Shown here in pieces: positions 1 to 64,000 of a stretch of DNA of 64,000 nucleotides. A program made the translations under genes and the position numbers. This DNA is from Pseudoalteromonas shioyasakiensis (GTDB lineage: Bacteria; Pseudomonadota; Gammaproteobacteria; Enterobacterales; Alteromonadaceae). How positions within the stretch are numbered: the stretch's first letter is position 1; each line of letters begins with the position of its first letter. Below the pieces are notes generated by a model that had not been told where the DNA came from, did not search any database, and worked only from the letters and a program-made list of their open reading frames with translations. The stretch covers positions 392,001 to 456,000 of the forward strand of contig NZ_CP077770.1 of the NCBI RefSeq assembly GCF_019134595.1, in the 5' to 3' direction.

Positions 1-243
<243 letters not shown>

Positions 244-270
244 TCTGCCCTTAACCTTTAAGAGGATCAT

Positions 271-2385
271 ATGGCACGTACAACTCCACTTGAGCGCTAT
301 CGCAATATCGGTATTTGCGCTCACGTAGATGCAGGTAAAACCACCACAACAGAACGTGTTCTGTTCTACACGGGTCTTTCTCATAAGATCGGTGAAGTTC
401 ATGATGGTGCTGCAACTATGGATTGGATGGAGCAGGAACAAGAGCGTGGTATCACAATCACTTCTGCTGCAACAACGTGTTTCTGGAAAGGGATGGACGC
501 TCAATTTGACGACCATCGCATCAATATTATTGATACACCAGGACACGTAGATTTCACTATCGAAGTAGAGCGTTCTTTACGCGTACTAGATGGTGCGGTA
601 GTTGTTCTTTGTGCTTCATCTGGTGTACAGCCGCAAACTGAGACAGTTTGGCGTCAAGCGAACAAATACGAAGTTCCTCGCATGATCTTCGTAAACAAAA
701 TGGATCGCACTGGCGCTGACTTCTTAACAGTTGTGGACCAGGTGAAATCTCGTCTTGGAGCAACGCCTGTTCCAATTCAGCTACCTATTGGTGCTGAAGA
801 CGACTTTAAAGGTGTTATTGACCTTATTAAGATGAAAGCCATTAACTGGAATGCCGAAGATCAAGGCATGACTTTCTCTTATGAGGACATTCCGGCAGAG
901 CTTCTGGAGCTTGCAGAAGAATGGCGTTCTCACATGGTTGAGAGCGCTGCTGAAGCATCAGATGAACTAATGGACAAATATCTAGAAGGTGAAGACCTGA
1001 CCGAAGCTGAAATTAAAGCAGCTTTACGTCAGCGCACATTAGCAAACGAAATTGTTCCAATGACGTGTGGTAGTGCATTTAAAAATAAGGGTGTTCAAGC
1101 TGTGCTTGATGCTGTTATCGAATATATGCCTGCGCCAACACAAGTGAAACAAATCCAAGGTATCGTTGAAGATGGTACTGAGGAAGAACGTCCTGCTGAT
1201 GACAACGCACCGTTTGCCGCACTTGCTTTTAAGATTGCGACAGACCCGTTCGTTGGCACCTTGACCTTCTTCCGTGTTTACTCTGGTACTGTTAAACAGG
1301 GTGATGCGGTATATAATCCAGTTAAAAGTAAGCGTGAGCGACTTGGTCGTATCGTTCAGATGCATTCAAACTCACGTGAAGAGATCAAAGTAGTCTACGC
1401 AGGCGACATCGCAGCGGCTATTGGTCTTAAAGACGTAACAACAGGTGAGACACTGTGTGATCCGAACTCAATCATTACGCTTGAGCGTATGGAGTTCCCA
1501 GAGCCAGTTATCTCTGTTGCGGTTGAGCCTCGCACAGTAGCTGACCAAGATAAGATGGGTATCGCGTTAGGTAAACTAGCGGCAGAAGATCCATCTTTCA
1601 GAGTACAAACTGACGAAGAATCAGGCCAGACTATTATTTCTGGCATGGGTGAACTTCACCTTGATATCATTGTCGACCGTATGAAACGTGAATTCAGTGT
1701 TGAATGTAACGTTGGTAAGCCACAGGTAGCATACCGTGAAGCTATCCGTTCAGCTGTTGAAGTTGAAGGGAAGTTTGTACGTCAATCAGGTGGTCGTGGT
1801 CAATATGGTCACGTCTGGCTTAAACTTGAACCGATGGATATTTCGGATGATGAAGCACCAACTTACGAGTTCGTTAACGAAATCGTTGGTGGTTCAGTTC
1901 CTAAAGAATACATCCCTGCGGTAGACAAGGGCATCCAAGAGCAAATGTCTCAAGGTGTGCTTGCAGGCTACCCATTACTTGGCGTTAAAGCGACTCTATA
2001 TGATGGTTCATTCCATGATGTAGACTCGAATGAAATGGCATTTAAGATTGCAGGTTCAATGGCAATGAAGAAAGGTGCGCTTGAAGCAAACCCAGCTCTT
2101 CTAGAACCAGTAATGAAGGTTGAAGTTATCACTCCTGAAGAAAACATGGGTGATGTAGTTGGTGACTTAAACCGTCGCCGCGGCATGATCGAAGGCATGG
2201 AAGAAGCATTCGGTGGTCTTAAGCAAATTAATGCGCAAGTACCACTTTCTGAAATGTTTGGTTATGCAACTGATCTGCGATCTGCAACACAAGGCCGTGC
2301 ATCTTACTCTATGGAGTTCTTGAAGTATGCAGAAGCCGCTAAAAACGTTGCAGATGCAATAATTGCAGCTCGCGCTGTTATATGA
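271..2385 (+). CDS. fusA: Elongation factor G
   Basis: Translational GTPase that drives tRNA-mRNA translocation and, with RRF, ribosome recycling. The 704-residue length is normal for bacterial EF-G. GTPase motifs are visible: P-loop AHVDAGKTT near residue 17, RGITI switch I, DTPGHVDF near 88 and NKMD near 142. The domain IV region contains the conserved GGRGQYGHV segment and the C-terminus has the EF-G domain V signature around [11 protein letters not shown] at 271 follows AGAGGAT at ideal spacing. It sits between rpsG and tuf in the str operon; a small hairpin lies in the 60-base gap before tuf. Confidence 0.98.
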
Positions 2386-2390
2386 TTTAG

Positions 2391-2416
2391 CTTGTCTGGC
2401 CCAATAGTGGGTCAGG
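2391..2416 (+). other. Hairpin in the fusA-tuf intergenic gap
   Basis: Inverted repeat TGGCCCA-ATAG-TGGGTCA just after the fusA stop codon. It lacks an immediate T-run, so it is more likely an RNA-processing or stability element, or a weak attenuator, than a terminator. Function is inferred only from position. Confidence 0.4.
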
Positions 2417-2445
2417 CGTTAATTTCTTTATAGGAATTTTTTAAG

Positions 2446-3630
2446 ATGGCAAAAGAAAAGTTTGAACGCGTAAAACCGCACGTAAACGTTGGTACAATCG
2501 GCCACGTTGACCACGGTAAAACAACTCTAACAGCAGCAATCACTAACGTACTTGCAAAAGTATACGGTGGTGTAGCTAAAGACTTCGCATCAATCGATAA
2601 CGCTCCAGAAGAGCGTGAGCGTGGTATCACAATCTCAACTTCACACGTTGAGTACGATACTCCAACTCGTCACTACGCACACGTAGACTGTCCAGGACAC
2701 GCCGATTATGTTAAAAACATGATCACTGGTGCTGCTCAAATGGACGGCGCAATCCTAGTAGTTGCTGCGACTGACGGTCCTATGCCACAAACTCGTGAGC
2801 ACATCCTACTTTCTCGTCAGGTTGGTGTACCTTACATCATCGTATTCATGAACAAATGTGACATGGTTGACGACGAAGAGCTACTTGAGCTAGTTGAGAT
2901 GGAAGTTCGTGAACTTCTTTCTGAGTACGACTTCCCAGGTGATGACTTACCACTAATCCAAGGTTCAGCGCTTAAAGCGTTAGAAGGCGAGAAAGAGTGG
3001 GAAGACAAAATCGTTGAGCTTGCAGAAGCACTAGATTCTTACATCCCAGAGCCAGAGCGTGACATCGATAAGCCATTCATCATGCCTATCGAAGACGTAT
3101 TCTCAATCCAAGGTCGTGGTACTGTTGTAACTGGCCGTGTTGAAGCTGGTATCATCAACGTGAATGACGAAGTTGAAATCGTAGGTATCAAAGAAACTAC
3201 GAAGACAACTTGTACAGGTGTTGAGATGTTCCGTAAGCTTCTAGACGAAGGTCGTGCGGGTGAGAACATCGGTGCACTTCTACGTGGTACTAAGCGTGAA
3301 GACGTTGAACGTGGTCAAGTACTAGCTAAGCCTGGTTCAATCACTCCACACACGAAGTTCACTTCAGAAGTATACGTACTTTCTAAAGATGAAGGTGGTC
3401 GTCACACTCCATTCTTCAAAGGTTACCGTCCACAGTTCTACTTCCGTACAACTGACGTAACAGGTGACGTACAGTTACCAGACGGCGTTGAAATGGTAAT
3501 GCCTGGTGATAACATCAAGATGACTGTAGAACTAATCTGCCCAATCGCGATGGACGAAGGTTTACGCTTCGCTATCCGTGAAGGTGGCCGTACAGTTGGT
3601 GCTGGTGTTGTTGCAACTATCGTTGAGTAA
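2446..3630 (+). CDS. tuf: Elongation factor Tu
   Basis: GTPase that delivers aminoacyl-tRNA to the ribosomal A site. It has the standard 394 residues, with P-loop GHVDHGKT (19-26), DCPGHADY (about 81-88), NKCD (about 136) and the C-terminal domain with GGRHTPFF and GYRPQFYFR. The start follows AGGAATTTTTTAAG. Codon use is strongly biased to highly expressed codons. It is the last gene of the str operon. Its final ~32 codons are repeated twice, nearly unchanged, in the downstream intergenic region. Gammaproteobacteria often carry a second tuf elsewhere; whether this genome does cannot be seen here. Confidence 0.98.
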
Positions 3631-3658
3631 TCAACTATAGTGATGCATCAAGCATTAA

Positions 3659-3690
3659 GAAAAACCCGAGCTTAGTCTCGGGTTTTTTTA
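3659..3690 (+). terminator. Intrinsic terminator of the str operon
   Basis: Stem ACCCGAG / CTCGGGT with a CTTAGT loop, an A-run on the 5' side and a run of seven T, 29 bases after the tuf stop. Confidence 0.92.
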
Positions 3691-3876
3691 TGGGTGAAAA
3701 AAGCTATTAGCTTTAAGTTTTAAGCAGTTTAGAGTGAAAGGCTAATCTGCCGCCTTCAAATTCCCAATGGACGAAGGTCTACGCTTCGCTATCCGTGAAG
3801 GTGGCCGTACAGTTGGTGCTGGTGTTGTTGCAACTATCGTTGAGTAATCAACTATAGTAATGCATCGAGCATTAAG

Positions 3877-3907
3877 AAAAACCCGAGCTTAGTCTCGGGT
3901 TTTTTTA
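3877..3907 (+). terminator. Duplicate of the tuf terminator
   Basis: The same ACCCGAG / CTCGGGT stem and T-run as at 3659-3690, carried by the second copy of the tuf tail. Confidence 0.8.
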
Positions 3908-4093
3908 TGGGTGAAGAAAAGCTGGAAGCTGTAAGTTTTAAGCAGCTTAGAGTGAAAGGCTAATCTGCCGCCTTCAAATTCCCAATGGACGAAGGTTTAT
4001 GCTTCGCTATCCGTGAAGGTGGCCGTACAGTTGGTGCTGGTGTTGTTGCAACTATCGTTGAGTAATATCAACAGATAGAGCTTCACAGCTTAT

Positions 4094-4120
4094 AAAAAGG
4101 TCGCCTAGGCGGCCTTTTTT
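4094..4120 (+). terminator. Intrinsic terminator after the third tuf tail
   Basis: AAAAAGGTCGCC-TA-GGCGGCCTTTTTT hairpin with a T-run. It is unrelated in sequence to the two upstream terminators, so the third tuf tail may carry the downstream flank of another tuf locus (inference). Confidence 0.85.
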
Positions 4121-4134
4121 AATGCCTGTAGAAA

Positions 4135-4507
4135 AGCTATCAGCCGTCAGCCGTCAGATTGGATTGGTGGAGTTGTTTAGTTCTGTGTCTAACTCAGCGC
4201 TCTACCTGTTAATCTTCGGGTAGGTTGGTTTGAGCGTAGCGAAACCCAACGTAAGCAGAGCTATCAGCCGTCAGCTTTCAGACGTCAGATTAGATTGGTG
4301 GGGTTGGTTTGTGTGGTGTCTCACTCAGTATTTGCCCTGTTCACTCTTCGGGTAGGTTGGTTTGAGCGGAGCGAAACCCAACGTAAACAGAGCTATCAGC
4401 TTTCAGACGTCAGATTAGATTGGTAGGGTTGGTTTGTGTGGTATCTCACTCAGCATTCGGCCTGTTCATTCTTCCGGTAGGTTGGTTTGAGCGCAGCGAA
4501 ACCCAAC
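4135..4507. repeat. Tandem intergenic repeat, three units of about 117-132 bases
   Basis: Units begin at 4135, 4259 and 4391. Each starts with AGCTATCAG-type heptads (AGCCGTC, AGCTTTC, AGACGTC), runs through GATTGGTGG and CTCAGC-like stretches, and ends with an imperfect palindrome GGTAGGTTGGTTTGAGCG.AGCGAAACCCAAC. The last part resembles a palindromic motif common between genes of gammaproteobacteria (recalled, not searched). The third-position base of GCG.AGC differs in each unit (T, G, C). Confidence 0.85.
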
Positions 4508-5366
4508 ACAACCATGTAAACCTTTTCTTTTATGACCCCCATTACCATAAACCATTCCTCCTAATGGCTTTACCTAGACCCTTTGAACTTTACCCTCGTT
4601 AACCACTGTATAAAAATCACCATTACGCTATTGTTTTATCGTTTTATTCATTAATAACGTCATTTTAATGTGAATATTTCACTAAATTTTTATTGTTAAT
4701 ATGGTTTCTGTATTGGGGATATTAGATTCTTTATGTGAAATTAGCTTAAATTGCCTAAGTATCAGTTAGATGTCAGTTGAATATTATAAGGGTTGGGTAA
4801 ATCTTGCTTAATATATTGTTCCTAAACAGGAAATCGAAAATCAATCTTATAGTAGTATTTTGTTAATGGATTTTGTTAGAATCACTGCCGTCATGTAAAT
4901 GGAATGGTTTTATCAGGGATGGCTAATGACTAGCTTAAGTGCTACTTGTCAAAAAATAGCTTTGCTATTTGCTGTATATTTTTAATTCCCCTTTAGATGC
5001 TCAGTATCTTTATAGCATGTACTTTGATGGTTTGATCTAAATTGCTCATAAGTTGCAGTAGGTTTTTTCTTTCTATCTTCAAAAGCTCTGAAATACTGAA
5101 GACATACATAAAATTCACACCTCGGTGGGGATTGTTGTGTTAATTATTTGCCAACAATCGGTATGAATAACTATGTATATATCAATCTAATTAATGTTAA
5201 TTCCTTTCCTGTAACAGGCACTTCCTTCTGTAGTGGTCGAAAACTTTTAAAATATAGACCACATTTAAGTAAGGAGTTATCGCCCAATATTTTTAGTTAT
5301 TAAATAGAATAGTAGCTTTAAAACAGTGGGTTAAATTTAAGTTGTTAATATAAAAAGGAATTATTA
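4508..5366. other. AT-rich intergenic stretch without a recognisable gene
   Basis: About 860 bases between the repeats and the large exported protein. No credible open frame, tRNA or terminator was found on either strand. Strong AT-richness, especially 4610-5050 and 5100-5366, could hold the promoter of the downstream gene, but I cannot place it. The sequence AAGGA at 5356 is the ribosome binding site of that gene. Confidence 0.6.
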
Positions 5367-8300
5367 GTGTATAAAAATAAACTTACGCAAACTGCTTTAT
5401 GCGTTGCCGCTGCACTTGCCTCAACATCAACAATTGCTGCCAATAGTTGGTTATCTAGAGTCAGTACCGTCGATCAGCATCAGCAAAAGAAAGTATTTGC
5501 AGCTAACAGGATGCAAAGCCTTTCTGCTGTCAGTACTGATTCGTCAACTGCAATTTTTGATATAACAGTGTCGTTATACAATAATCCAGAAGGTGCAGAG
5601 CAGAGTGCCTATGAAGAAATTTTTAATAATTTCGCAGATGCTATTTGTGAGCAAACAAATGGTGAGCATAAGCTTGGCACAGTGAGTGTATTTAGAGAAA
5701 ATAAACATCGCTCAAAATCAGATATTATTTGGGGGGCAAGAGAATGGCCTAGAGCTAATGCGTCAGGTTTTGGTGCGAATGGCATGCATATTTGGTTTGG
5801 TGATGTTTTCCCGAACGGCGCAGGTGCTGGTAAAGACCATGATATGCTTCAAGATCCTCAAGGTGCTGGTTATACACTTGCTCATGAATGGGGACACTAT
5901 GCTTATGGCCTTTTTGACGAGTATCAGGGCGTAGCTGAAAGCGCAGATGCAAATAGCCCTATAAAAACAGATTTAGCCACAAACTCTATTATGAGTAATC
6001 AGTGGAAAGCTCTACAAGGTGATATGCTTTGGCTTAATCACTCTACAGCAACAAATATTGGCAATGTTGATAGAACAGCTCAAGGTCGAGTATACGGAAA
6101 AAGTGCTTGGGAAGTGCTATTACAAGATGCTAAAGATGATCCTAAGTTAGGAAGAAAAACGGCTCAACCAGAGCGTACTCGTTTTCTTACTCTGGCTAAC
6201 AATGCTCCAGATGATGTAACACCAGTAAAGATTGAACTACCTTCAGCTCAAGTATCATGCCGAGATCAGCTTGATGTAGTTTGGGTTGAAGGTGATATTG
6301 ATATGCAAGTGGTTATTGACCGTTCAGGTAGTATGGGCGGCGCGGCAATCAATAATGCCAAACAAGCAGCTAAAATACTTGTTGATGCTACAGCTGAAGG
6401 TACTACATCAATGGGGTTAGTTAGCTTCTCTAGCTACTATAGTGTGATACAAGATTATCCAGTAACTAAAATTGAAAGCCCAGATGTTTCAGTAAAAACT
6501 GAACTAAAAGCAGCAATTGATTCAATCAGAGCAGGAGGGTCAACAGCCCTTTACGATGGTTCACAATTAGCGCTTGATAACTTAGAACAATATCAACAAA
6601 CTCAAGCAAGCGGTGCCCCTGGTGTTGTTTTTGTCCTAGCTGACGGTGATGACAATCATTCTCGCTTGTCACAGGCTTCAGTAATCAGTAATTATCAACA
6701 AGCCAATATGCCAATTTTCAGTTTTGGCTATGGTAGTGCATCACCAACTGGCCCACTTCTCACTTTAGCTAATGCTACTGGTGGTAAGTACTTTTCTTCA
6801 CCAACATCATTGGCTGAAATTGTTGATGCTTTCTTGCAAGCTAATGCGATTGCGACAGATAATCAGAATCTTGCATCTACAACATACTCAATTGATAGTG
6901 CTCAAAGCGCCAGTCAGCCAATTTATGTTGATTCTGGGCTAGATAACATAAATGTTTTTGTAAATCACAATGCAGATCTTGCAGATCTTGAGTTAGCGCT
7001 ATTTGATGGTGCTGGTACACTCGTTACCGATATAGATTTCAACTGTATAGATACTGCTAGCACTCAATCATGTAGTGCTAATATTTCTAACCAGAAACTA
7101 TCTGCACATGGTGCAGGGCAGTGGCAGTTACAGTTAACGAATCTAAATCAAAGTACTAGCCTTACTGCTGCGGTAAATGTGAGTGCTGAACCAAGCTTAT
7201 CAGGTACATACTCTGTCAACGTTGAAGGAGTTGATGGGAACGCAGTTACTTATCCAGCCCCTATGATCCTGACTACGGCAATCACAAAAGATAAACTAAT
7301 TACAGGCGCTAATGTTAAGGCAACTATTACAGATCCAAACCAAGTTAAAAGCGAACTTGAAATGTTTGATAATGGTATTGGTGGAGATGCTGTTTCAGGG
7401 GACGGAATTTACTCAGTAATTGCACCTTATAATCAAAATGGTATTTATCAAGTTGAAGTGCATGTAGACAATAATGACAGCAATGCAGTGTACACCACAA
7501 CAGGGTTATTAACGCCAACTATTGATGGCTCAGTACCAGAAACTGAGACATTGCCAAGTATCGATGAGAATTTTGTTCGCATAGCTAAAACTTCACTAGT
7601 AGTCAGTGATGTCCCATACAGCGATAGTAATGACAGTTATTATCTGAGTGATGATCTTACTCCAAGTAATGCTGGAATCGAGGGGATGGTTGACTCTCAG
7701 GGAGACCTAGACTTTTATCAAATCGAAAACATTGATACGACAAGTGAGTTTGTTGTTCGTGTATCTGACTTAAGCTTGGGGATGAAACCTAGCCTTACAT
7801 TATATAAGTCAGATGGCATAACTGTAATTGATCAAGATATTACGTTAGATACAAACCCTTCTAAAACAGGCTATGTGTTCTATAAAGTTGCTACTACGGA
7901 CTTAGAGTCAACTCTCTACGCCGTAGTGCAGCATGAAGATACGACCGCAACTACTGGTGGATACCAAATTAGTGCGGGTGCTCCACTAAATACTGATACG
8001 CCTCCAAATAACGCACCTGTAGCAGCTGAAGATGTTGCATCAATTTGGTCAGGTCAAACAACAGTTATCAATGTTTTAGAAAATGATACAGATTTAGATG
8101 GTGATACTCTATCAATTGATAGTGTACAAAATAATGGAACCTTGGGTGTTGTAAGTTTAGTTGATGGTCAGATTACATACGATGCATCAACCGCGTTTGA
8201 TGATGAAGTTCCTGGAACAGTTATTTCCGATTCCTTTAAGTATATTGTGACTGATAATAATGGTGCATTTGTTGAGGGGCAGGTAACCATATCTGTATCT

Positions 8301-9011
8301 ATCAACACGCCTCCAACAGCTGAAGCCGATATTGTTTATGTTGACGAAAATGGAACTGTAAATATTTCACCATTACAAAATGATAGTGATGCTGATGGTC
8401 ATTCAATAACATTAATTGATTATTTGGATACTCTAACAGGTGAATTAACAGATAATAATGATGGTACTTGGACATATTCTACAAATGGTCAATTTGATTC
8501 ATTGACAAAAGGTGAACAAGTAACAGATGCATTGACTTATACGATAGCTGATGAAGTGGGTTCAGAGTCTATGGCTCAGGTTTCTGTGATTATTACGGGT
8601 ATCAATACTATACCTTCAGCTGAAGCTGACGAGGTTTCAACATCTAAATCATCAACAGTACTCATAGATGCTTTAGGGAATGATAGTGATGAAGATGGCG
8701 ATGCTCTATCTGTGGTCTCGTTAGATGTGGAAGGTATTAAAGGAACTGTTACTGATAATGGGGATGGTACATTCACATATGACCCAGCTGGGAAGTTTGC
8801 TGATTTATATGCTGGCAGCTCAGCGACAGAAACATTTAGCTATGCTGTATCTGATGGTTCAGAACAAGTTTCAACAACCGTTACTGTGACTGTAAACGGT
8901 GAAGGTAGCAAACCTGAAGTTGAAAAATCATCTTCAAGCAGCGGCGGTAGTTTATTTTGGCTAACTTTACTTCTAGCGCCATTTAGCTTGCTAAGACGTC
9001 GCAAAAAGTAA
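5367..9011 (+). CDS. Exported CLCA-like metalloprotease / VWA protein with cadherin-like repeats and GlyGly-CTERM anchor
   Basis: A 1214-residue protein starting at GTG behind AAGGA. Residues 1-24 form a signal peptide ending TIAA. Residues ~50-290 resemble the N-terminal domain of calcium-activated chloride channel regulator (CLCA) proteins, with the zinc-protease motif HEWGHYAYG at ~173 followed by FDEY. A von Willebrand factor A domain follows (about 310-490) with an intact MIDAS, DRSGSMGG at ~318. A middle region of beta-rich domains leads to three cadherin-like repeats (about 882-985, 986-1080, 1081-1185), each with N/D-rich LENDTDLDGDTL-like calcium motifs. The end has Ser-rich SSSSGGS, a hydrophobic helix and RRRKK, the GlyGly-CTERM signal processed by rhombosortase. 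It is therefore probably a surface or secreted calcium-dependent adhesin/protease; activity and substrate are unknown. It has its own terminator and appears monocistronic. Confidence 0.85.
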   Translation: MYKNKLTQTALCVAAALASTSTIAANSWLSRVSTVDQHQQKKVFAANRMQSLSAVSTDSSTAIFDITVSLYNNPEGAEQSAYEEIFNNFADAICEQTNGEHKLGTVSVFRENKHRSKSDIIWGAREWPRANASGFGANGMHIWFGDVFPNGAGAGKDHDMLQDPQGAGYTLAHEWGHYAYGLFDEYQGVAESADANSPIKTDLATNSIMSNQWKALQGDMLWLNHSTATNIGNVDRTAQGRVYGKSAWEVLLQDAKDDPKLGRKTAQPERTRFLTLANNAPDDVTPVKIELPSAQVSCRDQLDVVWVEGDIDMQVVIDRSGSMGGAAINNAKQAAKILVDATAEGTTSMGLVSFSSYYSVIQDYPVTKIESPDVSVKTELKAAIDSIRAGGSTALYDGSQLALDNLEQYQQTQASGAPGVVFVLADGDDNHSRLSQASVISNYQQANMPIFSFGYGSASPTGPLLTLANATGGKYFSSPTSLAEIVDAFLQANAIATDNQNLASTTYSIDSAQSASQPIYVDSGLDNINVFVNHNADLADLELALFDGAGTLVTDIDFNCIDTASTQSCSANISNQKLSAHGAGQWQLQLTNLNQSTSLTAAVNVSAEPSLSGTYSVNVEGVDGNAVTYPAPMILTTAITKDKLITGANVKATITDPNQVKSELEMFDNGIGGDAVSGDGIYSVIAPYNQNGIYQVEVHVDNNDSNAVYTTTGLLTPTIDGSVPETETLPSIDENFVRIAKTSLVVSDVPYSDSNDSYYLSDDLTPSNAGIEGMVDSQGDLDFYQIENIDTTSEFVVRVSDLSLGMKPSLTLYKSDGITVIDQDITLDTNPSKTGYVFYKVATTDLESTLYAVVQHEDTTATTGGYQISAGAPLNTDTPPNNAPVAAEDVASIWSGQTTVINVLENDTDLDGDTLSIDSVQNNGTLGVVSLVDGQITYDASTAFDDEVPGTVISDSFKYIVTDNNGAFVEGQVTISVSINTPPTAEADIVYVDENGTVNISPLQNDSDADGHSITLIDYLDTLTGELTDNNDGTWTYSTNGQFDSLTKGEQVTDALTYTIADEVGSESMAQVSVIITGINTIPSAEADEVSTSKSSTVLIDALGNDSDEDGDALSVVSLDVEGIKGTVTDNGDGTFTYDPAGKFADLYAGSSATETFSYAVSDGSEQVSTTVTVTVNGEGSKPEVEKSSSSSGGSLFWLTLLLAPFSLLRRRKK

Positions 9012-9036
9012 GTAAATTAAATAACAATGCAACTAT

Positions 9037-9070
9037 AAGCCTTTGAGTAATATGCTCAAGGGCTTTTTTA
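9037..9070 (+). terminator. Terminator of the VWA/CLCA-like gene
   Basis: Stem AGCCTTTGAG / CTCAAGGGCT with seven-base loop and a run of six T, 26 bases after the stop codon. Confidence 0.88.
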
Positions 9071-9182
9071 TTCATGTTGATTACATTGAAGTTATTTAAA
9101 ATGAAGCTTGAATTACTCTTAAACCACTAACCCTATTATTTCCTCTAAAACTAAATACTTGCTTATATCTAAAGTCGTTTTT

Positions 9183-9200
9183 GTTTCATCATTTCGTCAT
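9183..9200 (+). promoter_or_regulatory. Possible PhoB box upstream of the alkaline phosphatases
   Basis: Two half-sites GTTTCAT and TCGTCAT start exactly 11 bases apart, each matching five of seven positions of the CTGTCAT half-site, separated by CATT. It lies 113 bases upstream of the phosphatase start. Phosphate regulation is expected for this family but this site is only a pattern match. Confidence 0.35.
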
Positions 9201-9312
9201 GAAAACTCACTTTTTTAGTAACAATGCCTTCTTAGTATGGCTGCGCTAATTATCCAAGTGCAGTTTAGTTAGCACTCAAATTCTTAAAATAACGTACTAA
9301 CGGAACGTAACG

Positions 9313-10902
9313 ATGAAAATTAATAAAATTGCTACTGCAATTGGTTTAACGCTGGCGTTGTCAGCGACGGCCAATGCAGGTGTGTTACCAGACAGTCAAA
9401 AACAAAATGATTGGTATAGTGCTGCTGAAACAAAATTAACAGAAAAAGAAGCGGCGGCTCAGGCTGAGCAAACGTTTAAAGCTAAAAATGTCATTTTATT
9501 TGTTGGCGATGGTATGGGTATCTCAACGCTGACTGCATCGCGTATTATGGCGGGGCAAATGGAAGGCAAGTCAGGCGAAGAAGGCTTACTTAGCTTTGAA
9601 GAATTCCCTTACTCAGCGCAAATCAAAACCTATAACGTTGATGCGCAAACACCTGACTCTGCAGGCACAATGACAGCAATTATTTCAGGCGTTAAAACCG
9701 ATGTAGGTGTAATTGGTGTAAACGAAAATATCGAGCGTGGCGAGTGTGCAACTGTTGCCGGTAACGAGTTAATTACCGCAACAGAACTGGCAGAAATCAA
9801 AGGTCTAGCAACAGGTGTTATCTCTACGGCGCGTATTACTCACGCAACACCGGCTGCAACGTATGCAAAATCGGCTGACCGTAACTGGGAAGACGTATCA
9901 GACATGCCAGCTGATGCTGTAGAAGCGGGTTGTGAAGATATTGCCTCACAACTTGTTAATTTCGAGAAGAACCTAGAAGCACGCTTCGTAGGTACTGACG
10001 TAGATGGTCTTGAAGTTGTGATGGGCGGCGGACGTCGTCACTTCTTACCGAAAGATGCAGCGTTCAATTCAGCTGATGCAGTGAGTGAAGTAGAAGGTGA
10101 TCGTACGGATGAGCGTGACCTAACTGCGGAATGGCAAGAAATGTATCCTGATGGCAAGTACGTCATGGACCAAGCTGGTTTCGATACGCTCAATGCCGAC
10201 AGCAAACGTGTATTTGCATTATTTAACGAATCACACATGCAATACGAAGCTGACCGCGCTAACGATGTTGCGGGTGAGCCGTCATTATCTGAAATGACAG
10301 GTAAAGCAATTGATATCTTAAAGAGCAATGAAAAAGGCTTTTTCTTAACCGTTGAGTCTGGTCGTATCGATCATGGTCATCATGCGGGCAATGCTTATAA
10401 CGCGTTAAACGATACCGTTGAATTTGCCAAAGCAGTGCAAACAGCAGTAGAGAACACCAACCCAGAAGAAACACTTATTCTTGTTACTGCTGACCACAGC
10501 CACGTATTTACTATCGCGGGTTATCCAAAACGTGGTAATCCAATCTTAGGTCAAGTAGTTGCTATTGGTAGCGAAGAGCCAAGCCTTGCGGCAGATGGTA
10601 TGCCGTACACCACAGTCGGTTATGCAAATGGTTTAGGATTTCGCGATTTAGGTGATGAAACTGATGCAGATGCATCATATAGCGAAGCGGCATTTGCAGG
10701 TCGTGTTGATCTAACGGGTGTTGATACAACTACGCCTGGTTATCACCAAGAAGCTACCGTGCCATTAGGTTCTGAGACTCATGCGGGTGAAGATATTTCA
10801 CTGCATGCAAAAGGTCCAGGTGCGCAACTAGCACAAGGCGTTGTGGAGCAAAACGTAATTTTCCACATCATTAACCAAGCTCTAGAACTAATTGAAGAAT
10901 AA
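9313..10902 (+). CDS. Alkaline phosphatase (PhoA family), periplasmic paralogue
   Basis: Hydrolyses phosphate monoesters in the periplasm to release phosphate. The 529-residue protein has a signal peptide (1-22, ends ANA). Metal and active-site motifs of the alkaline phosphatase superfamily are present: FVGDGMG near 63, the nucleophile serine in TPDSAGTM near 116, RIDHGHHAGN near 352 (zinc ligands) and TADHSHVF near 393. Two cysteine-containing loops are shared with its neighbour. The stop codon overlaps the start of a second, closely related phosphatase (TAATG), so both are probably one transcript. A weak PhoB-like box lies upstream. Close similarity between the two indicates tandem duplication; substrate preference cannot be read from sequence. 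Confidence 0.93.
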   Translation: MKINKIATAIGLTLALSATANAGVLPDSQKQNDWYSAAETKLTEKEAAAQAEQTFKAKNVILFVGDGMGISTLTASRIMAGQMEGKSGEEGLLSFEEFPYSAQIKTYNVDAQTPDSAGTMTAIISGVKTDVGVIGVNENIERGECATVAGNELITATELAEIKGLATGVISTARITHATPAATYAKSADRNWEDVSDMPADAVEAGCEDIASQLVNFEKNLEARFVGTDVDGLEVVMGGGRRHFLPKDAAFNSADAVSEVEGDRTDERDLTAEWQEMYPDGKYVMDQAGFDTLNADSKRVFALFNESHMQYEADRANDVAGEPSLSEMTGKAIDILKSNEKGFFLTVESGRIDHGHHAGNAYNALNDTVEFAKAVQTAVENTNPEETLILVTADHSHVFTIAGYPKRGNPILGQVVAIGSEEPSLAADGMPYTTVGYANGLGFRDLGDETDADASYSEAAFAGRVDLTGVDTTTPGYHQEATVPLGSETHAGEDISLHAKGPGAQLAQGVVEQNVIFHIINQALELIEE

Positions 10903-12710
10903 TGGCGACGACGATGAAAAAACTAAATTTAATTTCTCTTGCTGTAGTAGTGGCATTAGCAGGTTGTTCTGATGACGATGACAACTCACCAAAAACATTA
11001 ACCGTTGAAAATACATTAGCTGTTGGTTCTGAGCAGTGCGTAAACGGTGGTACAGAAACCCTCACAGGTGAAGATAGTAACGATAACGGTGAGCTAGACT
11101 CAGCAGAAGTAACGGATACAACCGTTGCATGTAATGCACCGGCAACGTCGTTAACGGCATCGCAATTAGCGCCGTTGACTGATAATGCGTGGTTCAAGTC
11201 AGCACAAGTTAAAGTCGCTACTAGCGAAGAAAACATTGCTGCTGTTGTAAAAGAGTCAGGTAAAGCGAAAAACGTGATTTTGTTTGTTGGTGACGGCATG
11301 GGTATTTCAACCGTGACTGCAGCACGTATCATGGCCGGTCAGCTAGAAGGTAAGCTGGGTGAAGAGCATCAGCTTAGCTTTGAAACACTACCATTCTCAG
11401 GGTTTGCTAAAACCTATAACGTTGATGCGCAAACACCTGATTCTGCGGGTACGATGACGGCAATGGCATCGGGCGTAAAAACGGATGCTGGTGTTATCGG
11501 TGTAGATGAAGACATCGAACGTGGTAACTGTTCAACAGTTGCAGGTAATGAACTAGTGACAGCCACTGAACTTGCTGAGATTGCAGGTAAGTCGACAGGT
11601 ATTGTTTCGACAGCGCGTATCACTCACGCAACGCCTGCAGCAACGTATGCAAAATCGGCTGACCGTAACTGGGAAGACGTATCAGATATGCCAGAGGCGG
11701 CAGTTACCGCTGGCTGTGAAGATATTGCATCGCAATTAGTTAACTTTGAAGCAAACCTAGAAGCACGCTACGAAGGCCTAGATGTTGATGGTTTAGAAGT
11801 TGTCATGGGTGGTGGTCGTCGTCATTTCTTACCTAAAGACGCAGCTTTTAACTCTGCTGATGCTGTGAGCTCAGTAGAAGGTGACCGTACAGATGGTCGC
11901 GACCTAACTGCTGAATGGAAAGCTAAATACCCAGCAGGTCAATATGTGATGGACCAAGCTAGTTTTGATGCAATCGATGCAGATACAACAGAGCGCGTAT
12001 TTGGTTTATTTAATGAGTCACATATGCAATACGAAGCAGATCGCGCAAACGATGTAGCGGGCGAGCCTTCACTTGCTGAGATGACAGCAAAAGCAATTGA
12101 TGTGTTAGATAACAACGCTAATGGTTTCATGCTAACAGTTGAAGCTGGCCGTATTGACCACGGTCACCACGCTGGTAATGCTTACAATGCACTAAGCGAC
12201 ACTGTTGAGCTTTCTAAAGCAGTCCAAGTTGCTCTAGATAAAACCAGCATCGAAGACACGTTAATCATAGTAACAGCTGACCACAGCCACGTATTTACTA
12301 TTGCTGGCTACCCAAAACGTGGTAACCCAATTTTAGGTAAAGTGGTACCTGTGGGTAGTGATGAACCATCACTTGCAGCAGATAACATGCCATACACAAC
12401 GGTTGGTTATACAAATGGTGGCGGTTTCCGCTACTTAGGTGATGAGACTGATGCTGATGCAGGCTATAACTTTGCGCCAGTAACGGGTCGTGTTGATTTA
12501 ACTGATGTTGACACAACAACACCTGGTTTCCACCAAGAAGCTGTCGTACCACTAGGCTCTGAAACACACGCAGCAGAAGATGTGGGTGTGTATGCAGTAG
12601 GCCCAGGTGCACATTTAGTAACAGGCACTAATGAGCAAAGCCTTATTTTCCATGTTATGGATTATGCCGCTGATCTTGTTAAACAAGCCGATGCTAAATT
12701 AGCACAGTAA
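10902..12710 (+). CDS. Alkaline phosphatase (PhoA family), lipoprotein paralogue with EF-hand-like insert
   Basis: Second phosphatase of the pair, 602 residues from the TAATG-coupled start; an in-frame ATG at 10914 giving MKKLN is an alternative. The N-terminus carries a lipobox (ALAGC), predicting a lipid-anchored protein, then an Asp-rich linker. Residues ~30-75 form a small domain absent from the first phosphatase: two cysteines flank a D.NDNGELD..E loop resembling a calcium-binding EF-hand loop (DUF7151-like, from memory). Catalytic motifs are intact: FVGDGMG near 127, TPDSAGTM near 181, RIDHGHHAGN and TADHSHVF. Its core is highly similar to the upstream protein, with whole stretches around the active site identical. 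Likely role: membrane-tethered phosphate scavenging alongside the soluble form. Confidence 0.92.
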   Translation: MATTMKKLNLISLAVVVALAGCSDDDDNSPKTLTVENTLAVGSEQCVNGGTETLTGEDSNDNGELDSAEVTDTTVACNAPATSLTASQLAPLTDNAWFKSAQVKVATSEENIAAVVKESGKAKNVILFVGDGMGISTVTAARIMAGQLEGKLGEEHQLSFETLPFSGFAKTYNVDAQTPDSAGTMTAMASGVKTDAGVIGVDEDIERGNCSTVAGNELVTATELAEIAGKSTGIVSTARITHATPAATYAKSADRNWEDVSDMPEAAVTAGCEDIASQLVNFEANLEARYEGLDVDGLEVVMGGGRRHFLPKDAAFNSADAVSSVEGDRTDGRDLTAEWKAKYPAGQYVMDQASFDAIDADTTERVFGLFNESHMQYEADRANDVAGEPSLAEMTAKAIDVLDNNANGFMLTVEAGRIDHGHHAGNAYNALSDTVELSKAVQVALDKTSIEDTLIIVTADHSHVFTIAGYPKRGNPILGKVVPVGSDEPSLAADNMPYTTVGYTNGGGFRYLGDETDADAGYNFAPVTGRVDLTDVDTTTPGFHQEAVVPLGSETHAAEDVGVYAVGPGAHLVTGTNEQSLIFHVMDYAADLVKQADAKLAQ

Positions 12711-12719
12711 TGAGTGTTT

Positions 12720-12738
12720 GGGAGGCTCTGAGCCTCCC
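12720..12738 (+). terminator. Hairpin between phosphatase and secreted-protein genes
   Basis: Perfect GGGAGGC-TCTGA-GCCTCCC stem-loop ten bases after the phosphatase stop. There is only a weak T-rich tail (TTACTC), so it may be a partial terminator or mRNA 3' stabiliser rather than a full stop. Confidence 0.5.
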
Positions 12739-12784
12739 TTACTCAATTAGTTATACTGAAAACCAAGACAAAAAAGAGAATCCC

Positions 12785-13501
12785 GTGAAAGCAGCCATCT
12801 TACTTGCCTCATTACTTAGCCCACTAGCTGTTGCAGGGCAATGCGATATGAACACCGGTTTTACGCAAGCAGACTATACGGTCAAAACAGATATAGTTGC
12901 TAATAAGCAGCATACTGAAAATACCTTTACCCTTTGGCGTACGCCTCACCAGGTGGCTAAGCAGAATCCACAGTTTATTGAGTTATGGCAACAGTTGCGC
13001 AATCAACAAATTCGCCCAATTCGTTATTTTCAGCATGCCCAGCGTGGTATTGAGTATCAACCATCGGAAGTGCAAGGTGAACAAGATTGGAGTAGCAAAT
13101 ATCAGTTAGTAAGTGATAAGTTTTTAGCCTCTATGACGTACCAGAAAAGCACAGGTGAAGGCTGTGAGCTAACAGAGTATTACACACAACAGCAGGGTGA
13201 TAGCAAAATAGAGCTAAGCTGGCTTGCCAATCAAAAGTTACTTAAAGCAATTCGTATTTCAACACCAACTTATAGCCGTGAGATTGCTTTAACAGCCAGT
13301 CATCACAACCAGCAAAAGATTCAGGCAGAATTTGCGAAATGGGATAACTACCAAACAACCGATTATGCAGATATCGGTGATAATGAAAGCGATCCGTTTT
13401 TAGCTAAAATGATCAACTTAGGGTTTGTTGAGCATGGTGCAAGCGGATTTTATGATGCGCAAGGTAATCAGCTCAAAGGTGAGCATGGCCATCATCACTA
13501 A
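12785..13501 (+). CDS. Secreted protein of unknown function, downstream of the phosphatases
   Basis: I choose GTG at 12785 because the residues that follow (VKAAILLASLLSPLAVAGQC) form a signal peptide. The longer reading frame overlapping the phosphatase stop has no membrane-like start and runs through the hairpin. The mature protein (~220 residues) has two or three cysteines, is rich in Gln and Tyr, and ends in a histidine-rich HGHHH that could bind metal. I do not recognise a family. Position directly after two phosphatases and before a bidirectional terminator suggests it is made from the same transcript, so a link to phosphate acquisition is possible but unproven. Confidence 0.75.
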   Translation: MKAAILLASLLSPLAVAGQCDMNTGFTQADYTVKTDIVANKQHTENTFTLWRTPHQVAKQNPQFIELWQQLRNQQIRPIRYFQHAQRGIEYQPSEVQGEQDWSSKYQLVSDKFLASMTYQKSTGEGCELTEYYTQQQGDSKIELSWLANQKLLKAIRISTPTYSREIALTASHHNQQKIQAEFAKWDNYQTTDYADIGDNESDPFLAKMINLGFVEHGASGFYDAQGNQLKGEHGHHH

Positions 13502-13515
13502 TTAGTACCAACCAC

Positions 13516-13543
13516 AAAAAAAGGCACCAAGGTGCCTTTTTTA
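13516..13543. terminator. Bidirectional terminator
   Basis: AAAAAGGCACC-AA-GGTGCCTTTTTT, with A- and T-runs on both sides, between two convergent genes (12785+ and 13567-). Confidence 0.92.
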
Positions 13544-13566
13544 TTGTTTAATTACTTTTCTTATAC

Positions 13567-15639
13567 CTAAAATGCATAGTTCCAAGTTAGGTTTACGGTA
13601 CGACCCGTGCCCGCAAAATAGCGTGTTGCAGCTGGGCGTGTTTGACCGTAGTAAGTGATGTAGTACTTATCTAGCAGGTTATCGATACCTAGGCTAAATG
13701 CACCGTACTCAGCACTTTGATATTGCACCGATAAATCAACGGTTGTGTAGCCGTCAAATTCTTCACCAGTATTAAAGTCGCGGTCAAATATTTTGTTAGC
13801 TTGTACGCGGCTAGATAGGTTCGCTGGCCACTGTTGCTGCCAGTAAAGGTTTAAACGTGTAGGTGAAATATTGCTGCCGCCTAAATCGCTCTCTACTTTA
13901 TTGTCGCCATCACCATCATATTGACCTTCTGTATCAGCGTAACTTGCACCAAATGTTGTGCTGTTAGTTAGGTAATATTGAGCATTTGCTTCAAAACCTG
14001 AGATCTCAGTACGCTCACGTTGCACGCTGTAAATACCATCAGCATCAGCTTGTAAACGTGAACCTAAGTCTGAGTCAGACTCAAAGTAGCTGGCTTTAAT
14101 ATTGAAGCTATCGTTGGCATATTCAAAACCTAATTCGCGGTTATCAGAAATAACCGGCTCTAGGTTTAAGAAACTCTCAACCGATAAACCTGCTTGATTA
14201 ATGCCACGCAGCACACGACCTACATCGGCCATGCTAAAGCCTTCGCTGTAGCTTGCATATAGACGAAGTTCATCAGTTACTTGATAGACAACACCTAAGT
14301 TCTCTAATAATTCGTTAAAGCTTGGCTCACCGCCTTCTACAAAGCTGCTGTTGTAAGATGCTAGGGTAGTAAAATCATCCACTTTTAATTTGCCGTATTC
14401 ATAACGTAAGCCAGCATTGAACGTCCAATCTTCTAGGCCGTCATAACGTAACTGAGCGAAAGGCGCAATGTTATTAAACTTGGTTTTTGGCACCCAATGG
14501 CGACCTGTTTGCGCAAGCTCTTGGTATGTTTCGTCAGAAAGTAAATCAATACCGGTCGCAATATCAAACTGACTGTTTAACAGGTTATCTTTATTGTAAG
14601 TAACGCGGCTACCAAACTTTTGTGATTTATTTTGAGACTGATCGAAAATAGTCTCGCCATAGGCTGGATCTTGGAACGTAGCAAATGTGCCACCTCCATA
14701 CATAGCTGCAAAATCTTGCGTAAATAATTGAATAGCAAGGTTACCACCAGCCACATTGCTGTGGTTATAATCAAGGGTAAAGGTTGTTACACGGTTACGT
14801 GGCGTGTCGCCTTCTACATCGCCTTTTTCAGCAGAGGTTGCAAGGCCTGTTGCTGGATCGCCATTTACAGCTACAAAGTCACCATTACCTTCAATTTTGT
14901 AGTGATTCAGCATTGCTTGAATGCTTTGCTCGTTATCAAGCTGATATTTCACTTTTAAAAATAAGTCTAGACTGGTTGAATCTTGCGTGTCACCTTGTGT
15001 GCCATCTAAACCAACAAAGTCACCGTTACCATCGCGATACATACCCGTACTACGAGCCGATACACCACCAATGAAGCTAATATCCTCTAGTTGTTGGCTG
15101 AATAAGTAGCTGGCTTTATAGCTTTGGCTGTCGCTGCCACCGTCTGTTGGAGTGCTAAACCCCGCGCTCATTTGGTGATTAAAATCGCCAGCTGATTTTG
15201 TGATGATATTAATAATACCGCCACTTGCGCCCATGCCTTGAATTGCATTTGCGCCACTGATTACTTCGATGCGTTCGATCATTGCAGGGTCAATCGTATT
15301 CCCATCACGAGAACCGTTACGAAGCGGGTTTGACTGAGGAACACCATCAATCATGTATAGCGGCTCACGGCCACGGAGTGTTTCACCTGCACTGGTCATT
15401 TTTTGACGACTTGGTGAAAAGCTCGGTAATAAATTACCTAAAATTTGCGATAGATCTTGAGTATGAGCAAGTTGCTCAGCAATGTCTTCACTAGTAATAA
15501 CACTGATAGTTGCAGGTACAGTACTGACAGGTGCCGTACTACGAGTTGTAGAAACGGTAATACGTTCAATATCCTGGGCCTGATTTGCAAACGCAGCGAT
15601 AGGAGTAAGTAAAAAAGGAAGCGCAAATTTCATTGTCAT
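13567..15639 (-). CDS. TonB-dependent outer-membrane receptor
   Basis: Outer-membrane transporter for a scarce ligand, energised by TonB-ExbBD. I take the start at 15639 (MTMKFALPF) because a clean signal peptide ending AAFA follows; a TTG at 15657 is the longer option, and no start has a clear ribosome binding site. A TonB box-like ERITVS follows the cleavage site. Residues ~40-160 are the plug domain (LRGREPLYMIDGVPQ and IERIEVISGANAIQGMGASGGIINI are diagnostic), and the rest is a beta-barrel ending in an aromatic residue (WNYAF). Ligand unknown; length and plug resemble siderophore/iron receptors. It is convergent with the phosphatase cluster. A weak Fur-like sequence lies upstream. Confidence 0.92.
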   Translation of the reverse strand: MTMKFALPFLLTPIAAFANQAQDIERITVSTTRSTAPVSTVPATISVITSEDIAEQLAHTQDLSQILGNLLPSFSPSRQKMTSAGETLRGREPLYMIDGVPQSNPLRNGSRDGNTIDPAMIERIEVISGANAIQGMGASGGIINIITKSAGDFNHQMSAGFSTPTDGGSDSQSYKASYLFSQQLEDISFIGGVSARSTGMYRDGNGDFVGLDGTQGDTQDSTSLDLFLKVKYQLDNEQSIQAMLNHYKIEGNGDFVAVNGDPATGLATSAEKGDVEGDTPRNRVTTFTLDYNHSNVAGGNLAIQLFTQDFAAMYGGGTFATFQDPAYGETIFDQSQNKSQKFGSRVTYNKDNLLNSQFDIATGIDLLSDETYQELAQTGRHWVPKTKFNNIAPFAQLRYDGLEDWTFNAGLRYEYGKLKVDDFTTLASYNSSFVEGGEPSFNELLENLGVVYQVTDELRLYASYSEGFSMADVGRVLRGINQAGLSVESFLNLEPVISDNRELGFEYANDSFNIKASYFESDSDLGSRLQADADGIYSVQRERTEISGFEANAQYYLTNSTTFGASYADTEGQYDGDGDNKVESDLGGSNISPTRLNLYWQQQWPANLSSRVQANKIFDRDFNTGEEFDGYTTVDLSVQYQSAEYGAFSLGIDNLLDKYYITYYGQTRPAATRYFAGTGRTVNLTWNYAF

Positions 15640-15762
15640 AGTTAAATCGCTATACAATTGTTATTAAAAATTGTTCGCATTTATACATGCGTTTGTTGTG
15701 ACAATCAATATAGTGCCATAACTGCAATTCTCTGTTTTAGCAGGGTTTAAACCTAAGCTATT

Positions 15763-15779
15763 GATTATGATTATTTAAT
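15763..15779 (-). promoter_or_regulatory. Possible Fur-type box upstream of the TonB receptor
   Basis: GATTATGATTATTTAAT matches ten of the first twelve bases of GATAATGATAATCATTATC but the second half is poor. It lies about 125 bases upstream of the receptor start in the divergent region. Low-confidence pattern match in AT-rich DNA. Confidence 0.25.
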
Positions 15780-15864
15780 TTTTCTAAACGTGAATTAAAT
15801 AAATCTAAAAAATAATTGGCAAAAAAGCAGCTTGTTGATTACCGTTAATGAAGGAGGAACAGCC

Positions 15865-16659
15865 ATGACAAAAATAAATACAAAACACCCAGCAGGTACT
15901 TTCTGCTGGGCCGAGTTATGCGCGAAAGACTGGCAAGCTGCAAAGCAGTTTTATACGCAACTTTTTGACTGGGGTTTTGACGACCAGCCAATAGGCGAAG
16001 ATATGTATTACACTATGCTGAAAAAGCAAGGTGATGATATTGCCGCTATGTATCAACTGCCAGCAAGTATGAGCGAGATGCCAACCCATTGGTTATTGTA
16101 CATTGCTGTTGATGATGTTGACCAAAGCACAGAGCTGGCAAAATCATTAGGTGCAACTGTATTGGCAGGGCCACATGATGTTATGACGGCAGGTCGCATG
16201 GTGATGCTTCAAGAACCAGGCGGTGCAACATTTGCCTTATGGCAAGCCGGTGAGCATATCGGGGCAAAACGAGTACAAGAGCTTAACCTACCTTACTGGT
16301 TTGAGCTTGTGTCGAAAGACATGCAAAAAAGTCGCGACTTTTATTGTCAGTTATTCGGATGGCAGTTTGAGGTGAAACCAATGGAGGGCATGGACTACAC
16401 CTTATTTACCATTGATGAGCAACCGATAGCAGGCATGCTTGAGATGACCAATGAATGGCCAGATGATATTCCACCCCACTGGATGCCTTATTTTGCCGTA
16501 GCAGATTGCGATCAGGCTGTCGCTAAAGCAACGCAGCTTAATGGGGCTATTTGTGTGCCAGCAACAGACATTCCAGATGTTGGGCGTTTTAGTGTGATTA
16601 CCGATCCACAAGGGGCCGTATTTTCTATACTTAAATCAACCATTGATGAATTAACTTAA
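15865..16659 (+). CDS. Two-domain VOC (glyoxalase/bleomycin-resistance fold) protein
   Basis: Contains two tandem vicinal-oxygen-chelate modules (about residues 8-125 and 135-260), each with the FYTQLFDW / FYCQLFGW signature, a tryptophan-rich MPTHWLLYIAVDDVD / IPPHWMPYFAVADCD strand and a terminal DPQGAVF-type motif. Such proteins are usually metal-dependent lyases, dioxygenases or binding proteins; this subgroup is generally annotated VOC family and its substrate is unknown. The ATG at 15865 is chosen because AAGGAGGAA lies seven bases upstream; a longer frame from 15832 would bury that site. It stands alone, followed by a palindromic repeat. Confidence 0.88.
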   Translation: MTKINTKHPAGTFCWAELCAKDWQAAKQFYTQLFDWGFDDQPIGEDMYYTMLKKQGDDIAAMYQLPASMSEMPTHWLLYIAVDDVDQSTELAKSLGATVLAGPHDVMTAGRMVMLQEPGGATFALWQAGEHIGAKRVQELNLPYWFELVSKDMQKSRDFYCQLFGWQFEVKPMEGMDYTLFTIDEQPIAGMLEMTNEWPDDIPPHWMPYFAVADCDQAVAKATQLNGAICVPATDIPDVGRFSVITDPQGAVFSILKSTIDELT

Positions 16660-16691
16660 GCCCTTGGTTTTTGCCAATCTGTCCCAAGGTA

Positions 16692-16749
16692 TATATATCT
16701 AAGCCACCTCAAGATGCACAAACTCGCACCTTGAAGTGGTTTGGGTATA
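16692..16749. repeat. REP-like imperfect palindrome
   Basis: Arms TATATCTAAGCCACCTCAAG (left) and CTTGAAGTGGTTTGGGTATA (right) flank ATGCACAAACTCGCAC. The arms are complementary at about 19 of 24 positions. It resembles a palindromic intergenic element seen in marine gammaproteobacteria (recalled). No T-run follows, so it is not a normal terminator. Confidence 0.6.
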
Positions 16750-16773
16750 AAAAGCTAATTAAGGAGCAGATTG

Positions 16774-17439
16774 ATGACTAAGCATGTGGTGGTTACGGGG
16801 GCCAATAAAGGTATTGGTCTTAATTTTTGTAAACAGTATTCAGCCCAAGGTTACCGTGTTACTGCAGTGGTTCGCACGCCAAGTGAGGAGCTTCAAGCAC
16901 TCGATGTGAAAATTATTAGCGATATTGATGTGGCTGATGCCGATGATGTTGCAACACTTGCCAATTACTTACATGGCGACAAAATTGATATTTTGGTTAA
17001 CAACGCCGGTATTTTTCATAACGAAACATTAGCTGATATGGACTTTGCTGCCATCGAAAAACAAATCAGCGTGAACAGTATTGCACCTATTCGTATTACT
17101 CATGCATTACAGCAAAGCTTAGGTATTGATGCCAAAGTGGCGATGATCACATCGCGTATGGGCTCAATTGCTGATAATGGCTCGGGCGGTTACATTGGCT
17201 ATCGTATGTCAAAAGCGGCACTTAATGCTGCCAGTGTTAGTTTAGCCCATGAGCTAAAAGATAAAAAAATTGCCGTAGGGTTATTCCACCCAGGCTTTGT
17301 ACAAACGCAAATGGTTAATTTTGCCGGCGATATTAGCCCTGAAACTGCCGCAGAGCGGCTCATCAAGCGGATTGACGAATTAAACCTTAGCAACACAGGT
17401 GGGTTTTGGCATTCAAACGGCGAAACGCTACCTTGGTAA
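16774..17439 (+). CDS. Short-chain dehydrogenase/reductase
   Basis: A 221-residue classical SDR using NAD(P)H. The nucleotide-binding TGANKGIG motif lies at residues ~8-15, the NNAG motif near 75, the catalytic serine in MITSRMGS near 130 and the catalytic YRMSK near 148. It resembles the C-factor / CsgA-type group of short SDRs found in Alteromonadales. ATG 16774 is preferred over TTG 16771 because AAGGAG lies seven bases upstream. Substrate unknown. No partner genes adjacent on the same strand within operon distance. Confidence 0.9.
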   Translation: MTKHVVVTGANKGIGLNFCKQYSAQGYRVTAVVRTPSEELQALDVKIISDIDVADADDVATLANYLHGDKIDILVNNAGIFHNETLADMDFAAIEKQISVNSIAPIRITHALQQSLGIDAKVAMITSRMGSIADNGSGGYIGYRMSKAALNAASVSLAHELKDKKIAVGLFHPGFVQTQMVNFAGDISPETAAERLIKRIDELNLSNTGGFWHSNGETLPW

Positions 17440-17529
17440 TTATTTATTCTGTTTTTTTATCGTCAGCTAGTTAGTAGTGATTAAGCTGCTAACGGCTGAT
17501 AAGTTTCGCTAATTATTGAACTTATAGTT

Positions 17530-17538
17530 TGCTATACT
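17530..17538 (+). promoter_or_regulatory. Extended -10 promoter candidate for the cti operon
   Basis: TGCTATACT fits an extended -10 element (TGnTATAAT-like) 39 bases upstream of the ATG at 17577. No convincing -35 is visible. Confidence 0.4.
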
Positions 17539-17576
17539 CGTACAATTAAAAGTCATTTTGATGTAGAGAACAGCAC

Positions 17577-17957
17577 ATGGAATTAGAGCAAAATAGCGAT
17601 TTAACCCTTCCTCTTTTTTGTTTCGATGAAAACCTTCACAGCCGCGATATCGAATCTCCAGATTTACTATTACATGTAACGCTAAGCGAAGAGTTACTCG
17701 CGCAGCTTTGCCAAAATCCAGCTGTAGATAGTAGTGTGGCAATTGCCATTAATGAATACCGTCTTGAAGCGTTAAATGATGACTATCAAGCATTGATTGA
17801 TGATGAGCATGATGCGCAGCTGACACTCGTTCGTGGACCATTATTAAGCGCTATGCTTAGTTGCGACAACGACCAAACCTTTGTATCGCCGCAAGTCGAT
17901 ATGATGCCAACCTTCGATTTAGGCGATGACGTTGAAGATATCGAGGAGGAAGGATGA
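17577..17957 (+). CDS. Small acidic protein of unknown function, coupled to cti
   Basis: A 126-residue, strongly acidic soluble protein with no signal peptide or membrane segment. The C-terminus is an acidic tail (DLGDDVEDIEEEG). I recognise no family. Its last codons overlap the start of the fatty acid isomerase gene by four bases (ATGA), so translation is probably coupled, and the cti ribosome binding site lies inside its 3' end. It may be a regulator or accessory factor of membrane adaptation, but that rests only on the arrangement. Confidence 0.75.
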   Translation: MELEQNSDLTLPLFCFDENLHSRDIESPDLLLHVTLSEELLAQLCQNPAVDSSVAIAINEYRLEALNDDYQALIDDEHDAQLTLVRGPLLSAMLSCDNDQTFVSPQVDMMPTFDLGDDVEDIEEEG

Positions 17958-20290
17958 GAAAACTCCTCACTACCGTATTTGGTCTTATTCTATTAAGTGG
18001 CTGTGCATATTTAGGTGCCGCTCATTACGATGAACTGTTTGGTGAAGAGCAACCTAGAGAGCGTGTTGTTGCTGCATCAACACTTGAAGGCGCCGAGTTT
18101 TTAAGTGATATAAAGCCGGTACTAGACACTCGTTGTGTGGTTTGTCACGGCTGTTATGACGCACCATGTCAGCTTAAGTTATCTTCTGTGGAAGGTATCG
18201 ACCGCGGCTTAAGCAAAGAGCGAGTTTATGACGGTACACGCTTATTAGCCCAAGAGCCAAGCCGTTTATTGTTCGATGCGACAAGTACCGCCCAGTGGCG
18301 TGAAAAAGGCTTTACGCCAGTACTTAACGAGCGAGCACAAACCGAAGAAGCGAACCTAGCTGGTAGCGTGCTTTATAATGCCTTAGTACTTAAGCAAAGT
18401 AGCCCTCTGCCTAAGCAAGCTATTTTAGGCGATGAGTTTGATTTTTCGCTCGATCGTGAACAAACATGTACCACAATGAATGAGTTTGACTCATTCGCTA
18501 AAGATAACCCACACAGTGGTATGCCTTATGGTTTACCGGGGATCTCAAGCGAAGAGTTTCAACACCTTGCTAAATGGCTTAAGAAGGGCGGTTACCTTGC
18601 TCATATTGAGCCTCCTGAAGAAGGCGTACTAAAACAAGTTGAACGTTGGGAAGCGTTCTTAAATCAAGATGGTTTAAAGCATCAACTGGCTGCTCGCTAT
18701 ATTTATGAGCACTGGTATTTAGCGCATATTTACTTCCCTGAGCATGGCGATAAACATAGCTACTTTAAGCTAGTTCGCTCTTCGACGCCGCCGGGTGAAG
18801 AGATCAAACATATTAGCACCCGTCGCCCTTATGAAGACCCTAAAGTTGAGCGTGTTTACTACCGTTTAATGCATGATCGCTCGACTATCTTAGCGAAAAC
18901 ACATTTACCATTAGCATTAAATGACGAAAAGCTTGCGCGCATCCACTCGCAATTTATTGAAGCTGATTATCAAGTAAATAAACTGCCAAGCTATAAGCCA
19001 GAAGTGGCTTCAAACCCATTTAAAGCCTTTGCTGCAATCCCTGTAAACTCACGTTATCAATTTATGCTTGATGAAGCTGAGCTGATTATTATGGGCTTTA
19101 TTAAAGGGCCAGTTTGTCGAGGTCAAATCGCGTTAAACGTGATTAATGACCAGTTTTGGGTGGGGTTTGCTAAACCAGAAATGGCGGCGACACCAAAAGT
19201 GGGTGAATTGTTGTTGCAACATGAAGATGCCTTAGCATTACCAGCTGAAGAAGAAAGCAATGCCTTGCCGATTTCTAGTTGGGTGAAGTACTCAAAACGT
19301 CAAAACAAATATTTGTCAGCCAAAGTTGCCCTGGCTAATAAGATGTTTGAAAACGGTCAGCACCTAACAACCGATTTACTTTGGCAGGGTGATGGCCATA
19401 ACCAAAATGCAGTACTAACGGTGTTCCGCCACTTTGATAGCTCAACAGTTGTTAAAGGCTGGATAGGTCAAGAGCCAAAAACCGCCTGGATACTCGACTA
19501 CGCACTATTTGAACGTATTCACTACTTGTTGGTGGCGGGTTTTGATGTGTATGGCAACATTGGTCATCAGCTATTGACTCGTTTGTATATGGACTTTTTA
19601 CGCTTAGAAGGTGAAGCAAACTACCTTGCATTATTACCAGAAGCTAAGCGTAAAGAAATTAAAGCTCAGTGGTATCGTAAATCACCACCTAGCTTAACCA
19701 GTTTCTTTGAAGATGAATTGTCATTTAGTCAACCTACAGGCATTGAATACAAAACAATGGATCCGCAGTCAGAGTTGTTTAATATGCTAAAAGAGAAGCT
19801 TAAGCCAATTTTAAGCCCTCGTTACGATTATACGAAAGTGCCTGAACCACTCGCAAAAATTAACGATCTTCCGGTTAAAGCAGTAAACTTGCTGCCGCAA
19901 ATTTCGTTTGTGTTAGTCAAAGATGGCGCTGATAAGCACAAGGCCTATACCCTTATCCACCATAATGCTCATTACAATATTTCGAGCTTATTGAATGAAG
20001 AAGGGCAGCGCGCTTATGACGAAGATACAGTGACAATTGTGCCTGGGTTCATAGGTGATTACCCAGAAGCAATTTGGTACTTACACAATGACCAGCAAAT
20101 TGCAGCTTTTGCAGCTGGGCTTGCTAAAGCAACAGATGAAGCAGCTTACAGAGACCTGAAAAGTGAGTTCGCTATTCGCCGAACACATCCACAGTTTTGG
20201 CAATACAGCGATATTTTACACCGTGTAGCGAAAGAGTATCGCGGCGTTGAATTTGGGTTATTTGATTATAACCGACTCGAAAATCGATAA
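17954..20290 (+). CDS. cti: Fatty acid cis/trans isomerase
   Basis: Periplasmic haem protein that converts cis to trans unsaturated fatty acids in membrane phospholipids, a rapid response to solvents, heat or salt. The 778-residue length matches Cti of Pseudomonas and Vibrio. The N-terminus is a signal/lipoprotein-like segment (LLSGC), and the cytochrome c-type haem motif CVVCH lies near residue 56 within the conserved RCVVCHGCYDAPCQLKLS segment. Other Cti-typical regions (SGMPYGLPG; LAARYIYEHWYLAHIYF; KGPVCRGQIALNVI) are intact. Start ATG overlaps the upstream acidic protein and follows GAGGAGGAAGG. A terminator follows the stop, making a two-gene operon. Confidence 0.95.
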   Translation: MRKLLTTVFGLILLSGCAYLGAAHYDELFGEEQPRERVVAASTLEGAEFLSDIKPVLDTRCVVCHGCYDAPCQLKLSSVEGIDRGLSKERVYDGTRLLAQEPSRLLFDATSTAQWREKGFTPVLNERAQTEEANLAGSVLYNALVLKQSSPLPKQAILGDEFDFSLDREQTCTTMNEFDSFAKDNPHSGMPYGLPGISSEEFQHLAKWLKKGGYLAHIEPPEEGVLKQVERWEAFLNQDGLKHQLAARYIYEHWYLAHIYFPEHGDKHSYFKLVRSSTPPGEEIKHISTRRPYEDPKVERVYYRLMHDRSTILAKTHLPLALNDEKLARIHSQFIEADYQVNKLPSYKPEVASNPFKAFAAIPVNSRYQFMLDEAELIIMGFIKGPVCRGQIALNVINDQFWVGFAKPEMAATPKVGELLLQHEDALALPAEEESNALPISSWVKYSKRQNKYLSAKVALANKMFENGQHLTTDLLWQGDGHNQNAVLTVFRHFDSSTVVKGWIGQEPKTAWILDYALFERIHYLLVAGFDVYGNIGHQLLTRLYMDFLRLEGEANYLALLPEAKRKEIKAQWYRKSPPSLTSFFEDELSFSQPTGIEYKTMDPQSELFNMLKEKLKPILSPRYDYTKVPEPLAKINDLPVKAVNLLPQISFVLVKDGADKHKAYTLIHHNAHYNISSLLNEEGQRAYDEDTVTIVPGFIGDYPEAIWYLHNDQQIAAFAAGLAKATDEAAYRDLKSEFAIRRTHPQFWQYSDILHRVAKEYRGVEFGLFDYNRLENR

Positions 20291-20311
20291 ATTTCTGTTA
20301 ACTATCATGTT

Positions 20312-20338
20312 TAAAGCCCACTTCAAGTGGGCTTTCTT
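20312..20338 (+). terminator. Terminator of the cti operon
   Basis: AAAGCCCACTT-CA-AGTGGGCTTTCTT hairpin with T-rich tail, 22 bases after the cti stop. Confidence 0.85.
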
Positions 20339-20383
20339 GTATTCTATGAACTACAATTATTTTTAAAAAATAATGAGTAAAGC

Positions 20384-22135
20384 ATGTTGCAGCTAGTCAC
20401 AGATATCCGAAAACGATATCGCTGGGGGTTATTGGCGATTGCCATATTGATCTCTGTATCAGCCATCTTGATACAGAGCCTTTTGTATATCCAAAAGGGT
20501 GACGCCAAAGTTATCAACATTGCCGGTAAGCAACGCATGCTGTCACAAAAAATAGCCTTGTACGGCAATGCACTCATTTACCATGAATCCGAACATTTCC
20601 AACAGCAACACCGAAGACTACTGGAACAAGCCGTTGAGCAATTTATTGCAGGGCATCAATTTTTAATTCAGCAGGATGAGCAAGGTCACTATATTTATTT
20701 AAATGAGGCGCTTGAGGCCCATTACTTCTTGCCTCCTACCGCATTAGATGAGCACGTGAAGCGCTATGTGAGTAAAGCGCAGCAGCTATTAAACAATACC
20801 GATAATTTTGCCTATGTGGACCGCTCAACATTTGTTAGCAATCAGCTTGAAGCACTACTCACAAAGCTAGACCAAGCGGTTAAATTACTCGAGCAAAAAT
20901 CAGTTCAAAAAGTCACATTTTTGGCGGTTTTAGAGTTATTGTTTTGGCTTATCGCCATGGTGTTATTAGCCATTGAGTTATTTTTCATTTTTAAACCCAT
21001 GGAGAAACTGGTCACTAAAAATATTGCTAAATACAAAGAAAAAAAAGAGTTTGCTGAGCGTGTTAATAAAAATAAAGAGCGTTTTATAGCCCGTACCAGT
21101 CATGAATTTAGAACACCATTGCAAGGTTTAACCGCATCAATCGAAGCGCTCGATATCAGCGACAGTCAGCAGCTGACTAAACAGCAGGCGCTTTATTGCG
21201 TTAACAGGCTGGTGGCTATGCTAGACGAATTAATGGACTTACAGCAGCTAACCTCGGGAGAATGGCAGTTAAGTTTCACTAGCAGCAATTTGTTATCAAC
21301 ATTAAAGCAAGCTATCTCACCCTATGAATATGCCTGTAACGATAAAGGTATTACCTTGAGCGTGAACTTAGCTGAGTCACTCAATAAAGAGGTGAGTACT
21401 GACCACGCAAGGTTGACGCAAATTGTTGCTGAAATCATTAACAATGCCGTTAAATTTACTCCAAGCCAAGGCCGTATTGCCGTAACTGCTGCGTGCCAAG
21501 GTGAGCAGCACTTTGTAATGGAAATACAAGATAACGGTAAAGGCTTTGAAAAGCCGCCGACAGATTTACTTAGCTACGAAAATGACTCAGAGCAACATTT
21601 TCAAGGCTTAAAAACGGGGCTGCTTAGGGTTATGCACATTGTTAAAGCATTAAAAGGAGAAATCCAATTTCTCAATGCTGAGCCACAAGGTGTGAAAGTA
21701 TTAATTAATTTAGAGCTAGAGAGCACGCCTAAATCAGCAATGCCAGCGCCGCTGCCGAAAGCTTTACACTGCTTAATTGTGGAAGATAACCCGCTAAACG
21801 CCACCATTTTAGGGCGCATGGTTAGCCATTTAAATTACAGCTTTGATGTGGCTGAAAATGGCTTAATTGCCACAGATAAAGCCTCAGATAAGCATTACGA
21901 TTTAATTTTTATGGATTTAAATATGCCAGTTATGGATGGCTTTAAAGCGATTGATATTATTCGTAATGAGCAGGGGCAACAAGTGCCAATTTTGGTGGTG
22001 ACCGCCAATACATCGAATGAAGATTTGCAACGAGTATATGAGCTTGGAGCAAACTTGCACGTATATAAACCGATCTCTTTAGATTCAGTGCAAAAAGCTC
22101 TCAGCATTTTATTTACTGAGAGCTCACAGGGATAA
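20384..22135 (+). CDS. Hybrid sensor histidine kinase / response regulator with PilJ-like sensor
   Basis: Membrane-bound signalling protein of 583 residues. A transmembrane helix (~17-36) precedes a periplasmic region starting with GKQRMLSQKIALYGN, the signature of the PilJ/NarX-type four-helix sensor domain; a second helix lies at ~182-204. A HisKA domain follows with phospho-acceptor His in ARTSHEFRTPLQ (~240), then HATPase_c with N-box EIINNAVKFTP and DNGKG. A receiver domain (~462-578) has the acidic pair EDN and phospho-acceptor Asp in FMDLNMPVMDG (~511). There is no output domain, so it probably relays phosphate to an Hpt protein or unlinked regulator. Stimulus unknown; nitrate/nitrite-like sensing is only a fold-level analogy. 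Confidence 0.92.
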   Translation: MLQLVTDIRKRYRWGLLAIAILISVSAILIQSLLYIQKGDAKVINIAGKQRMLSQKIALYGNALIYHESEHFQQQHRRLLEQAVEQFIAGHQFLIQQDEQGHYIYLNEALEAHYFLPPTALDEHVKRYVSKAQQLLNNTDNFAYVDRSTFVSNQLEALLTKLDQAVKLLEQKSVQKVTFLAVLELLFWLIAMVLLAIELFFIFKPMEKLVTKNIAKYKEKKEFAERVNKNKERFIARTSHEFRTPLQGLTASIEALDISDSQQLTKQQALYCVNRLVAMLDELMDLQQLTSGEWQLSFTSSNLLSTLKQAISPYEYACNDKGITLSVNLAESLNKEVSTDHARLTQIVAEIINNAVKFTPSQGRIAVTAACQGEQHFVMEIQDNGKGFEKPPTDLLSYENDSEQHFQGLKTGLLRVMHIVKALKGEIQFLNAEPQGVKVLINLELESTPKSAMPAPLPKALHCLIVEDNPLNATILGRMVSHLNYSFDVAENGLIATDKASDKHYDLIFMDLNMPVMDGFKAIDIIRNEQGQQVPILVVTANTSNEDLQRVYELGANLHVYKPISLDSVQKALSILFTESSQG

Positions 22136-22148
22136 CCAAAGCGTTAAA

Positions 22149-22772
22149 TTAGTTCGTTACTTTAATGTCGCCAACACCCACTTCGACTTCGATATCGTAT
22201 TGGCCATTGCCACGATAGCTTGAATGCGAGCTAACCACTTTACGGCTAGTGTTACCGTCATTTTTTAAGCCGCGAATTTTAGTGTCGCCGACACCTGTAT
22301 CAAGCTCGATACGTTTGTAGTCATCAAGCGCGCTATCAATTCTTACCGCGCCCACACCAAGCTCAATCTCAACTGAATTACTTGCGTCGTTAATTTCAAT
22401 ATCGCCAACACCAAGTTCAACATCAATTGCCATCGATTTAGGCATTTTTACATGCCAGTTTTGTTGAATATCATCGTTATCTAATTTTAAGCTAAGTGAG
22501 CTGGCACTTTGCGAGTGGCTTAATTCGATATCTGATAAATCAACATCAGAGCTGAACCAGCTATTGTCATTTTTTGGTTCAATGCGAACCGTAACGACGA
22601 CTTCGCTACCGTCATAGCTTTCGACCTCTAAGCTGCCCACCGGAAAATCAATATCAAGCTGGCTTGCGCCATTCACTGCGAAGTTGTGATTTAGTTCACG
22701 TGAGTCTTTTGCCATTGCGTATGTTGTTGTTAGTGCTAAGCCAATTGCTGCTACACAAAGTAATTTTTTCAT
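22149..22772 (-). CDS. Exported DUF4097-like repeat protein
   Basis: A 207-residue protein with a signal peptide (MKKLLCVAAIGLALTTTYAMA) and a regular pattern of beta-strands punctuated by VGVGD / LGVGAVRI / TGVGDTKI motifs about every 20-25 residues, typical of the beta-helical putative adhesin family (DUF4097). ATG 22772 follows AGGAAAAAGACA. Role is unknown; such proteins are often near sigma/anti-sigma or two-component genes, and here it is convergent with a hybrid kinase gene 13 bases away. It is divergent from the ModF-like ATPase gene. Confidence 0.82.
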   Translation of the reverse strand: MKKLLCVAAIGLALTTTYAMAKDSRELNHNFAVNGASQLDIDFPVGSLEVESYDGSEVVVTVRIEPKNDNSWFSSDVDLSDIELSHSQSASSLSLKLDNDDIQQNWHVKMPKSMAIDVELGVGDIEINDASNSVEIELGVGAVRIDSALDDYKRIELDTGVGDTKIRGLKNDGNTSRKVVSSHSSYRGNGQYDIEVEVGVGDIKVTN

Positions 22773-22901
22773 TGTCTTTTTCCTGTTGATGACCTTTTAT
22801 ACCTTAGTCGCAGCTGTGTTCAAAAAAGGTTTAAACGATTTTTAATTTTTTATCGAATGCGGTAACGTCAAGCTAACGGTAACTTAGAATGAGGATTCAA
22901 A

Positions 22902-24359
22902 GTGCAACAAGTGCAGTTGGTTAATGTTCGAGCCAGCCTAAAGGGGCAGGGCAATGACGTTTATTATTTAGATGATCTCAATATCAATGTATCGCCATTG
23001 AAGCAATGGGTTTTACTTGGTGCGAATGGGGCGGGAAAATCGGCCGTGGCAGCTGCCATTGCCGGTTTTGCGAAAATAGAAAAAGGCCAGTATGAAAATA
23101 GCTTTGAGCGTATTGCATTGGTTTCGCCAGACAGCCAAAAGCAACTCCTTGCGGCTGAGCTAACAAAAGATCAAGATGATATTATTGATGGTGTTACGCC
23201 TTCGAGTACGGTTTATGAGTTAATTATTGCAGGTCGAGACGAGCAACAGCTTGATAGTGATTTGCTACAGCAGTTAATAAGCCTATTTGATTTTAGTGAT
23301 AAACTTAGCAAGGCATTTCGCGATTTATCGACCGGTGAAACCCGCAAACTGATGCTGATTCAAGCCATAATAGGTCGACCAGATTTACTAGTGCTTGATG
23401 AGCCTTTTGATGGCTTAGACGTCACAGCAATAGCTGGGCTTAACCAGCTACTCGCAGAGCTTAGTAAAACAACGACCCTTATTTTTGTGCTCAATCGCTT
23501 AACTGAGATCCCTGATTTTGTTGATCACTACGCCTATGTTAAAGAGGGTCATGTCACAGAGCAATTAGCAAAGCCTACAGCCGAGCAGCGCGATGATTTA
23601 CTAAAGCTGTTGCATCTCACTCATACCCAGTTACAAATACCAGAGGCAGATATTGACCATCAAGCGCCTCCGCTCACAGATTCTATGCTGGTAAAACTCA
23701 ATAACGCAGCAGTGAGTTATGGCGGCGAGGCTGTATTTGAAAAACTCAACTGGCAAATTAACCAAGGCGAACATTGGCAGTTAACAGGTAAAAATGGCTC
23801 AGGTAAAACCTGTTTGCTGAACCTTATCACTGGCGATAACCCGCAGTGTTACAACAACGATATCAAGGTGTTTGGCTACCAGCGTGGAAGCGGTGAGAGT
23901 ATTTGGCAAATTAAACAACACATTGGTTATATTTCTAACGCGCTACATATGGATTATCGAGTGAGTATAACCGCGCTCAATACGGTTGTTTCGGGCTTTT
24001 ATGACAGCATTGGTCTTTACCAAAAAGCCACCGATAAGCAACTTGCCATTGCCAAAAAGTGGTTAGCGTTATTAGGTTTAAGTGACAAACAAAGCAGTTC
24101 ATTTAGCCAGCTGTCTTTTGGTGATCAGCGTTTATTGTTGATTGCTCGGGCTATGGTTAAACACCCTAACTTATTGATCCTTGATGAGCCTTGCTTAGGC
24201 CTCGATGAAGCGAATAGGCAACGGGTGTTATTACTAATAGAAAAAATCTGCGCTGCAGGCACTAGCACCGTGGTGTATGTTAATCACCACGCGAGTGACA
24301 AAATAGCCGGTATCAACAATTATTTAGAGATGGCAGATTTCACAAAAAAAGCGCCATAA
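22902..24359 (+). CDS. modF: Double ABC ATPase, ModF-like
   Basis: Cytoplasmic protein with two complete ABC ATPase domains and no membrane segments. Domain 1 has Walker A LGANGAGKS, signature LSTGETRK and Walker B LLVLDEPFDGLD; domain 2 has TGKNGSGKT, LSFGDQRLLL and LLILDEPCLGLD. This architecture and the 485-residue length match ModF (photorepair protein PhrA), linked to molybdate uptake loci in Escherichia coli but of uncertain function. The gene starts at GTG after GAGGA. No modABC genes are nearby, so a molybdenum role here is only by family analogy. Confidence 0.82.
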   Translation: MQQVQLVNVRASLKGQGNDVYYLDDLNINVSPLKQWVLLGANGAGKSAVAAAIAGFAKIEKGQYENSFERIALVSPDSQKQLLAAELTKDQDDIIDGVTPSSTVYELIIAGRDEQQLDSDLLQQLISLFDFSDKLSKAFRDLSTGETRKLMLIQAIIGRPDLLVLDEPFDGLDVTAIAGLNQLLAELSKTTTLIFVLNRLTEIPDFVDHYAYVKEGHVTEQLAKPTAEQRDDLLKLLHLTHTQLQIPEADIDHQAPPLTDSMLVKLNNAAVSYGGEAVFEKLNWQINQGEHWQLTGKNGSGKTCLLNLITGDNPQCYNNDIKVFGYQRGSGESIWQIKQHIGYISNALHMDYRVSITALNTVVSGFYDSIGLYQKATDKQLAIAKKWLALLGLSDKQSSSFSQLSFGDQRLLLIARAMVKHPNLLILDEPCLGLDEANRQRVLLLIEKICAAGTSTVVYVNHHASDKIAGINNYLEMADFTKKAP

Positions 24360-24371
24360 GGCGCTTTTTAA
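24343..24371. terminator. Bidirectional terminator overlapping the modF-like stop codon
   Basis: AAAAAAAGCGCC-ATA-AGGCGCTTTTTA; the TAA stop lies in the loop region. It serves the convergent pair (22902+ and 24386-). Confidence 0.85.
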
Positions 24372-24385
24372 ACGATTGAAATCAT

Positions 24386-25264
24386 TTAGATACGGGTAAC
24401 TTTAAAACCCTTATCTGTTAATTGCTTCAATAAACCGTGTTGCTCTGGTAAGTGTAAAGCGCCCACTGCAATGAACAGCTTTTCTTTACCGATGCGAGTA
24501 GATAGTTGATTAACCCAGTCATTGTTACGGTCTATCAACATCACTTGCTCGCTTAGTTGACCATACTGAGAGTCATCAAAGCTTTCATTGTAAAACTGTG
24601 TAAGTGTTTTCATATCACCTGATTTCCAAGCCTTAATAAGACCAAAAAAGTAGGTGTCTACATCTGCAAGTTGCTCGAATGTTTCTTCGATCATCTTGTC
24701 ATTCATAATTGCTAAATGCTCAAACATTTCCATTTGGCGTTCAAGAGTTTCTAGCTCACCAATAGATATTTTATGTTCTTGAGCGTAAGCAAGTACTTGC
24801 TTGTCGATGCCGTATTGATCTGAAAAACCGACGCTTTGGAACTCCATTTGCATCATGGTGACCATCACCGCCCACGGTGCTAAGTTCTTAAACATCGCAA
24901 TATCAATTGATTTATCAGCAAAGTACTTTTGCAGTTTTGCATAGTTTTCAGGTGATAATTCTGATTGTAATGTTTTGCCATTTTTCAGCATCATAAATGG
25001 TAATGAGCGACGCTGCATTTCCATCGGTGAAATGGCGCTGATATCCACCTCAACAATGACTTTATCTGAGTTATCGAGTGCTTTTGTTACCTTACTTGGT
25101 AAGCCTTTCATGCTGTTGTCACCCACATGCACGGTACCGAATAAATAAGAAGCAACACCGTTTTTTTCTACTTTCCATAACCCCGGCTCTGCGAGTGCAT
25201 ATTGGCTAAAACCAAGCAGTAGCACCATAAAAAACAGGGCATTTATACGCTGGACGAATTTCAT
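24386..25264 (-). CDS. TraB/GumN family protein
   Basis: A 292-residue exported protein of the TraB/PrgY/GumN family, a proposed metalloprotease-like (Tiki-related) fold. The start at 25264 is chosen because AAAAGGAAAG lies just upstream; a further ATG 15 bases upstream is less well placed. Signal peptide ends YALA. The family's first motif, SYLFGTVHVGD, appears right after the mature N-terminus, and the C-terminal motif FIAVGALHLPEQHGLL with conserved His is present. Function in bacteria is largely unknown. It is transcribed away from the ilv operon. Confidence 0.88.
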   Translation of the reverse strand: MKFVQRINALFFMVLLLGFSQYALAEPGLWKVEKNGVASYLFGTVHVGDNSMKGLPSKVTKALDNSDKVIVEVDISAISPMEMQRRSLPFMMLKNGKTLQSELSPENYAKLQKYFADKSIDIAMFKNLAPWAVMVTMMQMEFQSVGFSDQYGIDKQVLAYAQEHKISIGELETLERQMEMFEHLAIMNDKMIEETFEQLADVDTYFFGLIKAWKSGDMKTLTQFYNESFDDSQYGQLSEQVMLIDRNNDWVNQLSTRIGKEKLFIAVGALHLPEQHGLLKQLTDKGFKVTRI

Positions 25265-25515
25265 AACTTTCCTTTTCATAACGTGGTTTTTTCAATACTA
25301 AACTAATTTTTCTTTGATGCGTTAAATTAAATCGGTTCAAAGCAGAAAAATCACATCTAATTGCTAAAAATTAATCAATCATAGAATGGCAAATAACGAG
25401 GTGTGAAATTTCAATTTTTTGAATATAATGAAATATAAATCTATTTTTGGTTATTTGTTGAATATTTATTTCTTTAATTTTGCTTTTTAGCCTATTTTTT
25501 GAATTGATTTTTATG

Positions 25516-25545
25516 TTGACTTACAGGCCCCCGCGCGGTACTAAT
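25516..25545 (+). promoter_or_regulatory. Promoter of the ilvLGMDA operon
   Basis: TTGACT (25516-25521) and TACTAAT (25539-25545) are separated by 17 bases, a strong sigma-70 arrangement, with an unusually GC-rich spacer (GGCCCCCGCGCGG) in otherwise AT-rich DNA. Predicted start is near 25552, about 55 bases before the leader peptide. Confidence 0.75.
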
Positions 25546-25607
25546 AGAAAAAGGCAGCGGGATGGCTAGATATCCGCTACAAATGAACAGAATTTGGTTA
25601 TAGATAA

Positions 25608-25679
25608 ATGCTTACAAACAAACTTTCTCTAATTCTAATTAACGTCGTGGTGATTATTATTACCGCGGGGGCTTGTTAG
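25608..25679 (+). CDS. ilvL: ilv operon leader peptide
   Basis: A 23-codon open frame too short for ordinary gene calling. Of its 23 residues four are Leu, five Ile and three Val, with a VVVIII run like that of the Escherichia coli ilvGMEDA leader peptide. It begins MLTNKLSL, ends TAGAC and stops at TAG. Ribosome pausing at these codons when charged Leu, Ile or Val tRNAs are scarce should control the terminator at 25704. Its 5' codons are themselves the left arm of an RNA stem with the segment before the terminator. No strong ribosome binding site is seen. Confidence 0.88.
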   Translation: MLTNKLSLILINVVVIIITAGAC

Positions 25680-25703
25680 TGCTTAGAGAAAGTTAAAGCA
25701 TTT

Positions 25704-25742
25704 AAAAAAGCCCCCCGCACTTAACAGTCCGGGGGGCTTTTT
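25704..25742 (+). terminator. Attenuator terminator of the ilv operon
   Basis: AAAAAAGCCCCCCG, a 12-base loop, then CGGGGGGCTTTTT. Very strong GC stem with T-run, 24 bases after the leader peptide stop and 58 bases before ilvG. Confidence 0.92.
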
Positions 25743-25800
25743 CGTTTTAGAGTTTAAGTTGCAGCAAATACACAATGTCACTGAGGAATGAGGATTTACG

Positions 25801-27450
25801 ATGACAGGCGCAGAGTTAACAATCGATTTATTAGCCAAACATGGCGTTAAGGATGTTTTTGGATACCCAGGTGGTGCCATCATGCCTATTTACGACGCTT
25901 TGTACGGTGCGCCAGTCAAACATTATTTGACGCGTCATGAACAAGGAGCGGGTTTTGCAGCAGTAGGGTTTGCCCGCAGCACAGGTAAGTTAGGTGTGTG
26001 CTTTGCAACATCAGGCCCTGGTGCGACTAACTTAATAACAGCCCTTGCTGATGCGATGATGGATTCAGTGCCATTACTTGCTATCACAGGGCAAGTACCT
26101 ACCGCAGCGATAGGTTCCGACGCTTTTCAGGAAGTGGATGTGTTAGGTATGTCGTTATCATGTACTAAACATAGTTACATGGTTGAAAGGGCAGAAGATT
26201 TAGCCGAAATCCTACAAGAAGCCATCCACTTAGCACAAAGCGGCCGCCCAGGTCCTGTGTTAGTTGATATCCCAAAAGACATCCAAATGGCGCAAGTACC
26301 ATTCCACCCTTGGTTAGCCGCCGAAGATCATTTACCAAAATTAGACGCAAACCAAGTTGCGATAGCCAATCAAATCTTAAGTGAAGCGCAGCGCCCTGTG
26401 GCGTATATCGGTGGCGGTGTACAAGCTGCTGATGCACAAAACGAGCTTATGCAGTTTTTAGAAAAAACACATATGCCAGCAGTATCAACATTAAAAGCGC
26501 TAGGCAGTGTATTACCTGATTATGAATATGACCTTGGCATGCTAGGTATGCATGGCGGTAAAGCAGCTAACTTAGCAGTACAAGAGTGTGATGTTTTGGT
26601 TTGTATCGGTGCCCGTTTTGACGATCGTGTTACTGGCAACTTAAGCAAGTTTGCCGCAAAAGCAAAAGTGATACATCTTGATATCGACGCCGCAGAAATT
26701 GGTAAGCGAAAGCCAGCAAAAGCATCATTAGTCGCAGATTTAAAAACGTCATTACCGCAACTTGATTGCTTCGTAGCTCCTGATGAGTGGCTAACGCATA
26801 TCGAAAGCATGATGAAAGAGCATGCATGGCGTTATGACTATCCGGGCGAGAAAGTATTTGCCCCTTATTTATTAAACCAGCTAAGTCAAAAAATGCCATC
26901 AACTGGCGTCGTTTGCTGTGATGTGGGTCAGCACCAAATGTGGGTGGCACAGCACATGAAGTTTAGCCACCCAAGTAATCATTTAAGTAGTGGTGGTGCG
27001 GGGACAATGGGTTTTGGTCTTCCGGCCGCTATCGGCGCCCAAGTTGCTCGCCCAAATGACTTTGTGATCACGGTGTCGGGTGATGGCTCAATCATGATGA
27101 ACATTCAAGAACTGGCAACAATTCGTCGTAACAACCTGCCAGTTAAAATTCTAATCCTAGATAACCAGCGCTTAGGCATGGTACGTCAATGGCAGCAGCT
27201 ATTTTTTGAAGGTCGTTATTCTGAAACAAACCTTTCAGATAATCCTGATTTTGTGCAGTTAGCAGCGGTGTTTGGCATTCCAGGTCAAACCATCACTAAA
27301 GCAGATGAAGTCGATGCTGCGGTTGATGCGTTAGTAAATAGTGAAGGCCCATACATTCTGCATGCCTGTATAGATGATAAAGAAAATGTATGGCCGCTTG
27401 TACCACCGGGTGCTGCCAATGATGAAATGATGACGGAGACAGTAAAATGA
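25801..27450 (+). CDS. ilvG: Acetolactate synthase II large subunit
   Basis: Thiamine-diphosphate enzyme forming 2-acetolactate or 2-aceto-2-hydroxybutyrate, the first common step of valine and isoleucine synthesis. The 549 residues are intact, unlike the frameshifted ilvG of E. coli K-12. Visible motifs: YPGGAIMP and catalytic Glu in RHEQGA (~47) in the N-terminal domain, SGPGATN, the central FAD-binding-like domain (MLGMHGG, GARFDDRVTGN), and the ThDP motif GDGSIMMN through N(LP) near residue 430. ATG 25801 follows GAGGA. The stop overlaps ilvM by four bases. Confidence 0.96.
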   Translation: MTGAELTIDLLAKHGVKDVFGYPGGAIMPIYDALYGAPVKHYLTRHEQGAGFAAVGFARSTGKLGVCFATSGPGATNLITALADAMMDSVPLLAITGQVPTAAIGSDAFQEVDVLGMSLSCTKHSYMVERAEDLAEILQEAIHLAQSGRPGPVLVDIPKDIQMAQVPFHPWLAAEDHLPKLDANQVAIANQILSEAQRPVAYIGGGVQAADAQNELMQFLEKTHMPAVSTLKALGSVLPDYEYDLGMLGMHGGKAANLAVQECDVLVCIGARFDDRVTGNLSKFAAKAKVIHLDIDAAEIGKRKPAKASLVADLKTSLPQLDCFVAPDEWLTHIESMMKEHAWRYDYPGEKVFAPYLLNQLSQKMPSTGVVCCDVGQHQMWVAQHMKFSHPSNHLSSGGAGTMGFGLPAAIGAQVARPNDFVITVSGDGSIMMNIQELATIRRNNLPVKILILDNQRLGMVRQWQQLFFEGRYSETNLSDNPDFVQLAAVFGIPGQTITKADEVDAAVDALVNSEGPYILHACIDDKENVWPLVPPGAANDEMMTETVK

Positions 27451-27692
27451 AACACACCCTAACGATTGCACTTAAGAATCAAAGTGTCGCTGTAGAGCGC
27501 TTTTTACGCGTTGCACGTCATCGCGGCTTTGACCTAACAACCATGAATTTAGAAATGGCTGACGAAGCGTTTCACGTCACTATGACGGTAGACAGCGATA
27601 AGCCAATTTATCTACTAACATCACAGTTAAATAAATTGGTTGATGTTAAACACGTCAATGTTGAAAACCAATTTCAACAACAAGCAATCTAG
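27447..27692 (+). CDS. ilvM: Acetolactate synthase II small (regulatory) subunit
   Basis: An 81-residue ACT-domain protein, the size of IlvM. It binds IlvG and is required for full activity of isozyme II. The ATG overlaps the ilvG stop (ATGA), indicating translational coupling and fixed stoichiometry. Sequence features fit an ACT fold: beta strand HTLTIAL, helix VERFLRVARHRGF, strand VTMTVDSD and helix LLTSQLNKLVDVKHV. Isozyme II is generally valine-resistant; I cannot judge resistance here. Confidence 0.92.
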   Translation: MKHTLTIALKNQSVAVERFLRVARHRGFDLTTMNLEMADEAFHVTMTVDSDKPIYLLTSQLNKLVDVKHVNVENQFQQQAI

Positions 27693-27764
27693 TAAAAAAA
27701 TCAACAGGTAACTAGAGCAATCAGATTGATGCTTTAGTGAGAAATAAATTAGGAATGAGGAAGT

Positions 27765-27780
27765 CAGTGGCATGCCACTG
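27765..27780. repeat. Perfect 16-base palindrome before ilvD
   Basis: CAGTGGCATGCCACTG in the 105-base ilvM-ilvD gap, 18 bases upstream of the ilvD start. It could be an mRNA hairpin affecting ilvD expression or an operator; neither is shown. Confidence 0.6.
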
Positions 27781-27797
27781 CAACAACTGAGGTAATT

Positions 27798-29654
27798 ATG
27801 GCTAAATTAAGAAGTGCAACAACAACAGAAGGTCGCAAACGTGCAGGGGCGCGTGCTTTATGGCGTGCAACAGGGATGACAGATAAAGACTTCGGTAAGC
27901 CAATTATCGCTGTTGTTAACTCGTACACTCAGTTTGTACCGGGTCATGTTCATCTTAATCAACTCAGTGAGCTAATGGCCGAAACCATCACTGAAGCGGG
28001 TGGTGTACCAAAAGAATTTAATACCATTGCAATCGACGATGGTATCGCAATGGGTCACGGCGGCATGCTGTATTCACTCCCATCGCGTGACTTAATTGCT
28101 GACTCAGTGGAATACATGGTTAATGCTCACTGTGCCGATGCCATGATCTGTATTTCTAACTGTGACAAAATCACCCCAGGAATGATGCTGGCAGCGCTGC
28201 GTTTAAATATTCCGGTTATTTTCGTATCAGGTGGTCCAATGGAAGCGGGTAAAACACGCCTTGCTGATATCGACATTAAACTTGATTTAGTGGATGCCAT
28301 GGTGAAAGGCGCTGATACTTCAGTAAGCGATGAAGACTCTGAAAAAGTTGAGCGCTCTGCCTGTCCTACTTGTGGTTCATGCTCAGGTATGTTTACTGCT
28401 AACTCGATGAACTGTTTATTAGAAGCGATTGGTTTAGCACTGCCGGGTAACGGTACCACACTTGCTACACATAAAGATCGTAAACAGCTTTATGTTGAAG
28501 CAGGTGCGCGCATTGTTGATTTATGCCGTGAGTATTATCAAAAAGATAATGCAGCAGTATTACCACGTGCGATTGCTAATCGCACTGCCTTTATGAATGC
28601 AATGGTGGTTGATATTGCCATGGGTGGTTCATCAAATACGGTTTTACACTTATTAGCTGCAGCGCAAGAAGCGGGTGTTGATTTTGATATGTCGCACATC
28701 GATGAGCTTTCTCGTAAAACTCCTTTCCTTTGTAAAGTGGCACCCGCAACCAATAAATATCACATTGAAGATGTACATCGTGCTGGTGGCATGATGGCAA
28801 TTATCCGTGAGTTAGGTAAGGCAGGCCTTGTCGATTTATCGGTTGATCACGTGGCAGGTCATACTATGGCTGAAATGGTGACTAAATGGGATGCCACCGA
28901 TCCTAATAATGAAGTGGCGCAAAAATTCTATAAAGCAGGCCCTGCCGGTATCCGCACTACAAAAGCAATGAGCCAAGAGTGCCGCTGGCCAGAACTTGAT
29001 AATGACCGTGAAAACGGCTGTATTCGCAGTGTTGAAAATGCCTTTCGTCAAGATGGTGGCTTAGCTGTACTTTCAGGGAACTTAGCCCTTGATGGCTGTA
29101 TTGTTAAAAGTGCCGGTGTAGTTGAAGAAATGCTGCACTTTGAAGGCCCTGCGGTTGTATACGAATCACAAGATGATTCGGTTGAAGGCATTCTTAACGG
29201 CGAAGTAAAAGCGGGTGATGTTGTTGTTATTCGCTACGAAGGGCCAAAAGGCGGCCCTGGCATGCAAGAAATGCTTTATCCAACGAGTTACTTAAAATCA
29301 ATGGGCTTAGGTGAAAAGTGTGCACTTATCACCGATGGTCGTTTCTCGGGTGGTACATCGGGTTTATCAATTGGTCACGTTTCACCAGAAGCAGCAAGCG
29401 GTGGTGCAATCGCTTATGTTGAAAATGGCGATAAAATAGTCATTGATATCGCAACCCGTGAAATTACCTTAGCGCTGTCAGGTGAAGAGCTTGAAGCGCG
29501 TAAACAAAAGCAACTAGCACGCGGTAAAGATGCTTATAAACCACTTGATCGTGACCGCTATGTTTCATCTGCACTTAAAGCCTATGCATTACTTGCAACC
29601 AGTGCAGACAAAGGAGCTGTTCGCGATTTAGCAAAACTTGAGGAGCTTAGTTAA
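27798..29654 (+). CDS. ilvD: Dihydroxy-acid dehydratase
   Basis: Iron-sulphur enzyme that dehydrates 2,3-dihydroxy-isovalerate and -methylvalerate to the keto acids in valine, isoleucine and leucine synthesis. The 618-residue length is standard. Family signatures are present: [15 protein letters not shown] [15 protein letters not shown] near 122, [18 protein letters not shown] near 195 (cluster ligands) and the C-terminal [17 protein letters not shown]. It is separated from ilvM by 105 bases containing a palindrome, and from ilvA by only two bases. Confidence 0.97.
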
Positions 29655-29656
29655 TT

Positions 29657-31210
29657 ATGGTTTCTCAAGAGCTCGATTACTTTCGCGCTATTATCCAAGC
29701 GAACATGGAGCCCCTTGCAAAAGTCACTGAGGTCAGCGAAATGGCTGATCTTAGTGCACGGCTAGGCAACCATGTGTGGTTAAAGCGTGAAGACCAACAA
29801 CCGGTTTATTCATTTAAGCTTCGTGGTGCATTTCATAAACTGAGCAAGTTGCCAAAAGGTTCTGATGTGATCACAGCCTCAGCGGGTAACCATGCACAAG
29901 GCGTTGCACTCAGTGCTTCATTTTTAGGCCATAAAGCTACGATTGTGATGCCAGTCACCACACCTGAAATTAAAGTGAATGCAGTACGTTCACTCGGTGG
30001 TGAAGTGGTATTACACGGCCATCATTTTGATGCGGCAAAAGCCCATGCTTTAGAGCTGACAGAGCAGCGTAACGGGGTGTTTGTGCCACCGTTTGATGAT
30101 CCTGATGTGATTGTTGGCCAAGGTACCGTTGCCCGTGAATTAATGCAGCAATTGAATGACCTTGATGCTGTTTTTATTCCTGTTGGCGGTGGTGGTTTGC
30201 TAGCAGGCATGGCGGTGTACATTAAGTCGTTACGTCCTGATATCAAAGTCATTGGTGTTGAAGCTGATGAGAGTGCTTGCCTAAAAGCAGCGCTTGAAGC
30301 AGGCAAGCCCGTTGAGCTTGACCGTGTTGGTAGCTTTGCAGATGGTGTAGCCGTAAAAGTTATCGGCACAGAAACATTTCGTTTAGCGCAAAAGTTTTGT
30401 GATGAAGTGGTCACTGTAACGGGCGACGAAATCTGCGCCGCAATGCAAGATATCTTTGTTTCGACTCGTGCTATAGCGGAGCCTTCAGGGGCGCTATCAA
30501 CAGCGGGCCTTAAAAAGTGGTGCCAACAAAATGGTGTTAAAGGCTTAAACGTAGCTGCGATTTTATCGGGTGCAAACTTAAACTTTGACCGCTTACGTTA
30601 TGTTGCAGAGCGAACGGCACTTGGTGAAAAGAACGAAGCACTGCTTGCTGTGACCATTAAAGAAGAGAAGGGCAGCTTTAAGCAGTTTTGTAACTCATTA
30701 GGTGGCAGGGCTATTACTGAGTTTAATTACCGTTATGCAGGCCCTGGCGAAGCACAAATTTTTGTTGGTATTGCATTAAGACAAGGGCAACAAGAGCTCG
30801 ATGAATTAAAAGCGGCACTGACAGAAAACGACTACACGTTTTGCGATCTATCAGATAACGAGCTGGCTAAATTGCATATTCGTTATATGGTGGGTGGTAA
30901 AGCGCCAGCTCAACTTCATGAGCGTTTACTGCGCTTTGAGTTTCCTGAATACCCAGGCGCACTGGCGCGATTCTTAGATACTCTTGGTAGTAATTGGAAT
31001 ATTACTTTATTCCATTACCGCAATCATGGTGGGGCAATTGGTAATGTGCTGGCGGCCTTTGCTATTGAACCGAGTGATTATGAGGTATTCAATGAGCATT
31101 TGAACCGCTTGGGATACAACGTTCAAGATGAAACGAACAACCCATGTTTCACCCAGTTCTTAACCAGCCAAGGTCAAGAACTTAGCGAAGTTAAAGCGGC
31201 AAATCAGTAG
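29657..31210 (+). CDS. ilvA: Threonine ammonia-lyase, biosynthetic
   Basis: PLP enzyme converting threonine to 2-oxobutyrate, the committed step of isoleucine synthesis, feedback-controlled by isoleucine. At 517 residues it is the long biosynthetic type. The catalytic PLP lysine lies in SFKLRGAF (~53), the phosphate-cradling glycine loop is GGGGLLAGM (~183), and two ACT-like regulatory domains occupy ~325-510. It follows ilvD with a two-base gap and ends the operon; the order G-M-D-A lacks ilvE, which must lie elsewhere. Confidence 0.96.
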   Translation: MVSQELDYFRAIIQANMEPLAKVTEVSEMADLSARLGNHVWLKREDQQPVYSFKLRGAFHKLSKLPKGSDVITASAGNHAQGVALSASFLGHKATIVMPVTTPEIKVNAVRSLGGEVVLHGHHFDAAKAHALELTEQRNGVFVPPFDDPDVIVGQGTVARELMQQLNDLDAVFIPVGGGGLLAGMAVYIKSLRPDIKVIGVEADESACLKAALEAGKPVELDRVGSFADGVAVKVIGTETFRLAQKFCDEVVTVTGDEICAAMQDIFVSTRAIAEPSGALSTAGLKKWCQQNGVKGLNVAAILSGANLNFDRLRYVAERTALGEKNEALLAVTIKEEKGSFKQFCNSLGGRAITEFNYRYAGPGEAQIFVGIALRQGQQELDELKAALTENDYTFCDLSDNELAKLHIRYMVGGKAPAQLHERLLRFEFPEYPGALARFLDTLGSNWNITLFHYRNHGGAIGNVLAAFAIEPSDYEVFNEHLNRLGYNVQDETNNPCFTQFLTSQGQELSEVKAANQ

Positions 31211-31218
31211 CTTAATAT

Positions 31219-31252
31219 AATCAGGACTGTTCATTAGCAGTCTTGATTTTTC
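31219..31252 (+). terminator. Terminator of the ilvGMDA operon
   Basis: AATCAGGACTG, eight-base loop, CAGTCTTGATTTTT; stem with one G-T pair and T-run, shortly after the ilvA stop. Confidence 0.82.
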
Positions 31253-31299
31253 CTCTATTTTTCCTATAGTTAATGCACGGTTTCAAGCAAGGATGATGC

Positions 31300-32343
31300 G
31301 TGCAAGGTATAAAAAGCCTACTAGGGTTAATCTGTTTAATGCTTTCTATGAGCGCACTGTGCGCTGATAAAGTTAGCTTACAATTAAAATGGACTCACCA
31401 GTTTCAATTTGCAGGCTATTATATGGCTGCTGAAAAAGGCTTTTATAAGCAAGCTGGCCTTGATGTCTCTATAATTCCTGCTGATCCAAATCACCCAGAT
31501 ACCTTCTCTAAAGTACTAAGCGGTAAAGCCGACTTTGCCATTACTCACTCAGGCATATTACAAAAGCGCCAGCAAGGCGCACCAGTTGTTGCCCTTGGAG
31601 CCATACTGCAGTTTTCGCCTTACTGCTGGATGGTAAAAAATAACTCAGATATTTTTCAGCCCAGAGACTTTGTTAGTAAAAAACTTAGCAAGATCGGTTC
31701 AATAGAAAATGCTGAATTACTGGTTATGTTACAGCGTGCAGGATTGAGCCTAGAAAGCTTGATGGCAGCTAGCCATGAAGGCGGCGTTAAAGAGTGGCTT
31801 GCCGGTGATTTAGATGCGGTGCAAGTTTATGTCACCAATGAGCCTTACACGATGACATTACAAGGAGTAGGTCACCGGCTCATTTGCCCGCAAAAGTTTG
31901 GTTTGAATGTGTATGGCGATATTTTATATACCTCTGAGCAGCTTTTAACGAAAAAGCCAGAGGTTGTTGAGCGCTTTTATCGTGCCAGCTTAAAAGGGTG
32001 GCGTTATGCCTTATTGCACTTAGAAGAAAGTATCGATGTAACCAAGCAGCACTATGCTACACATAAAAGTGTGCAAGAGCTGGCTTATGAAGCGCATGTT
32101 TTAAAAAGCTACATCCAACCTCCGGGAATTAATCTAGGCAATATGTCGATGGCAAAATGGCGCTTGATTGCAGATTTATATGGCTTAGAACAGGATGAGT
32201 TTGATCAAGCTTTTGATGGCTTTATGTATAATCAACAGCAAACAGAAGGCATTGAACTATCGTGGATGCTGATCCTTGCCATCATCTTAAGTATTGCCTG
32301 TGTGCCATTGTACATTCGCTTGATCAGCAGTAACCGACGTTAA
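31300..32343 (+). CDS. NMT1/THI5-like substrate-binding protein with C-terminal membrane helix
   Basis: A 347-residue exported protein starting at GTG after AAGGA. The signal peptide ends SALC/A. Residues ~22-250 match the NMT1/THI5-like (SsuA/ThiY-type) periplasmic binding fold: LQLKWTHQFQFAGYYMAAEKGFY, DFAITHSGILQ and GDLDAVQVYVTNEP are characteristic. Ordinary ABC binding proteins end there; this one adds a hydrophobic helix (LSWMLILAIILSIACVPLYI) and a short basic tail. The same sensor domain heads many membrane histidine kinases and GGDEF proteins in this order, so it may be a truncated sensor. No permease or ATPase is adjacent. Confidence 0.82.
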   Translation: MQGIKSLLGLICLMLSMSALCADKVSLQLKWTHQFQFAGYYMAAEKGFYKQAGLDVSIIPADPNHPDTFSKVLSGKADFAITHSGILQKRQQGAPVVALGAILQFSPYCWMVKNNSDIFQPRDFVSKKLSKIGSIENAELLVMLQRAGLSLESLMAASHEGGVKEWLAGDLDAVQVYVTNEPYTMTLQGVGHRLICPQKFGLNVYGDILYTSEQLLTKKPEVVERFYRASLKGWRYALLHLEESIDVTKQHYATHKSVQELAYEAHVLKSYIQPPGINLGNMSMAKWRLIADLYGLEQDEFDQAFDGFMYNQQQTEGIELSWMLILAIILSIACVPLYIRLISSNRR

Positions 32344-32392
32344 ATAAGATAAATCTGTTATACTGCTTTTTATTTCTTGTCGCTAAGTAGTT

Positions 32393-33571
32393 ATGACACT
32401 TGCCGAGCACTTTGCTGCCTTAGATGCACTGCTATTTTCAACTCGCCAATACTGGCAATGTACCGCATTTGATTTTGATGATCTTCCTTGGCCTGAATTA
32501 GCCAACTTATTATGGGCGCTTGATGACCAACAAGTGAGTGAACTTGATGCCGATCAGCAGGCTTTATATCGTTATTTTGCTGATGAAATCAAACACATCG
32601 AAAAGCTGGCTGAACTGTGTGAGTTGCCAGCGATAAGTGCTACTCGTAATGAATTTCCGTTTTGGATAAGTAATGGCATTAAAGGCCGTAAATTTGAGCA
32701 ACTACAAGACTTTGTCGCGGCGATTAGTCAGCAGTCATTAAACCAGCCCGTTTTAGAATGGTGTGCAGGTAAAGGGCATTTAGGTCGCATGTTGGCATTC
32801 AATGGTGCGCCTCGTGTGCATAGCATTGAGCTGCAACAACACTTGTGCGACCAAGGTCAATACAGTGCGACACAACAGCAATTGGCGATGCAGTTTTCTC
32901 AAGCTGATGTATTAACTGATGACACTGATGGCTTTTTTGAAAGCCAGCAGCATGCAGTTGCTTTGCATGCCTGTGGTCGTTTACATCAAACATTTATGCA
33001 GCAAGCAAGCAAAGCGAAAACCCAGCAAATCAGCTTTTCACCATGCTGTTATCATTTATTCACAGATAACGCCTATCAAGCAATGAGCGAGCCTGCCAAG
33101 CAAAGCCAACTTGCGCTTACCCATCGCGATTTAAAACTGGCTCTGCAAGAAACGGTAACAGCACCGAGCCGAGTTGATAAGGTAAGAAAAACAGAAGTTG
33201 AATGGCGTCTTGGATTTGATGCGTTACGTAAATCACTGACCGGTGAAATGCACTATGTGAGTGTGCCATCAGTGAACAAAGCGATCTTCTCTGATTCGTT
33301 TAGCTCATTTTGTTTGTGGGCAGCGGAGAAAAAATCATTACATTTACCGAAAGATGTTGATTACAATGAGTTTTTAGAGATAGGTAAAAAGCGCAAAAGG
33401 GTTACTGAGCGAGTTGAACTCGTCCGACATGTGTTCAGAAGGGCAATTGAAGTTTGGCTCGTGCTCGATCGTGCTTTATATTTGCAACAACAAGGGTATC
33501 AAGTAACGGTTAGTACGTTTTGCGAAAAGCAGCTGACACCAAGGAATATCTTGATCCAAGCTAATTATTAA
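32393..33571 (+). CDS. SAM-dependent methyltransferase of unknown substrate
   Basis: A 392-residue cytoplasmic protein with a central Rossmann methyltransferase domain (~115-225). The SAM-binding motif I appears as VLEWCAGKGHLGRMLA (~122), followed by an acidic SIELQQ strand end and a CCYHLF motif (~220). This resembles the Methyltransf_32 group (relatives of eukaryotic GSTCD). Substrate cannot be inferred. It lies 18 bases upstream of the carbonic anhydrase gene on the same strand, so the two could be co-transcribed. Confidence 0.8.
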   Translation: MTLAEHFAALDALLFSTRQYWQCTAFDFDDLPWPELANLLWALDDQQVSELDADQQALYRYFADEIKHIEKLAELCELPAISATRNEFPFWISNGIKGRKFEQLQDFVAAISQQSLNQPVLEWCAGKGHLGRMLAFNGAPRVHSIELQQHLCDQGQYSATQQQLAMQFSQADVLTDDTDGFFESQQHAVALHACGRLHQTFMQQASKAKTQQISFSPCCYHLFTDNAYQAMSEPAKQSQLALTHRDLKLALQETVTAPSRVDKVRKTEVEWRLGFDALRKSLTGEMHYVSVPSVNKAIFSDSFSSFCLWAAEKKSLHLPKDVDYNEFLEIGKKRKRVTERVELVRHVFRRAIEVWLVLDRALYLQQQGYQVTVSTFCEKQLTPRNILIQANY

Positions 33572-33589
33572 ATACCGTAAAGAGGCGCA

Positions 33590-34252
33590 ATGAGAAAGTT
33601 AAAAAATTTATTCGAGAATAATAAACGTTGGGCAGCGCGTACGAGTGAAAATGATCCTGAGTTTTTTAAAATTCTATCAATGCAGCAAAATCCAGAGTAC
33701 CTGTGGATCGGTTGTTCTGACTCGCGTGTACCTGCAAACGAAATCGTAGACTTGTTACCGGGTGAGTTATTTGTTCACCGTAACGTAGCAAATGTCGTTG
33801 TGCATACCGACCATAACTGTCTTTCGGTAATGCAATACGCTGTTGAAGTACTGAAAGTGAAGCACATCATGGTCGTTGGTCATTATGGCTGTGGTGGTGT
33901 TCAAGCAGTATTAAACGAAGCGCGTTTTGGCTTAATTGATAACTGGCTTCGCCACGTAGGTGATGTAAAAGAAAAACACATCGAACAACTCAATGCATTA
34001 CCTGAGCAAGAGCGTTTAAATAGCTTAATCGAACTAAACGTTATTGAACAAGTACGTAACGTGTGCCGTACTAACATTGTGCAAGATGCTTGGGCGAAAG
34101 GCCAAGAGTTAACAATTCATGGTTGGGTGTATGGCTTAGCAAATGGTCATCTTAATGATCTAGAGTCGGTAGTGACCTGTGCTGAAGAAGCTAGTGATAC
34201 CTACGGTATCGCCGTTAAGCGTGTATTTGAACGCGTGGCAGAAAAAAGCTAA
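33590..34252 (+). CDS. can: Beta-class carbonic anhydrase
   Basis: Zinc enzyme interconverting CO2 and bicarbonate, needed in bacteria to supply bicarbonate for carboxylases. The 220 residues match Can/YadF. Zinc ligands and catalytic dyad are visible: CSDSRVP (~42-48, Cys, Asp, Arg) and HYGCGGV (~98-104, His, Cys). The start follows AAAGAGG. A strong bidirectional terminator follows. Confidence 0.96.
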   Translation: MRKLKNLFENNKRWAARTSENDPEFFKILSMQQNPEYLWIGCSDSRVPANEIVDLLPGELFVHRNVANVVVHTDHNCLSVMQYAVEVLKVKHIMVVGHYGCGGVQAVLNEARFGLIDNWLRHVGDVKEKHIEQLNALPEQERLNSLIELNVIEQVRNVCRTNIVQDAWAKGQELTIHGWVYGLANGHLNDLESVVTCAEEASDTYGIAVKRVFERVAEKS

Positions 34253-34266
34253 AACTAGCTAGTTAG

Positions 34267-34300
34267 AAAAAAGGAGAGCTAATTCGCTCTCCTTTTTTTA
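34267..34300. terminator. Bidirectional terminator between can and ubiK
   Basis: AAAAAAGGAGAGC-TAATTC-GCTCTCCTTTTTTT. Confidence 0.93.
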
Positions 34301-34561
34301 TTGTTCGTCTTGTTTGCTAGCAAGTTGCTGCTCGAGTAATGCAACTTTCTCTTCAAGCTCAGTGAGTTTTTCACGAGTACGAATAAGTACTTGGCTTTGA
34401 ATATCAAACTCATCACGGCTTACAAAGTCCATCTCAGCAAGTTTGTTTTGAATAGCTTGCTTTGTTTTGCCTTCCACTGTTTCGGCAAGGTTTTTCACGC
34501 CTTGCGGCATGTTGTCAGTAATTTGCTTAGCGATTTCTTCAAGTTTTGCTGGGTTGATCAT
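34298..34561 (-). CDS. ubiK: Ubiquinone biosynthesis accessory factor UbiK
   Basis: A small coiled-coil protein (87 residues) of the BMFP/YqiC family that binds UbiJ and supports aerobic ubiquinone synthesis and membrane association of the Ubi complex. The start at 34561 (MINPAKLEEIAKQI) matches the family; the open frame extends 44 codons further upstream without homology and overlaps the rep promoter region. N-terminal half is amphipathic (MPQGVKNLAETVEGKT), the C-terminal half is a coiled coil (LTELEEKVALLEQQLA). It is divergent from rep. Confidence 0.92.
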   Translation of the reverse strand: MINPAKLEEIAKQITDNMPQGVKNLAETVEGKTKQAIQNKLAEMDFVSRDEFDIQSQVLIRTREKLTELEEKVALLEQQLASKQDEQ

Positions 34562-34672
34562 CTTCGTCCCTTGAGTCACGTAAAAAAACAATCTTACCTT
34601 ATTGGCTAGGCGTAGTGTAGTGATTACGGTAAAATTGCCCGTCCTGTCTTTGGATAATTTCTTTAGGGGCTT

Positions 34673-36685
34673 ATGAAACTCAACCCAAAACAAGATGAAG
34701 CGGTAAAGTATATCAGTGGACCGTGTCTGGTATTAGCTGGTGCGGGATCTGGTAAAACGCGTGTTATTACTAATAAAATCGCTTACTTGGTGCAAAAGTG
34801 TGAGTATCAAGCGCGCAATATTGCGGCGGTAACCTTTACTAATAAAGCCGCAAAAGAAATGCGCGAGCGTGTAACGCAAACACTGGGTAAACAAGAGTCG
34901 AAAGGCTTATGGGTTTCAACGTTTCACACCCTTGGGCTTGAGATCATCAAAAAAGAGTTAACTACACTAGGGTTTAAACCTGGTTTTTCGTTGTTTGATG
35001 ATCAAGATACCAACCAGTTATTAGCAGAGCTGACCGAAGAAGAACTTAAAAAAGACAAAGATCTACTCAACCTACTAAAAATGCAAATAGGTAGTTGGAA
35101 GAACGAGTTGATTCTACCAGAGCGTGCCGTTCGCGAAGCCCGTGAGCCGCAAAAAGCCTTGTTTGCTCAGCTGTATGCGCGTTATCAAAATCAATTACGT
35201 GCTTACAACGCCCTAGATTTTGATGATCTGATCATGATCCCTACTTTGTTGTTAGGCCAAAATGCCACTGCGCGTGAGCGTTGGCAACAGCGTTTTCGTT
35301 ACTTGCTGGTGGATGAGTATCAAGATACTAATACCAGTCAGTATCAGCTGGTTAAGTTATTGGTGGGTGAACGAGCTCGTTTTACCGTGGTAGGCGATGA
35401 CGACCAATCAATTTATTCATGGCGCGGTGCTAAGCCTCAAAACCTTGTGCTATTGAGTAAAGATTTTCCGGGCTTACGTTTGATTAAGCTTGAACAAAAC
35501 TACCGAAGCGCAGGGCGAATTCTAAAAGCGGCGAATATTTTGATTGCCAATAACCCTCACGAGTTTGATAAAAAGCTATTCAGTGAGCTTGGCTATGGTG
35601 AGCCTATTAAAGTGATTGGCTGTCGTGATGAAGAGCATGAATCAGAGCGAGTGGTGGCAGAGATCATTTCTCATAAATTCATGAAACGCACCAGCTACAA
35701 AGATTACGCGATTTTATATCGTGGTAATCACCAAGCGCGCGTGTTTGAAAAAGCACTTATGAGCAACCGCATTCCCTATAAAATCAGCGGCGGCATGTCA
35801 TTTTTCTCGCGTTCAGAGATCAAAGATATCATGGCGTATTTACGCCTATTGGTGAACCAAGATGACGACAATGCCTTTTTACGTATTGTAAATACGCCAC
35901 GCCGTGAGATTGGTACGGTCACACTTGAAAAGCTCGGCACCCTTGCTAATGAAAAGCATATCAGCTTATTTGCTGCCTGTTTTGAGCCTGAGCTTGCGCA
36001 CAGATTAAAGGGCCGTGGTTTTAATGCTTTAGCTGGTTTTGCCCGCTGGGTGGTTGAGCTTTCTGATAATGCGGTACGGGGCGATACCCTTGAGGCTGTG
36101 AAAGAGTTAGTTAGGCAAATTAACTACGAAGCATACCTTTATGAGTCATCACCGAGTGCAAAAGCCGCTGAAATGCGCATGAAAAACGTTTCAGAGCTTT
36201 ATCGTTGGATCACCGACATGTTAACAGGGGATGCAGACAATCCACCGCTGAACCTTGCTGAAGTGGTTAGTAAACTGACCCTGCGCGATATGCTTGAGCG
36301 TAACGAAGAAGAAGACGAATCTGACGCGGTACAATTACTGACACTGCATGCTTCAAAAGGTTTGGAGTATCCGTATGTGTTCATGGTTGGTATGGAAGAG
36401 GGTTTGTTACCGCACCAAGTAAGTATCGATGAAGATAACGTTGAAGAAGAGCGTCGTCTTGCTTATGTAGGTATTACGCGTGCACAGCAAGAGCTGGTAA
36501 TGACCTATGCTAAGTTACGTCGTCAATTTGGTGAAACCTCAGATACAGAGCTCAGTCGCTTTGTGCAGGAGTTACCACAAGATGATTTAGCCTTTGAGGC
36601 GAAAAAGCCACCTTCATCACAAGCTGAGCGCATGGAAAAAGGTCAAGCCCGTGTAGCTAATCTAAGAGCGATGCTTAAGAAGTAA
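34673..36685 (+). CDS. rep: ATP-dependent DNA helicase Rep
   Basis: Superfamily 1A 3'-5' helicase that clears proteins ahead of the replication fork and helps restart. The 670-residue length and N-terminus [11 protein letters not shown] match Rep rather than UvrD. Motifs: Walker A GAGSGKT (~24), Ia TFTNKAA, II VDEYQDT (~217), [40 protein letters not shown] and [14 protein letters not shown]. The start follows TTTAGGGGCTT. Its 3' end overlaps the convergent GGDEF gene by 11 bases. Confidence 0.96.
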
Positions 36686-39239
36686 TAAATTGTGCGCTCG
36701 GTGCTTCGTGTTCAAAGGGCGCCAGCGCATGTTGCTTACCAATAAACAACGACAATCCGTGCTTATCGAGTAACGTGCGGTAGTTAAAAATAGACGGTCC
36801 TTTCGCGATTACTTGGATATTTTGCAGCTTAGTAATCGCCAGCACACCTTGCAGCTGTAAGTGATAGTTTTCTTGCTGTAGTACGCGCTTACTGAACGTT
36901 GAACTTAATAACAAGTAATCGAATTGGAACTCAGTCAGTAAGTTTAACTCACAGCGATCTTTAGCAAACTCATTCAACCCAATCGAAAATCCTTGTGCAA
37001 CCAAGTTTTTTAGATTTTCAATTTGTACCGCTGATGCATAACGAATTTCTTGCTCGTTGAATAATAAACACATTCTATTCGCATCGTGGGCTTTTAATAG
37101 CTTGCATAGTGCTTGAAAATTAATACGTTCAAGGACTAAACCAGAACAAGGGAACAATACTTTTTCTAGATTACTGTCACTTACTAAGCTGAAGGCTTGT
37201 TTTAGTAAATTAAGTTCAACCTCAAAGTGCTGTACTCTATCGGTCGCAAACTTTTTAAGTACTTCAAAGCTGGTGCTACCAAGTACTGGGTGTTCACCAA
37301 ATGCTTCGAGTAAAGATTCTGCGCGAGTTTGCTCATCCAAAGTAATGATTTCGGCACTTCTAAAGTGCATAGGCAAGTCATCTAGGTGATGCATATTGTC
37401 AGCATCATGTTGCACATTGCTAGCATTAAGCAGCGGATGGAAGCATTCAAAGCGATTACGGCCTGCATTTTTCGCGTAATACATGGCAGCGTCGGCATCG
37501 CGAATAATTTCATCGGTGTGCTTGTAGCTTGGTTTTGAGTAGGTAATACCAATACTGGCACCACTTTGAATGCACTGACCCTTCATACAGAAAGGTTTTC
37601 TCATAATTTCGATGATACGTTTGGCAACATCTTGGGCTTGCTGTTGCTCTGTTAAATGAGTGAGTAATATAACAAACTCATCGCCACCTAAACGTGCAAG
37701 CAAATCATGCTCACGAATACAATGTGAGAAAGACTCGGCAACACCAATTAAAAATTGATCACCCGCTTGGTGACCAAGGTGATCGTTGATGTCTTTAAAT
37801 TTATCAAGGTCAATAAATAGCACTGCAAACTGCTGCTCTGGGTAGCGCTGGTAGTGCTGCAATGTTTTTTCAAGTTGAGTTAAGAATAAGCTGCGATTCG
37901 GTAAACTGGTTAATGAGTCGTGATGGGCATCATGGTACAGCTGTTGTTCTATTTTTTTACGCTCTTCAATTTGCATTTGCAGGTGCATATTGGCTTGGCG
38001 AAGTTCTTTGGTTTTTTCAGTGACTCGGTGCTCAAGCTTTTGGTGGCTAAGCTTTAACTCTTGGTTTGCTAGGTGAGTTTGAATAACGTTCGCAATTTGA
38101 TTTGATACAAAGGTGATTAGTTCACAATCATCCTGACTAAATTCATGCTTATTATTGTAAGCTTGGCAAACAATGAGGCCTATAACACCCTGTGATGTTT
38201 TAAGCGGAGCACCTAACCAACTCGTCGCGGTGCGCTCTGGTGGTACATTAACCGGTCTTTCTATAACGCCTAGCTTGATAAGCTCTTTTGCTCTTTCACT
38301 GTCTATGACTTGGCACTTTTCAGTGCTGAGCACTAGTTCACTGTAACCTTTAGCAAATGGTCGTGGTTTGCCATTATCGTTAAACTCATCGACGCAGTAA
38401 GGAAAGCTCAACCAATGTGATTGTTGGTCGTATAATGCGATGTATAAGTTATCTGCATAGGTAATGGTTTTTATAATGCTATGAACATGCTGATATACAT
38501 CGTCGAGGCTTTTACTTTGCGTTGCAAGCTCTGATATTTTAAACAGGATCTGTTGGCGTTCTAGCGCACTTTTACGTTGTTGAATTTCGTCGTTAAGTGC
38601 TTGGTTACTTTGTGTCAGTGCACGGGTGCGAATTTTAACTTCAGATTCGAGCAATTCACGTTTTTTAACTCGTTCAATCGCTGTCGCTAAATATAATGAC
38701 ATAGCCTCTAGCAGCTCAATTTGTTGCTCCGAATAGCTTTGTTTTTTGTCATAGCTTTGCGCGACCATGACGCCAATAATGACTTTATCGCGATAGACGG
38801 GCACTCCAACCCAATGCTCAGCTGGCGTACCAAAGCACTTAAGTAAGCCTTGTTCAACCGCTTGCTCTGTTTGTTGTTTGGTAAAGTAACAGGTTTTACC
38901 TTGTTTAAATACGTAGCCCGTTAAGCCTTCTTTAAAGTACTGTTCATATTTTAACGGTACTGAAAGGCCATCTTTTTCATCGGCGAAATAAGATAGCTCG
39001 AGGTTATCGTAAACTGGGTTATGCAACACAACGAAGAAGTTTTTACTTGGAATATAGTCTTGCAGAATATTGTGGATAGCAGGGTAGAGCAGGGTTAATT
39101 CGGCAACAGTACTTGCTTGCTCTGATAATTGTAAAAGAGCATATTGCAAGTGATGTGATTGCTTATACTTTTGTAAAAGCGATTTTAAGCGAGCATTTTT
39201 ACGCGCTAGCTTATCAATGTGTGTTGCAGAATCTTCCAA
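36675..39239 (-). CDS. GAF-GAF-GGDEF protein with degenerate EAL-like C-terminus
   Basis: An 854-residue cytoplasmic signalling protein. An N-terminal coiled coil (~8-28) leads to a GAF domain (~30-195), a linker helix, a second GAF domain (~235-390), another coiled coil (~390-430), a diguanylate cyclase domain (~435-605) with intact RLGGDEF (~515) and an inhibitory RxxD site (REHD) five residues before it. The C-terminal ~220 residues look like an EAL phosphodiesterase fold but lack the EAL motif and the catalytic acidic residues, so this part is probably a binding or regulatory module. Expected activity: c-di-GMP synthesis with product inhibition. The start is TTG at 39239 without a clear ribosome binding site, so its N-terminus is uncertain. 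Confidence 0.88.
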
Positions 39240-39391
39240 TGATTTAGAACCAGATCTTATTATTGTTTAAATTTCGTCCTCTATAGTTCCACTTTTTTAT
39301 TAGATCGTCAAGTAACAGATGTTAACAAAGTAGTAATTTATGATGGGGCGTATTTGGCTACAGCATTAGTCTAGCGGCTAAAAGCAGGCAC

Positions 39392-39421
39392 AAAAAAAGG
39401 GCTTAATAAAATTAAGCCCTT
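39392..39421 (-). terminator. Terminator of the cytochrome c5 gene
   Basis: On the minus strand: AAGGGCTTAAT-TTT-ATTAAGCCCTT followed by a run of T. It lies 20 bases after the cytochrome c5 stop codon. Confidence 0.88.
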
Positions 39422-39440
39422 AGTATTAGTTTTTGAACTG

Positions 39441-39833
39441 TTACTTGCTAGTCATGAAATCGATAGCAGCGCTGATCTCTTCATCAGAACAGTCCATACA
39501 CGTACCTTTAGGAGGCATCGCGTTGAAACCGTTGATTGCATGGTTAAGTAGAGTGTCCATGCCTTTAGCAATACGAGGAGCCCAATCATCAGCTGATTTA
39601 GGTGCACCTAGTGCGCCAGTACCATGACAAGCAAAACATGCTGCTTGGTAAACTTGTTCACCAGAACGAGGACCTGTAGGTTCAGCAGCGACCGCAGCTT
39701 TATCACCTTCTAGATATACAGAACCAATTGGCGCTAGACGCTTTTTAATTGCATCTTCAGTCAAAGAGTTGTCATACGCTTGTGCATATGCCGTTGTTGC
39801 TAGCAGTAATAATGCAGCTGATAGTTTTTTCAT
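39441..39833 (-). CDS. Cytochrome c5
   Basis: Periplasmic monohaem c-type cytochrome (130 residues) that carries electrons to terminal oxidases or other acceptors. Signal peptide ends AYAQA. The haem site is CFACHG (~77) and the distal Met ligand lies in NAMPPKG (~108). The following CMDC cysteine pair is typical of the cytochrome c5 subgroup. ATG follows AAGGCAAA. It is transcribed alone with its own terminator. Confidence 0.92.
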   Translation of the reverse strand: MKKLSAALLLLATTAYAQAYDNSLTEDAIKKRLAPIGSVYLEGDKAAVAAEPTGPRSGEQVYQAACFACHGTGALGAPKSADDWAPRIAKGMDTLLNHAINGFNAMPPKGTCMDCSDEEISAAIDFMTSK

Positions 39834-39979
39834 TTTGCCTTGCTCACTTCGATTTGAACGTGATCAATCACGATATCTGACGGAAATTAGAACGATTATA
39901 ACGCTAAGCCACAATTTATAAAATGATCTAAAAGGCTTTTTCTTGAGAAAAACCGTCATTTTTTTGCGTTAGCGCAAGA

Positions 39980-40004
39980 AAAGCCAGCATTAAATACTGG
40001 CTCT
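39980..40004 (-). terminator. Terminator of elbB
   Basis: Minus strand AGCCAG-TATTTAATG-CTGGCTTTTCTT, about 12 bases after the elbB stop; six-base stem extended by internal pairs, moderately strong. Confidence 0.65.
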
Positions 40005-40015
40005 AAGCTTGATGT

Positions 40016-40666
40016 TTAAGCAAGCTCTAATACTTTGTTGACCAATTTTTCGATACCCGCATCAGCATCTAAAATGCTTTGGGCCAACATATAGGCAGGG
40101 GTTGTGACCACTTTATGCTGAGGATCAACAACGATATCATTAACGGCACAGCTTTGGTGCGCTCCGCCAAGTTGCTCTATAGCGGCAGCGGTGTCTGCAT
40201 CGTTCCCAATGGTTGTTTTTACACCTTTACCATAAATAAGCGGCAGCATGGCAGGAGCAATACACATATAACCAGCTACTTTGTTGGCATCGACAAAGGC
40301 CTTCGCACTTGTCAGTACATCACCTTGAACTTGGGCATCTGAGCCTTTTACTGCAAAGTCAGATAGGTTTTTCGCGGCACCAAAACCACCTGGTACAATC
40401 AAGGCATCGAATTCATCTACATTTAGCTCAGTGAGCGCTTTAATTTCACCACGGGCAATACGTGCGGCTTCAACTAGCACATTACGATTAGGTGTCATTT
40501 CTTCACCTGTTAGGTGATTAATGGTGTGCATTTGTTCGATATCGGGTGCGAAGCATTCATAGCTCGCGCCTGCTTTTGCGATATGTAATAAGGTTAATAC
40601 TGCTTCATTGATTTCTGCGCCGTCGTAAACACCGCAACCAGCTAAAATTACAGCAACTTTTTTCAT
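40016..40666 (-). CDS. elbB: Glyoxalase ElbB, isoprenoid biosynthesis-associated DJ-1/PfpI family protein
   Basis: A 216-residue member of the DJ-1/PfpI superfamily with glyoxalase III-type activity reported for E. coli ElbB, historically linked to isoprenoid synthesis. Typical features: MKKVAVILAGCGVYDGAEI at the N-terminus, IVPGGFGAAKNL (~90) and the nucleophile-region GYMCIAPAMLP (~133, Cys). The start follows AAGGAGAG. It stands alone, with a terminator downstream. Confidence 0.92.
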   Translation of the reverse strand: MKKVAVILAGCGVYDGAEINEAVLTLLHIAKAGASYECFAPDIEQMHTINHLTGEEMTPNRNVLVEAARIARGEIKALTELNVDEFDALIVPGGFGAAKNLSDFAVKGSDAQVQGDVLTSAKAFVDANKVAGYMCIAPAMLPLIYGKGVKTTIGNDADTAAAIEQLGGAHQSCAVNDIVVDPQHKVVTTPAYMLAQSILDADAGIEKLVNKVLELA

Positions 40667-40844
40667 TTTTGAACTCTCCTTAATGCGACTAGCTTTAGTT
40701 TAACAAGGATACGAGCATGGCGACAAAACAAAAATTTTCGTCGCTTGATAACTCGCAAAGCGTGATGAATAGCTGTTTATGCCTTTTTATAAATTACTAA
40801 CGAAAAAAAAAGTATAAAGGATCGCTATGATCTTTGATCCATTA

Positions 40845-40853
40845 TGCTAGAAT
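40845..40853 (+). promoter_or_regulatory. Extended -10 promoter candidate upstream of polA
   Basis: TGCTAGAAT matches TGnTATAAT at most positions, about 330 bases upstream of polA, with no good -35. Confidence 0.35.
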
Positions 40854-41043
40854 ACTCCTCCGGTTATGAAAAGGGATGTTAATTCGGTATCGAATAAGCA
40901 AAAGGTTATCGCTACTAAAACCGTTTTCCACATCGGACGAAAATAATAAAAAAAGAACGCCGTAATATCTTTTTTAAATCAAAACATGAACTTACTAAAT
41001 TTTCCTAAATGTTTTTTAATTTTGGGAGAATTAACTCTGTCTG

Positions 41044-41064
41044 TTATCTACAAAGTTATCCACA
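41044..41064 (+). promoter_or_regulatory. Two adjacent DnaA-box-like sites upstream of polA
   Basis: TTATCTACA (41044-41052) and TTATCCACA (41056-41064) lie in direct orientation, three bases apart. The second matches the TTATNCACA consensus exactly; the first differs at one position. They lie 113 bases ahead of the polA start and could let DnaA regulate polA. Confidence 0.55.
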
Positions 41065-41176
41065 GCTTGCTCTTTCATAGACCTTTATTGGTTAATAATT
41101 CACAGTCGTTTTCTTCATGGCCTTATGGCATGCTTACAAACAATTTAATGTTATTCAATTAGGATCCAATTTCACC

Positions 41177-43912
41177 ATGGCTCAGATCCCTGAAAATCCA
41201 CTTATTCTTGTAGATGGTTCTTCTTATTTATTTCGTGCATACCATTCGCCACCGCACCTTACTAACTCAAAAGGTGAAGCGACAGGCGCAATCTATGGCG
41301 TAGTTAATATGCTTAAGAGTTTGATCAAGCAATATGATCCGTCGCACATGGTGGTGGTATTTGATGCCAAGGGTAAAACCTTCAGAAATGACATGTACAG
41401 TGAATACAAAGCGAATCGTCCGCCAATGCCTGATGACTTACGCACACAGATCGCACCACTACATAACATTATTAAAGCAATGGGGTTCCCGCTGATTAGT
41501 ATTGAAGGTGTTGAGGCTGACGATGTTATTGGTACGTTTGCGCGTATAGCGTCAGAGCAGCAGCGTCATGTACTGATTTCAACTGGCGATAAAGATATGG
41601 CTCAGCTTGTTAATGAACATGTTACGCTGATCAATACCATGACAGATAGCATTTCAGATCCAGAAACCGTGGTTGAGAAGTTTGGCGTTGGTCCTGAGTT
41701 GATCATTGATTACCTTGCTTTAATGGGTGACAAGGTCGATAACATCCCTGGTGTTGATGGCTGTGGTCCAAAAACAGCAGTGAAATGGTTACAAAAATAT
41801 GGATCATTGCAAGGTGTTATTGATCATGCAGGTGAAATTAAAGGCAAGATTGGTGAAAAACTTGCTGCAGCACTTGATCATCTGCCACTTAGCTATGAAT
41901 TAGCAACAATTAAGTGTGATGTTGAGGTTGAGTCAGATCTTGAAACCTTTAAGCTACAAGAGCCTAATCGTGACGAACTGATTGCACTTTATGGTGAGTG
42001 TGAGTTCCGTCGTTGGTTAGCTGAGCTACTTGATAACCCTAAAGACGCTGACACGCATTTAGATGTACCAACAGAAGCTAACGAACTACCAAAAGTTGCT
42101 GATGCGCACTACGAAACTATTTTAACTGAAGAGCAACTTGATACCTTAGTGGCGCAGTTAAATGATGCCGAATTGTTTGCTTTTGATACTGAAACAACCA
42201 GCCTTGATTATATGCAAGCGCAATTGGTTGGTATGAGCTTTGCGGTTAAAGCCGGTGAAGCGGCTTACCTTCCGGTTGCTCATGATTACCCAGATGCGCC
42301 AGAGCAATTAAGCTTAGAAACGGTAATGGCAAAAATTGGCCCAATCTTAGCTGACGAAAACAAAGCGAAAGTGGGGCAGAACTTAAAATACGATAAAAGC
42401 GTGTTAGCGAATGCAGGCTTTGAGTTAAAGGGTATTAAATACGACACTATGTTGGAGTCGTATGTATTTAATAGTGTAGGTAGCCGCCATGATATGGACT
42501 CACTGGCACTTAAATACCTAGGTCATAAAAATATCAGCTTTGAAGATATTGCCGGAAAAGGTAAAAAGCAGTTAACGTTTAACCAAATTGAGCTAGAAAA
42601 AGCGGCGCCTTATGCTGCAGAAGATGCCGATATAACGCTACGTCTTCACCAAGTGTTATGGCCAAAAATTGATGCCGATAGCCAGTTAAAGTCAGTATTC
42701 GAAGATATTGAGTTACCACTTGTCACTGTACTTTCTGATATTGAGCGTACTGGTGTTGCAATTGATAGCAACATGCTGGCAGCTCACAGCCAACGTTTAG
42801 GCGAACGCCTGTTAGAGCTTGAGCAGGAAGCTTATGATATTGCAGGTGAAAAATTTAACTTAGGCTCACCTAAGCAACTGCAAGCTATTTTGTTTGAAAA
42901 GCTTGAGCTGCCTGTTATCAAGAAAACACCTAAGGGTGCACCTTCGACGGCAGAAGAAGTATTGCAAGAACTTGCTCATGATTACCCATTACCAAAAGTG
43001 ATTATTGAGCACCGTGGTTTATCTAAACTTAAATCAACCTACACAGATAAACTTCCGCTGATGGTTAATGAGCGCACCAAGCGAGTGCATACCTCTTACC
43101 ATCAAGCTGTAACAGCAACAGGGCGTTTAAGTTCAACTGATCCTAACTTACAGAATATTCCAATTCGTTCAGAAGAAGGTCGTCGAATTCGTGAAGCCTT
43201 TATTGCTGCACCTGGCCATAAAATTGTGGCTGCAGATTACAGCCAAATTGAATTACGTATTATGGCGCATTTATCACAAGATAAAGGCCTACTAACTGCG
43301 TTTGCGAATGGTTTAGATGTACACAGTGCTACGGCGGCAGAAGTTTTCGGGGTTAGCCTTGAAGAGGTTACCAGCGATATGCGCCGTAAAGCTAAAGCAG
43401 TTAACTTTGGTTTAATTTATGGTATGTCGGCGTTTGGTTTATCACGTCAGTTAGATGTACCACGCCATGAAGCACAGCATTATATTGATAAATACTTTGA
43501 GCGTTTCCCTGGCGTACTTGAGTACATGGAAACAACCCGTGAAAAAGCAGCTGATAAAGGGTATGTAGAAACGATTTTTGGTCGTCGCTTACATTTACCA
43601 GAAATCAACGCCCGTAACGGCGCTCGTCGTAAAGCTGCTGAGCGTGCTGCTATCAACGCACCAATGCAAGGTACTGCTGCTGATATCATCAAAAAAGCGA
43701 TGCTAAAAGTTCACCAGTGGGTGAACGCGCAAGCAGAAGGTTCGGTGAAGCTACTAATGCAAGTACACGATGAATTAGTGTTCGAAATTAAAGAAGAATC
43801 TGTGGACGACTATAAAGCTGAAATCTGTAAGCTAATGTCAGAAGCCGCTACTCTTGATGTGCCTCTGATTGTTGAAGCCGACAGCGGTGACAACTGGCAA
43901 CAGGCTCACTAA
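41177..43912 (+). CDS. polA: DNA polymerase I
   Basis: Repair and Okazaki-fragment polymerase. I start at ATG 41177 ([22 protein letters not shown]), the family's N-terminus, giving 911 residues; the frame extends 20 codons upstream without homology. Domains: 5'-3' exonuclease (~1-300), 3'-5' exonuclease with [11 protein letters not shown] and later DEDD residues intact so proofreading is expected (~330-510), and polymerase with motif [10 protein letters not shown], motif [17 protein letters not shown] and motif [11 protein letters not shown]. An AGGA lies 12 bases upstream of the start. Downstream lie heptad repeats. Confidence 0.96.
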
Positions 43913-43926
43913 TAGTCTCGAAAAAA

Positions 43927-44110
43927 TGAAAGCTGTCAGCTATCAGCCGTCAGCTTTCAGATTAAAAGTTAGCGAGTTGCTTGACCGTTATACCGTGTTT
44001 TATCTCGAATCTAGTTTCTAATTTAAGGGTCGCGGCATAAAGCCGCTGCTACAGGTAGGCGCGAAACTTGTTTCGCGCGTCTGACCGCTGAAGGCTGAAA
44101 GCGATCGCTT
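43927..44110. repeat. Heptad repeats and palindromic element downstream of polA
   Basis: Just after polA, TGAAAGCTG (43927) and CAGCTTTCA (43951) form a hairpin around heptads AGCTGTC, AGCTATC, AGCCGTC, AGCTTTC. Further on, the palindrome TAGGCGCGAAACTTGTTTCGCGCG (44056-44079) is a variant of an element present three more times at 56063-56790. Same repeat family as 4135-4507 and 55888-55957. The rest of the 260-base gap shows no gene. Confidence 0.75.
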
Positions 44111-44172
44111 CTGTATATAGAACATCGCTTCGTGTGACCCGACTTACCCAAAAATAAATCATTACTCGTTAA

Positions 44173-45093
44173 CTATAACCCCAACTCCTGCAACCGCTTT
44201 ACGTGTTCGCGATAAAGCTCAATAGGGTCAACTTCCCGAAAATTGTGTAAACCAATAAACTGATTTATCTCATCTAAGTGGTTCATTTCATAATCATCTT
44301 TAATTACGTGACCTAAATGGCTGCTGCAGCGCGATACTAGGCCGTCATCTTTGCCTAAAATAAGTAACGAACCAAGCTGCATAGGCAAATCGGTTGGATC
44401 CAGTATATTGGTGAGTGCTGCTGTACCACTCCACGAAAAATAGTACACCCCATTTTTGGCAACTAGCTGGCCTTGCTCGCATTTATTTAACGGTAATCCT
44501 TCTGGGTATTTTTGATTAAATGCGTTCGCACCCTGTGTACTTAAGCTATTTAATGCACCCAGTGTGTTTTGTGGTAAATCACTGTTACCTGATAGTAGTG
44601 AAATAACACCACCAAATGCATCAAATACTAATCGAGCCGCATGTTCAGCTTGAGAGTTTGCTGGCAGTTTTTGACTAATTAGATCAATAATGCCACTGCC
44701 ATAGTTTGCACCACCAATACTGGTTACTGAGGCAATTAAATCTGGCCTGACTGAAGCAACATAGCGCACTGTTTGCGCACCTTGGCTATGGCCAATCAAG
44801 TTTACTTTTTTGGCGCCAGTCAGTGCTAAAATTGACTTTACTTTGGTGAGTAATTGTTCGCCCCGTACTTCAGAGCTATTAATAGCCGAGACCGCTGGCG
44901 TAAACACCAAAGTACCATCTTGGTTGAGACTTGCAGCCACATTATAAAAGTAATCGAGGCCAAGTAGGTTATCGAAACCCATTAGCCCATGAACTAAAAT
45001 GACCGGATATTGTGTCGTTGTTTTTTTGGCATGACAGTAGGGGGTCATTAAAAAAAGTAAGGTAGTAAATAAAATTAGGGGGATTTTTTTCAT
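44173..45093 (-). CDS. Triacylglycerol lipase (family I, Pseudomonas LipA-like)
   Basis: Secreted alpha/beta-hydrolase of about 306 residues. I begin at 45093 (MKKIPLILFTTLLFLMTPYCHA), a good signal peptide; a TTG frame 13 codons upstream is less likely. The oxyanion region YPVILVHGLMGFDN opens the mature protein, the nucleophile serine is in LIGHSQGAQT (~95 of mature), and the catalytic Asp and His are probable in KDDGLVSRCSSHLG and EMNHLDEIN. Two cysteines can form the disulphide of family I.1/I.2 lipases. A lipase-specific foldase gene is not adjacent. Confidence 0.88.
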   Translation of the reverse strand: MKKIPLILFTTLLFLMTPYCHAKKTTTQYPVILVHGLMGFDNLLGLDYFYNVAASLNQDGTLVFTPAVSAINSSEVRGEQLLTKVKSILALTGAKKVNLIGHSQGAQTVRYVASVRPDLIASVTSIGGANYGSGIIDLISQKLPANSQAEHAARLVFDAFGGVISLLSGNSDLPQNTLGALNSLSTQGANAFNQKYPEGLPLNKCEQGQLVAKNGVYYFSWSGTAALTNILDPTDLPMQLGSLLILGKDDGLVSRCSSHLGHVIKDDYEMNHLDEINQFIGLHNFREVDPIELYREHVKRLQELGL

Positions 45094-45317
45094 ACCTTTA
45101 TACTCTTCTACTGCAATTTTTATCACTAACAAGCCTTAAAAAAGCCTGATTTACGTGTGCTTTTAATTAACCTTACCCTAAATTATGGCTCGCTGTAATG
45201 TTAGTTTTAAGTAAACAAGAAAAGATAGTTTTAGTGTTTCGTTATATGTTTATCAATTTGTGTTGTTTCTGCGGTTATGCAATTTATTTTTAATCTGGTA
45301 TTTGCTAAAGTCCGCGC

Positions 45318-45434
45318 CGTCCTCATCCTGTAGGACATCCTGTTGATGATGCATCTGAAAGGATGCAACGTATTGATAGCTTCTCCCCAGTTTGCTATAA
45401 CGGCTCACTCCTTGTTGAGTGAGTCGCTTTTTCT
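45318..45434 (+). ncRNA. Candidate small RNA between polA and engB
   Basis: About 117 bases that fold as successive hairpins and end in an intrinsic terminator. GTCCT/AGGAC (45319/45332), GCATC/GATGC (45351/45362), ATAGC/GCTAT (45376/45394) enclosing a C-rich loop TTCTCCCCAG, then CTCACTC-CTTGTT-GAGTGAG (45404-45423) followed by CTTTTTCTTTCTT. An extended -10 TGCTAAAGT (45303) places the 5' end near 45318. The E. coli polA-engB interval encodes Spot 42, but this sequence does not resemble Spot 42, so the link is positional only. It could instead be a leader of the YceI gene, whose ATG is 83 bases downstream with a possible separate promoter. Confidence 0.55.
45404..45434 (+). terminator. Terminator of the candidate polA-engB small RNA
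   Basis: Seven-base stem CTCACTC/GAGTGAG extended by a G-T and a G-C pair, then CTTTTTCTTTCTT. The minus strand has no T-run, so it acts on plus-strand transcription. Confidence 0.8.
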
Positions 45435-45516
45435 TTCTTATCATACAATTCATTGCACAAATATACGCAAGTGATACCATCAAAGTGATTCTTATTTACT
45501 TTCGAAGGAATGCGTT

Positions 45517-46104
45517 ATGTTTAAATCTTTGGCAATTGCTGCCTTTTCATTATCGAGTATTTTAGTTGCCCCTTTAGCCAGCGCAAACTGGCAAGTTAAT
45601 AATGAGCAAAGCAACGTAAGCTTTGTGTCTATCAAAAAGAATTCAGTTGCTGAAGCGCATCATTTCAAAAACGTGTCGGGTACACTTAACGAGCAAGGTC
45701 AATTTAAGTTGATGATCGATCTGACATCGGTTGAAACACTGATCCCTATCCGTAATGAGCGTATGACTAAGTTGTTATTTGAAACAGCTAAATTTCCTAA
45801 TGCAGTGTTAACTGCTGACTTAAGCAAAGCGCTGTTAACTCTAAATCCAGGTCAACATGTGCTTAAAGGTCTGAAAGCTGAATTAGACTTTCATGGCAAC
45901 AAGAAAGAGCTAACGATTGATGTACTTGCTAATATGTCACCGAAAGGCGATGTTACTGTTTCATCGTTTGCGCCGGTGATTATTAATGCAAGTGACTTCA
46001 AAGTAACAGAAGGTATTAGTGAGTTACAAAAACTTGCAGGTTTACCATCAATTGCGACAGCTGTGCCTGTAACATTTTCTTTGACGCTAGATAAAGAAAA
46101 GTAA
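45517..46104 (+). CDS. YceI family periplasmic protein
   Basis: A 195-residue exported protein with a lipocalin-like YceI fold that binds isoprenoid or other hydrophobic molecules in characterised relatives. Signal peptide ends ASA; the mature protein starts NWQVNNEQSNVSFVSIKKNSVAEAH, the usual YceI first strands, with later VETLIPIRNERMTKLLFET and FHGNKKELTIDVLANMS segments. ATG follows GAAGGAAT. The stop codon overlaps the next gene start (TAATG), so it is in an operon with the DUF1285 gene. Confidence 0.9.
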   Translation: MFKSLAIAAFSLSSILVAPLASANWQVNNEQSNVSFVSIKKNSVAEAHHFKNVSGTLNEQGQFKLMIDLTSVETLIPIRNERMTKLLFETAKFPNAVLTADLSKALLTLNPGQHVLKGLKAELDFHGNKKELTIDVLANMSPKGDVTVSSFAPVIINASDFKVTEGISELQKLAGLPSIATAVPVTFSLTLDKEK

Positions 46105-46622
46105 TGCAATCACTTGCTGACTTAGAAGCCGCTCTTCAGGCACCCGATAAACCTTTTGATAAATGGCAGCCACAAAACTGTGGGCAAGTGCCTATATTGA
46201 TTGATGCACAAGGGCGGTGGTTTTATGCCGGCAGTGAAATAAAGCGCGAGGCAATGGTTAAACTCTTTGCCTCTGTGCTTTGCAAAGAAGCAGATAGTTA
46301 TTTTTTAAAAACACCAGTCGAGAAAATGGCCATCACAGTCGAAGATGTGCCTTTTATAATTGTTGATTGGCGTTTTGAAGATACAGAAGAAGGCCGTGCG
46401 CTTTGTTGCGTTGATAATTTACAGCGAGCATGGCTGGTATCAGCAAAGCAACCATTGGCATTATGTGAATTTGAAGGTGTCAGTGTGCCCTATTTACAAC
46501 TAGCACATGGCTTGGCTGCGAGGGTATCGAGAAATGTTTACTATCAGTGGGCTGAAATAGCCTGCTCAGACGAGCAGGGCTATTATATAGAATCATTAGC
46601 CAAGCGTTATTACCTGGCCTAA
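46104..46622 (+). CDS. DUF1285 domain protein
   Basis: A 172-residue cytoplasmic protein with the DUF1285 pattern: ILIDAQGRWFYAGSEIKREAMVKLFASVL, followed by SYFLKTPVEKMAITVEDVPFIIVDW. The family fold is known but its function is not. It overlaps the YceI gene by one base, and ends five bases from the convergent engB gene with no room for a strong terminator between them. Confidence 0.87.
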   Translation: MQSLADLEAALQAPDKPFDKWQPQNCGQVPILIDAQGRWFYAGSEIKREAMVKLFASVLCKEADSYFLKTPVEKMAITVEDVPFIIVDWRFEDTEEGRALCCVDNLQRAWLVSAKQPLALCEFEGVSVPYLQLAHGLAARVSRNVYYQWAEIACSDEQGYYIESLAKRYYLA

Positions 46623-46626
46623 GCGT

Positions 46627-47274
46627 TTAAGCTTCTGGTTGTTCTTCAGACTCAGGTGCTTGCGCTTCAATGGGTCCTAAAAACCATTCATCTAGCTTTT
46701 TAGCAACTTCAGGTAAGCCAGTGCCTTTTAATGAAGAAAAAGCGTGCACTGTAATATCACCGTCTAAGCTGCTTAACTCACGACGAACTTGTAAAACTTG
46801 TGCTTTACGCGCACCTTGTTTTAGTTTGTCGGCTTTAGTTAATAGTGCCAGCACTGGAATTTCGCTGCCCACCGCCCAATCGATTAAGTCACGGTCTAAA
46901 TCTTTTAACGGGTGGCGAATATCCATCAAAATAACGATACCTTTTAAGCTTTGACGCTTTTGTAAGTATTCACCTAGTGACTTTTGCCATTTCTTTTTCA
47001 TTTCGATAGGAACTTTAGCAAAACCATAGCCCGGTAAGTCGATAAGGCGTTTATCGGCATCAAGTTCAAAGGTATTGATCAGCTGAGTACGACCGGGTGT
47101 TTTAGAAGTACGCGCTAACTTTTGATCTGTTAACGTGTTTAAAGCACTTGATTTACCCGCATTAGAGCGACCAGCAAACGCGACTTCAATCCCCGTATCA
47201 GCAGGTAAGCGTGAGATATCAGGTGCGCTGGTAACAAAGGACGCAGTATTGTATTTGATACGAGATTTGAGCAC
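46627..47274 (-). CDS. engB: Ribosome biogenesis GTPase EngB (YihA/YsxC)
   Basis: Essential GTPase for 50S subunit assembly. 215 residues with G1 GRSNAGKSS (~36), the G2 region [10 protein letters not shown]3 DLPGYG (~80) and G4 TKADK (~146). The gene starts at GTG behind AGGAGAG. The C-terminal tail is acidic (ESEEQPEA). It lies between the candidate small RNA side and cytochrome c4; in E. coli engB is flanked by spf and csrC. Confidence 0.96.
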
Positions 47275-47557
47275 AGGCTCTCCTAGTCTTTTATAAAAAA
47301 TAACAAACAGTGGCTAATTTCCACTTAAGGCACGTATTTTATACTATTAAAGCAGCATTCAAAAGCGTATTTAAGCGTGCTAAATTGGCTTTAAATTAGG
47401 AAAATTACTAGATATAAACTTAATCTAAGTCAAATCCCTATAAATTATGAGCTTAATGTGGGCAGAAAACGTGCCAGAGAATTTATTATCGTGTAGAATA
47501 TAGAAATCACAACATCCATATTGTAGATGATACAGGGTCGGAAACAGAGAATTCACC

Positions 47558-48190
47558 ATGAAAAAAATAGCACTATCTTTAACTATATTGCTTGGTACGT
47601 TGTCAGCAAGCAACGCAACAGCATTTGATGGCGATGTAAACGCAGGTAAAGAGAAATCGGCAACGTGTGCGGCTTGTCACGGCCCAGACGGTAATGCACC
47701 GGTTAATATCTACCCTAAAATTGCAGGCCAACACGCAGATTATATCTATAAACAATTACAAGAGTTTAAATTAGGTATGACATCTGGCGGCAAAGAAGGT
47801 CGTATGGATCCAGTAATGAGTGGTATGGCTATGCCGCTTAGCGATCAAGACATGAAAGACCTAGCAGCTTACTTCTCTTCTTTAAATATGTCTGAAGGTA
47901 CAACACCTAAAGATGTAGTAGAAGTAGGTCAGCAGCTTTATAAAGCCGGTGATGCAGAGCGTGGTATTCCAGCATGTGCTGCGTGTCACGGTCCTCGTGG
48001 TAACGGTACATCACTAGCTAAATTCCCGAAAGTTTCGTTCCAACATCCAGAATACATCAAGTCACAACTTGAAAAATTCCGTGATGGTACGCGTAATAAC
48101 GACTTAAACGGTATGATGCAAGACATCGCTAAAAAGCTAACAGACAAAGACATCGAAGTACTTTCAAAATACTTAGGTGGCTTACACTAA
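47558..48190 (+). CDS. Dihaem cytochrome c4
   Basis: Periplasmic dihaem cytochrome (210 residues) that feeds electrons to terminal oxidases. Signal peptide ends ATA. Two homologous halves each hold a haem-attachment CAACHG motif (~38 and ~138) and methionine-containing axial ligand segments (MSGMAMPLSD; NGMMQDIAKKL). It is divergent from engB. A terminator follows. The same position, next to engB, is common in gammaproteobacteria. Confidence 0.94.
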   Translation: MKKIALSLTILLGTLSASNATAFDGDVNAGKEKSATCAACHGPDGNAPVNIYPKIAGQHADYIYKQLQEFKLGMTSGGKEGRMDPVMSGMAMPLSDQDMKDLAAYFSSLNMSEGTTPKDVVEVGQQLYKAGDAERGIPACAACHGPRGNGTSLAKFPKVSFQHPEYIKSQLEKFRDGTRNNDLNGMMQDIAKKLTDKDIEVLSKYLGGLH

Positions 48191-48238
48191 AGTCTGATTG
48201 CGGGTAGAAATACTCCGCAGTAATATGTGATTAGTGTG

Positions 48239-48267
48239 AAAAAAGCAGCGCAAGCTGCTTTTTTTGT
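48239..48267 (+). terminator. Terminator of cytochrome c4
   Basis: AAAAAAGCAGC-GCAA-GCTGCTTTTTTT, 49 bases after the stop codon. Confidence 0.9.
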
Positions 48268-48322
48268 ATTTAAACCATGTCGAAATCTCCCACGCCTTTG
48301 TGAGACATTGTCCATACCGAGC

Positions 48323-48340
48323 TGTAAGCTAAATCTTATT
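48323..48340 (+). promoter_or_regulatory. GacA/UvrY upstream activating element candidate
   Basis: TGTAAG-CTAAAT-CTTATT matches ten of twelve fixed positions of the GacA/UvrY box TGTAAG-N6-CTTACA. It lies about 140 bases upstream of the predicted start of the CsrC-like RNA, the usual distance for this class. Confidence 0.6.
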
Positions 48341-48462
48341 TTTATTTCAATTTTATACATAACCCTTTGTTATTAAATGGTTTGATCTTGTTGCAATATC
48401 TTATCTGTAAGAAAAATTATATAAATCAGTTGTAACAAAATTATTAATGAGTAAATTAACCA

Positions 48463-48780
48463 CTGTCGCTGAGACAGCAAAAACAACATGGACAATGTAA
48501 TAAGGAAAGTGACTGCGGCAAGTCTTTAGGGGTTGACACTGGTTAGGTGTCCTAAAGGAAATAACAAAAAAGCGTCAGGATTGACCGAGAATAATAAAAG
48601 CTCATGGAAGTTTAATAATAAAAACAAAATGGAATGCTACACGGAAGGTTAAAACAATAACAAAATGGATAAACAATAATAATAAAAATAATAAAGACTA
48701 AAAAGTCGAAGGGAGAAGTGTCCAGATAATTGGCGCTCAGATTAGTAGGCGGTAGAGATGTTTTCTCTACCGCCTTTTTA
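48463..48780 (+). ncRNA. csrC: CsrB/CsrC-family regulatory RNA (CsrA sponge)
   Basis: About 318 bases in the engB-yihI interval, exactly where E. coli encodes CsrC. No plus-strand coding frame. Nine GGA triplets occur (48490, 48504, 48557, 48578, 48606, 48631, 48643, 48667, 48712), several in hairpin loops: ACAT-GGACA-ATGT and GTCA-GGAT-TGAC. A larger hairpin CTTTAGG/CCTAAAG encloses GACAC/GTGTC. A 5' hairpin CTGTC-GCTGA-GACAG and the 48748-48779 terminator bound the molecule. TTGTAA / 16 bases / TAAATT upstream is a weak promoter. Such RNAs sequester CsrA under BarA-UvrY control. The sequence between motifs is AT-rich and unlike any specific CsrC I can recall, so the call rests on architecture plus synteny. 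Confidence 0.75.
48748..48779 (+). terminator. Terminator of the CsrC-like RNA
   Basis: An 11-base stem GGCGGTAGAGA/TCTCTACCGCC with loop TGTTT and a T-run. Confidence 0.93.
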
Positions 48781-48941
48781 TTTGTCCTGTTACAATAGCC
48801 ACCGTTTGTACTAAAAGTATGAAAAGTGCGCAGTTCGTCAAGTTGACCAACCACATCCGCACATCGAATTCTTCTGGTTATGCCAGCATTACAATGCCAC
48901 AAAGGCGTTGTGCACAACCTCTTAAGTGAGATGATCAAGAT

Positions 48942-49541
48942 ATGAGTAGAAAGAAAAAGTCGCGTAAAATTCCATCGAATGGTCCTGTACGTCTGAGCAA
49001 AGAAAAGCTTAGAGAGATGCGCGCGTTAAAAGAGCAGCGAGTTAAAAAGACCAAAGGTGCTAAACCTGGGTCTCGAAATGCACCTGATGCACAAAATGCA
49101 GAAAACACTGCTGCAAACAATCAACCGAAAGATAAGCGTGTTGGTAGTAAAAAGCCGGTTTCTTTAGTTGCGCCTAAGGCTGAGCCGAAAGTTGAAATGA
49201 AACGCAACTTAAAACCTATGGTTGAGCTTAAGAAAGTGACTGAGCCTGAACTAACACCAGAGCAAGAGTTAGAAGCGCTAGAGAATGACGAGCGTCTACT
49301 TAAGCTGGTTGAGCGTCATGAGCGCGGTGAGTTATTAACAGGTAAAGACGCTAAGTACTTCAATAGCCGTATTGCTCGCCACCAAGCACTGTGCGAGTTA
49401 TTAGGCATTGAAGATGAAGACGAGTACGAAGATGACTTTGAAGATGATTCAGTTGATGAAGGTGAATCTGACTTCGATAAGTACTTATCTGATGACTTAG
49501 CCAATGAATGGTTTGATGACGAAGATGAGGATGAGCGATGA
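48942..49541 (+). CDS. yihI: Der GTPase-activating protein YihI
   Basis: A 199-residue protein that in E. coli stimulates GTP hydrolysis by the ribosome-assembly GTPase Der. The N-terminus is very basic (MSRKKKSRKIPSNGPVRL), followed by a Lys/Ala-rich disordered part, a helical region with ELTPEQELEALENDERLLKLVERHERGE, and a strongly acidic C-terminus. This charge pattern and order match YihI. The stop overlaps the next ATG by four bases. Confidence 0.93.
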   Translation: MSRKKKSRKIPSNGPVRLSKEKLREMRALKEQRVKKTKGAKPGSRNAPDAQNAENTAANNQPKDKRVGSKKPVSLVAPKAEPKVEMKRNLKPMVELKKVTEPELTPEQELEALENDERLLKLVERHERGELLTGKDAKYFNSRIARHQALCELLGIEDEDEYEDDFEDDSVDEGESDFDKYLSDDLANEWFDDEDEDER

Positions 49542-50053
49542 GCACAACCTTGATTATTGCCATTGTAATTGGTGCGGCAATTATCGCAGGGCTTGCGTTT
49601 TATGCAGGGCAACTTCTGTATAAACTAAAAGAGCAAAATAAGCTTATCGCCAAGAAGCAAGCTGAGCATGAGCAAAAGCTTGCGGCATCAAAAGCAAAGC
49701 GTAATGCAAAGTTAGCCGATAGCATTCATTTAATTGCCCGTGCAATGAATGAAGAGCAATGTGAGTTCTCAGAAGGTTGCTTACGTATTTGGGTGCTGAT
49801 CTCTCAATACAGCTTTGCAGAAGAGTTTGAGCTAAGTGAGCGCTACCCAGGCATATTTAAAATGTACGAAGTCGTAAAAGATATGCCAACGCACGATGCC
49901 CGTAAGAAATACTCTAAAAAAGAGATTTTTAAAATGGACACTGCTCGCTGGCGTGCTGAAGAGCAGCATAGCGATGAAATTAAAGCGGATTGCGCACGTA
50001 TAATTGAAGAGTTTAAAGCCGCTCCAGGCAGCGAAAACGTAGTATTTAATTAA
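49538..50053 (+). CDS. DUF2489 membrane-anchored protein
   Basis: A 171-residue protein with a single N-terminal transmembrane helix (~4-26), a charged coiled coil (KLKEQNKLIAKKQAEHEQKL) and a conserved cytoplasmic domain with HLIARAMNEEQCEFSEGCLRIWVL typical of DUF2489. Function unknown. It overlaps yihI by four bases, so the two genes form one operon, as in related genomes where this family follows yihI and precedes hemN. Confidence 0.88.
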   Translation: MSTTLIIAIVIGAAIIAGLAFYAGQLLYKLKEQNKLIAKKQAEHEQKLAASKAKRNAKLADSIHLIARAMNEEQCEFSEGCLRIWVLISQYSFAEEFELSERYPGIFKMYEVVKDMPTHDARKKYSKKEIFKMDTARWRAEEQHSDEIKADCARIIEEFKAAPGSENVVFN

Positions 50054-50081
50054 GTTGACGTACCGTTGAATTAAGCCCAAT

Positions 50082-50109
50082 AAAAAGCAGAGCCTAGGCT
50101 CTGCTTTTT
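50082..50109. terminator. Bidirectional terminator
   Basis: AAAAAGCAGAGCC-TA-GGCTCTGCTTTTT between the convergent DUF2489 and hemN genes. Confidence 0.93.
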
Positions 50110-50115
50110 GTTGGG

Positions 50116-51489
50116 CTAGATAACTCTCGAGAAACGAGTTTGCTTGATTTGTTGTTGTAGGTGCGCATCAAAGCACATACAAATAATACGAATAAATAAA
50201 TTACCGCGAGCTGTTACTGTGATCTTATCTTGGCTAACAGACACCAAGCCATCAGCTAGTAATGGGTCGAGTGCCTGTAGTGCCTCGCAGAAGTAGCTGG
50301 CAAAGTTAATATTAAACTGTTTTTCGATTGCTGGAATATCCAGCTCAAACTGGCAGATCAATTGTTTGATAACCGCTGCACGTAACGTATCGTCATCAGT
50401 TAAAGCAACACCTTTACAGATTGCACTGCCATAGCCTTCTTGCACAGCTTTGTAATAGTGCTTTAACTCTTTTTCGTTTTGTAAAATGGCATTGCCTATT
50501 TGCGAAATAGATGACACACCCAAACCTAATAAGTCACATTGGCCATGCGTTGTGTAACCTTGGAAATTACGGTGTAACTGACCTGCGTTTTGTGCAATTG
50601 CTAGTTCATTGTCTTTACGGGCAAAGTGGTCCATACCAATAAACTGATAACCCGCCGCTAACATCTGCTCAAGGGTATTTTTGAACATAGTGAGCTTATC
50701 GCCCGCAGACGGTAAGTCAGCGTCTTTAATTTTACGCTGTGCAGCGAATCTATCTGGTAAGTGAGCATAGTTAAATACCGACACGCGATCAGGGTTTAGC
50801 TCAATCAGCTGTGCAATCGTCTCTTTAAAGCTCTCTGGTGTTTGCAGTGGCAAACCGTAAATCATATCGGCATTAATAGATTTAAAGCCAAGTTCACGAG
50901 CCTCACTTATTAAACCTTTTACAGATTGCACGCTTTGCGGGCGGTTAACTGCTAGTTGCACATCATCATTGAAATCTTGAATACCAAACGAAACACGATT
51001 GAAGCCAAGCTCACGTAGGTGAACTAGCATGCCATCAGCTAAAGAACGAGGGTCAATCTCAATACCGCGCTCAGCATCATCAGCAAAATTAAAATGCTGC
51101 TCAACCAACGCCATTAAGCGGCTCATTTGCTCTGCCGATAAGAACGTTGGCGTACCACCCCCTAAATGCAGTTGCTCAACGTTATAATCGGCAAAAAGCG
51201 TTGCTTGCTCAGCAATTTCAAGCGCTAAATTATCTAGGTATAAATCGGCTTTAGATTGATGACGCGTGATCACCTTATTACAACCACAGTAATAACAAAG
51301 CTGACTGCAAAAAGGGATATGGATATACAAAGATAAAGAACGGCTTTTCGATGCCGCAATTGCGTTAATCATATCTTGTTGGTTATAACCATCAGCTAAA
51401 GACAATGCCGTTGGGTAAGATGTATATCGAGGCCCAGAAATATTGTACTTGTTGATCAGAGATTGATCCCAGCTAGGTAAATTTATCAC
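50116..51489 (-). CDS. hemN: Oxygen-independent coproporphyrinogen III oxidase
   Basis: Radical SAM enzyme that decarboxylates coproporphyrinogen III to protoporphyrinogen IX without oxygen in haem synthesis. The iron-sulphur motif CSQLCYYCGC (CxxxCxxC plus extra Cys) lies near residue 60, and the N-terminal YNISGPRYTSYPTAL is a HemN hallmark, as is the C-terminal HemN domain. About 457 residues. GTG at 51489 is chosen because GGAG lies eight bases upstream; GTG 51498 overlaps that site. Confidence 0.95.
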   Translation of the reverse strand: MINLPSWDQSLINKYNISGPRYTSYPTALSLADGYNQQDMINAIAASKSRSLSLYIHIPFCSQLCYYCGCNKVITRHQSKADLYLDNLALEIAEQATLFADYNVEQLHLGGGTPTFLSAEQMSRLMALVEQHFNFADDAERGIEIDPRSLADGMLVHLRELGFNRVSFGIQDFNDDVQLAVNRPQSVQSVKGLISEARELGFKSINADMIYGLPLQTPESFKETIAQLIELNPDRVSVFNYAHLPDRFAAQRKIKDADLPSAGDKLTMFKNTLEQMLAAGYQFIGMDHFARKDNELAIAQNAGQLHRNFQGYTTHGQCDLLGLGVSSISQIGNAILQNEKELKHYYKAVQEGYGSAICKGVALTDDDTLRAAVIKQLICQFELDIPAIEKQFNINFASYFCEALQALDPLLADGLVSVSQDKITVTARGNLFIRIICMCFDAHLQQQIKQTRFSRVI

Positions 51490-51668
51490 AGTCAGCACTC
51501 CGCAATTGATTGAGCGGCTATTTTAACGAGTTTAGCAAGTTAGCTATTTGATCTAGAACAATGTCGGAGGCTAGAAACTAATCGGCATGCTTTAAGGTCG
51601 TTGTAAAAACAAAGAGTTTACTATTTGAGCAGTTGATCTGGTGATTGTTAAAATAAAGGGTTTTGCTA

Positions 51669-51697
51669 GTGACAAGGTTACAAAAACTTTTTATACT
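51669..51697 (+). promoter_or_regulatory. Promoter of tRNA-Ile2
   Basis: GTGACA (51669-51674), 17 bases, TATACT (51692-51697), then a GC-rich discriminator GCATCCCGC, as at stringently controlled stable RNA promoters. It is 66 bases ahead of the tRNA. Confidence 0.72.
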
Positions 51698-51763
51698 GCA
51701 TCCCGCTTTAGTCAGTTAAACCTGCTAAACGCATCAAAAAAATTTAGCTTTCGCTAATACAAT

Positions 51764-51840
51764 GGCCCCTTAGCTCAGTTGGTTAGAGCACACGACTCAT
51801 AATCGTTAGGTCCCCAGTTCAAGTCTGGGAGGGGCCACCA
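51764..51840 (+). tRNA. tRNA-Ile2 (anticodon CAT, lysidine-modified)
   Basis: A 77-base cloverleaf with encoded CCA. Acceptor GGCCCCT pairs with AGGGGCC, D-arm AGCTCAGTTGGTTAGAGC, anticodon loop CTCATAA (anticodon CAT) and T-loop GTTCAAGTC. The acceptor stem and ACGACTCATAATCGT arm match E. coli Ile2 tRNA rather than elongator Met (which starts GGCTACG). The anticodon should become lysidine-modified by TilS to read AUA. Confidence 0.88.
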
Positions 51841-52089
51841 TTTTCTTAGTGTAAAAACCCAAAAATCAAAAGCTTAAATCTATCTTAAAGAGCTGCGTTC
51901 CACTATTGTTCCACCTCTTTTTTATCCTTAAAATTCAATTAAATAAAATTGTTTTTAATTTTTTAAAAATATTTTGTCAGGTTTTCTGTGTTTGTCTCGT
52001 CTATAGCTGCAAATGACACGAAGTTGTTCTATTTGGTGGTAGCAATAGGCAGTGTCTTATGTATCTATTTTTACGAAAAGGACAAACTC

Positions 52090-52797
52090 ATGACGACTAC
52101 AACATCAACTGTGAATACGCTAAAACTTGATTCAACAAATGCACCATTTAGTGATGCTGCTCTTTGGTTAAAAGAAGGGTGGGGGCTATTTAAAAAAGCA
52201 CCGTTTAAACTTTTTTTACTTATGACGCTGTTCGCTATTGTGCCTGGTTTAGTGCAGCTATTACCTGCACCTGCAGGTTTAACCGTATCAAAGTGGTTAG
52301 CGCCTATGTTAATGGCAACGGTGTGGCCTTTGTTATTTAACCTGAATAATCAGCAAGGCTTTTCATTTAAGCACAATGCAACATGGGCTAAGTGGGGGCG
52401 AGTTGCCGTGTGGTCAGTTGTTGGTATTTTACTGGCGCTGGTGCAATTTGCAGTAGGGAGTGCTTTGATAGGTAGTGAGCAGTTATCGGCTTTATTGTCA
52501 GGTCAGTTTGTTGATGTTGAGCGCTGGCGCGTAGGGGTCATGTTTGTGTCAATTGTTCCTATAAATATGCTGCTTATGTTTGTGGTACCTCTGTTACTTT
52601 TAAACAATGCTTCGCTTAGTGCAGCTGTTAAAGAAGGCATTACAACGGCACTAAAGGTGATTAAACCATTAAGCATGCTTTGTTTGATTAATATGCTTGT
52701 TACCTTTACTGCCCCTTATAGCCTTTTACCTATGTTGTTGGTAGGGCCGGTATTAGCATGTACCTACTTTTGTGCCTATAATCGTTTGTTCAAATAA
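52090..52797 (+). CDS. Multi-pass membrane protein, BPSS1780-like
   Basis: I prefer ATG 52090 because AAAAGGA lies seven bases upstream; the frame continues 34 codons upstream with no homology. The 235-residue product begins with a soluble segment ALWLKEGWGLFKKAPFKLFLL, which resembles the BPSS1780 membrane family, then six or so hydrophobic helices. Function unknown. It precedes an ECF sigma gene by 22 bases, so the four genes to 54099 may be co-transcribed. Confidence 0.75.
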   Translation: MTTTTSTVNTLKLDSTNAPFSDAALWLKEGWGLFKKAPFKLFLLMTLFAIVPGLVQLLPAPAGLTVSKWLAPMLMATVWPLLFNLNNQQGFSFKHNATWAKWGRVAVWSVVGILLALVQFAVGSALIGSEQLSALLSGQFVDVERWRVGVMFVSIVPINMLLMFVVPLLLLNNASLSAAVKEGITTALKVIKPLSMLCLINMLVTFTAPYSLLPMLLVGPVLACTYFCAYNRLFK

Positions 52798-52818
52798 TAA
52801 TAAAAACATGGAAGTACA

Positions 52819-53322
52819 GTGAAAGCTGATGTTCAAATAAACACATTGCTGAATGAATACGCGCCGCTGTTGGCGCGTGTTGCTGCAACTTACGAGATCA
52901 ATCAAGCGCTACAAGATGAGCTAATTCAAGAGATGTCGTTGGCTGTTTGGCGCGCTTTTGAAAGTAATGACTCATCACCCGATGTTGCCTTTCGTGGCGA
53001 TGCCAGCATAAAAACCTATATTGCCCGAATAGCTCACAATAAAGCGGTTGATCATGTGATAAAAGAGCAAAACCGCAAAGAGGTGGCAAGCTCTGAAAGT
53101 ATTGATTACACCCAAGCATTAAGTGCGCATAAATCACCAGACGACAGTTTAGATTTAATGGCTGCCCTTCGTAAATTAACGCTGAAATATCGGCAGGTGC
53201 TTGCTTTACAGCTTGAAGGGTTTAATCAAAGTGAGATAGCTCAAACACTGGGACTGTCTGAAGATGCGGTGGCTAAACGTGTAAGTAGGGCAAGACAACA
53301 ACTTGCGAGCCTAATGGAGTAA
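52819..53322 (+). CDS. ECF-type RNA polymerase sigma factor
   Basis: A 167-residue sigma-70 family protein with region 2 (about 10-85; DELIQEMSLAVWRAFE, YIARIAHNKAVDHV) and region 4 (about 110-165; LTLKYRQVLALQLEGFNQSEIAQTLGLSED), and no region 3, as in extracytoplasmic-function factors. It starts at GTG after GGAAG. The next gene begins six bases later and encodes a membrane protein that may be its anti-sigma partner. Regulon unknown. Confidence 0.9.
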   Translation: MKADVQINTLLNEYAPLLARVAATYEINQALQDELIQEMSLAVWRAFESNDSSPDVAFRGDASIKTYIARIAHNKAVDHVIKEQNRKEVASSESIDYTQALSAHKSPDDSLDLMAALRKLTLKYRQVLALQLEGFNQSEIAQTLGLSEDAVAKRVSRARQQLASLME

Positions 53323-53327
53323 ATAAA

Positions 53328-53897
53328 GTGGATAAATTCGAAGCAGATGATCAATTAGCTAAATGGCAGCAGGCATTCGTGCAAGCAACGCCGAAAGTGG
53401 ATAGTGCAGCGTTAATAGCACAAACACAAAAGTCGCGAACTAAGTTAAAGCTAAAAGGGTTAATCGACTCTTTTTTAGGTGTTGTGGTAACCGTATTTTG
53501 TATTTACGCCATGTTGTTTGAGGCAAAAAATACCTATGAAACAATTATGTTTGCGCTATTAGTGCCTATCCCTTTAGGTTTTGGGATTTGGTCATACCGT
53601 TTAAGACGAAAGCTTTGGCAGGCAGAAACACTAGACGTTAATGCAATGCTTAATTTTAAAGAGAATCAGCTGAAACACCAAGCTCATTACTGGCATGTGA
53701 GTTTTATTGGCTGCGTTGTGCTTTGGTGTGCTTTGTTAATCGTTGCCTTGTTTAATATGGTTATGTTTAAAACATACAGCCTATGGCTTATCCAGCTTGG
53801 TATTAATGGTATTATCGTGCTGGCTGTTTATGTACGCTATAAAAAACTAAAAGCACAGCTAGCTGTAGCGCTTGAGAGTATTCAAGCAATGCGCTGA
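53328..53897 (+). CDS. Membrane protein, possible anti-sigma partner of the ECF factor
   Basis: A 189-residue protein with a soluble N-terminus of about 45 residues (including an acidic MDKFEADDQLAKWQQAF) followed by four predicted membrane helices (~48-66, 70-85, 118-140, 147-165) and a basic tail. It starts at GTG behind GGAGT, only six bases after the sigma gene, which supports translational coupling. No ZAS zinc motif (HxxxCxxC) is seen, so it is not a classic zinc anti-sigma; an anti-sigma role is inferred only from position. Confidence 0.72.
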   Translation: MDKFEADDQLAKWQQAFVQATPKVDSAALIAQTQKSRTKLKLKGLIDSFLGVVVTVFCIYAMLFEAKNTYETIMFALLVPIPLGFGIWSYRLRRKLWQAETLDVNAMLNFKENQLKHQAHYWHVSFIGCVVLWCALLIVALFNMVMFKTYSLWLIQLGINGIIVLAVYVRYKKLKAQLAVALESIQAMR

Positions 53898-53967
53898 TGT
53901 GCGACTTGACGAGCTATTCCTAAAACTTATATAACTGACTATTCAAATAATAATAAAGGATATAGAG

Positions 53968-54099
53968 ATGGAAGTTTTATACAGTATTTTGTTTTGGGGA
54001 TCGCCTGTCGGCTTAGGGTTGTTCTTTTTCTTATCGTGCACGGGGGCAGGGATACTTTTCTGGGGTATTGCGCAGCTTAAGAAAGCCTCATCAAATTAA
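53968..54099 (+). CDS. Small single-pass membrane protein (43 aa)
   Basis: A short frame absent from long-ORF lists. ATG 53968 has an excellent ribosome binding site (AAAGGA, seven bases). Residues ~8-36 are hydrophobic with Gly, Phe and one Cys (LFWGSPVGLGLFFFLSCTG), ending in a charged QLKKASSN tail. It is 70 bases downstream of the sigma/membrane-protein pair and upstream of the terminator that also ends galE. I recognise no family. Confidence 0.6.
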   Translation: MEVLYSILFWGSPVGLGLFFFLSCTGAGILFWGIAQLKKASSN

Positions 54100-54123
54100 A
54101 AAGCCGATGTGTGAACATCGGCC
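54098..54123 (-). terminator. Terminator of galE
   Basis: Minus strand GGCCGATGT-TCAC-ACATCGGCTTTTT. On the plus strand the same hairpin follows the 43-residue gene but with a poor T-run. Confidence 0.8.
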
Positions 54124-54138
54124 TTATAATGATTTTGA

Positions 54139-55152
54139 CTATTTGTAACCGTTCGGGTTATTGCTTTGCCAGCGCCATGTATCTTGCATCATCTCATCGA
54201 TACCACGCTCTGCTTGCCAGCCAAGCTCTTTTAACGCTTTTTCTGGAGCTGCGTAGCAGGCTGCAATATCGCCCGCTCGACGCGGCGAAATTTGGTAAGG
54301 TACGGCTTGACCGCTGGCTTTCTCAAAAGCGGTAACCATCTGCAGTACTGAATAACCATTACCTGTGCCTAGGTTAAATACGTGCGCACCTGTATCACTT
54401 GCAATTCGGTTCAGTGCTTTTAAGTGACCTAATGCTAAATCGACAACATGGATATAGTCACGAACACCTGTACCATCTACAGTATCGTAGTCATCCCCAA
54501 ATACACCTAGCTTTTCTAGCTTACCCACAGCGACTTGCGAAATATAAGGTAATAAGTTGTTAGGAATACCATTTGGGTCTTCACCAATAAGACCAGATTC
54601 ATGTGCGCCGACAGGGTTAAAGTAACGTAAGATAACAAAGGCAAAGCGTTCATCTGATTTCGCGATATCTTGCAGCATCATTTCAACCATAAGCTTTGAT
54701 GTGCCATACGGGTTAGTCGTGCCACCAACTGGGAAGTCTTCGCGAATTGGCAAACTTGCTGGGTCACCGTATACCGTTGCTGATGAGCTAAATACTAACT
54801 TAAATACGCCAGCATCACGCATAGCATCAACCAGAGTCAGTGTACCTTGTACGTTGTTTTGATAATACTCGATAGGTTTTACAACCGATTCACCAACCGC
54901 TTTTAAACCTGCGAAGTGAATAACACTATCAATCGTGTGCTCACTGAAGATTTTGTCTAAGCAAGCTCTATCTAAAATATCACCTTGATAAAACGTGACG
55001 TCTTTACCGGTGATTTGTTTTACGCGAGCCAATGACTCATTTGATGAATTGCTTAAGTTATCGAGTACAACAACGTCAGTATCTTGTTGTAATAACTCTA
55101 ATACGGTGTGAGAACCGATGTATCCGGCTCCGCCGGTGACTAAAATGGTCAT
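54139..55152 (-). CDS. galE: UDP-glucose 4-epimerase
   Basis: NAD-dependent epimerase interconverting UDP-glucose and UDP-galactose for galactose use and cell-surface glycan precursors. A 337-residue SDR with GGAGYIGSH (~7), catalytic SSSATVYGD and [11 protein letters not shown] (Tyr-x-x-x-Lys) near 150, and the substrate-loop RYFNPVGAH. The start ATG 55152 follows GGATATTTT. No other gal genes are adjacent, so a role in surface polysaccharide rather than the Leloir operon is plausible. Confidence 0.95.
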
Positions 55153-55382
55153 AAAATATCCATGAACTATACCTGGTTGAATTAGCCTTATTTCATCACA
55201 TTTCGGCCTAAATTACATGAATTAATTGTGATTTACGGCGATAAAGCAAAAACATGAATCGCTTGTTTTTGATTACATTTTGCACCATATTGGTTACACC
55301 TAAGTGTTTAGATATTAAGCTATAGTTAATTGTCAGCAGCTAAAATTTAATCATTAGCTATACCTGTTAAGTGGAGAAACAG

Positions 55383-55886
55383 ATGAATACAGTAAAAAAA
55401 ATAGCCTTAGCAATCGTTGTTGCACTACCTGCTTTTGCTCACGCAGGAGAGGCAAAAGTTAAATGGCATGACTTTAACGATTACCGCGATGTAGAACCTG
55501 GTAACAACTCACCGAAAGGTTCATTTCATAAAAATGTGGCAAAGAATTTTGAAAAACACTTTAATAAACTTGCTGAAAAGTTACCTGAAGGCTACACCTT
55601 CAATGTTGAAGTGACTGAGCTCGACCTAGCGGGTGATGTGCGTTTTGGTACCATGAATGAACTACGTATCGTTAAGCCAATTTATTTTCCGCGTATCGAC
55701 CTAAATTATTCGATTACCGACAAAGACGGTAAAGTGATAAGTGAAGCAAACGATGTAAAGCTTAAAGACATGGGCTTCATGGATCGCATGAAAATGGGGC
55801 GCGATGAAGCCTATTACTACGACAAGCGTTTAATCACGGATTGGTTTGAAGATGAGTTATTGCCGTCGTTAAATTTGGGTGAATGA
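55383..55886 (+). CDS. Exported DUF3016 protein
   Basis: A 167-residue periplasmic protein of the DUF3016 family. Start ATG 55383 is set by GGAG six bases upstream; GTG 55371 overlaps it. The signal peptide ends FAHA. Conserved features include VKWHDFNDYRDVEPGNN, SFHKNVAKNFEKHFNKLAEKLPEGYTFNVEVTELDLAGDVR and a C-terminal YYYDKRLITDWF. Function unknown. It stands alone, followed at once by a heptamer repeat. Confidence 0.9.
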   Translation: MNTVKKIALAIVVALPAFAHAGEAKVKWHDFNDYRDVEPGNNSPKGSFHKNVAKNFEKHFNKLAEKLPEGYTFNVEVTELDLAGDVRFGTMNELRIVKPIYFPRIDLNYSITDKDGKVISEANDVKLKDMGFMDRMKMGRDEAYYYDKRLITDWFEDELLPSLNLGE

Positions 55887-55887
55887 T

Positions 55888-55957
55888 AGCTGTCAGCTGT
55901 CAGCTGTCAGCTGTCAGCTGTCAGCTGTCAGCTGTCAGCCGTCAGCCGTCAGCCGTT
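55888..55957. repeat. Ten tandem heptamers AGCTGTC / AGCCGTC
   Basis: Seven exact AGCTGTC copies (55888-55936) followed by AGCCGTC, AGCCGTC, AGCCGTT. It begins two bases past the DUF3016 stop. A simple microsatellite-like array; related heptads appear at 4135-4420 and 43931-43960. Confidence 0.95.
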
Positions 55958-55989
55958 AGTTTTAAGCAGAATTGTGTTGTTTGTGGGTC

Positions 55990-56800
55990 TTGTAAAAGAC
56001 CTGCAACGTGGGAGGCGTTTTAACGCCGAAAAGCAATTAACGGCTAAAGCTGCTCCCACATGTAGGCGTGAAATTTATTTCGCGCGAAAATATTTGCATA
56101 AAGATATGTGAATGAGGAAGTGATGATAGTACTTTTTTGTTTCCCTCTAAAGCGCAGCGCCTCTTAGCCTCTTTGTGAATTAAAGATCTTTTTCCAACCA
56201 CAGAGGACACAGAGAGCACAGAGGAAAAAAGAGAGATTCAAATAGTGTTTATGTTCAGTGAAGCGTCTCTAATTCTCTTTGTGATAATTTGGTTCTCTCT
56301 GTGTAGCGCGCAGCGCCTCTGTGTTCTCTGTGGTTCAAATATGTTTAAGGAGTAGCCATCAGATTTCAGCCGTCAGTTTCGAGCCGAACGGTGTTGTGTG
56401 TGGGTTCTTTAATGATTTTCGGTTTGGTGCTGAGTGCAAGACGCGCCAAGCAAGCGTGACGCCTACGATTGATGTAGGCGTGAAATTTATTTCGCGCGAA
56501 AATATTTGCACAACGAGAAGTGAATGAGAAGAGAATTAGGAAATCAAAAGACCCTTCATGTTAAGCACAGCGTCTTTTATCCTCTTTGTGATAATTTGGT
56601 TTTCTCTGTGTAGCGCGTAGCGCCTCTGTGTTCTCTGTGGTTCAACATGTTTTTGCACAAAGAGAAGTAAACGAGAAGAAAAAGAGTAAACTAAAAGATA
56701 TCTTAATTTATTGCTTCTTCAGCGAAGCGTCTCTTATCCTCTTTGTGAGATTAAATGTCTTTGATGTAGGCGTGAAATTTATTTCGCGCGATAGCCTCTA
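55990..56800. repeat. Composite intergenic repeat block
   Basis: About 0.8 kb without a credible gene. Three copies of TAGGCGTGAAATTTATTTCG plus CGCG (56063, 56475, 56767) alternate with copies of CCTCTGTGTTCTCTGTGGTT (56316, 56623), whose inverted partner AACCACAGAGGACACAGAG begins at 56197. Each unit also contains CTCTTTGTGATAATTTGGTT and TGTAGCGCG.AGCGCC stretches. These are nested, partly duplicated units of palindromic elements; the short frames found here repeat the same translated phrases and are not genes. Confidence 0.85.
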
Positions 56801-56830
56801 TTTACAATAAATAAAATAGAGGCTTTTACG

Positions 56831-57121
56831 TTACTTAAACGTCGCTAACAGTTGTAGTAACTGTTGCAGTTTAATAACGGTTTTTTTCAGTTTTTCTTCG
56901 TCCATCCCGTCGTTGCTTAAGCTTTCTACATCAGCAGCAACATCGAGAACGTAAGGTTTAAAGCGTTTCGCTTCAAAATCAAAGCCAGCATCTTTTGCAA
57001 ATAAGGCTTTGAATTTGCCATGGCCTTGCTGCTGTAAATCATCTAATTTTTTATCAGCATCAAGTGCCTGACGATAAACGATTTTTAGGTTAGCATTGAG
57101 TTGTTCAATAATTGAATCCAT
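56831..57121 (-). CDS. Small helical protein, possibly PriC-like
   Basis: A 96-residue all-helical cytoplasmic protein (MDSIIEQLNANLKIVYRQAL) with a middle KFKALFAKDAGFDFEAKRFKPYVLDV that loosely recalls the N-terminal part of primosomal protein PriC. It is only about half the length of PriC, so it would be a short variant. No close partner genes. Function unproven; an uncharacterised small helical protein is the safe description. Confidence 0.65.
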   Translation of the reverse strand: MDSIIEQLNANLKIVYRQALDADKKLDDLQQQGHGKFKALFAKDAGFDFEAKRFKPYVLDVAADVESLSNDGMDEEKLKKTVIKLQQLLQLLATFK

Positions 57122-57193
57122 TTTTTTCCTAAAGCTTTAGACTGCAATGCCGATATAGTACGTGGATTGTCATAAAAAGTCAGGTAATGAACT

Positions 57194-57406
57194 ATGAATA
57201 TATCAGGATCAAGCTTACCAGCGATGAGTGGCGGTGGTGAGAGCGCAGAAGTTTACAGCGCATCGCTTGCTAAAAAACAGCAAAAGGCTGATGGTGCTGC
57301 GGCACTTGCACTTATCGAAGGCGCAGCAATGAACACCAGTGCTGCACAAACACCTGCTAAGTCGGTAACTGCGACACTAGGTAACAACGTAAACGTATAC
57401 GTTTAA
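57194..57406 (+). CDS. Small YjfB-like protein (putative motility-associated)
   Basis: A 70-residue protein (MNISGSSLPAMSGGGESAEV), rich in Ala, Gly and Ser, without a signal peptide. The pattern of a helical ASLAKKQQKADGAAALALIEG followed by ATLGNNVNVYV at the C-terminus resembles the YjfB family (putative motility protein), which ends in LGnniDv-type strands. Low homology but consistent order. Divergent from the helical gene and convergent with epmB, whose stop lies four bases away. Confidence 0.6.
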   Translation: MNISGSSLPAMSGGGESAEVYSASLAKKQQKADGAAALALIEGAAMNTSAAQTPAKSVTATLGNNVNVYV

Positions 57407-57409
57407 CTG

Positions 57410-58423
57410 TTAAACTAGATTGAGATCGATAGGTGTTTTACTTTTTTCGCCGCCGATCTCGCGCACCAGCTTAGGAACTAAGAACCCCGGCAATGCTGCC
57501 AGCATAGCCGTTACAATTTCCCGTGCCTGACTCTCAGCGATATCAAAATGGCTAGCACCCTCAACTTTATCGAGTAGATGTAAGTAGTAAGGAAGTATAT
57601 CTGCCTCAAACAGAGCTTCACTTAACGCAACTTGCGACTCAACAGAATCATTCACATCTTTTAGTAATACCGCCTGATTTAATAACGTAACCCCCGCAGC
57701 TTTTAACTTTTGCATGGCCGTTTTAAAGTCATCATCAATTTCGTTAGCGTGATTGATATGATTTATAAACACCACCTTTAAAGGCGATGCAGCAAAGCGT
57801 GCACATAGCTCATCGGTAATTCTTGCTGGGATCACAACAGGTAAGCGGCTGTGAATACGCATGCGTTTAATTTGCGGAAGCTGCTCTAACTCATCCATAA
57901 ACCAACTAACAGCATCGTCTTTGGCCATCAATGGATCGCCACCACTTAAAATGACTTCGTTGATGTTGCTGTCTGCTTTTATGTAAGCCAGTGCGTCAAT
58001 CAAGCTGCGTTTGTTTAATTGGTTTTCTTGATAAGGAAAATGGCGTCTAAAACAATAACGGCAATTTACAGCACAGCCGGTTTTAAACATCACTAAAACC
58101 CGAGAGCGATACTTGTGTAACAAACCAGGTTGGTTGTTATCTTGCTCTTTTAGAGGATCTTTGTCGTAACCTGTTTTTGCTAAAAACTCTTGGTGTCTTG
58201 GCATCACTTGCAGCAAAAGAGGGTCGTTTATGTCGCCATAACGCATTTTTTTGATAAAAGGCAGTGGCACGCGGACAGGAAAAAGACTGCGTGCTTTGAG
58301 GTCTTTTTCGTCTACTTTGCTTGATAATCCTAGCATTTCTAGCAAGCGTTCAGGACAAGTGACAACATTTGCCAATTCTTTTTGCCAGTTTTTATGCAAA
58401 TTTACTTCATTTCTTTGTATCAT
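57410..58423 (-). CDS. epmB: EF-P beta-lysylation protein EpmB (lysine 2,3-aminomutase family)
   Basis: Radical SAM, PLP-dependent enzyme that makes (R)-beta-lysine for attachment to EF-P. The iron-sulphur motif CAVNCRYCFRRHFPY lies near 117 and the PLP-binding region LLNQAVLLKDVNDS near 247. I use ATG 58423; GTG 58429 is an alternative. It is divergent from efp, 42 bases away, and completes a set with efp and epmA downstream. Confidence 0.95.
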   Translation of the reverse strand: MIQRNEVNLHKNWQKELANVVTCPERLLEMLGLSSKVDEKDLKARSLFPVRVPLPFIKKMRYGDINDPLLLQVMPRHQEFLAKTGYDKDPLKEQDNNQPGLLHKYRSRVLVMFKTGCAVNCRYCFRRHFPYQENQLNKRSLIDALAYIKADSNINEVILSGGDPLMAKDDAVSWFMDELEQLPQIKRMRIHSRLPVVIPARITDELCARFAASPLKVVFINHINHANEIDDDFKTAMQKLKAAGVTLLNQAVLLKDVNDSVESQVALSEALFEADILPYYLHLLDKVEGASHFDIAESQAREIVTAMLAALPGFLVPKLVREIGGEKSKTPIDLNLV

Positions 58424-58464
58424 TGACACGTAGATTACTCGAAATTATTTAGACAGAGGAAACG

Positions 58465-59031
58465 ATGGCGAATTATAGCACCAATGAGTTCAAGGGCGGC
58501 CTAAAAATTATGTTAGACGGCGAACCTTGCAGCATCTTAGAAAATGAAATGGTAAAACCAGGTAAAGGCCAGGCGTTTAACCGTGTTCGTATTCGTAAAC
58601 TTATCACAGGTAAAGTACTAGAAAAAACATTCAAGTCAGGTGAATCAGTTGAAGGTGCAGACGTAATGGATACAGATTTAGCGTATCTATACACTGACGG
58701 TGAGTTCTGGCACTTCATGAACAACGAAACATTTGAGCAAATCGCTGCTGACGAAAAAGCACTTGGCGACAATGCAAAATGGTTAGTTGAAAATGACGTT
58801 TGTACTATCACGCTTTGGAACGGTAGCCCAATCGCTGTGACTCCACCAAACTTCGTTGAATTAGAAATCACTGAAACAGATCCAGGTCTAAAAGGTGATA
58901 CAGCGGGTACTGGCGGTAAACCAGCAACATTAAGCACAGGTGCTGTTGTTCGTGTTCCTCTATTCGTACAAATCGGCGAAGTGATCAAAGTTGATACACG
59001 TAGCGGCGAATACGTGAGCCGTGTTAAGTAA
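58465..59031 (+). CDS. efp: Elongation factor P
   Basis: Three-domain tRNA-mimic that relieves ribosome stalling at polyproline. 188 residues, with the modified lysine in KPGKGQAF (Lys about 34) and conserved [24 protein letters not shown] and [13 protein letters not shown] at the C-terminus. Start ATG 58465 follows AGAGGAAA. The presence of EpmA and EpmB nearby indicates beta-lysylation of this lysine. Confidence 0.97.
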
Positions 59032-59042
59032 CAGGCTTAAAT

Positions 59043-59206
59043 AATACCAATTCGCAATAATACTTAATCATTTTGAGGGATAAAACCTGTCGCTAGCTGC
59101 GTTAAAAACTTCTGATTTAGAACAACTAAATAACGAATTTTTTGCCTTGCTTTCAACAAGGTTTTATTGCCTCAAAATAGACCACTTAATTAAGCGAGTT
59201 GGTATG
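59043..59206. repeat. MITE-like palindromic element between efp and epmA
   Basis: About 164 bases bounded by inverted ends AATACCAATTCGC (left) and GCGAGTTGGTAT (right). Further internal inverted segments are TTTTGAGGGATAAAACCT (left) against AAGGTTTTATTGCCTCAAAA (right) and TTAAT stretches, so the whole element can form one long imperfect hairpin. No transposase. It sits after the efp stop, before the terminator. Confidence 0.8.
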
Positions 59207-59216
59207 AATTTATTAT

Positions 59217-59247
59217 AAAATCCCAGCTTCTGCTGGGATTTTTTTTG
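59217..59247 (+). terminator. Terminator between efp and epmA
   Basis: AAAATCCCAGC-TTC-TGCTGGGATTTTTTTT immediately upstream of epmA (ATG 59259). Confidence 0.9.
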
Positions 59248-59258
59248 GGAAACACTTT

Positions 59259-60233
59259 ATGTCTAATGTCCTTTGGCAACCAAGCGCCGATATTGAAACT
59301 TTACGCCACCGTGCCGCTATCATCCGCCGTATTCGCGAGTTCTTTTATGCGCGGGATGTTATGGAGGTTGAAACGCCAAGCTTAAGTGCGGCCAGTGTAA
59401 CCGATGTGCATTTAGCGACATTTAGTACCGAGTTTGTTGGTCCTGGTCATGCTGGTGGCTTACCACTTTATTTGCAAACGTCACCTGAGTTTGCCATGAA
59501 GCGTTTACTTGCTGCAGGCTCTGGGGCTATTTTCCAGCTATGCAAAGCCTTTCGTAATGAAGAGGCGGGTAGTCATCATAATCCTGAATTTACAATGCTT
59601 GAGTGGTATCGTCCGGGTTTTGATGAATTTGCGCTTATGGATGAAATGGATGAGCTTATGCAATTGGTGCTTGGCGTAGAAAGCGCAGAGCGACTCACTT
59701 ATCAGCAAGCCTTTATGAACGCCTTAGGTGTTGACCCTTTAACTGCTGATATCAGCTCATTGCAGCAACTAGCAACAGAGCAGGGCTTTGCCGATATTGC
59801 CGCGAATGAAACGCACCGCGATACCTTGTTACAGCTATTATTTTGCATGAAGGTTGAGCCAACTATTGGCCAAGAGAAGCCTTGTTTCGTTTATCATTTT
59901 CCTGCATCGCAAGCAGCTCTTGCCCAAATTTGTCAGCACGATGAGCGAGTAGCAGGGCGCTTTGAGTTATATTTTAAAAATATGGAACTGGCAAACGGCT
60001 TTAATGAGCTGACCAATAGCAAAGAGCAAGCAGCTCGTTTTAGTGAAGATAATCAGTACCGTGAAGCAAATGGCTTAAAGCAAGTGCCAATGGATGAACG
60101 TTTAATAGCTGCACTAGAACATGGCTTACCACAATGTGCAGGTGTCGCACTGGGCATTGATCGACTCATTATGCTGGCAACGAATAAGCAAAAGATTAAA
60201 GACGTACTCGCCTTTGATGTTGAAAGGGCTTAA
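59259..60233 (+). CDS. epmA: EF-P lysine ligase EpmA (GenX/PoxA)
   Basis: Class II lysyl-tRNA synthetase paralogue lacking the anticodon-binding domain; it ligates beta-lysine to EF-P lysine. 324 residues with class II motif 1 (VETPSLS), motif 2 ([23 protein letters not shown]) and motif 3 ([13 protein letters not shown]). Start ATG 59259 has only a weak GGGAAAC upstream; an RBS is not obvious. The terminator just before it implies a separate promoter, possibly inside the MITE-like element. Confidence 0.95.
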
Positions 60234-60240
60234 CTTTTTT

Positions 60241-60261
60241 GGCTCTAGGCTCTAGGCTCTA
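60241..60261. repeat. Three tandem GGCTCTA heptamers
   Basis: GGCTCTA repeated exactly three times just past the epmA stop, another heptamer array in the window but with an unrelated motif. Confidence 0.85.
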
Positions 60262-60269
60262 GGTGTTTG

Positions 60270-60294
60270 GGTGCTAGGTAAAAAACCTAGCACC
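60270..60294. terminator. Hairpin between epmA and the convergent TonB receptor
   Basis: Perfect ten-base stem GGTGCTAGGT / ACCTAGCACC around an AAAAA loop. No strong T-run on either side, so terminator strength is uncertain. Confidence 0.55.
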
Positions 60295-60301
60295 TAATTG
60301 C

Positions 60302-62401
60302 TTATAGCTCGTAAATAAATGTCACACCGGCAACCATAGGTTCGCCAAGCTGTGTGTACGTATGAGTGGTGTAACCATCTAATGGATCGTTACCAAACTC
60401 AAAACCACGAGTTGGTACGTCTTCGTCAAATAAGTTACGTGCCCAGGCATTAATGCTCCAATTATCACTTTCATAACCAAATGAAGCATTTACTAAGTTG
60501 GTGCTTGGTGCTTGTGAGTTATGGCTATCAGAGAAGTAGTAATCGTCTTTGCCTTCCACACCAATTGATGCATAAAGTGCTGGCGTAAAGTTATAACGCG
60601 CTGTGAATGCGTATTGGTATTTAGGAGCTTGTGCTTGGTCGCGGCCATCTTGATCTAGGCCTGATTGCGCAACAAAATCGTTGATTTCTGTGTGTAGATA
60701 ACCTGCACTACCTGTTAGTAGCAAATTGTCAGTAGCTTGGAAGCTGCCTTCAATTTCTAAACCGTAGTTTTCTCCAGAGCTGGCGTTATCGATATAGCCT
60801 GTGAATTTTTGACCTTCAACTTGCCACGATTTTAACTGCATATCTTCGCGGTACATGTAGAAAGCGGCAAGACGTAACACAAACTTATCGTCCAAAGAGC
60901 TGCCTTTCACACCAAACTCACCGCTCCACAGGTATTCAGGGGCAAATGAGGTGTGATTAGCAAAGAAATCAGCATCTAGGTTTAAGCCTTCGTCTTTTGC
61001 TTTTGCTAAAGCTTCAGAGTTAATACCGCCAGCTTTATAGCCACGAGTAATGCTAGTGTAGATCATGGTGCGATCAATGACTTGGTATTCAAGTGCAAGC
61101 TTACCGCCCACCATGACATCATCGGTTTCTTCAATAAAACCGTTATTGTCGATGTAGTCACCTTGATACTGCTCAACACGTAAACCTGTGATTAAGGTTG
61201 TTTTTGGACCAATAGGTGTTGCTAGTTGGCCATAAGCTGCAATATTGCTGGTTTCATAAGTTGATGCAAATGGTTGCGCCAGCCAAGTGTATTGGCGTTC
61301 TAAGTCAACTTCGCGGCCTTGGTAGTAAATACCGGCAACCCACTCACCAGACTTACCGCTAAATTGCAGCTCTGCCGCTTGATCTTGACGATCGCGAAAG
61401 TAAGCATCTGTTGAGCTATAGCCCCATTCATGTAAGCCTGCGGCACATAATTCAGGTTGGGCTTCATCATTACACACCCAGTCTTCGTCGTAGCTGTATA
61501 ACAGCTCGCTGTCGATACCAGATAGGTTTAAGCTGATATCAAATAAATCAAAACCGGTATAAATATTTGCTAGGCCAACCGCAATGCTTTCTTGGTTGTC
61601 TTGGCCTGGCTCATCAGCAACACTGTAACGGCTGTTATCTAGTGTGAAGGCGTCATAGCCGTTATTTATATCGATGTAATGTACATTCAGTTCAGTACGC
61701 AGATGCTCGGTTAATTGACTGTGTAATTTAAAGCGAGAAACGAGCTCATCTTGTTGTTGGGTATCTTCGCCTAAATAACGGTTTTCTACATAACCATCAG
61801 ACTCACGTTGATAAATGCTGGCGCGTACTGCTGTGTCGTCGGTAATACCCGTACCTGCGGCAATACCTGCTTCATAGCTGTTGTAGTTGCCCGCACCTAA
61901 TTGTATTTTCACACTTGGGTCAAGAGTGGGTGTTGCAGACTCCATTTGAATCATGCCAGCTAAGGCATCAGCACCAAAGCGAGTCCCTTGTGGGCCGCGA
62001 TAAATTTCAACTTGGTCGATATCAAATAACAGCGAACTGCCGCCTAAACCAGAGTAGTTAATACCGTCGATCACTAAGCCAACCGAAGGGTTAATAGGGT
62101 CAACAAACTGTGAGCGTAAACCAACACCACGAATTTGCACGAAACGACCACGAGATGCGCCTGAGGTAAAGTTTACATTCGCTGCACTAGCAAGCATTTC
62201 ATCTAAAAACTTTGCACCACGTTGATTGATTTCATGGTCTGAAAACAAGCTTGCGCTGGCACTAAGGGTTTGAATGCTTTCTCTTTTGAAATCACCGGTA
62301 ACTTCAATCGTTTCTAGATCACCGTCTTCAGCGTAAGCAATCGAAGATGCTGCGAATAAAGGCAGGATGGCAGCAGATAATAATGATAAACGTCGTTTCA
62401 T
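60302..62401 (-). CDS. TonB-dependent outer-membrane receptor
   Basis: A 699-residue outer-membrane receptor. Start 62401 (MKRRLSLL) is taken as the signal-peptide start, which ends AYA; an ATG six codons upstream is possible. TonB-box-like ETIEVTGD follows, then a plug with FVQIRGVGLRSQFVDPINPSVGLVIDGI and DQVEIYRGPQGTRFGADALAGM (~40-160), then a beta-barrel ending FIYEL. The plug with IRG(V/I)G and VGLVIDG resembles receptors of the CirA/catechol or cobalamin-type group; ligand not inferable. Convergent with epmA, divergent from the thioesterase. Confidence 0.92.
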   Translation of the reverse strand: MKRRLSLLSAAILPLFAASSIAYAEDGDLETIEVTGDFKRESIQTLSASASLFSDHEINQRGAKFLDEMLASAANVNFTSGASRGRFVQIRGVGLRSQFVDPINPSVGLVIDGINYSGLGGSSLLFDIDQVEIYRGPQGTRFGADALAGMIQMESATPTLDPSVKIQLGAGNYNSYEAGIAAGTGITDDTAVRASIYQRESDGYVENRYLGEDTQQQDELVSRFKLHSQLTEHLRTELNVHYIDINNGYDAFTLDNSRYSVADEPGQDNQESIAVGLANIYTGFDLFDISLNLSGIDSELLYSYDEDWVCNDEAQPELCAAGLHEWGYSSTDAYFRDRQDQAAELQFSGKSGEWVAGIYYQGREVDLERQYTWLAQPFASTYETSNIAAYGQLATPIGPKTTLITGLRVEQYQGDYIDNNGFIEETDDVMVGGKLALEYQVIDRTMIYTSITRGYKAGGINSEALAKAKDEGLNLDADFFANHTSFAPEYLWSGEFGVKGSSLDDKFVLRLAAFYMYREDMQLKSWQVEGQKFTGYIDNASSGENYGLEIEGSFQATDNLLLTGSAGYLHTEINDFVAQSGLDQDGRDQAQAPKYQYAFTARYNFTPALYASIGVEGKDDYYFSDSHNSQAPSTNLVNASFGYESDNWSINAWARNLFDEDVPTRGFEFGNDPLDGYTTHTYTQLGEPMVAGVTFIYEL

Positions 62402-62448
62402 GCGGATTCTTAACTCCATTTTCGGGACTGCTATTCTAGCAACCTAGC

Positions 62449-62462
62449 TAGCCAAATGGCTA
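62449..62462. promoter_or_regulatory. 14-base inverted repeat in a divergent promoter region
   Basis: TAGCCA-AA-TGGCTA, between the divergent TonB receptor and thioesterase genes, 47 bases upstream of the receptor start. Operator-like spacing, but no known regulator match. Confidence 0.35.
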
Positions 62463-62524
62463 TAAAATCAATTTTTATGGTATAAACGCAGGCAATTATA
62501 CGTAAATTGATTAGGAATACGACT

Positions 62525-62914
62525 ATGACCTTTAAAGTCGACTTTAAAGTGCGTGATTATGAGTGTGATTTACAAGGTATTGTAAATAACAGTGTTTATT
62601 TTAATTACCTAGAGCATGCTCGCCATGAGTTTTTACATGCTCAAGGTATCGACTTTGCAAAGCTAGCAAGAGAAAAAGTAAACCTTGTCGTGCTACGTAG
62701 CGAAATGGATTACAAGGCATCACTAGTGCCGGGCGATGAATTTTACGTTGCAGTTGAGCCTGAGCGTATCAGCCGTTTAAAGTTTGCTTTTAGGCAAACA
62801 GTGTATCGCAAACATGACGATAAAGTGATGCTGCAAGCTTTGGTGATTGGTACGTCGGTAAATGAAAAAGGTCGTCCTTTTTTACCAGAAGAAGTCGATA
62901 ACTTATTCAAATAG
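62525..62914 (+). CDS. Hotdog-fold acyl-CoA thioesterase (YbgC/FadM type)
   Basis: A 129-residue single hotdog domain. The 4-hydroxybenzoyl-CoA thioesterase signature is clear: DYECDLQGIVNNSVYFNYLEHARHEFL, where the Asp and the following NN-region bind the acyl thioester. Start ATG 62525 follows TAGGAA; the frame extends six codons upstream. It hydrolyses acyl-CoAs of unknown chain or aromatic type in the cytoplasm. Alone, divergent from the TonB receptor. Confidence 0.9.
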   Translation: MTFKVDFKVRDYECDLQGIVNNSVYFNYLEHARHEFLHAQGIDFAKLAREKVNLVVLRSEMDYKASLVPGDEFYVAVEPERISRLKFAFRQTVYRKHDDKVMLQALVIGTSVNEKGRPFLPEEVDNLFK

Positions 62915-63038
62915 TCTGCCTTGTTATTTAAAAAGCTAACTTAGAACAATTTTTTACAGATAAAACATGTTTTTTTAACGATTAATTGCGTTAAATGTTG
63001 TTATTATTACTACATTGAAATTTGAATCGTAAAAAATT

Positions 63039-63440
63039 ATGAAGTTAGTAGCCTTGCCCCTTCTTTTAGTATTATTTTGCATGGGTTGCTCATCGACAGG
63101 GACTGTCACTAGTGAGCAATTAAAATATACACAGTGGCAATTATCAAAAGTGAATGGCTTAGCTATTCCTGTATCTCAAAAAGCCTCTATACGCTTTATC
63201 GAAGCGATGCAAGTTAACGGTTTTGCTGGCTGTAATAAATTTTTTGGTGAAGGTGCGCTCAGCGAAGATACGCTAACAGTAAATAAGTTAGGTATGACAC
63301 GTAAATCTTGTGGTGAGCAAGTTAATGAGCTTGAGCAGCAATTATTGTCTGCGCTAAAAGAAGGTGCGGCAATAACTCTAAGAGGCGAGAAACTAACTCT
63401 GCAAGGTGAACATCATTTTACCTTCATTGCAAAAAACTAA
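63039..63440 (+). CDS. META-domain lipoprotein (HslJ-like)
   Basis: A 133-residue outer-membrane or periplasmic lipoprotein with lipobox CMGC (cleavage before Cys ~17) and a META domain: QWQLSKVNGLAIPV, FAGCNKFFGEGAL with conserved GCN, and MTRKSCGE, where two cysteines may pair. The E. coli relative HslJ is heat-inducible and affects novobiocin resistance, but the domain's function is not well defined. Confidence 0.88.
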   Translation: MKLVALPLLLVLFCMGCSSTGTVTSEQLKYTQWQLSKVNGLAIPVSQKASIRFIEAMQVNGFAGCNKFFGEGALSEDTLTVNKLGMTRKSCGEQVNELEQQLLSALKEGAAITLRGEKLTLQGEHHFTFIAKN

Positions 63441-63509
63441 AGTGGCTGAGCTTGCAGCAATTTTTTAACTGGCGTACACTCAGGGCGTTTTAAAAGAAAC
63501 GAATTTATA

Positions 63510-63594
63510 CTTGTCGGAGTGCCTTTAATAAGGCTGAGATCGCGAAAGCGGGATCCGTGAACCTGATCAGGCTAACACCTGCGTAGGGAACAAG
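63510..63594 (+). promoter_or_regulatory. TPP (THI-box) riboswitch
   Basis: Classic thiamine pyrophosphate aptamer: P1 CTTGT (63510) pairs with ACAAG (63590); the P2/P3 side has CGGAGTGCC..GGCTGAGAT and GGATCCGTGAACCTGATC, and the conserved ACCTGCGTAGGGAACAAG closes it. It lies ~160 bases upstream of thiC. Binding of TPP should lower thiC expression; a downstream GGGCGC-TTGT-GCGCC hairpin (63605) may be part of the expression platform. Confidence 0.95.
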
Positions 63595-63751
63595 CTGCCT
63601 CACTGGGCGCTTGTGCGCCAAATTTATGGGGCATAAGCGGCACAGGCTGCACTAGTAAGCACTTAGCTTATTAACGATCCAATGGCGTTTGCCACTCTCT
63701 ATTGCACTTGCAATATCTGACAAGACAACCCTTAAAGCAATGAGGTAAGTC

Positions 63752-64000
63752 ATGTCAAATACAACAACTAAACCATCTCGCCGCGAAGTTCGTGCGGCTG
63801 CATCAGATTATATTTATAACTTAACGGGTCAACCCTTTCCTAATTCTCATAAAGTTTATGTAGAAGGCACACAAGACAATGTACGAGTAGGGATGCGTGA
63901 AATCACCCTAAGCGATACCTTTATCGGTGGTACAGAAGAAAACCCAGTATTTGAATCTAATGCGCCAATTCGTGTTTACGATACCTCGGGCCCATACACT
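63752..64000 (+). CDS. thiC: Phosphomethylpyrimidine synthase ThiC (3' truncated by window edge)
   Basis: Radical SAM-type enzyme converting aminoimidazole ribotide to the thiamine pyrimidine phosphate. Only the first 83 codons are inside the window, running off its end. The N-terminal sequence [15 protein letters not shown], followed by [21 protein letters not shown] and [10 protein letters not shown], matches ThiC. ATG 63752 follows GAGGTAAG. Under TPP riboswitch control. Confidence 0.95.

Follow-up and report, generated by a model that had tools for sequence, protein, structure and literature searches.

CsrC of E. coli and Pf3 of Pseudoalteromonas fuliginea are the described RNAs with which the present locus is best compared. 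In E. coli K-12, csrC stands in the order polA, spf, yihA (minus strand), csrC, yihI, hemN. Footprinting placed UvrY on TGTGAGACATTGCCGATA at E. coli csrC, and the counterpart sequence of Salmonella csrC is TGTGAGACATTGACCATT (PMC4682653; this paper and the others below are cited from parts of their text). In Pseudoalteromonas, Pf3 of P. fuliginea BSW20308 was reported in 2025 as an intergenic Csr RNA of chromosome 1 with nine GGA motifs; its promoter was active in promoter-GFP assays in E. coli, the RNA shifted with CsrA in EMSA and raised glycogen in E. coli as judged by glycogen staining, and matches to it were found in 470 of 672 Pseudoalteromonas genomes (PMC11882849). Pf3 also matched TAA/AAT-rich zebrafish sequence, and a eukaryotic homology of its AAT-rich part was considered (PMC11882849). 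CrcZ of Pseudomonas titrates Hfq, which is held through A-rich stretches at its distal face (PMC4063720).

Here we analyse an RNA gene in a 64,000-nucleotide stretch of Pseudoalteromonas shioyasakiensis (contig NZ_CP077770.1, positions 392,001 to 456,000), referred to as the window, whose own numbering is used throughout. The gene lies on the + strand at 48464..48783 and encodes an RNA of ~320 nt, with a predicted start and an end given by its terminator. Taken together, the observations are best explained if this RNA is the csrC of a Pseudoalteromonas, an orthologue of Pf3 and a UvrY-activated CsrA sponge, and we hold this reading as a whole to be very likely correct. The sequence, conservation, base pairing, gene order and csrC homology reported below were established by computation.

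Genomic neighbourhood and distribution of the RNA gene

The window carries the order polA ... engB (minus strand), cytochrome c4, the RNA gene, yihI, a DUF2489-like gene and hemN (minus strand), where all gene names except yihI are ones that we presume from the protein sequences. The reading frame of engB/yihA, for a YihA-type GTP-binding protein, occupies 46627..47274 on the minus strand, and yihI, for the Der GTPase-activating protein, lies at 48942..49541 on the + strand and matches Pfam PF04220; these are the upstream and downstream flanks of csrC in E. coli. The original prediction that the engB to yihI interval corresponds to the csrC position of E. coli is borne out, and in both genomes polA and hemN lie to either side of it. 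One difference is that the E. coli interval lacks a cytochrome c4-like gene, whereas in the window the reading frame of such a dihaem protein (47558..48190, + strand) stands between engB and the RNA gene, directly 5' of the latter. A probable terminator of this cytochrome gene, suggested by sequence and conservation although missed by the terminator scan, lies at 48240..48266 (+ strand), 5' of the RNA promoter.

At the other end, the terminator that had been predicted for the RNA was found by the scan at 48747-48775 and, together with helix 4 of the consensus structure described below, defines a rho-independent terminator at 48747..48783 on the + strand. The RNA gene is thus intergenic with a rho-independent terminator, as the CsrB/CsrC sponge class requires.

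The RNA was matched in all 108 Pseudoalteromonas species genomes searched, some of the matches covering only part of the query; one locus (L005) was removed from the species alignment as a copy of the window. In 105 of the 108 loci the cytochrome gene lies 5' of the RNA and shares its strand. Directly 3' of the RNA, yihI is present in 51 of 108, and in the other 57 it is absent from the ~780 nt examined from the 3' element on. L055 and L110 are examples of this second group, and all six of its loci that were inspected have a reading frame 3' of the RNA which we take to be methyltransferase-like. Two loci, L109 and L114, have cytochrome to yihI intervals of 1251 and 1063 nt, compared with the usual ~740. 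A search for YihI (PF04220) across the class was too sparse, with 3 of 274 genomes, and a search within the order was used instead; the plasmid collection gave no match.

Elsewhere in the window, Rfam identified a TPP riboswitch (63505-63606) and a tRNA gene (51764-51837). The neighbouring Spot 42 position had also been predicted to appear as an RNA gene, but Spot 42 was not among the two Rfam matches at E ≤ 5 over 43700-46700, a region covering the polA-engB gap at 43912-46627 up to engB.

GGA motifs

The RNA has nine GGA motifs on the + strand, as had been stated, beginning at 48490, 48504, 48557, 48578, 48606, 48631, 48643, 48667 and 48712. A count of nine in 343 nt does not by itself exceed chance expectation: mononucleotide shuffles average 6.5 and 915 of 5000 reach nine, as do 288 of 2000 dinucleotide shuffles of the same stretch. 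Because shuffles reach nine too often, we rejected the count as stand-alone evidence. The evidence beyond chance lies in conservation and not in number. In the 108-row alignment four of the sites are kept in every row, four in 94-98 rows and one in 54, so that eight of the nine occur in at least 94 rows, and the individual Pseudoalteromonas species have 8-11 GGA each.

In two other Csr-like loci of the same genome the counted stretch holds 26 (L001) and 22 (L002) GGA, numbers matched in 0 and 9 of 5000 shuffles, respectively. Shortly past the 3' end of its Csr RNA gene, L002 carries a tandem array with a 7-bp unit, GTTGCGA (1350-1465). Counts of GGA upstream of yihI across different families were noisy, since ORF calls within RNA genes masked some of the motifs (L194, for example, had 11 GGA in one count and one in the ORF-free interval), and we therefore relied on a covariance model search for comparisons at that distance.

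Structure of the RNA

A consensus structure was derived from 36 of the 108 sequences, chosen for diversity. Its first helix, P1, pairs UGUCGC (48464..48469) with GCGGCA (48515..48520), both on the + strand; 99.1% of its cells are paired and two of its six pairs show two-sided changes. The second is a GGA hairpin, GUC-AGGAUU-GAC (48574..48585, + strand), with 97.2% of cells paired and no two-sided change, and the GGA in its loop (48578) is kept in 94 of the 108 species. The third is formed by the element AGUCGAAGGGAGARGUGUC (48704..48722, + strand), which contains the last GGA and whose final six bases pair with 48732-48737; all of its cells are paired, with one-sided changes only. Conservation of this element within the genus exceeds what a GGA site alone would need. 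The fourth helix is the terminator, with two-sided changes at five of ten pairs.

Over these four structures together 99.3% of the cells in the 36 sequences are paired, and two-sided changes occur at seven of 25 pairs, compared with a shuffle mean of 1.7 and with none of 500 shuffles reaching seven. All of these changes fall in P1 (two) and the terminator (five). Of the five covariation measures, the weaker one, further pair types, was reached by 13 of 500 shuffles. The fold computed for the window's copy of the RNA has a z of -3.07; the extra hairpins that appear when this sequence is folded alone are not conserved.

GGA-loop hairpins had been expected; the 36-sequence consensus has one conserved loop of this kind, that of 48578, while the last GGA (48712) abuts an invariant helix of two pairs and the other seven of the nine are unpaired. 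Most GGA lie outside hairpins in A-rich single strands, often as AUGGA or ACGGA.

Candidate UvrY site and putative promoter

An upstream box, TGTAAG-N6-CTTATT, had been proposed as the GacA/UvrY-type element of the RNA. This box is present (48323..48340, + strand), but the best candidate for the UvrY site appears to be a different sequence just outside the region first described, TGTGAGACATTGTCCATA at 48299..48316 on the + strand. The latter is of the csrC type, with two mismatches in 18 bases to the csrC site of E. coli and likewise two to that of Salmonella (sites from PMC4682653); when the interval was shuffled 2000 times by mononucleotides, the closest approach was three mismatches. Its centre is at about -156.5 from the predicted start of the RNA, compared with -159.5 from the annotated start for E. 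coli csrC.

Neither sequence is uniformly kept in the genus. Measured against the Salmonella site, the 108 species are distributed as 14 at one base, 27 at two and 66 at three to ten, with the stretch missing in one, so that a csrC-type site within 2/18 mismatches is present in 41 of 108 only. The second, UvrY-like box at 48323 is less well kept than 48299-48316: its left half, TGT[AG][AG]G, is found in 95 species and CTTATT in 51, with both halves in 45.

No sigma-70 promoter was found on the + strand by the consensus scan. A putative promoter is nevertheless marked by conservation, with a -35 element TTGTAA at 48430..48435 (+ strand; columns at least 90% conserved in the 108 species, and absent from the consensus scan) and, after a 16-nt spacer, a -10 element TAAATT at 48452..48457 (+ strand; at least 90% conserved in the 108 species except for the third base). 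From the conserved TTGTAA and TANATT we infer a start of the RNA near 48464.

At the gene level, the expectation that this organism has a Csr/BarA-UvrY system proved right: CsrA, UvrY and BarA are all encoded in the genome, UvrY being 69% identical to that of E. coli and BarA 42% identical over nearly its full length. For the window RNA we infer both UvrY dependence and CsrA stoichiometry, and the following course of events would fit the observations as a whole. BarA would phosphorylate UvrY, which would then bind the csrC-type site at 48299-48316, perhaps aided by the box at 48323, and activate a promoter with its start near 48464. The ~320-nt transcript would stop at the terminator at 48747-48783, and its GGA sites, of which one lies in the loop of the conserved hairpin and the majority in unpaired A-rich stretches, would bind CsrA dimers and keep them away from mRNAs.

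Probable identity with Pf3

The window RNA resembles Pf3 in having nine GGA, in its AAT-rich parts and in coming from the same genus (PMC11882849), and P. fuliginea KMM 216 carries the RNA of the window with exactly nine GGA. KMM 216 also has the printed GacA box of Pf1, letter for letter, at another place, beside a 420-nt stretch with 25 GGA; the window RNA is therefore not Pf1, and it is the P. fuliginea locus L285 that is Pf1 by its box. The window RNA is thus very probably the orthologue of Pf3, the connection being made through GGA count, AAT-rich sequence and species, and not through the locus tags D172_RS16040/16045. In the part of PMC11882849 consulted, Pf3 as published is not tied to the csrC or yihI locus, and neither there nor in our literature searches was a statement found that Pf3 is csrC.

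Relation to E. coli csrC

We built a covariance model, R1, from 24 of the 108 Pseudoalteromonas sequences, picked for diversity, over the region 48566-48782, and ran it on 83 yihI-side loci from E. coli and other genera, counting loci at E ≤ 0.01 (the E-values are rough, as the calibrations were short). At this threshold 27 of the 83 loci were matched, and all 27 matches lie upstream of yihI on its strand. By family label these are 16 loci of f1, four of f176, three of f190, two of f187 and one each of f184 and f189. At E ≤ 1 there were 38 matches in 36 of the 83 loci, with none in the 15 loci of label f2. In five loci of one sister genus (L152, L153, L158, L160 and L173) the match lies several hundred nt 5' of yihI with an ORF between.

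E. coli csrC itself is among the RNAs matched (27.7 bits, with E 0.0034 in a search of 264 kb); the match spans 6604-6780 of its locus L035, within the csrC annotation at 6537-6782. The match is modest and carried partly by the terminator, and only two of the 17 loci with the family label of E. coli (f187) reach E ≤ 0.01. As a control, R1 was run against E. coli csrB, L001, L002 and P. fuliginea Pf1, and none of these four RNAs was matched up to E 10; there were weak matches elsewhere in the four loci, one of them (E 0.066) on E. coli spf, mainly on its terminator. A family-wide search with R1 gave matches at E ≤ 0.01 in 102 of 147 genomes (five of them Pseudoalteromonas), representing 42 of 52 genera, and none in the other 45 genomes. 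This tally counts matches anywhere in a genome, irrespective of proximity to yihI, and is a lower bound, since its stricter filters missed genomes that were matched otherwise (G409 and G640, for example).

An Infernal search with CsrB/CsrC models had been suggested as a check. No Rfam family reached its gathering score at the locus, and CsrB and CsrC were not among the ten Rfam matches at E ≤ 10 over 47200-49000. A whole-genome search with RF00018 had four matches at E ≤ 10, all short of the cut-off and away from the locus, the best two being GGA-rich RNAs elsewhere.

The RNA thus shares with E. coli CsrC its neighbourhood, the type of its UvrY site, the approximate distance of that site and a match to R1, and differs in that CsrC has 14 GGA and no AAN runs and is otherwise diverged in sequence. 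E. coli CsrB and Pf1/Pf2 are multi-GGA sponges like the window RNA, and two such loci exist elsewhere in the same genome (L001 and L002); unlike the window RNA, however, these two have no AAN runs and much higher GGA counts, and like csrB and Pf1 they are left unmatched by R1. In Vibrio, Csr RNAs have relocated by duplication (PMC6262261), and it is conceivable that a Csr sponge arrived at this locus independently, with no descent from a csrC ancestor. The low overall similarity to csrC, the silence of the Rfam CsrC model and the presence of yihI directly next to the RNA in only 51 of the 108 Pseudoalteromonas loci would all agree with such an arrival. Against it stand the confinement of the R1 matches to the upstream side of yihI, on its strand and in six family labels, the csrC type of the UvrY site, and the fact that R1 matches csrC and not csrB, and on balance we regard independent arrival as unlikely. 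Gene order in the window, the csrC-type UvrY site with its distance from the predicted start, and the R1 match to csrC and not to csrB all support the designation as CsrC-like and as lying at the CsrC locus, and the RNA is homologous to csrC.

Phased AAN triplets

Between its GGA motifs the RNA carries six tracts of AAN triplets on the + strand: (AAN)3 at 48479..48487, immediately 5' of the AUGGA at 48488; (AAN)4 at 48560..48571; (AAN)3 at 48590..48598; (AAN)5 at 48614..48628 and (AAN)4 at 48653..48664, both of which run into AUGGA; and (AAN)8 at 48672..48695. In total, 27 AAN units lie in runs of at least three, compared with a mean of 5.9 in dinucleotide shuffles, none of 2000 of which reaches 27, and, of 2548 segments of 343 nt taken from the two strands of the window, those away from the RNA have at most ten. 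The count ranges from 13 to 30 units per species in 106 of the 108 (two species with long inserts were left out), and in 98 of these 106 it is above all 200 shuffles.

The triplets are conserved in phase. Over the tracts the A site is A at a frequency of 0.93 and the R site at 0.93, with G at 0.006, while the N site varies (A 0.34, T 0.43, C 0.18, G 0.05). When only columns with A in the window are compared, a restriction which removes most of the choice bias, conservation by phase is 0.923 (54 columns) versus 0.679 (nine columns), with p 3e-4; the direction is the same when five other species serve as reference (p 7e-5 to 0.006). These p-values are guides only, because the rows are related by descent.

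Beyond the genus, an AAN excess (reached by at most ten of 500 shuffles) is present in 18 of the 27 R1 loci, namely 12/16 of f1, 2/4 of f176, 1/1 of f184, 2/3 of f190, 1/1 of f189 and 0/2 of f187, a count that leans towards AAN because R1 itself includes A-rich columns. The nine loci without excess include both f187 loci, E. coli csrC among them. A separate test at a fixed distance from yihI covered 12 of the 19 loci of f1 and f185, of which seven had their count reached by 0-9 of 1000 shuffles, one by 21 and four by at least 70; the other seven loci were covered through their R1 matches, except L177, which has none. Across the 27 loci AAN and GGA counts are inversely related (Spearman -0.67), but within f1 alone the relation is weak (-0.38, p 0.14). 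Several R1 loci of sister genera have 3-6 GGA and 8-21 AAN units in the counted stretch. In L152, L153, L158, L160, L164 and L169 only 3-5 GGA remain beside 8-21 AAN, as if the Csr part were fading and the triplets kept.

What the triplets may do

Two explanations of the AAN tracts can be largely set aside. The tracts might be codons of a small gene, AAN reading as Asn or Lys, and five of the six do fall in one frame, which in the window is open from a TTG at 48533 to a TAA at 48650-48652. This frame (48533-48649) is open in only nine of the 108 species, the window included, eight of them having a start codon there, and in many columns the third base varies so that Lys and Asn codons interchange; we rejected the coding reading on these two grounds and consider it very improbable. 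Even less credible, in our view, is that the AAT-rich stretches are microsatellites or kin of eukaryotic repeats, the explanation considered in the discussion of Pf3 (PMC11882849, in part). Unlike slippage arrays, the tracts keep their positions genus-wide with mixed N bases, and a covariance model that includes them finds matches in 42 of the 52 genera of a bacterial family. The AAT-rich part of the RNA is a bacterial triplet pattern under selection, and the AAN tracts are probably what lies behind the published zebrafish 'homologs' of Pf3 (PMC11882849, in part).

Two further explanations are closer to the function of the RNA. The tracts may serve only to hold the GGA sites single-stranded and accessible, or may be an entry site for RNase E-type decay, which we think quite possible if somewhat short of probable; they are unpaired in the consensus structure and several run directly into A[U/C]GGA, although accessibility alone does not explain a phase in which every third base varies freely and the other two are almost invariant. 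Alternatively, the RNA could be a decoy for two proteins, its GGA sites holding CsrA and its (AAN)n tracts holding Hfq by the distal face in the manner of CrcZ, a possibility that we put forward tentatively. Phased A-rich triplets of this kind fit the distal face of Hfq, whose motif is the ARN triplet (PMC9890229, PMC4063720). Hfq is also encoded in the genome (G000:C1:3456865-3457050), the excess and conserved phase of the AAN units are as this reading would have it, as is the AAN excess in 18 of the R1 loci, several of them down to 3-6 GGA, and Rfam shows a weak likeness to CrcZ (E 0.0096). There are several points on the other side. The distal-face residues of Hfq, as we presume them to be, are all kept in the Hfq of this genome except for one, Y25 of E. 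coli Hfq, which is F here. The CrcZ match scores 19.8 bits where the gathering score is 95, a third of the R1 loci, including both f187 loci and with them E. coli csrC, are without AAN excess, the count over the 27 loci is biased by the A-rich columns of the model, and the other two Csr loci of the genome have no AAN runs. Moreover, the R site is nearly always A and seldom G, so that Hfq is not the sole reader that fits. In comparison with Pseudomonas CrcZ, the window RNA likewise has several A-rich stretches, but in GGA content, locus and UvrY site it is a Csr-type RNA, and its score is far below the Rfam CrcZ threshold.

In its broader form the proposal, which we again regard as possible but not as the likelier outcome, is that Pf3/CsrC of Pseudoalteromonas and sister genera is a two-protein sponge whose phase-conserved (AAN)n linkers load Hfq hexamers by the distal face. 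In sister genera with few GGA the RNA may even be mainly an Hfq decoy. No statement of a Csr RNA bearing Hfq triplets was found in our literature searches.

Significance

The RNA itself has very probably already been published for the genus, as Pf3. What is new, so far as our literature searches show, is its orthology to csrC, the better placement of its UvrY site, and the pattern of triplets together with the Hfq prediction that follows from it. Pf3, for which few bacterial matches outside the genus had been reported, looks like csrC and can be tied to that of E. coli by locus, UvrY site and sequence. Were the two-protein sponge to prove true, induction by UvrY would free the targets of CsrA and of Hfq together, and a single UvrY-controlled RNA would join the Csr and Hfq networks as a CsrC-CrcZ hybrid arisen in the old csrC locus. 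The triplet pattern predicts Hfq binding, and this, if true, would reveal a route by which the networks of CsrA and Hfq are connected in marine bacteria.
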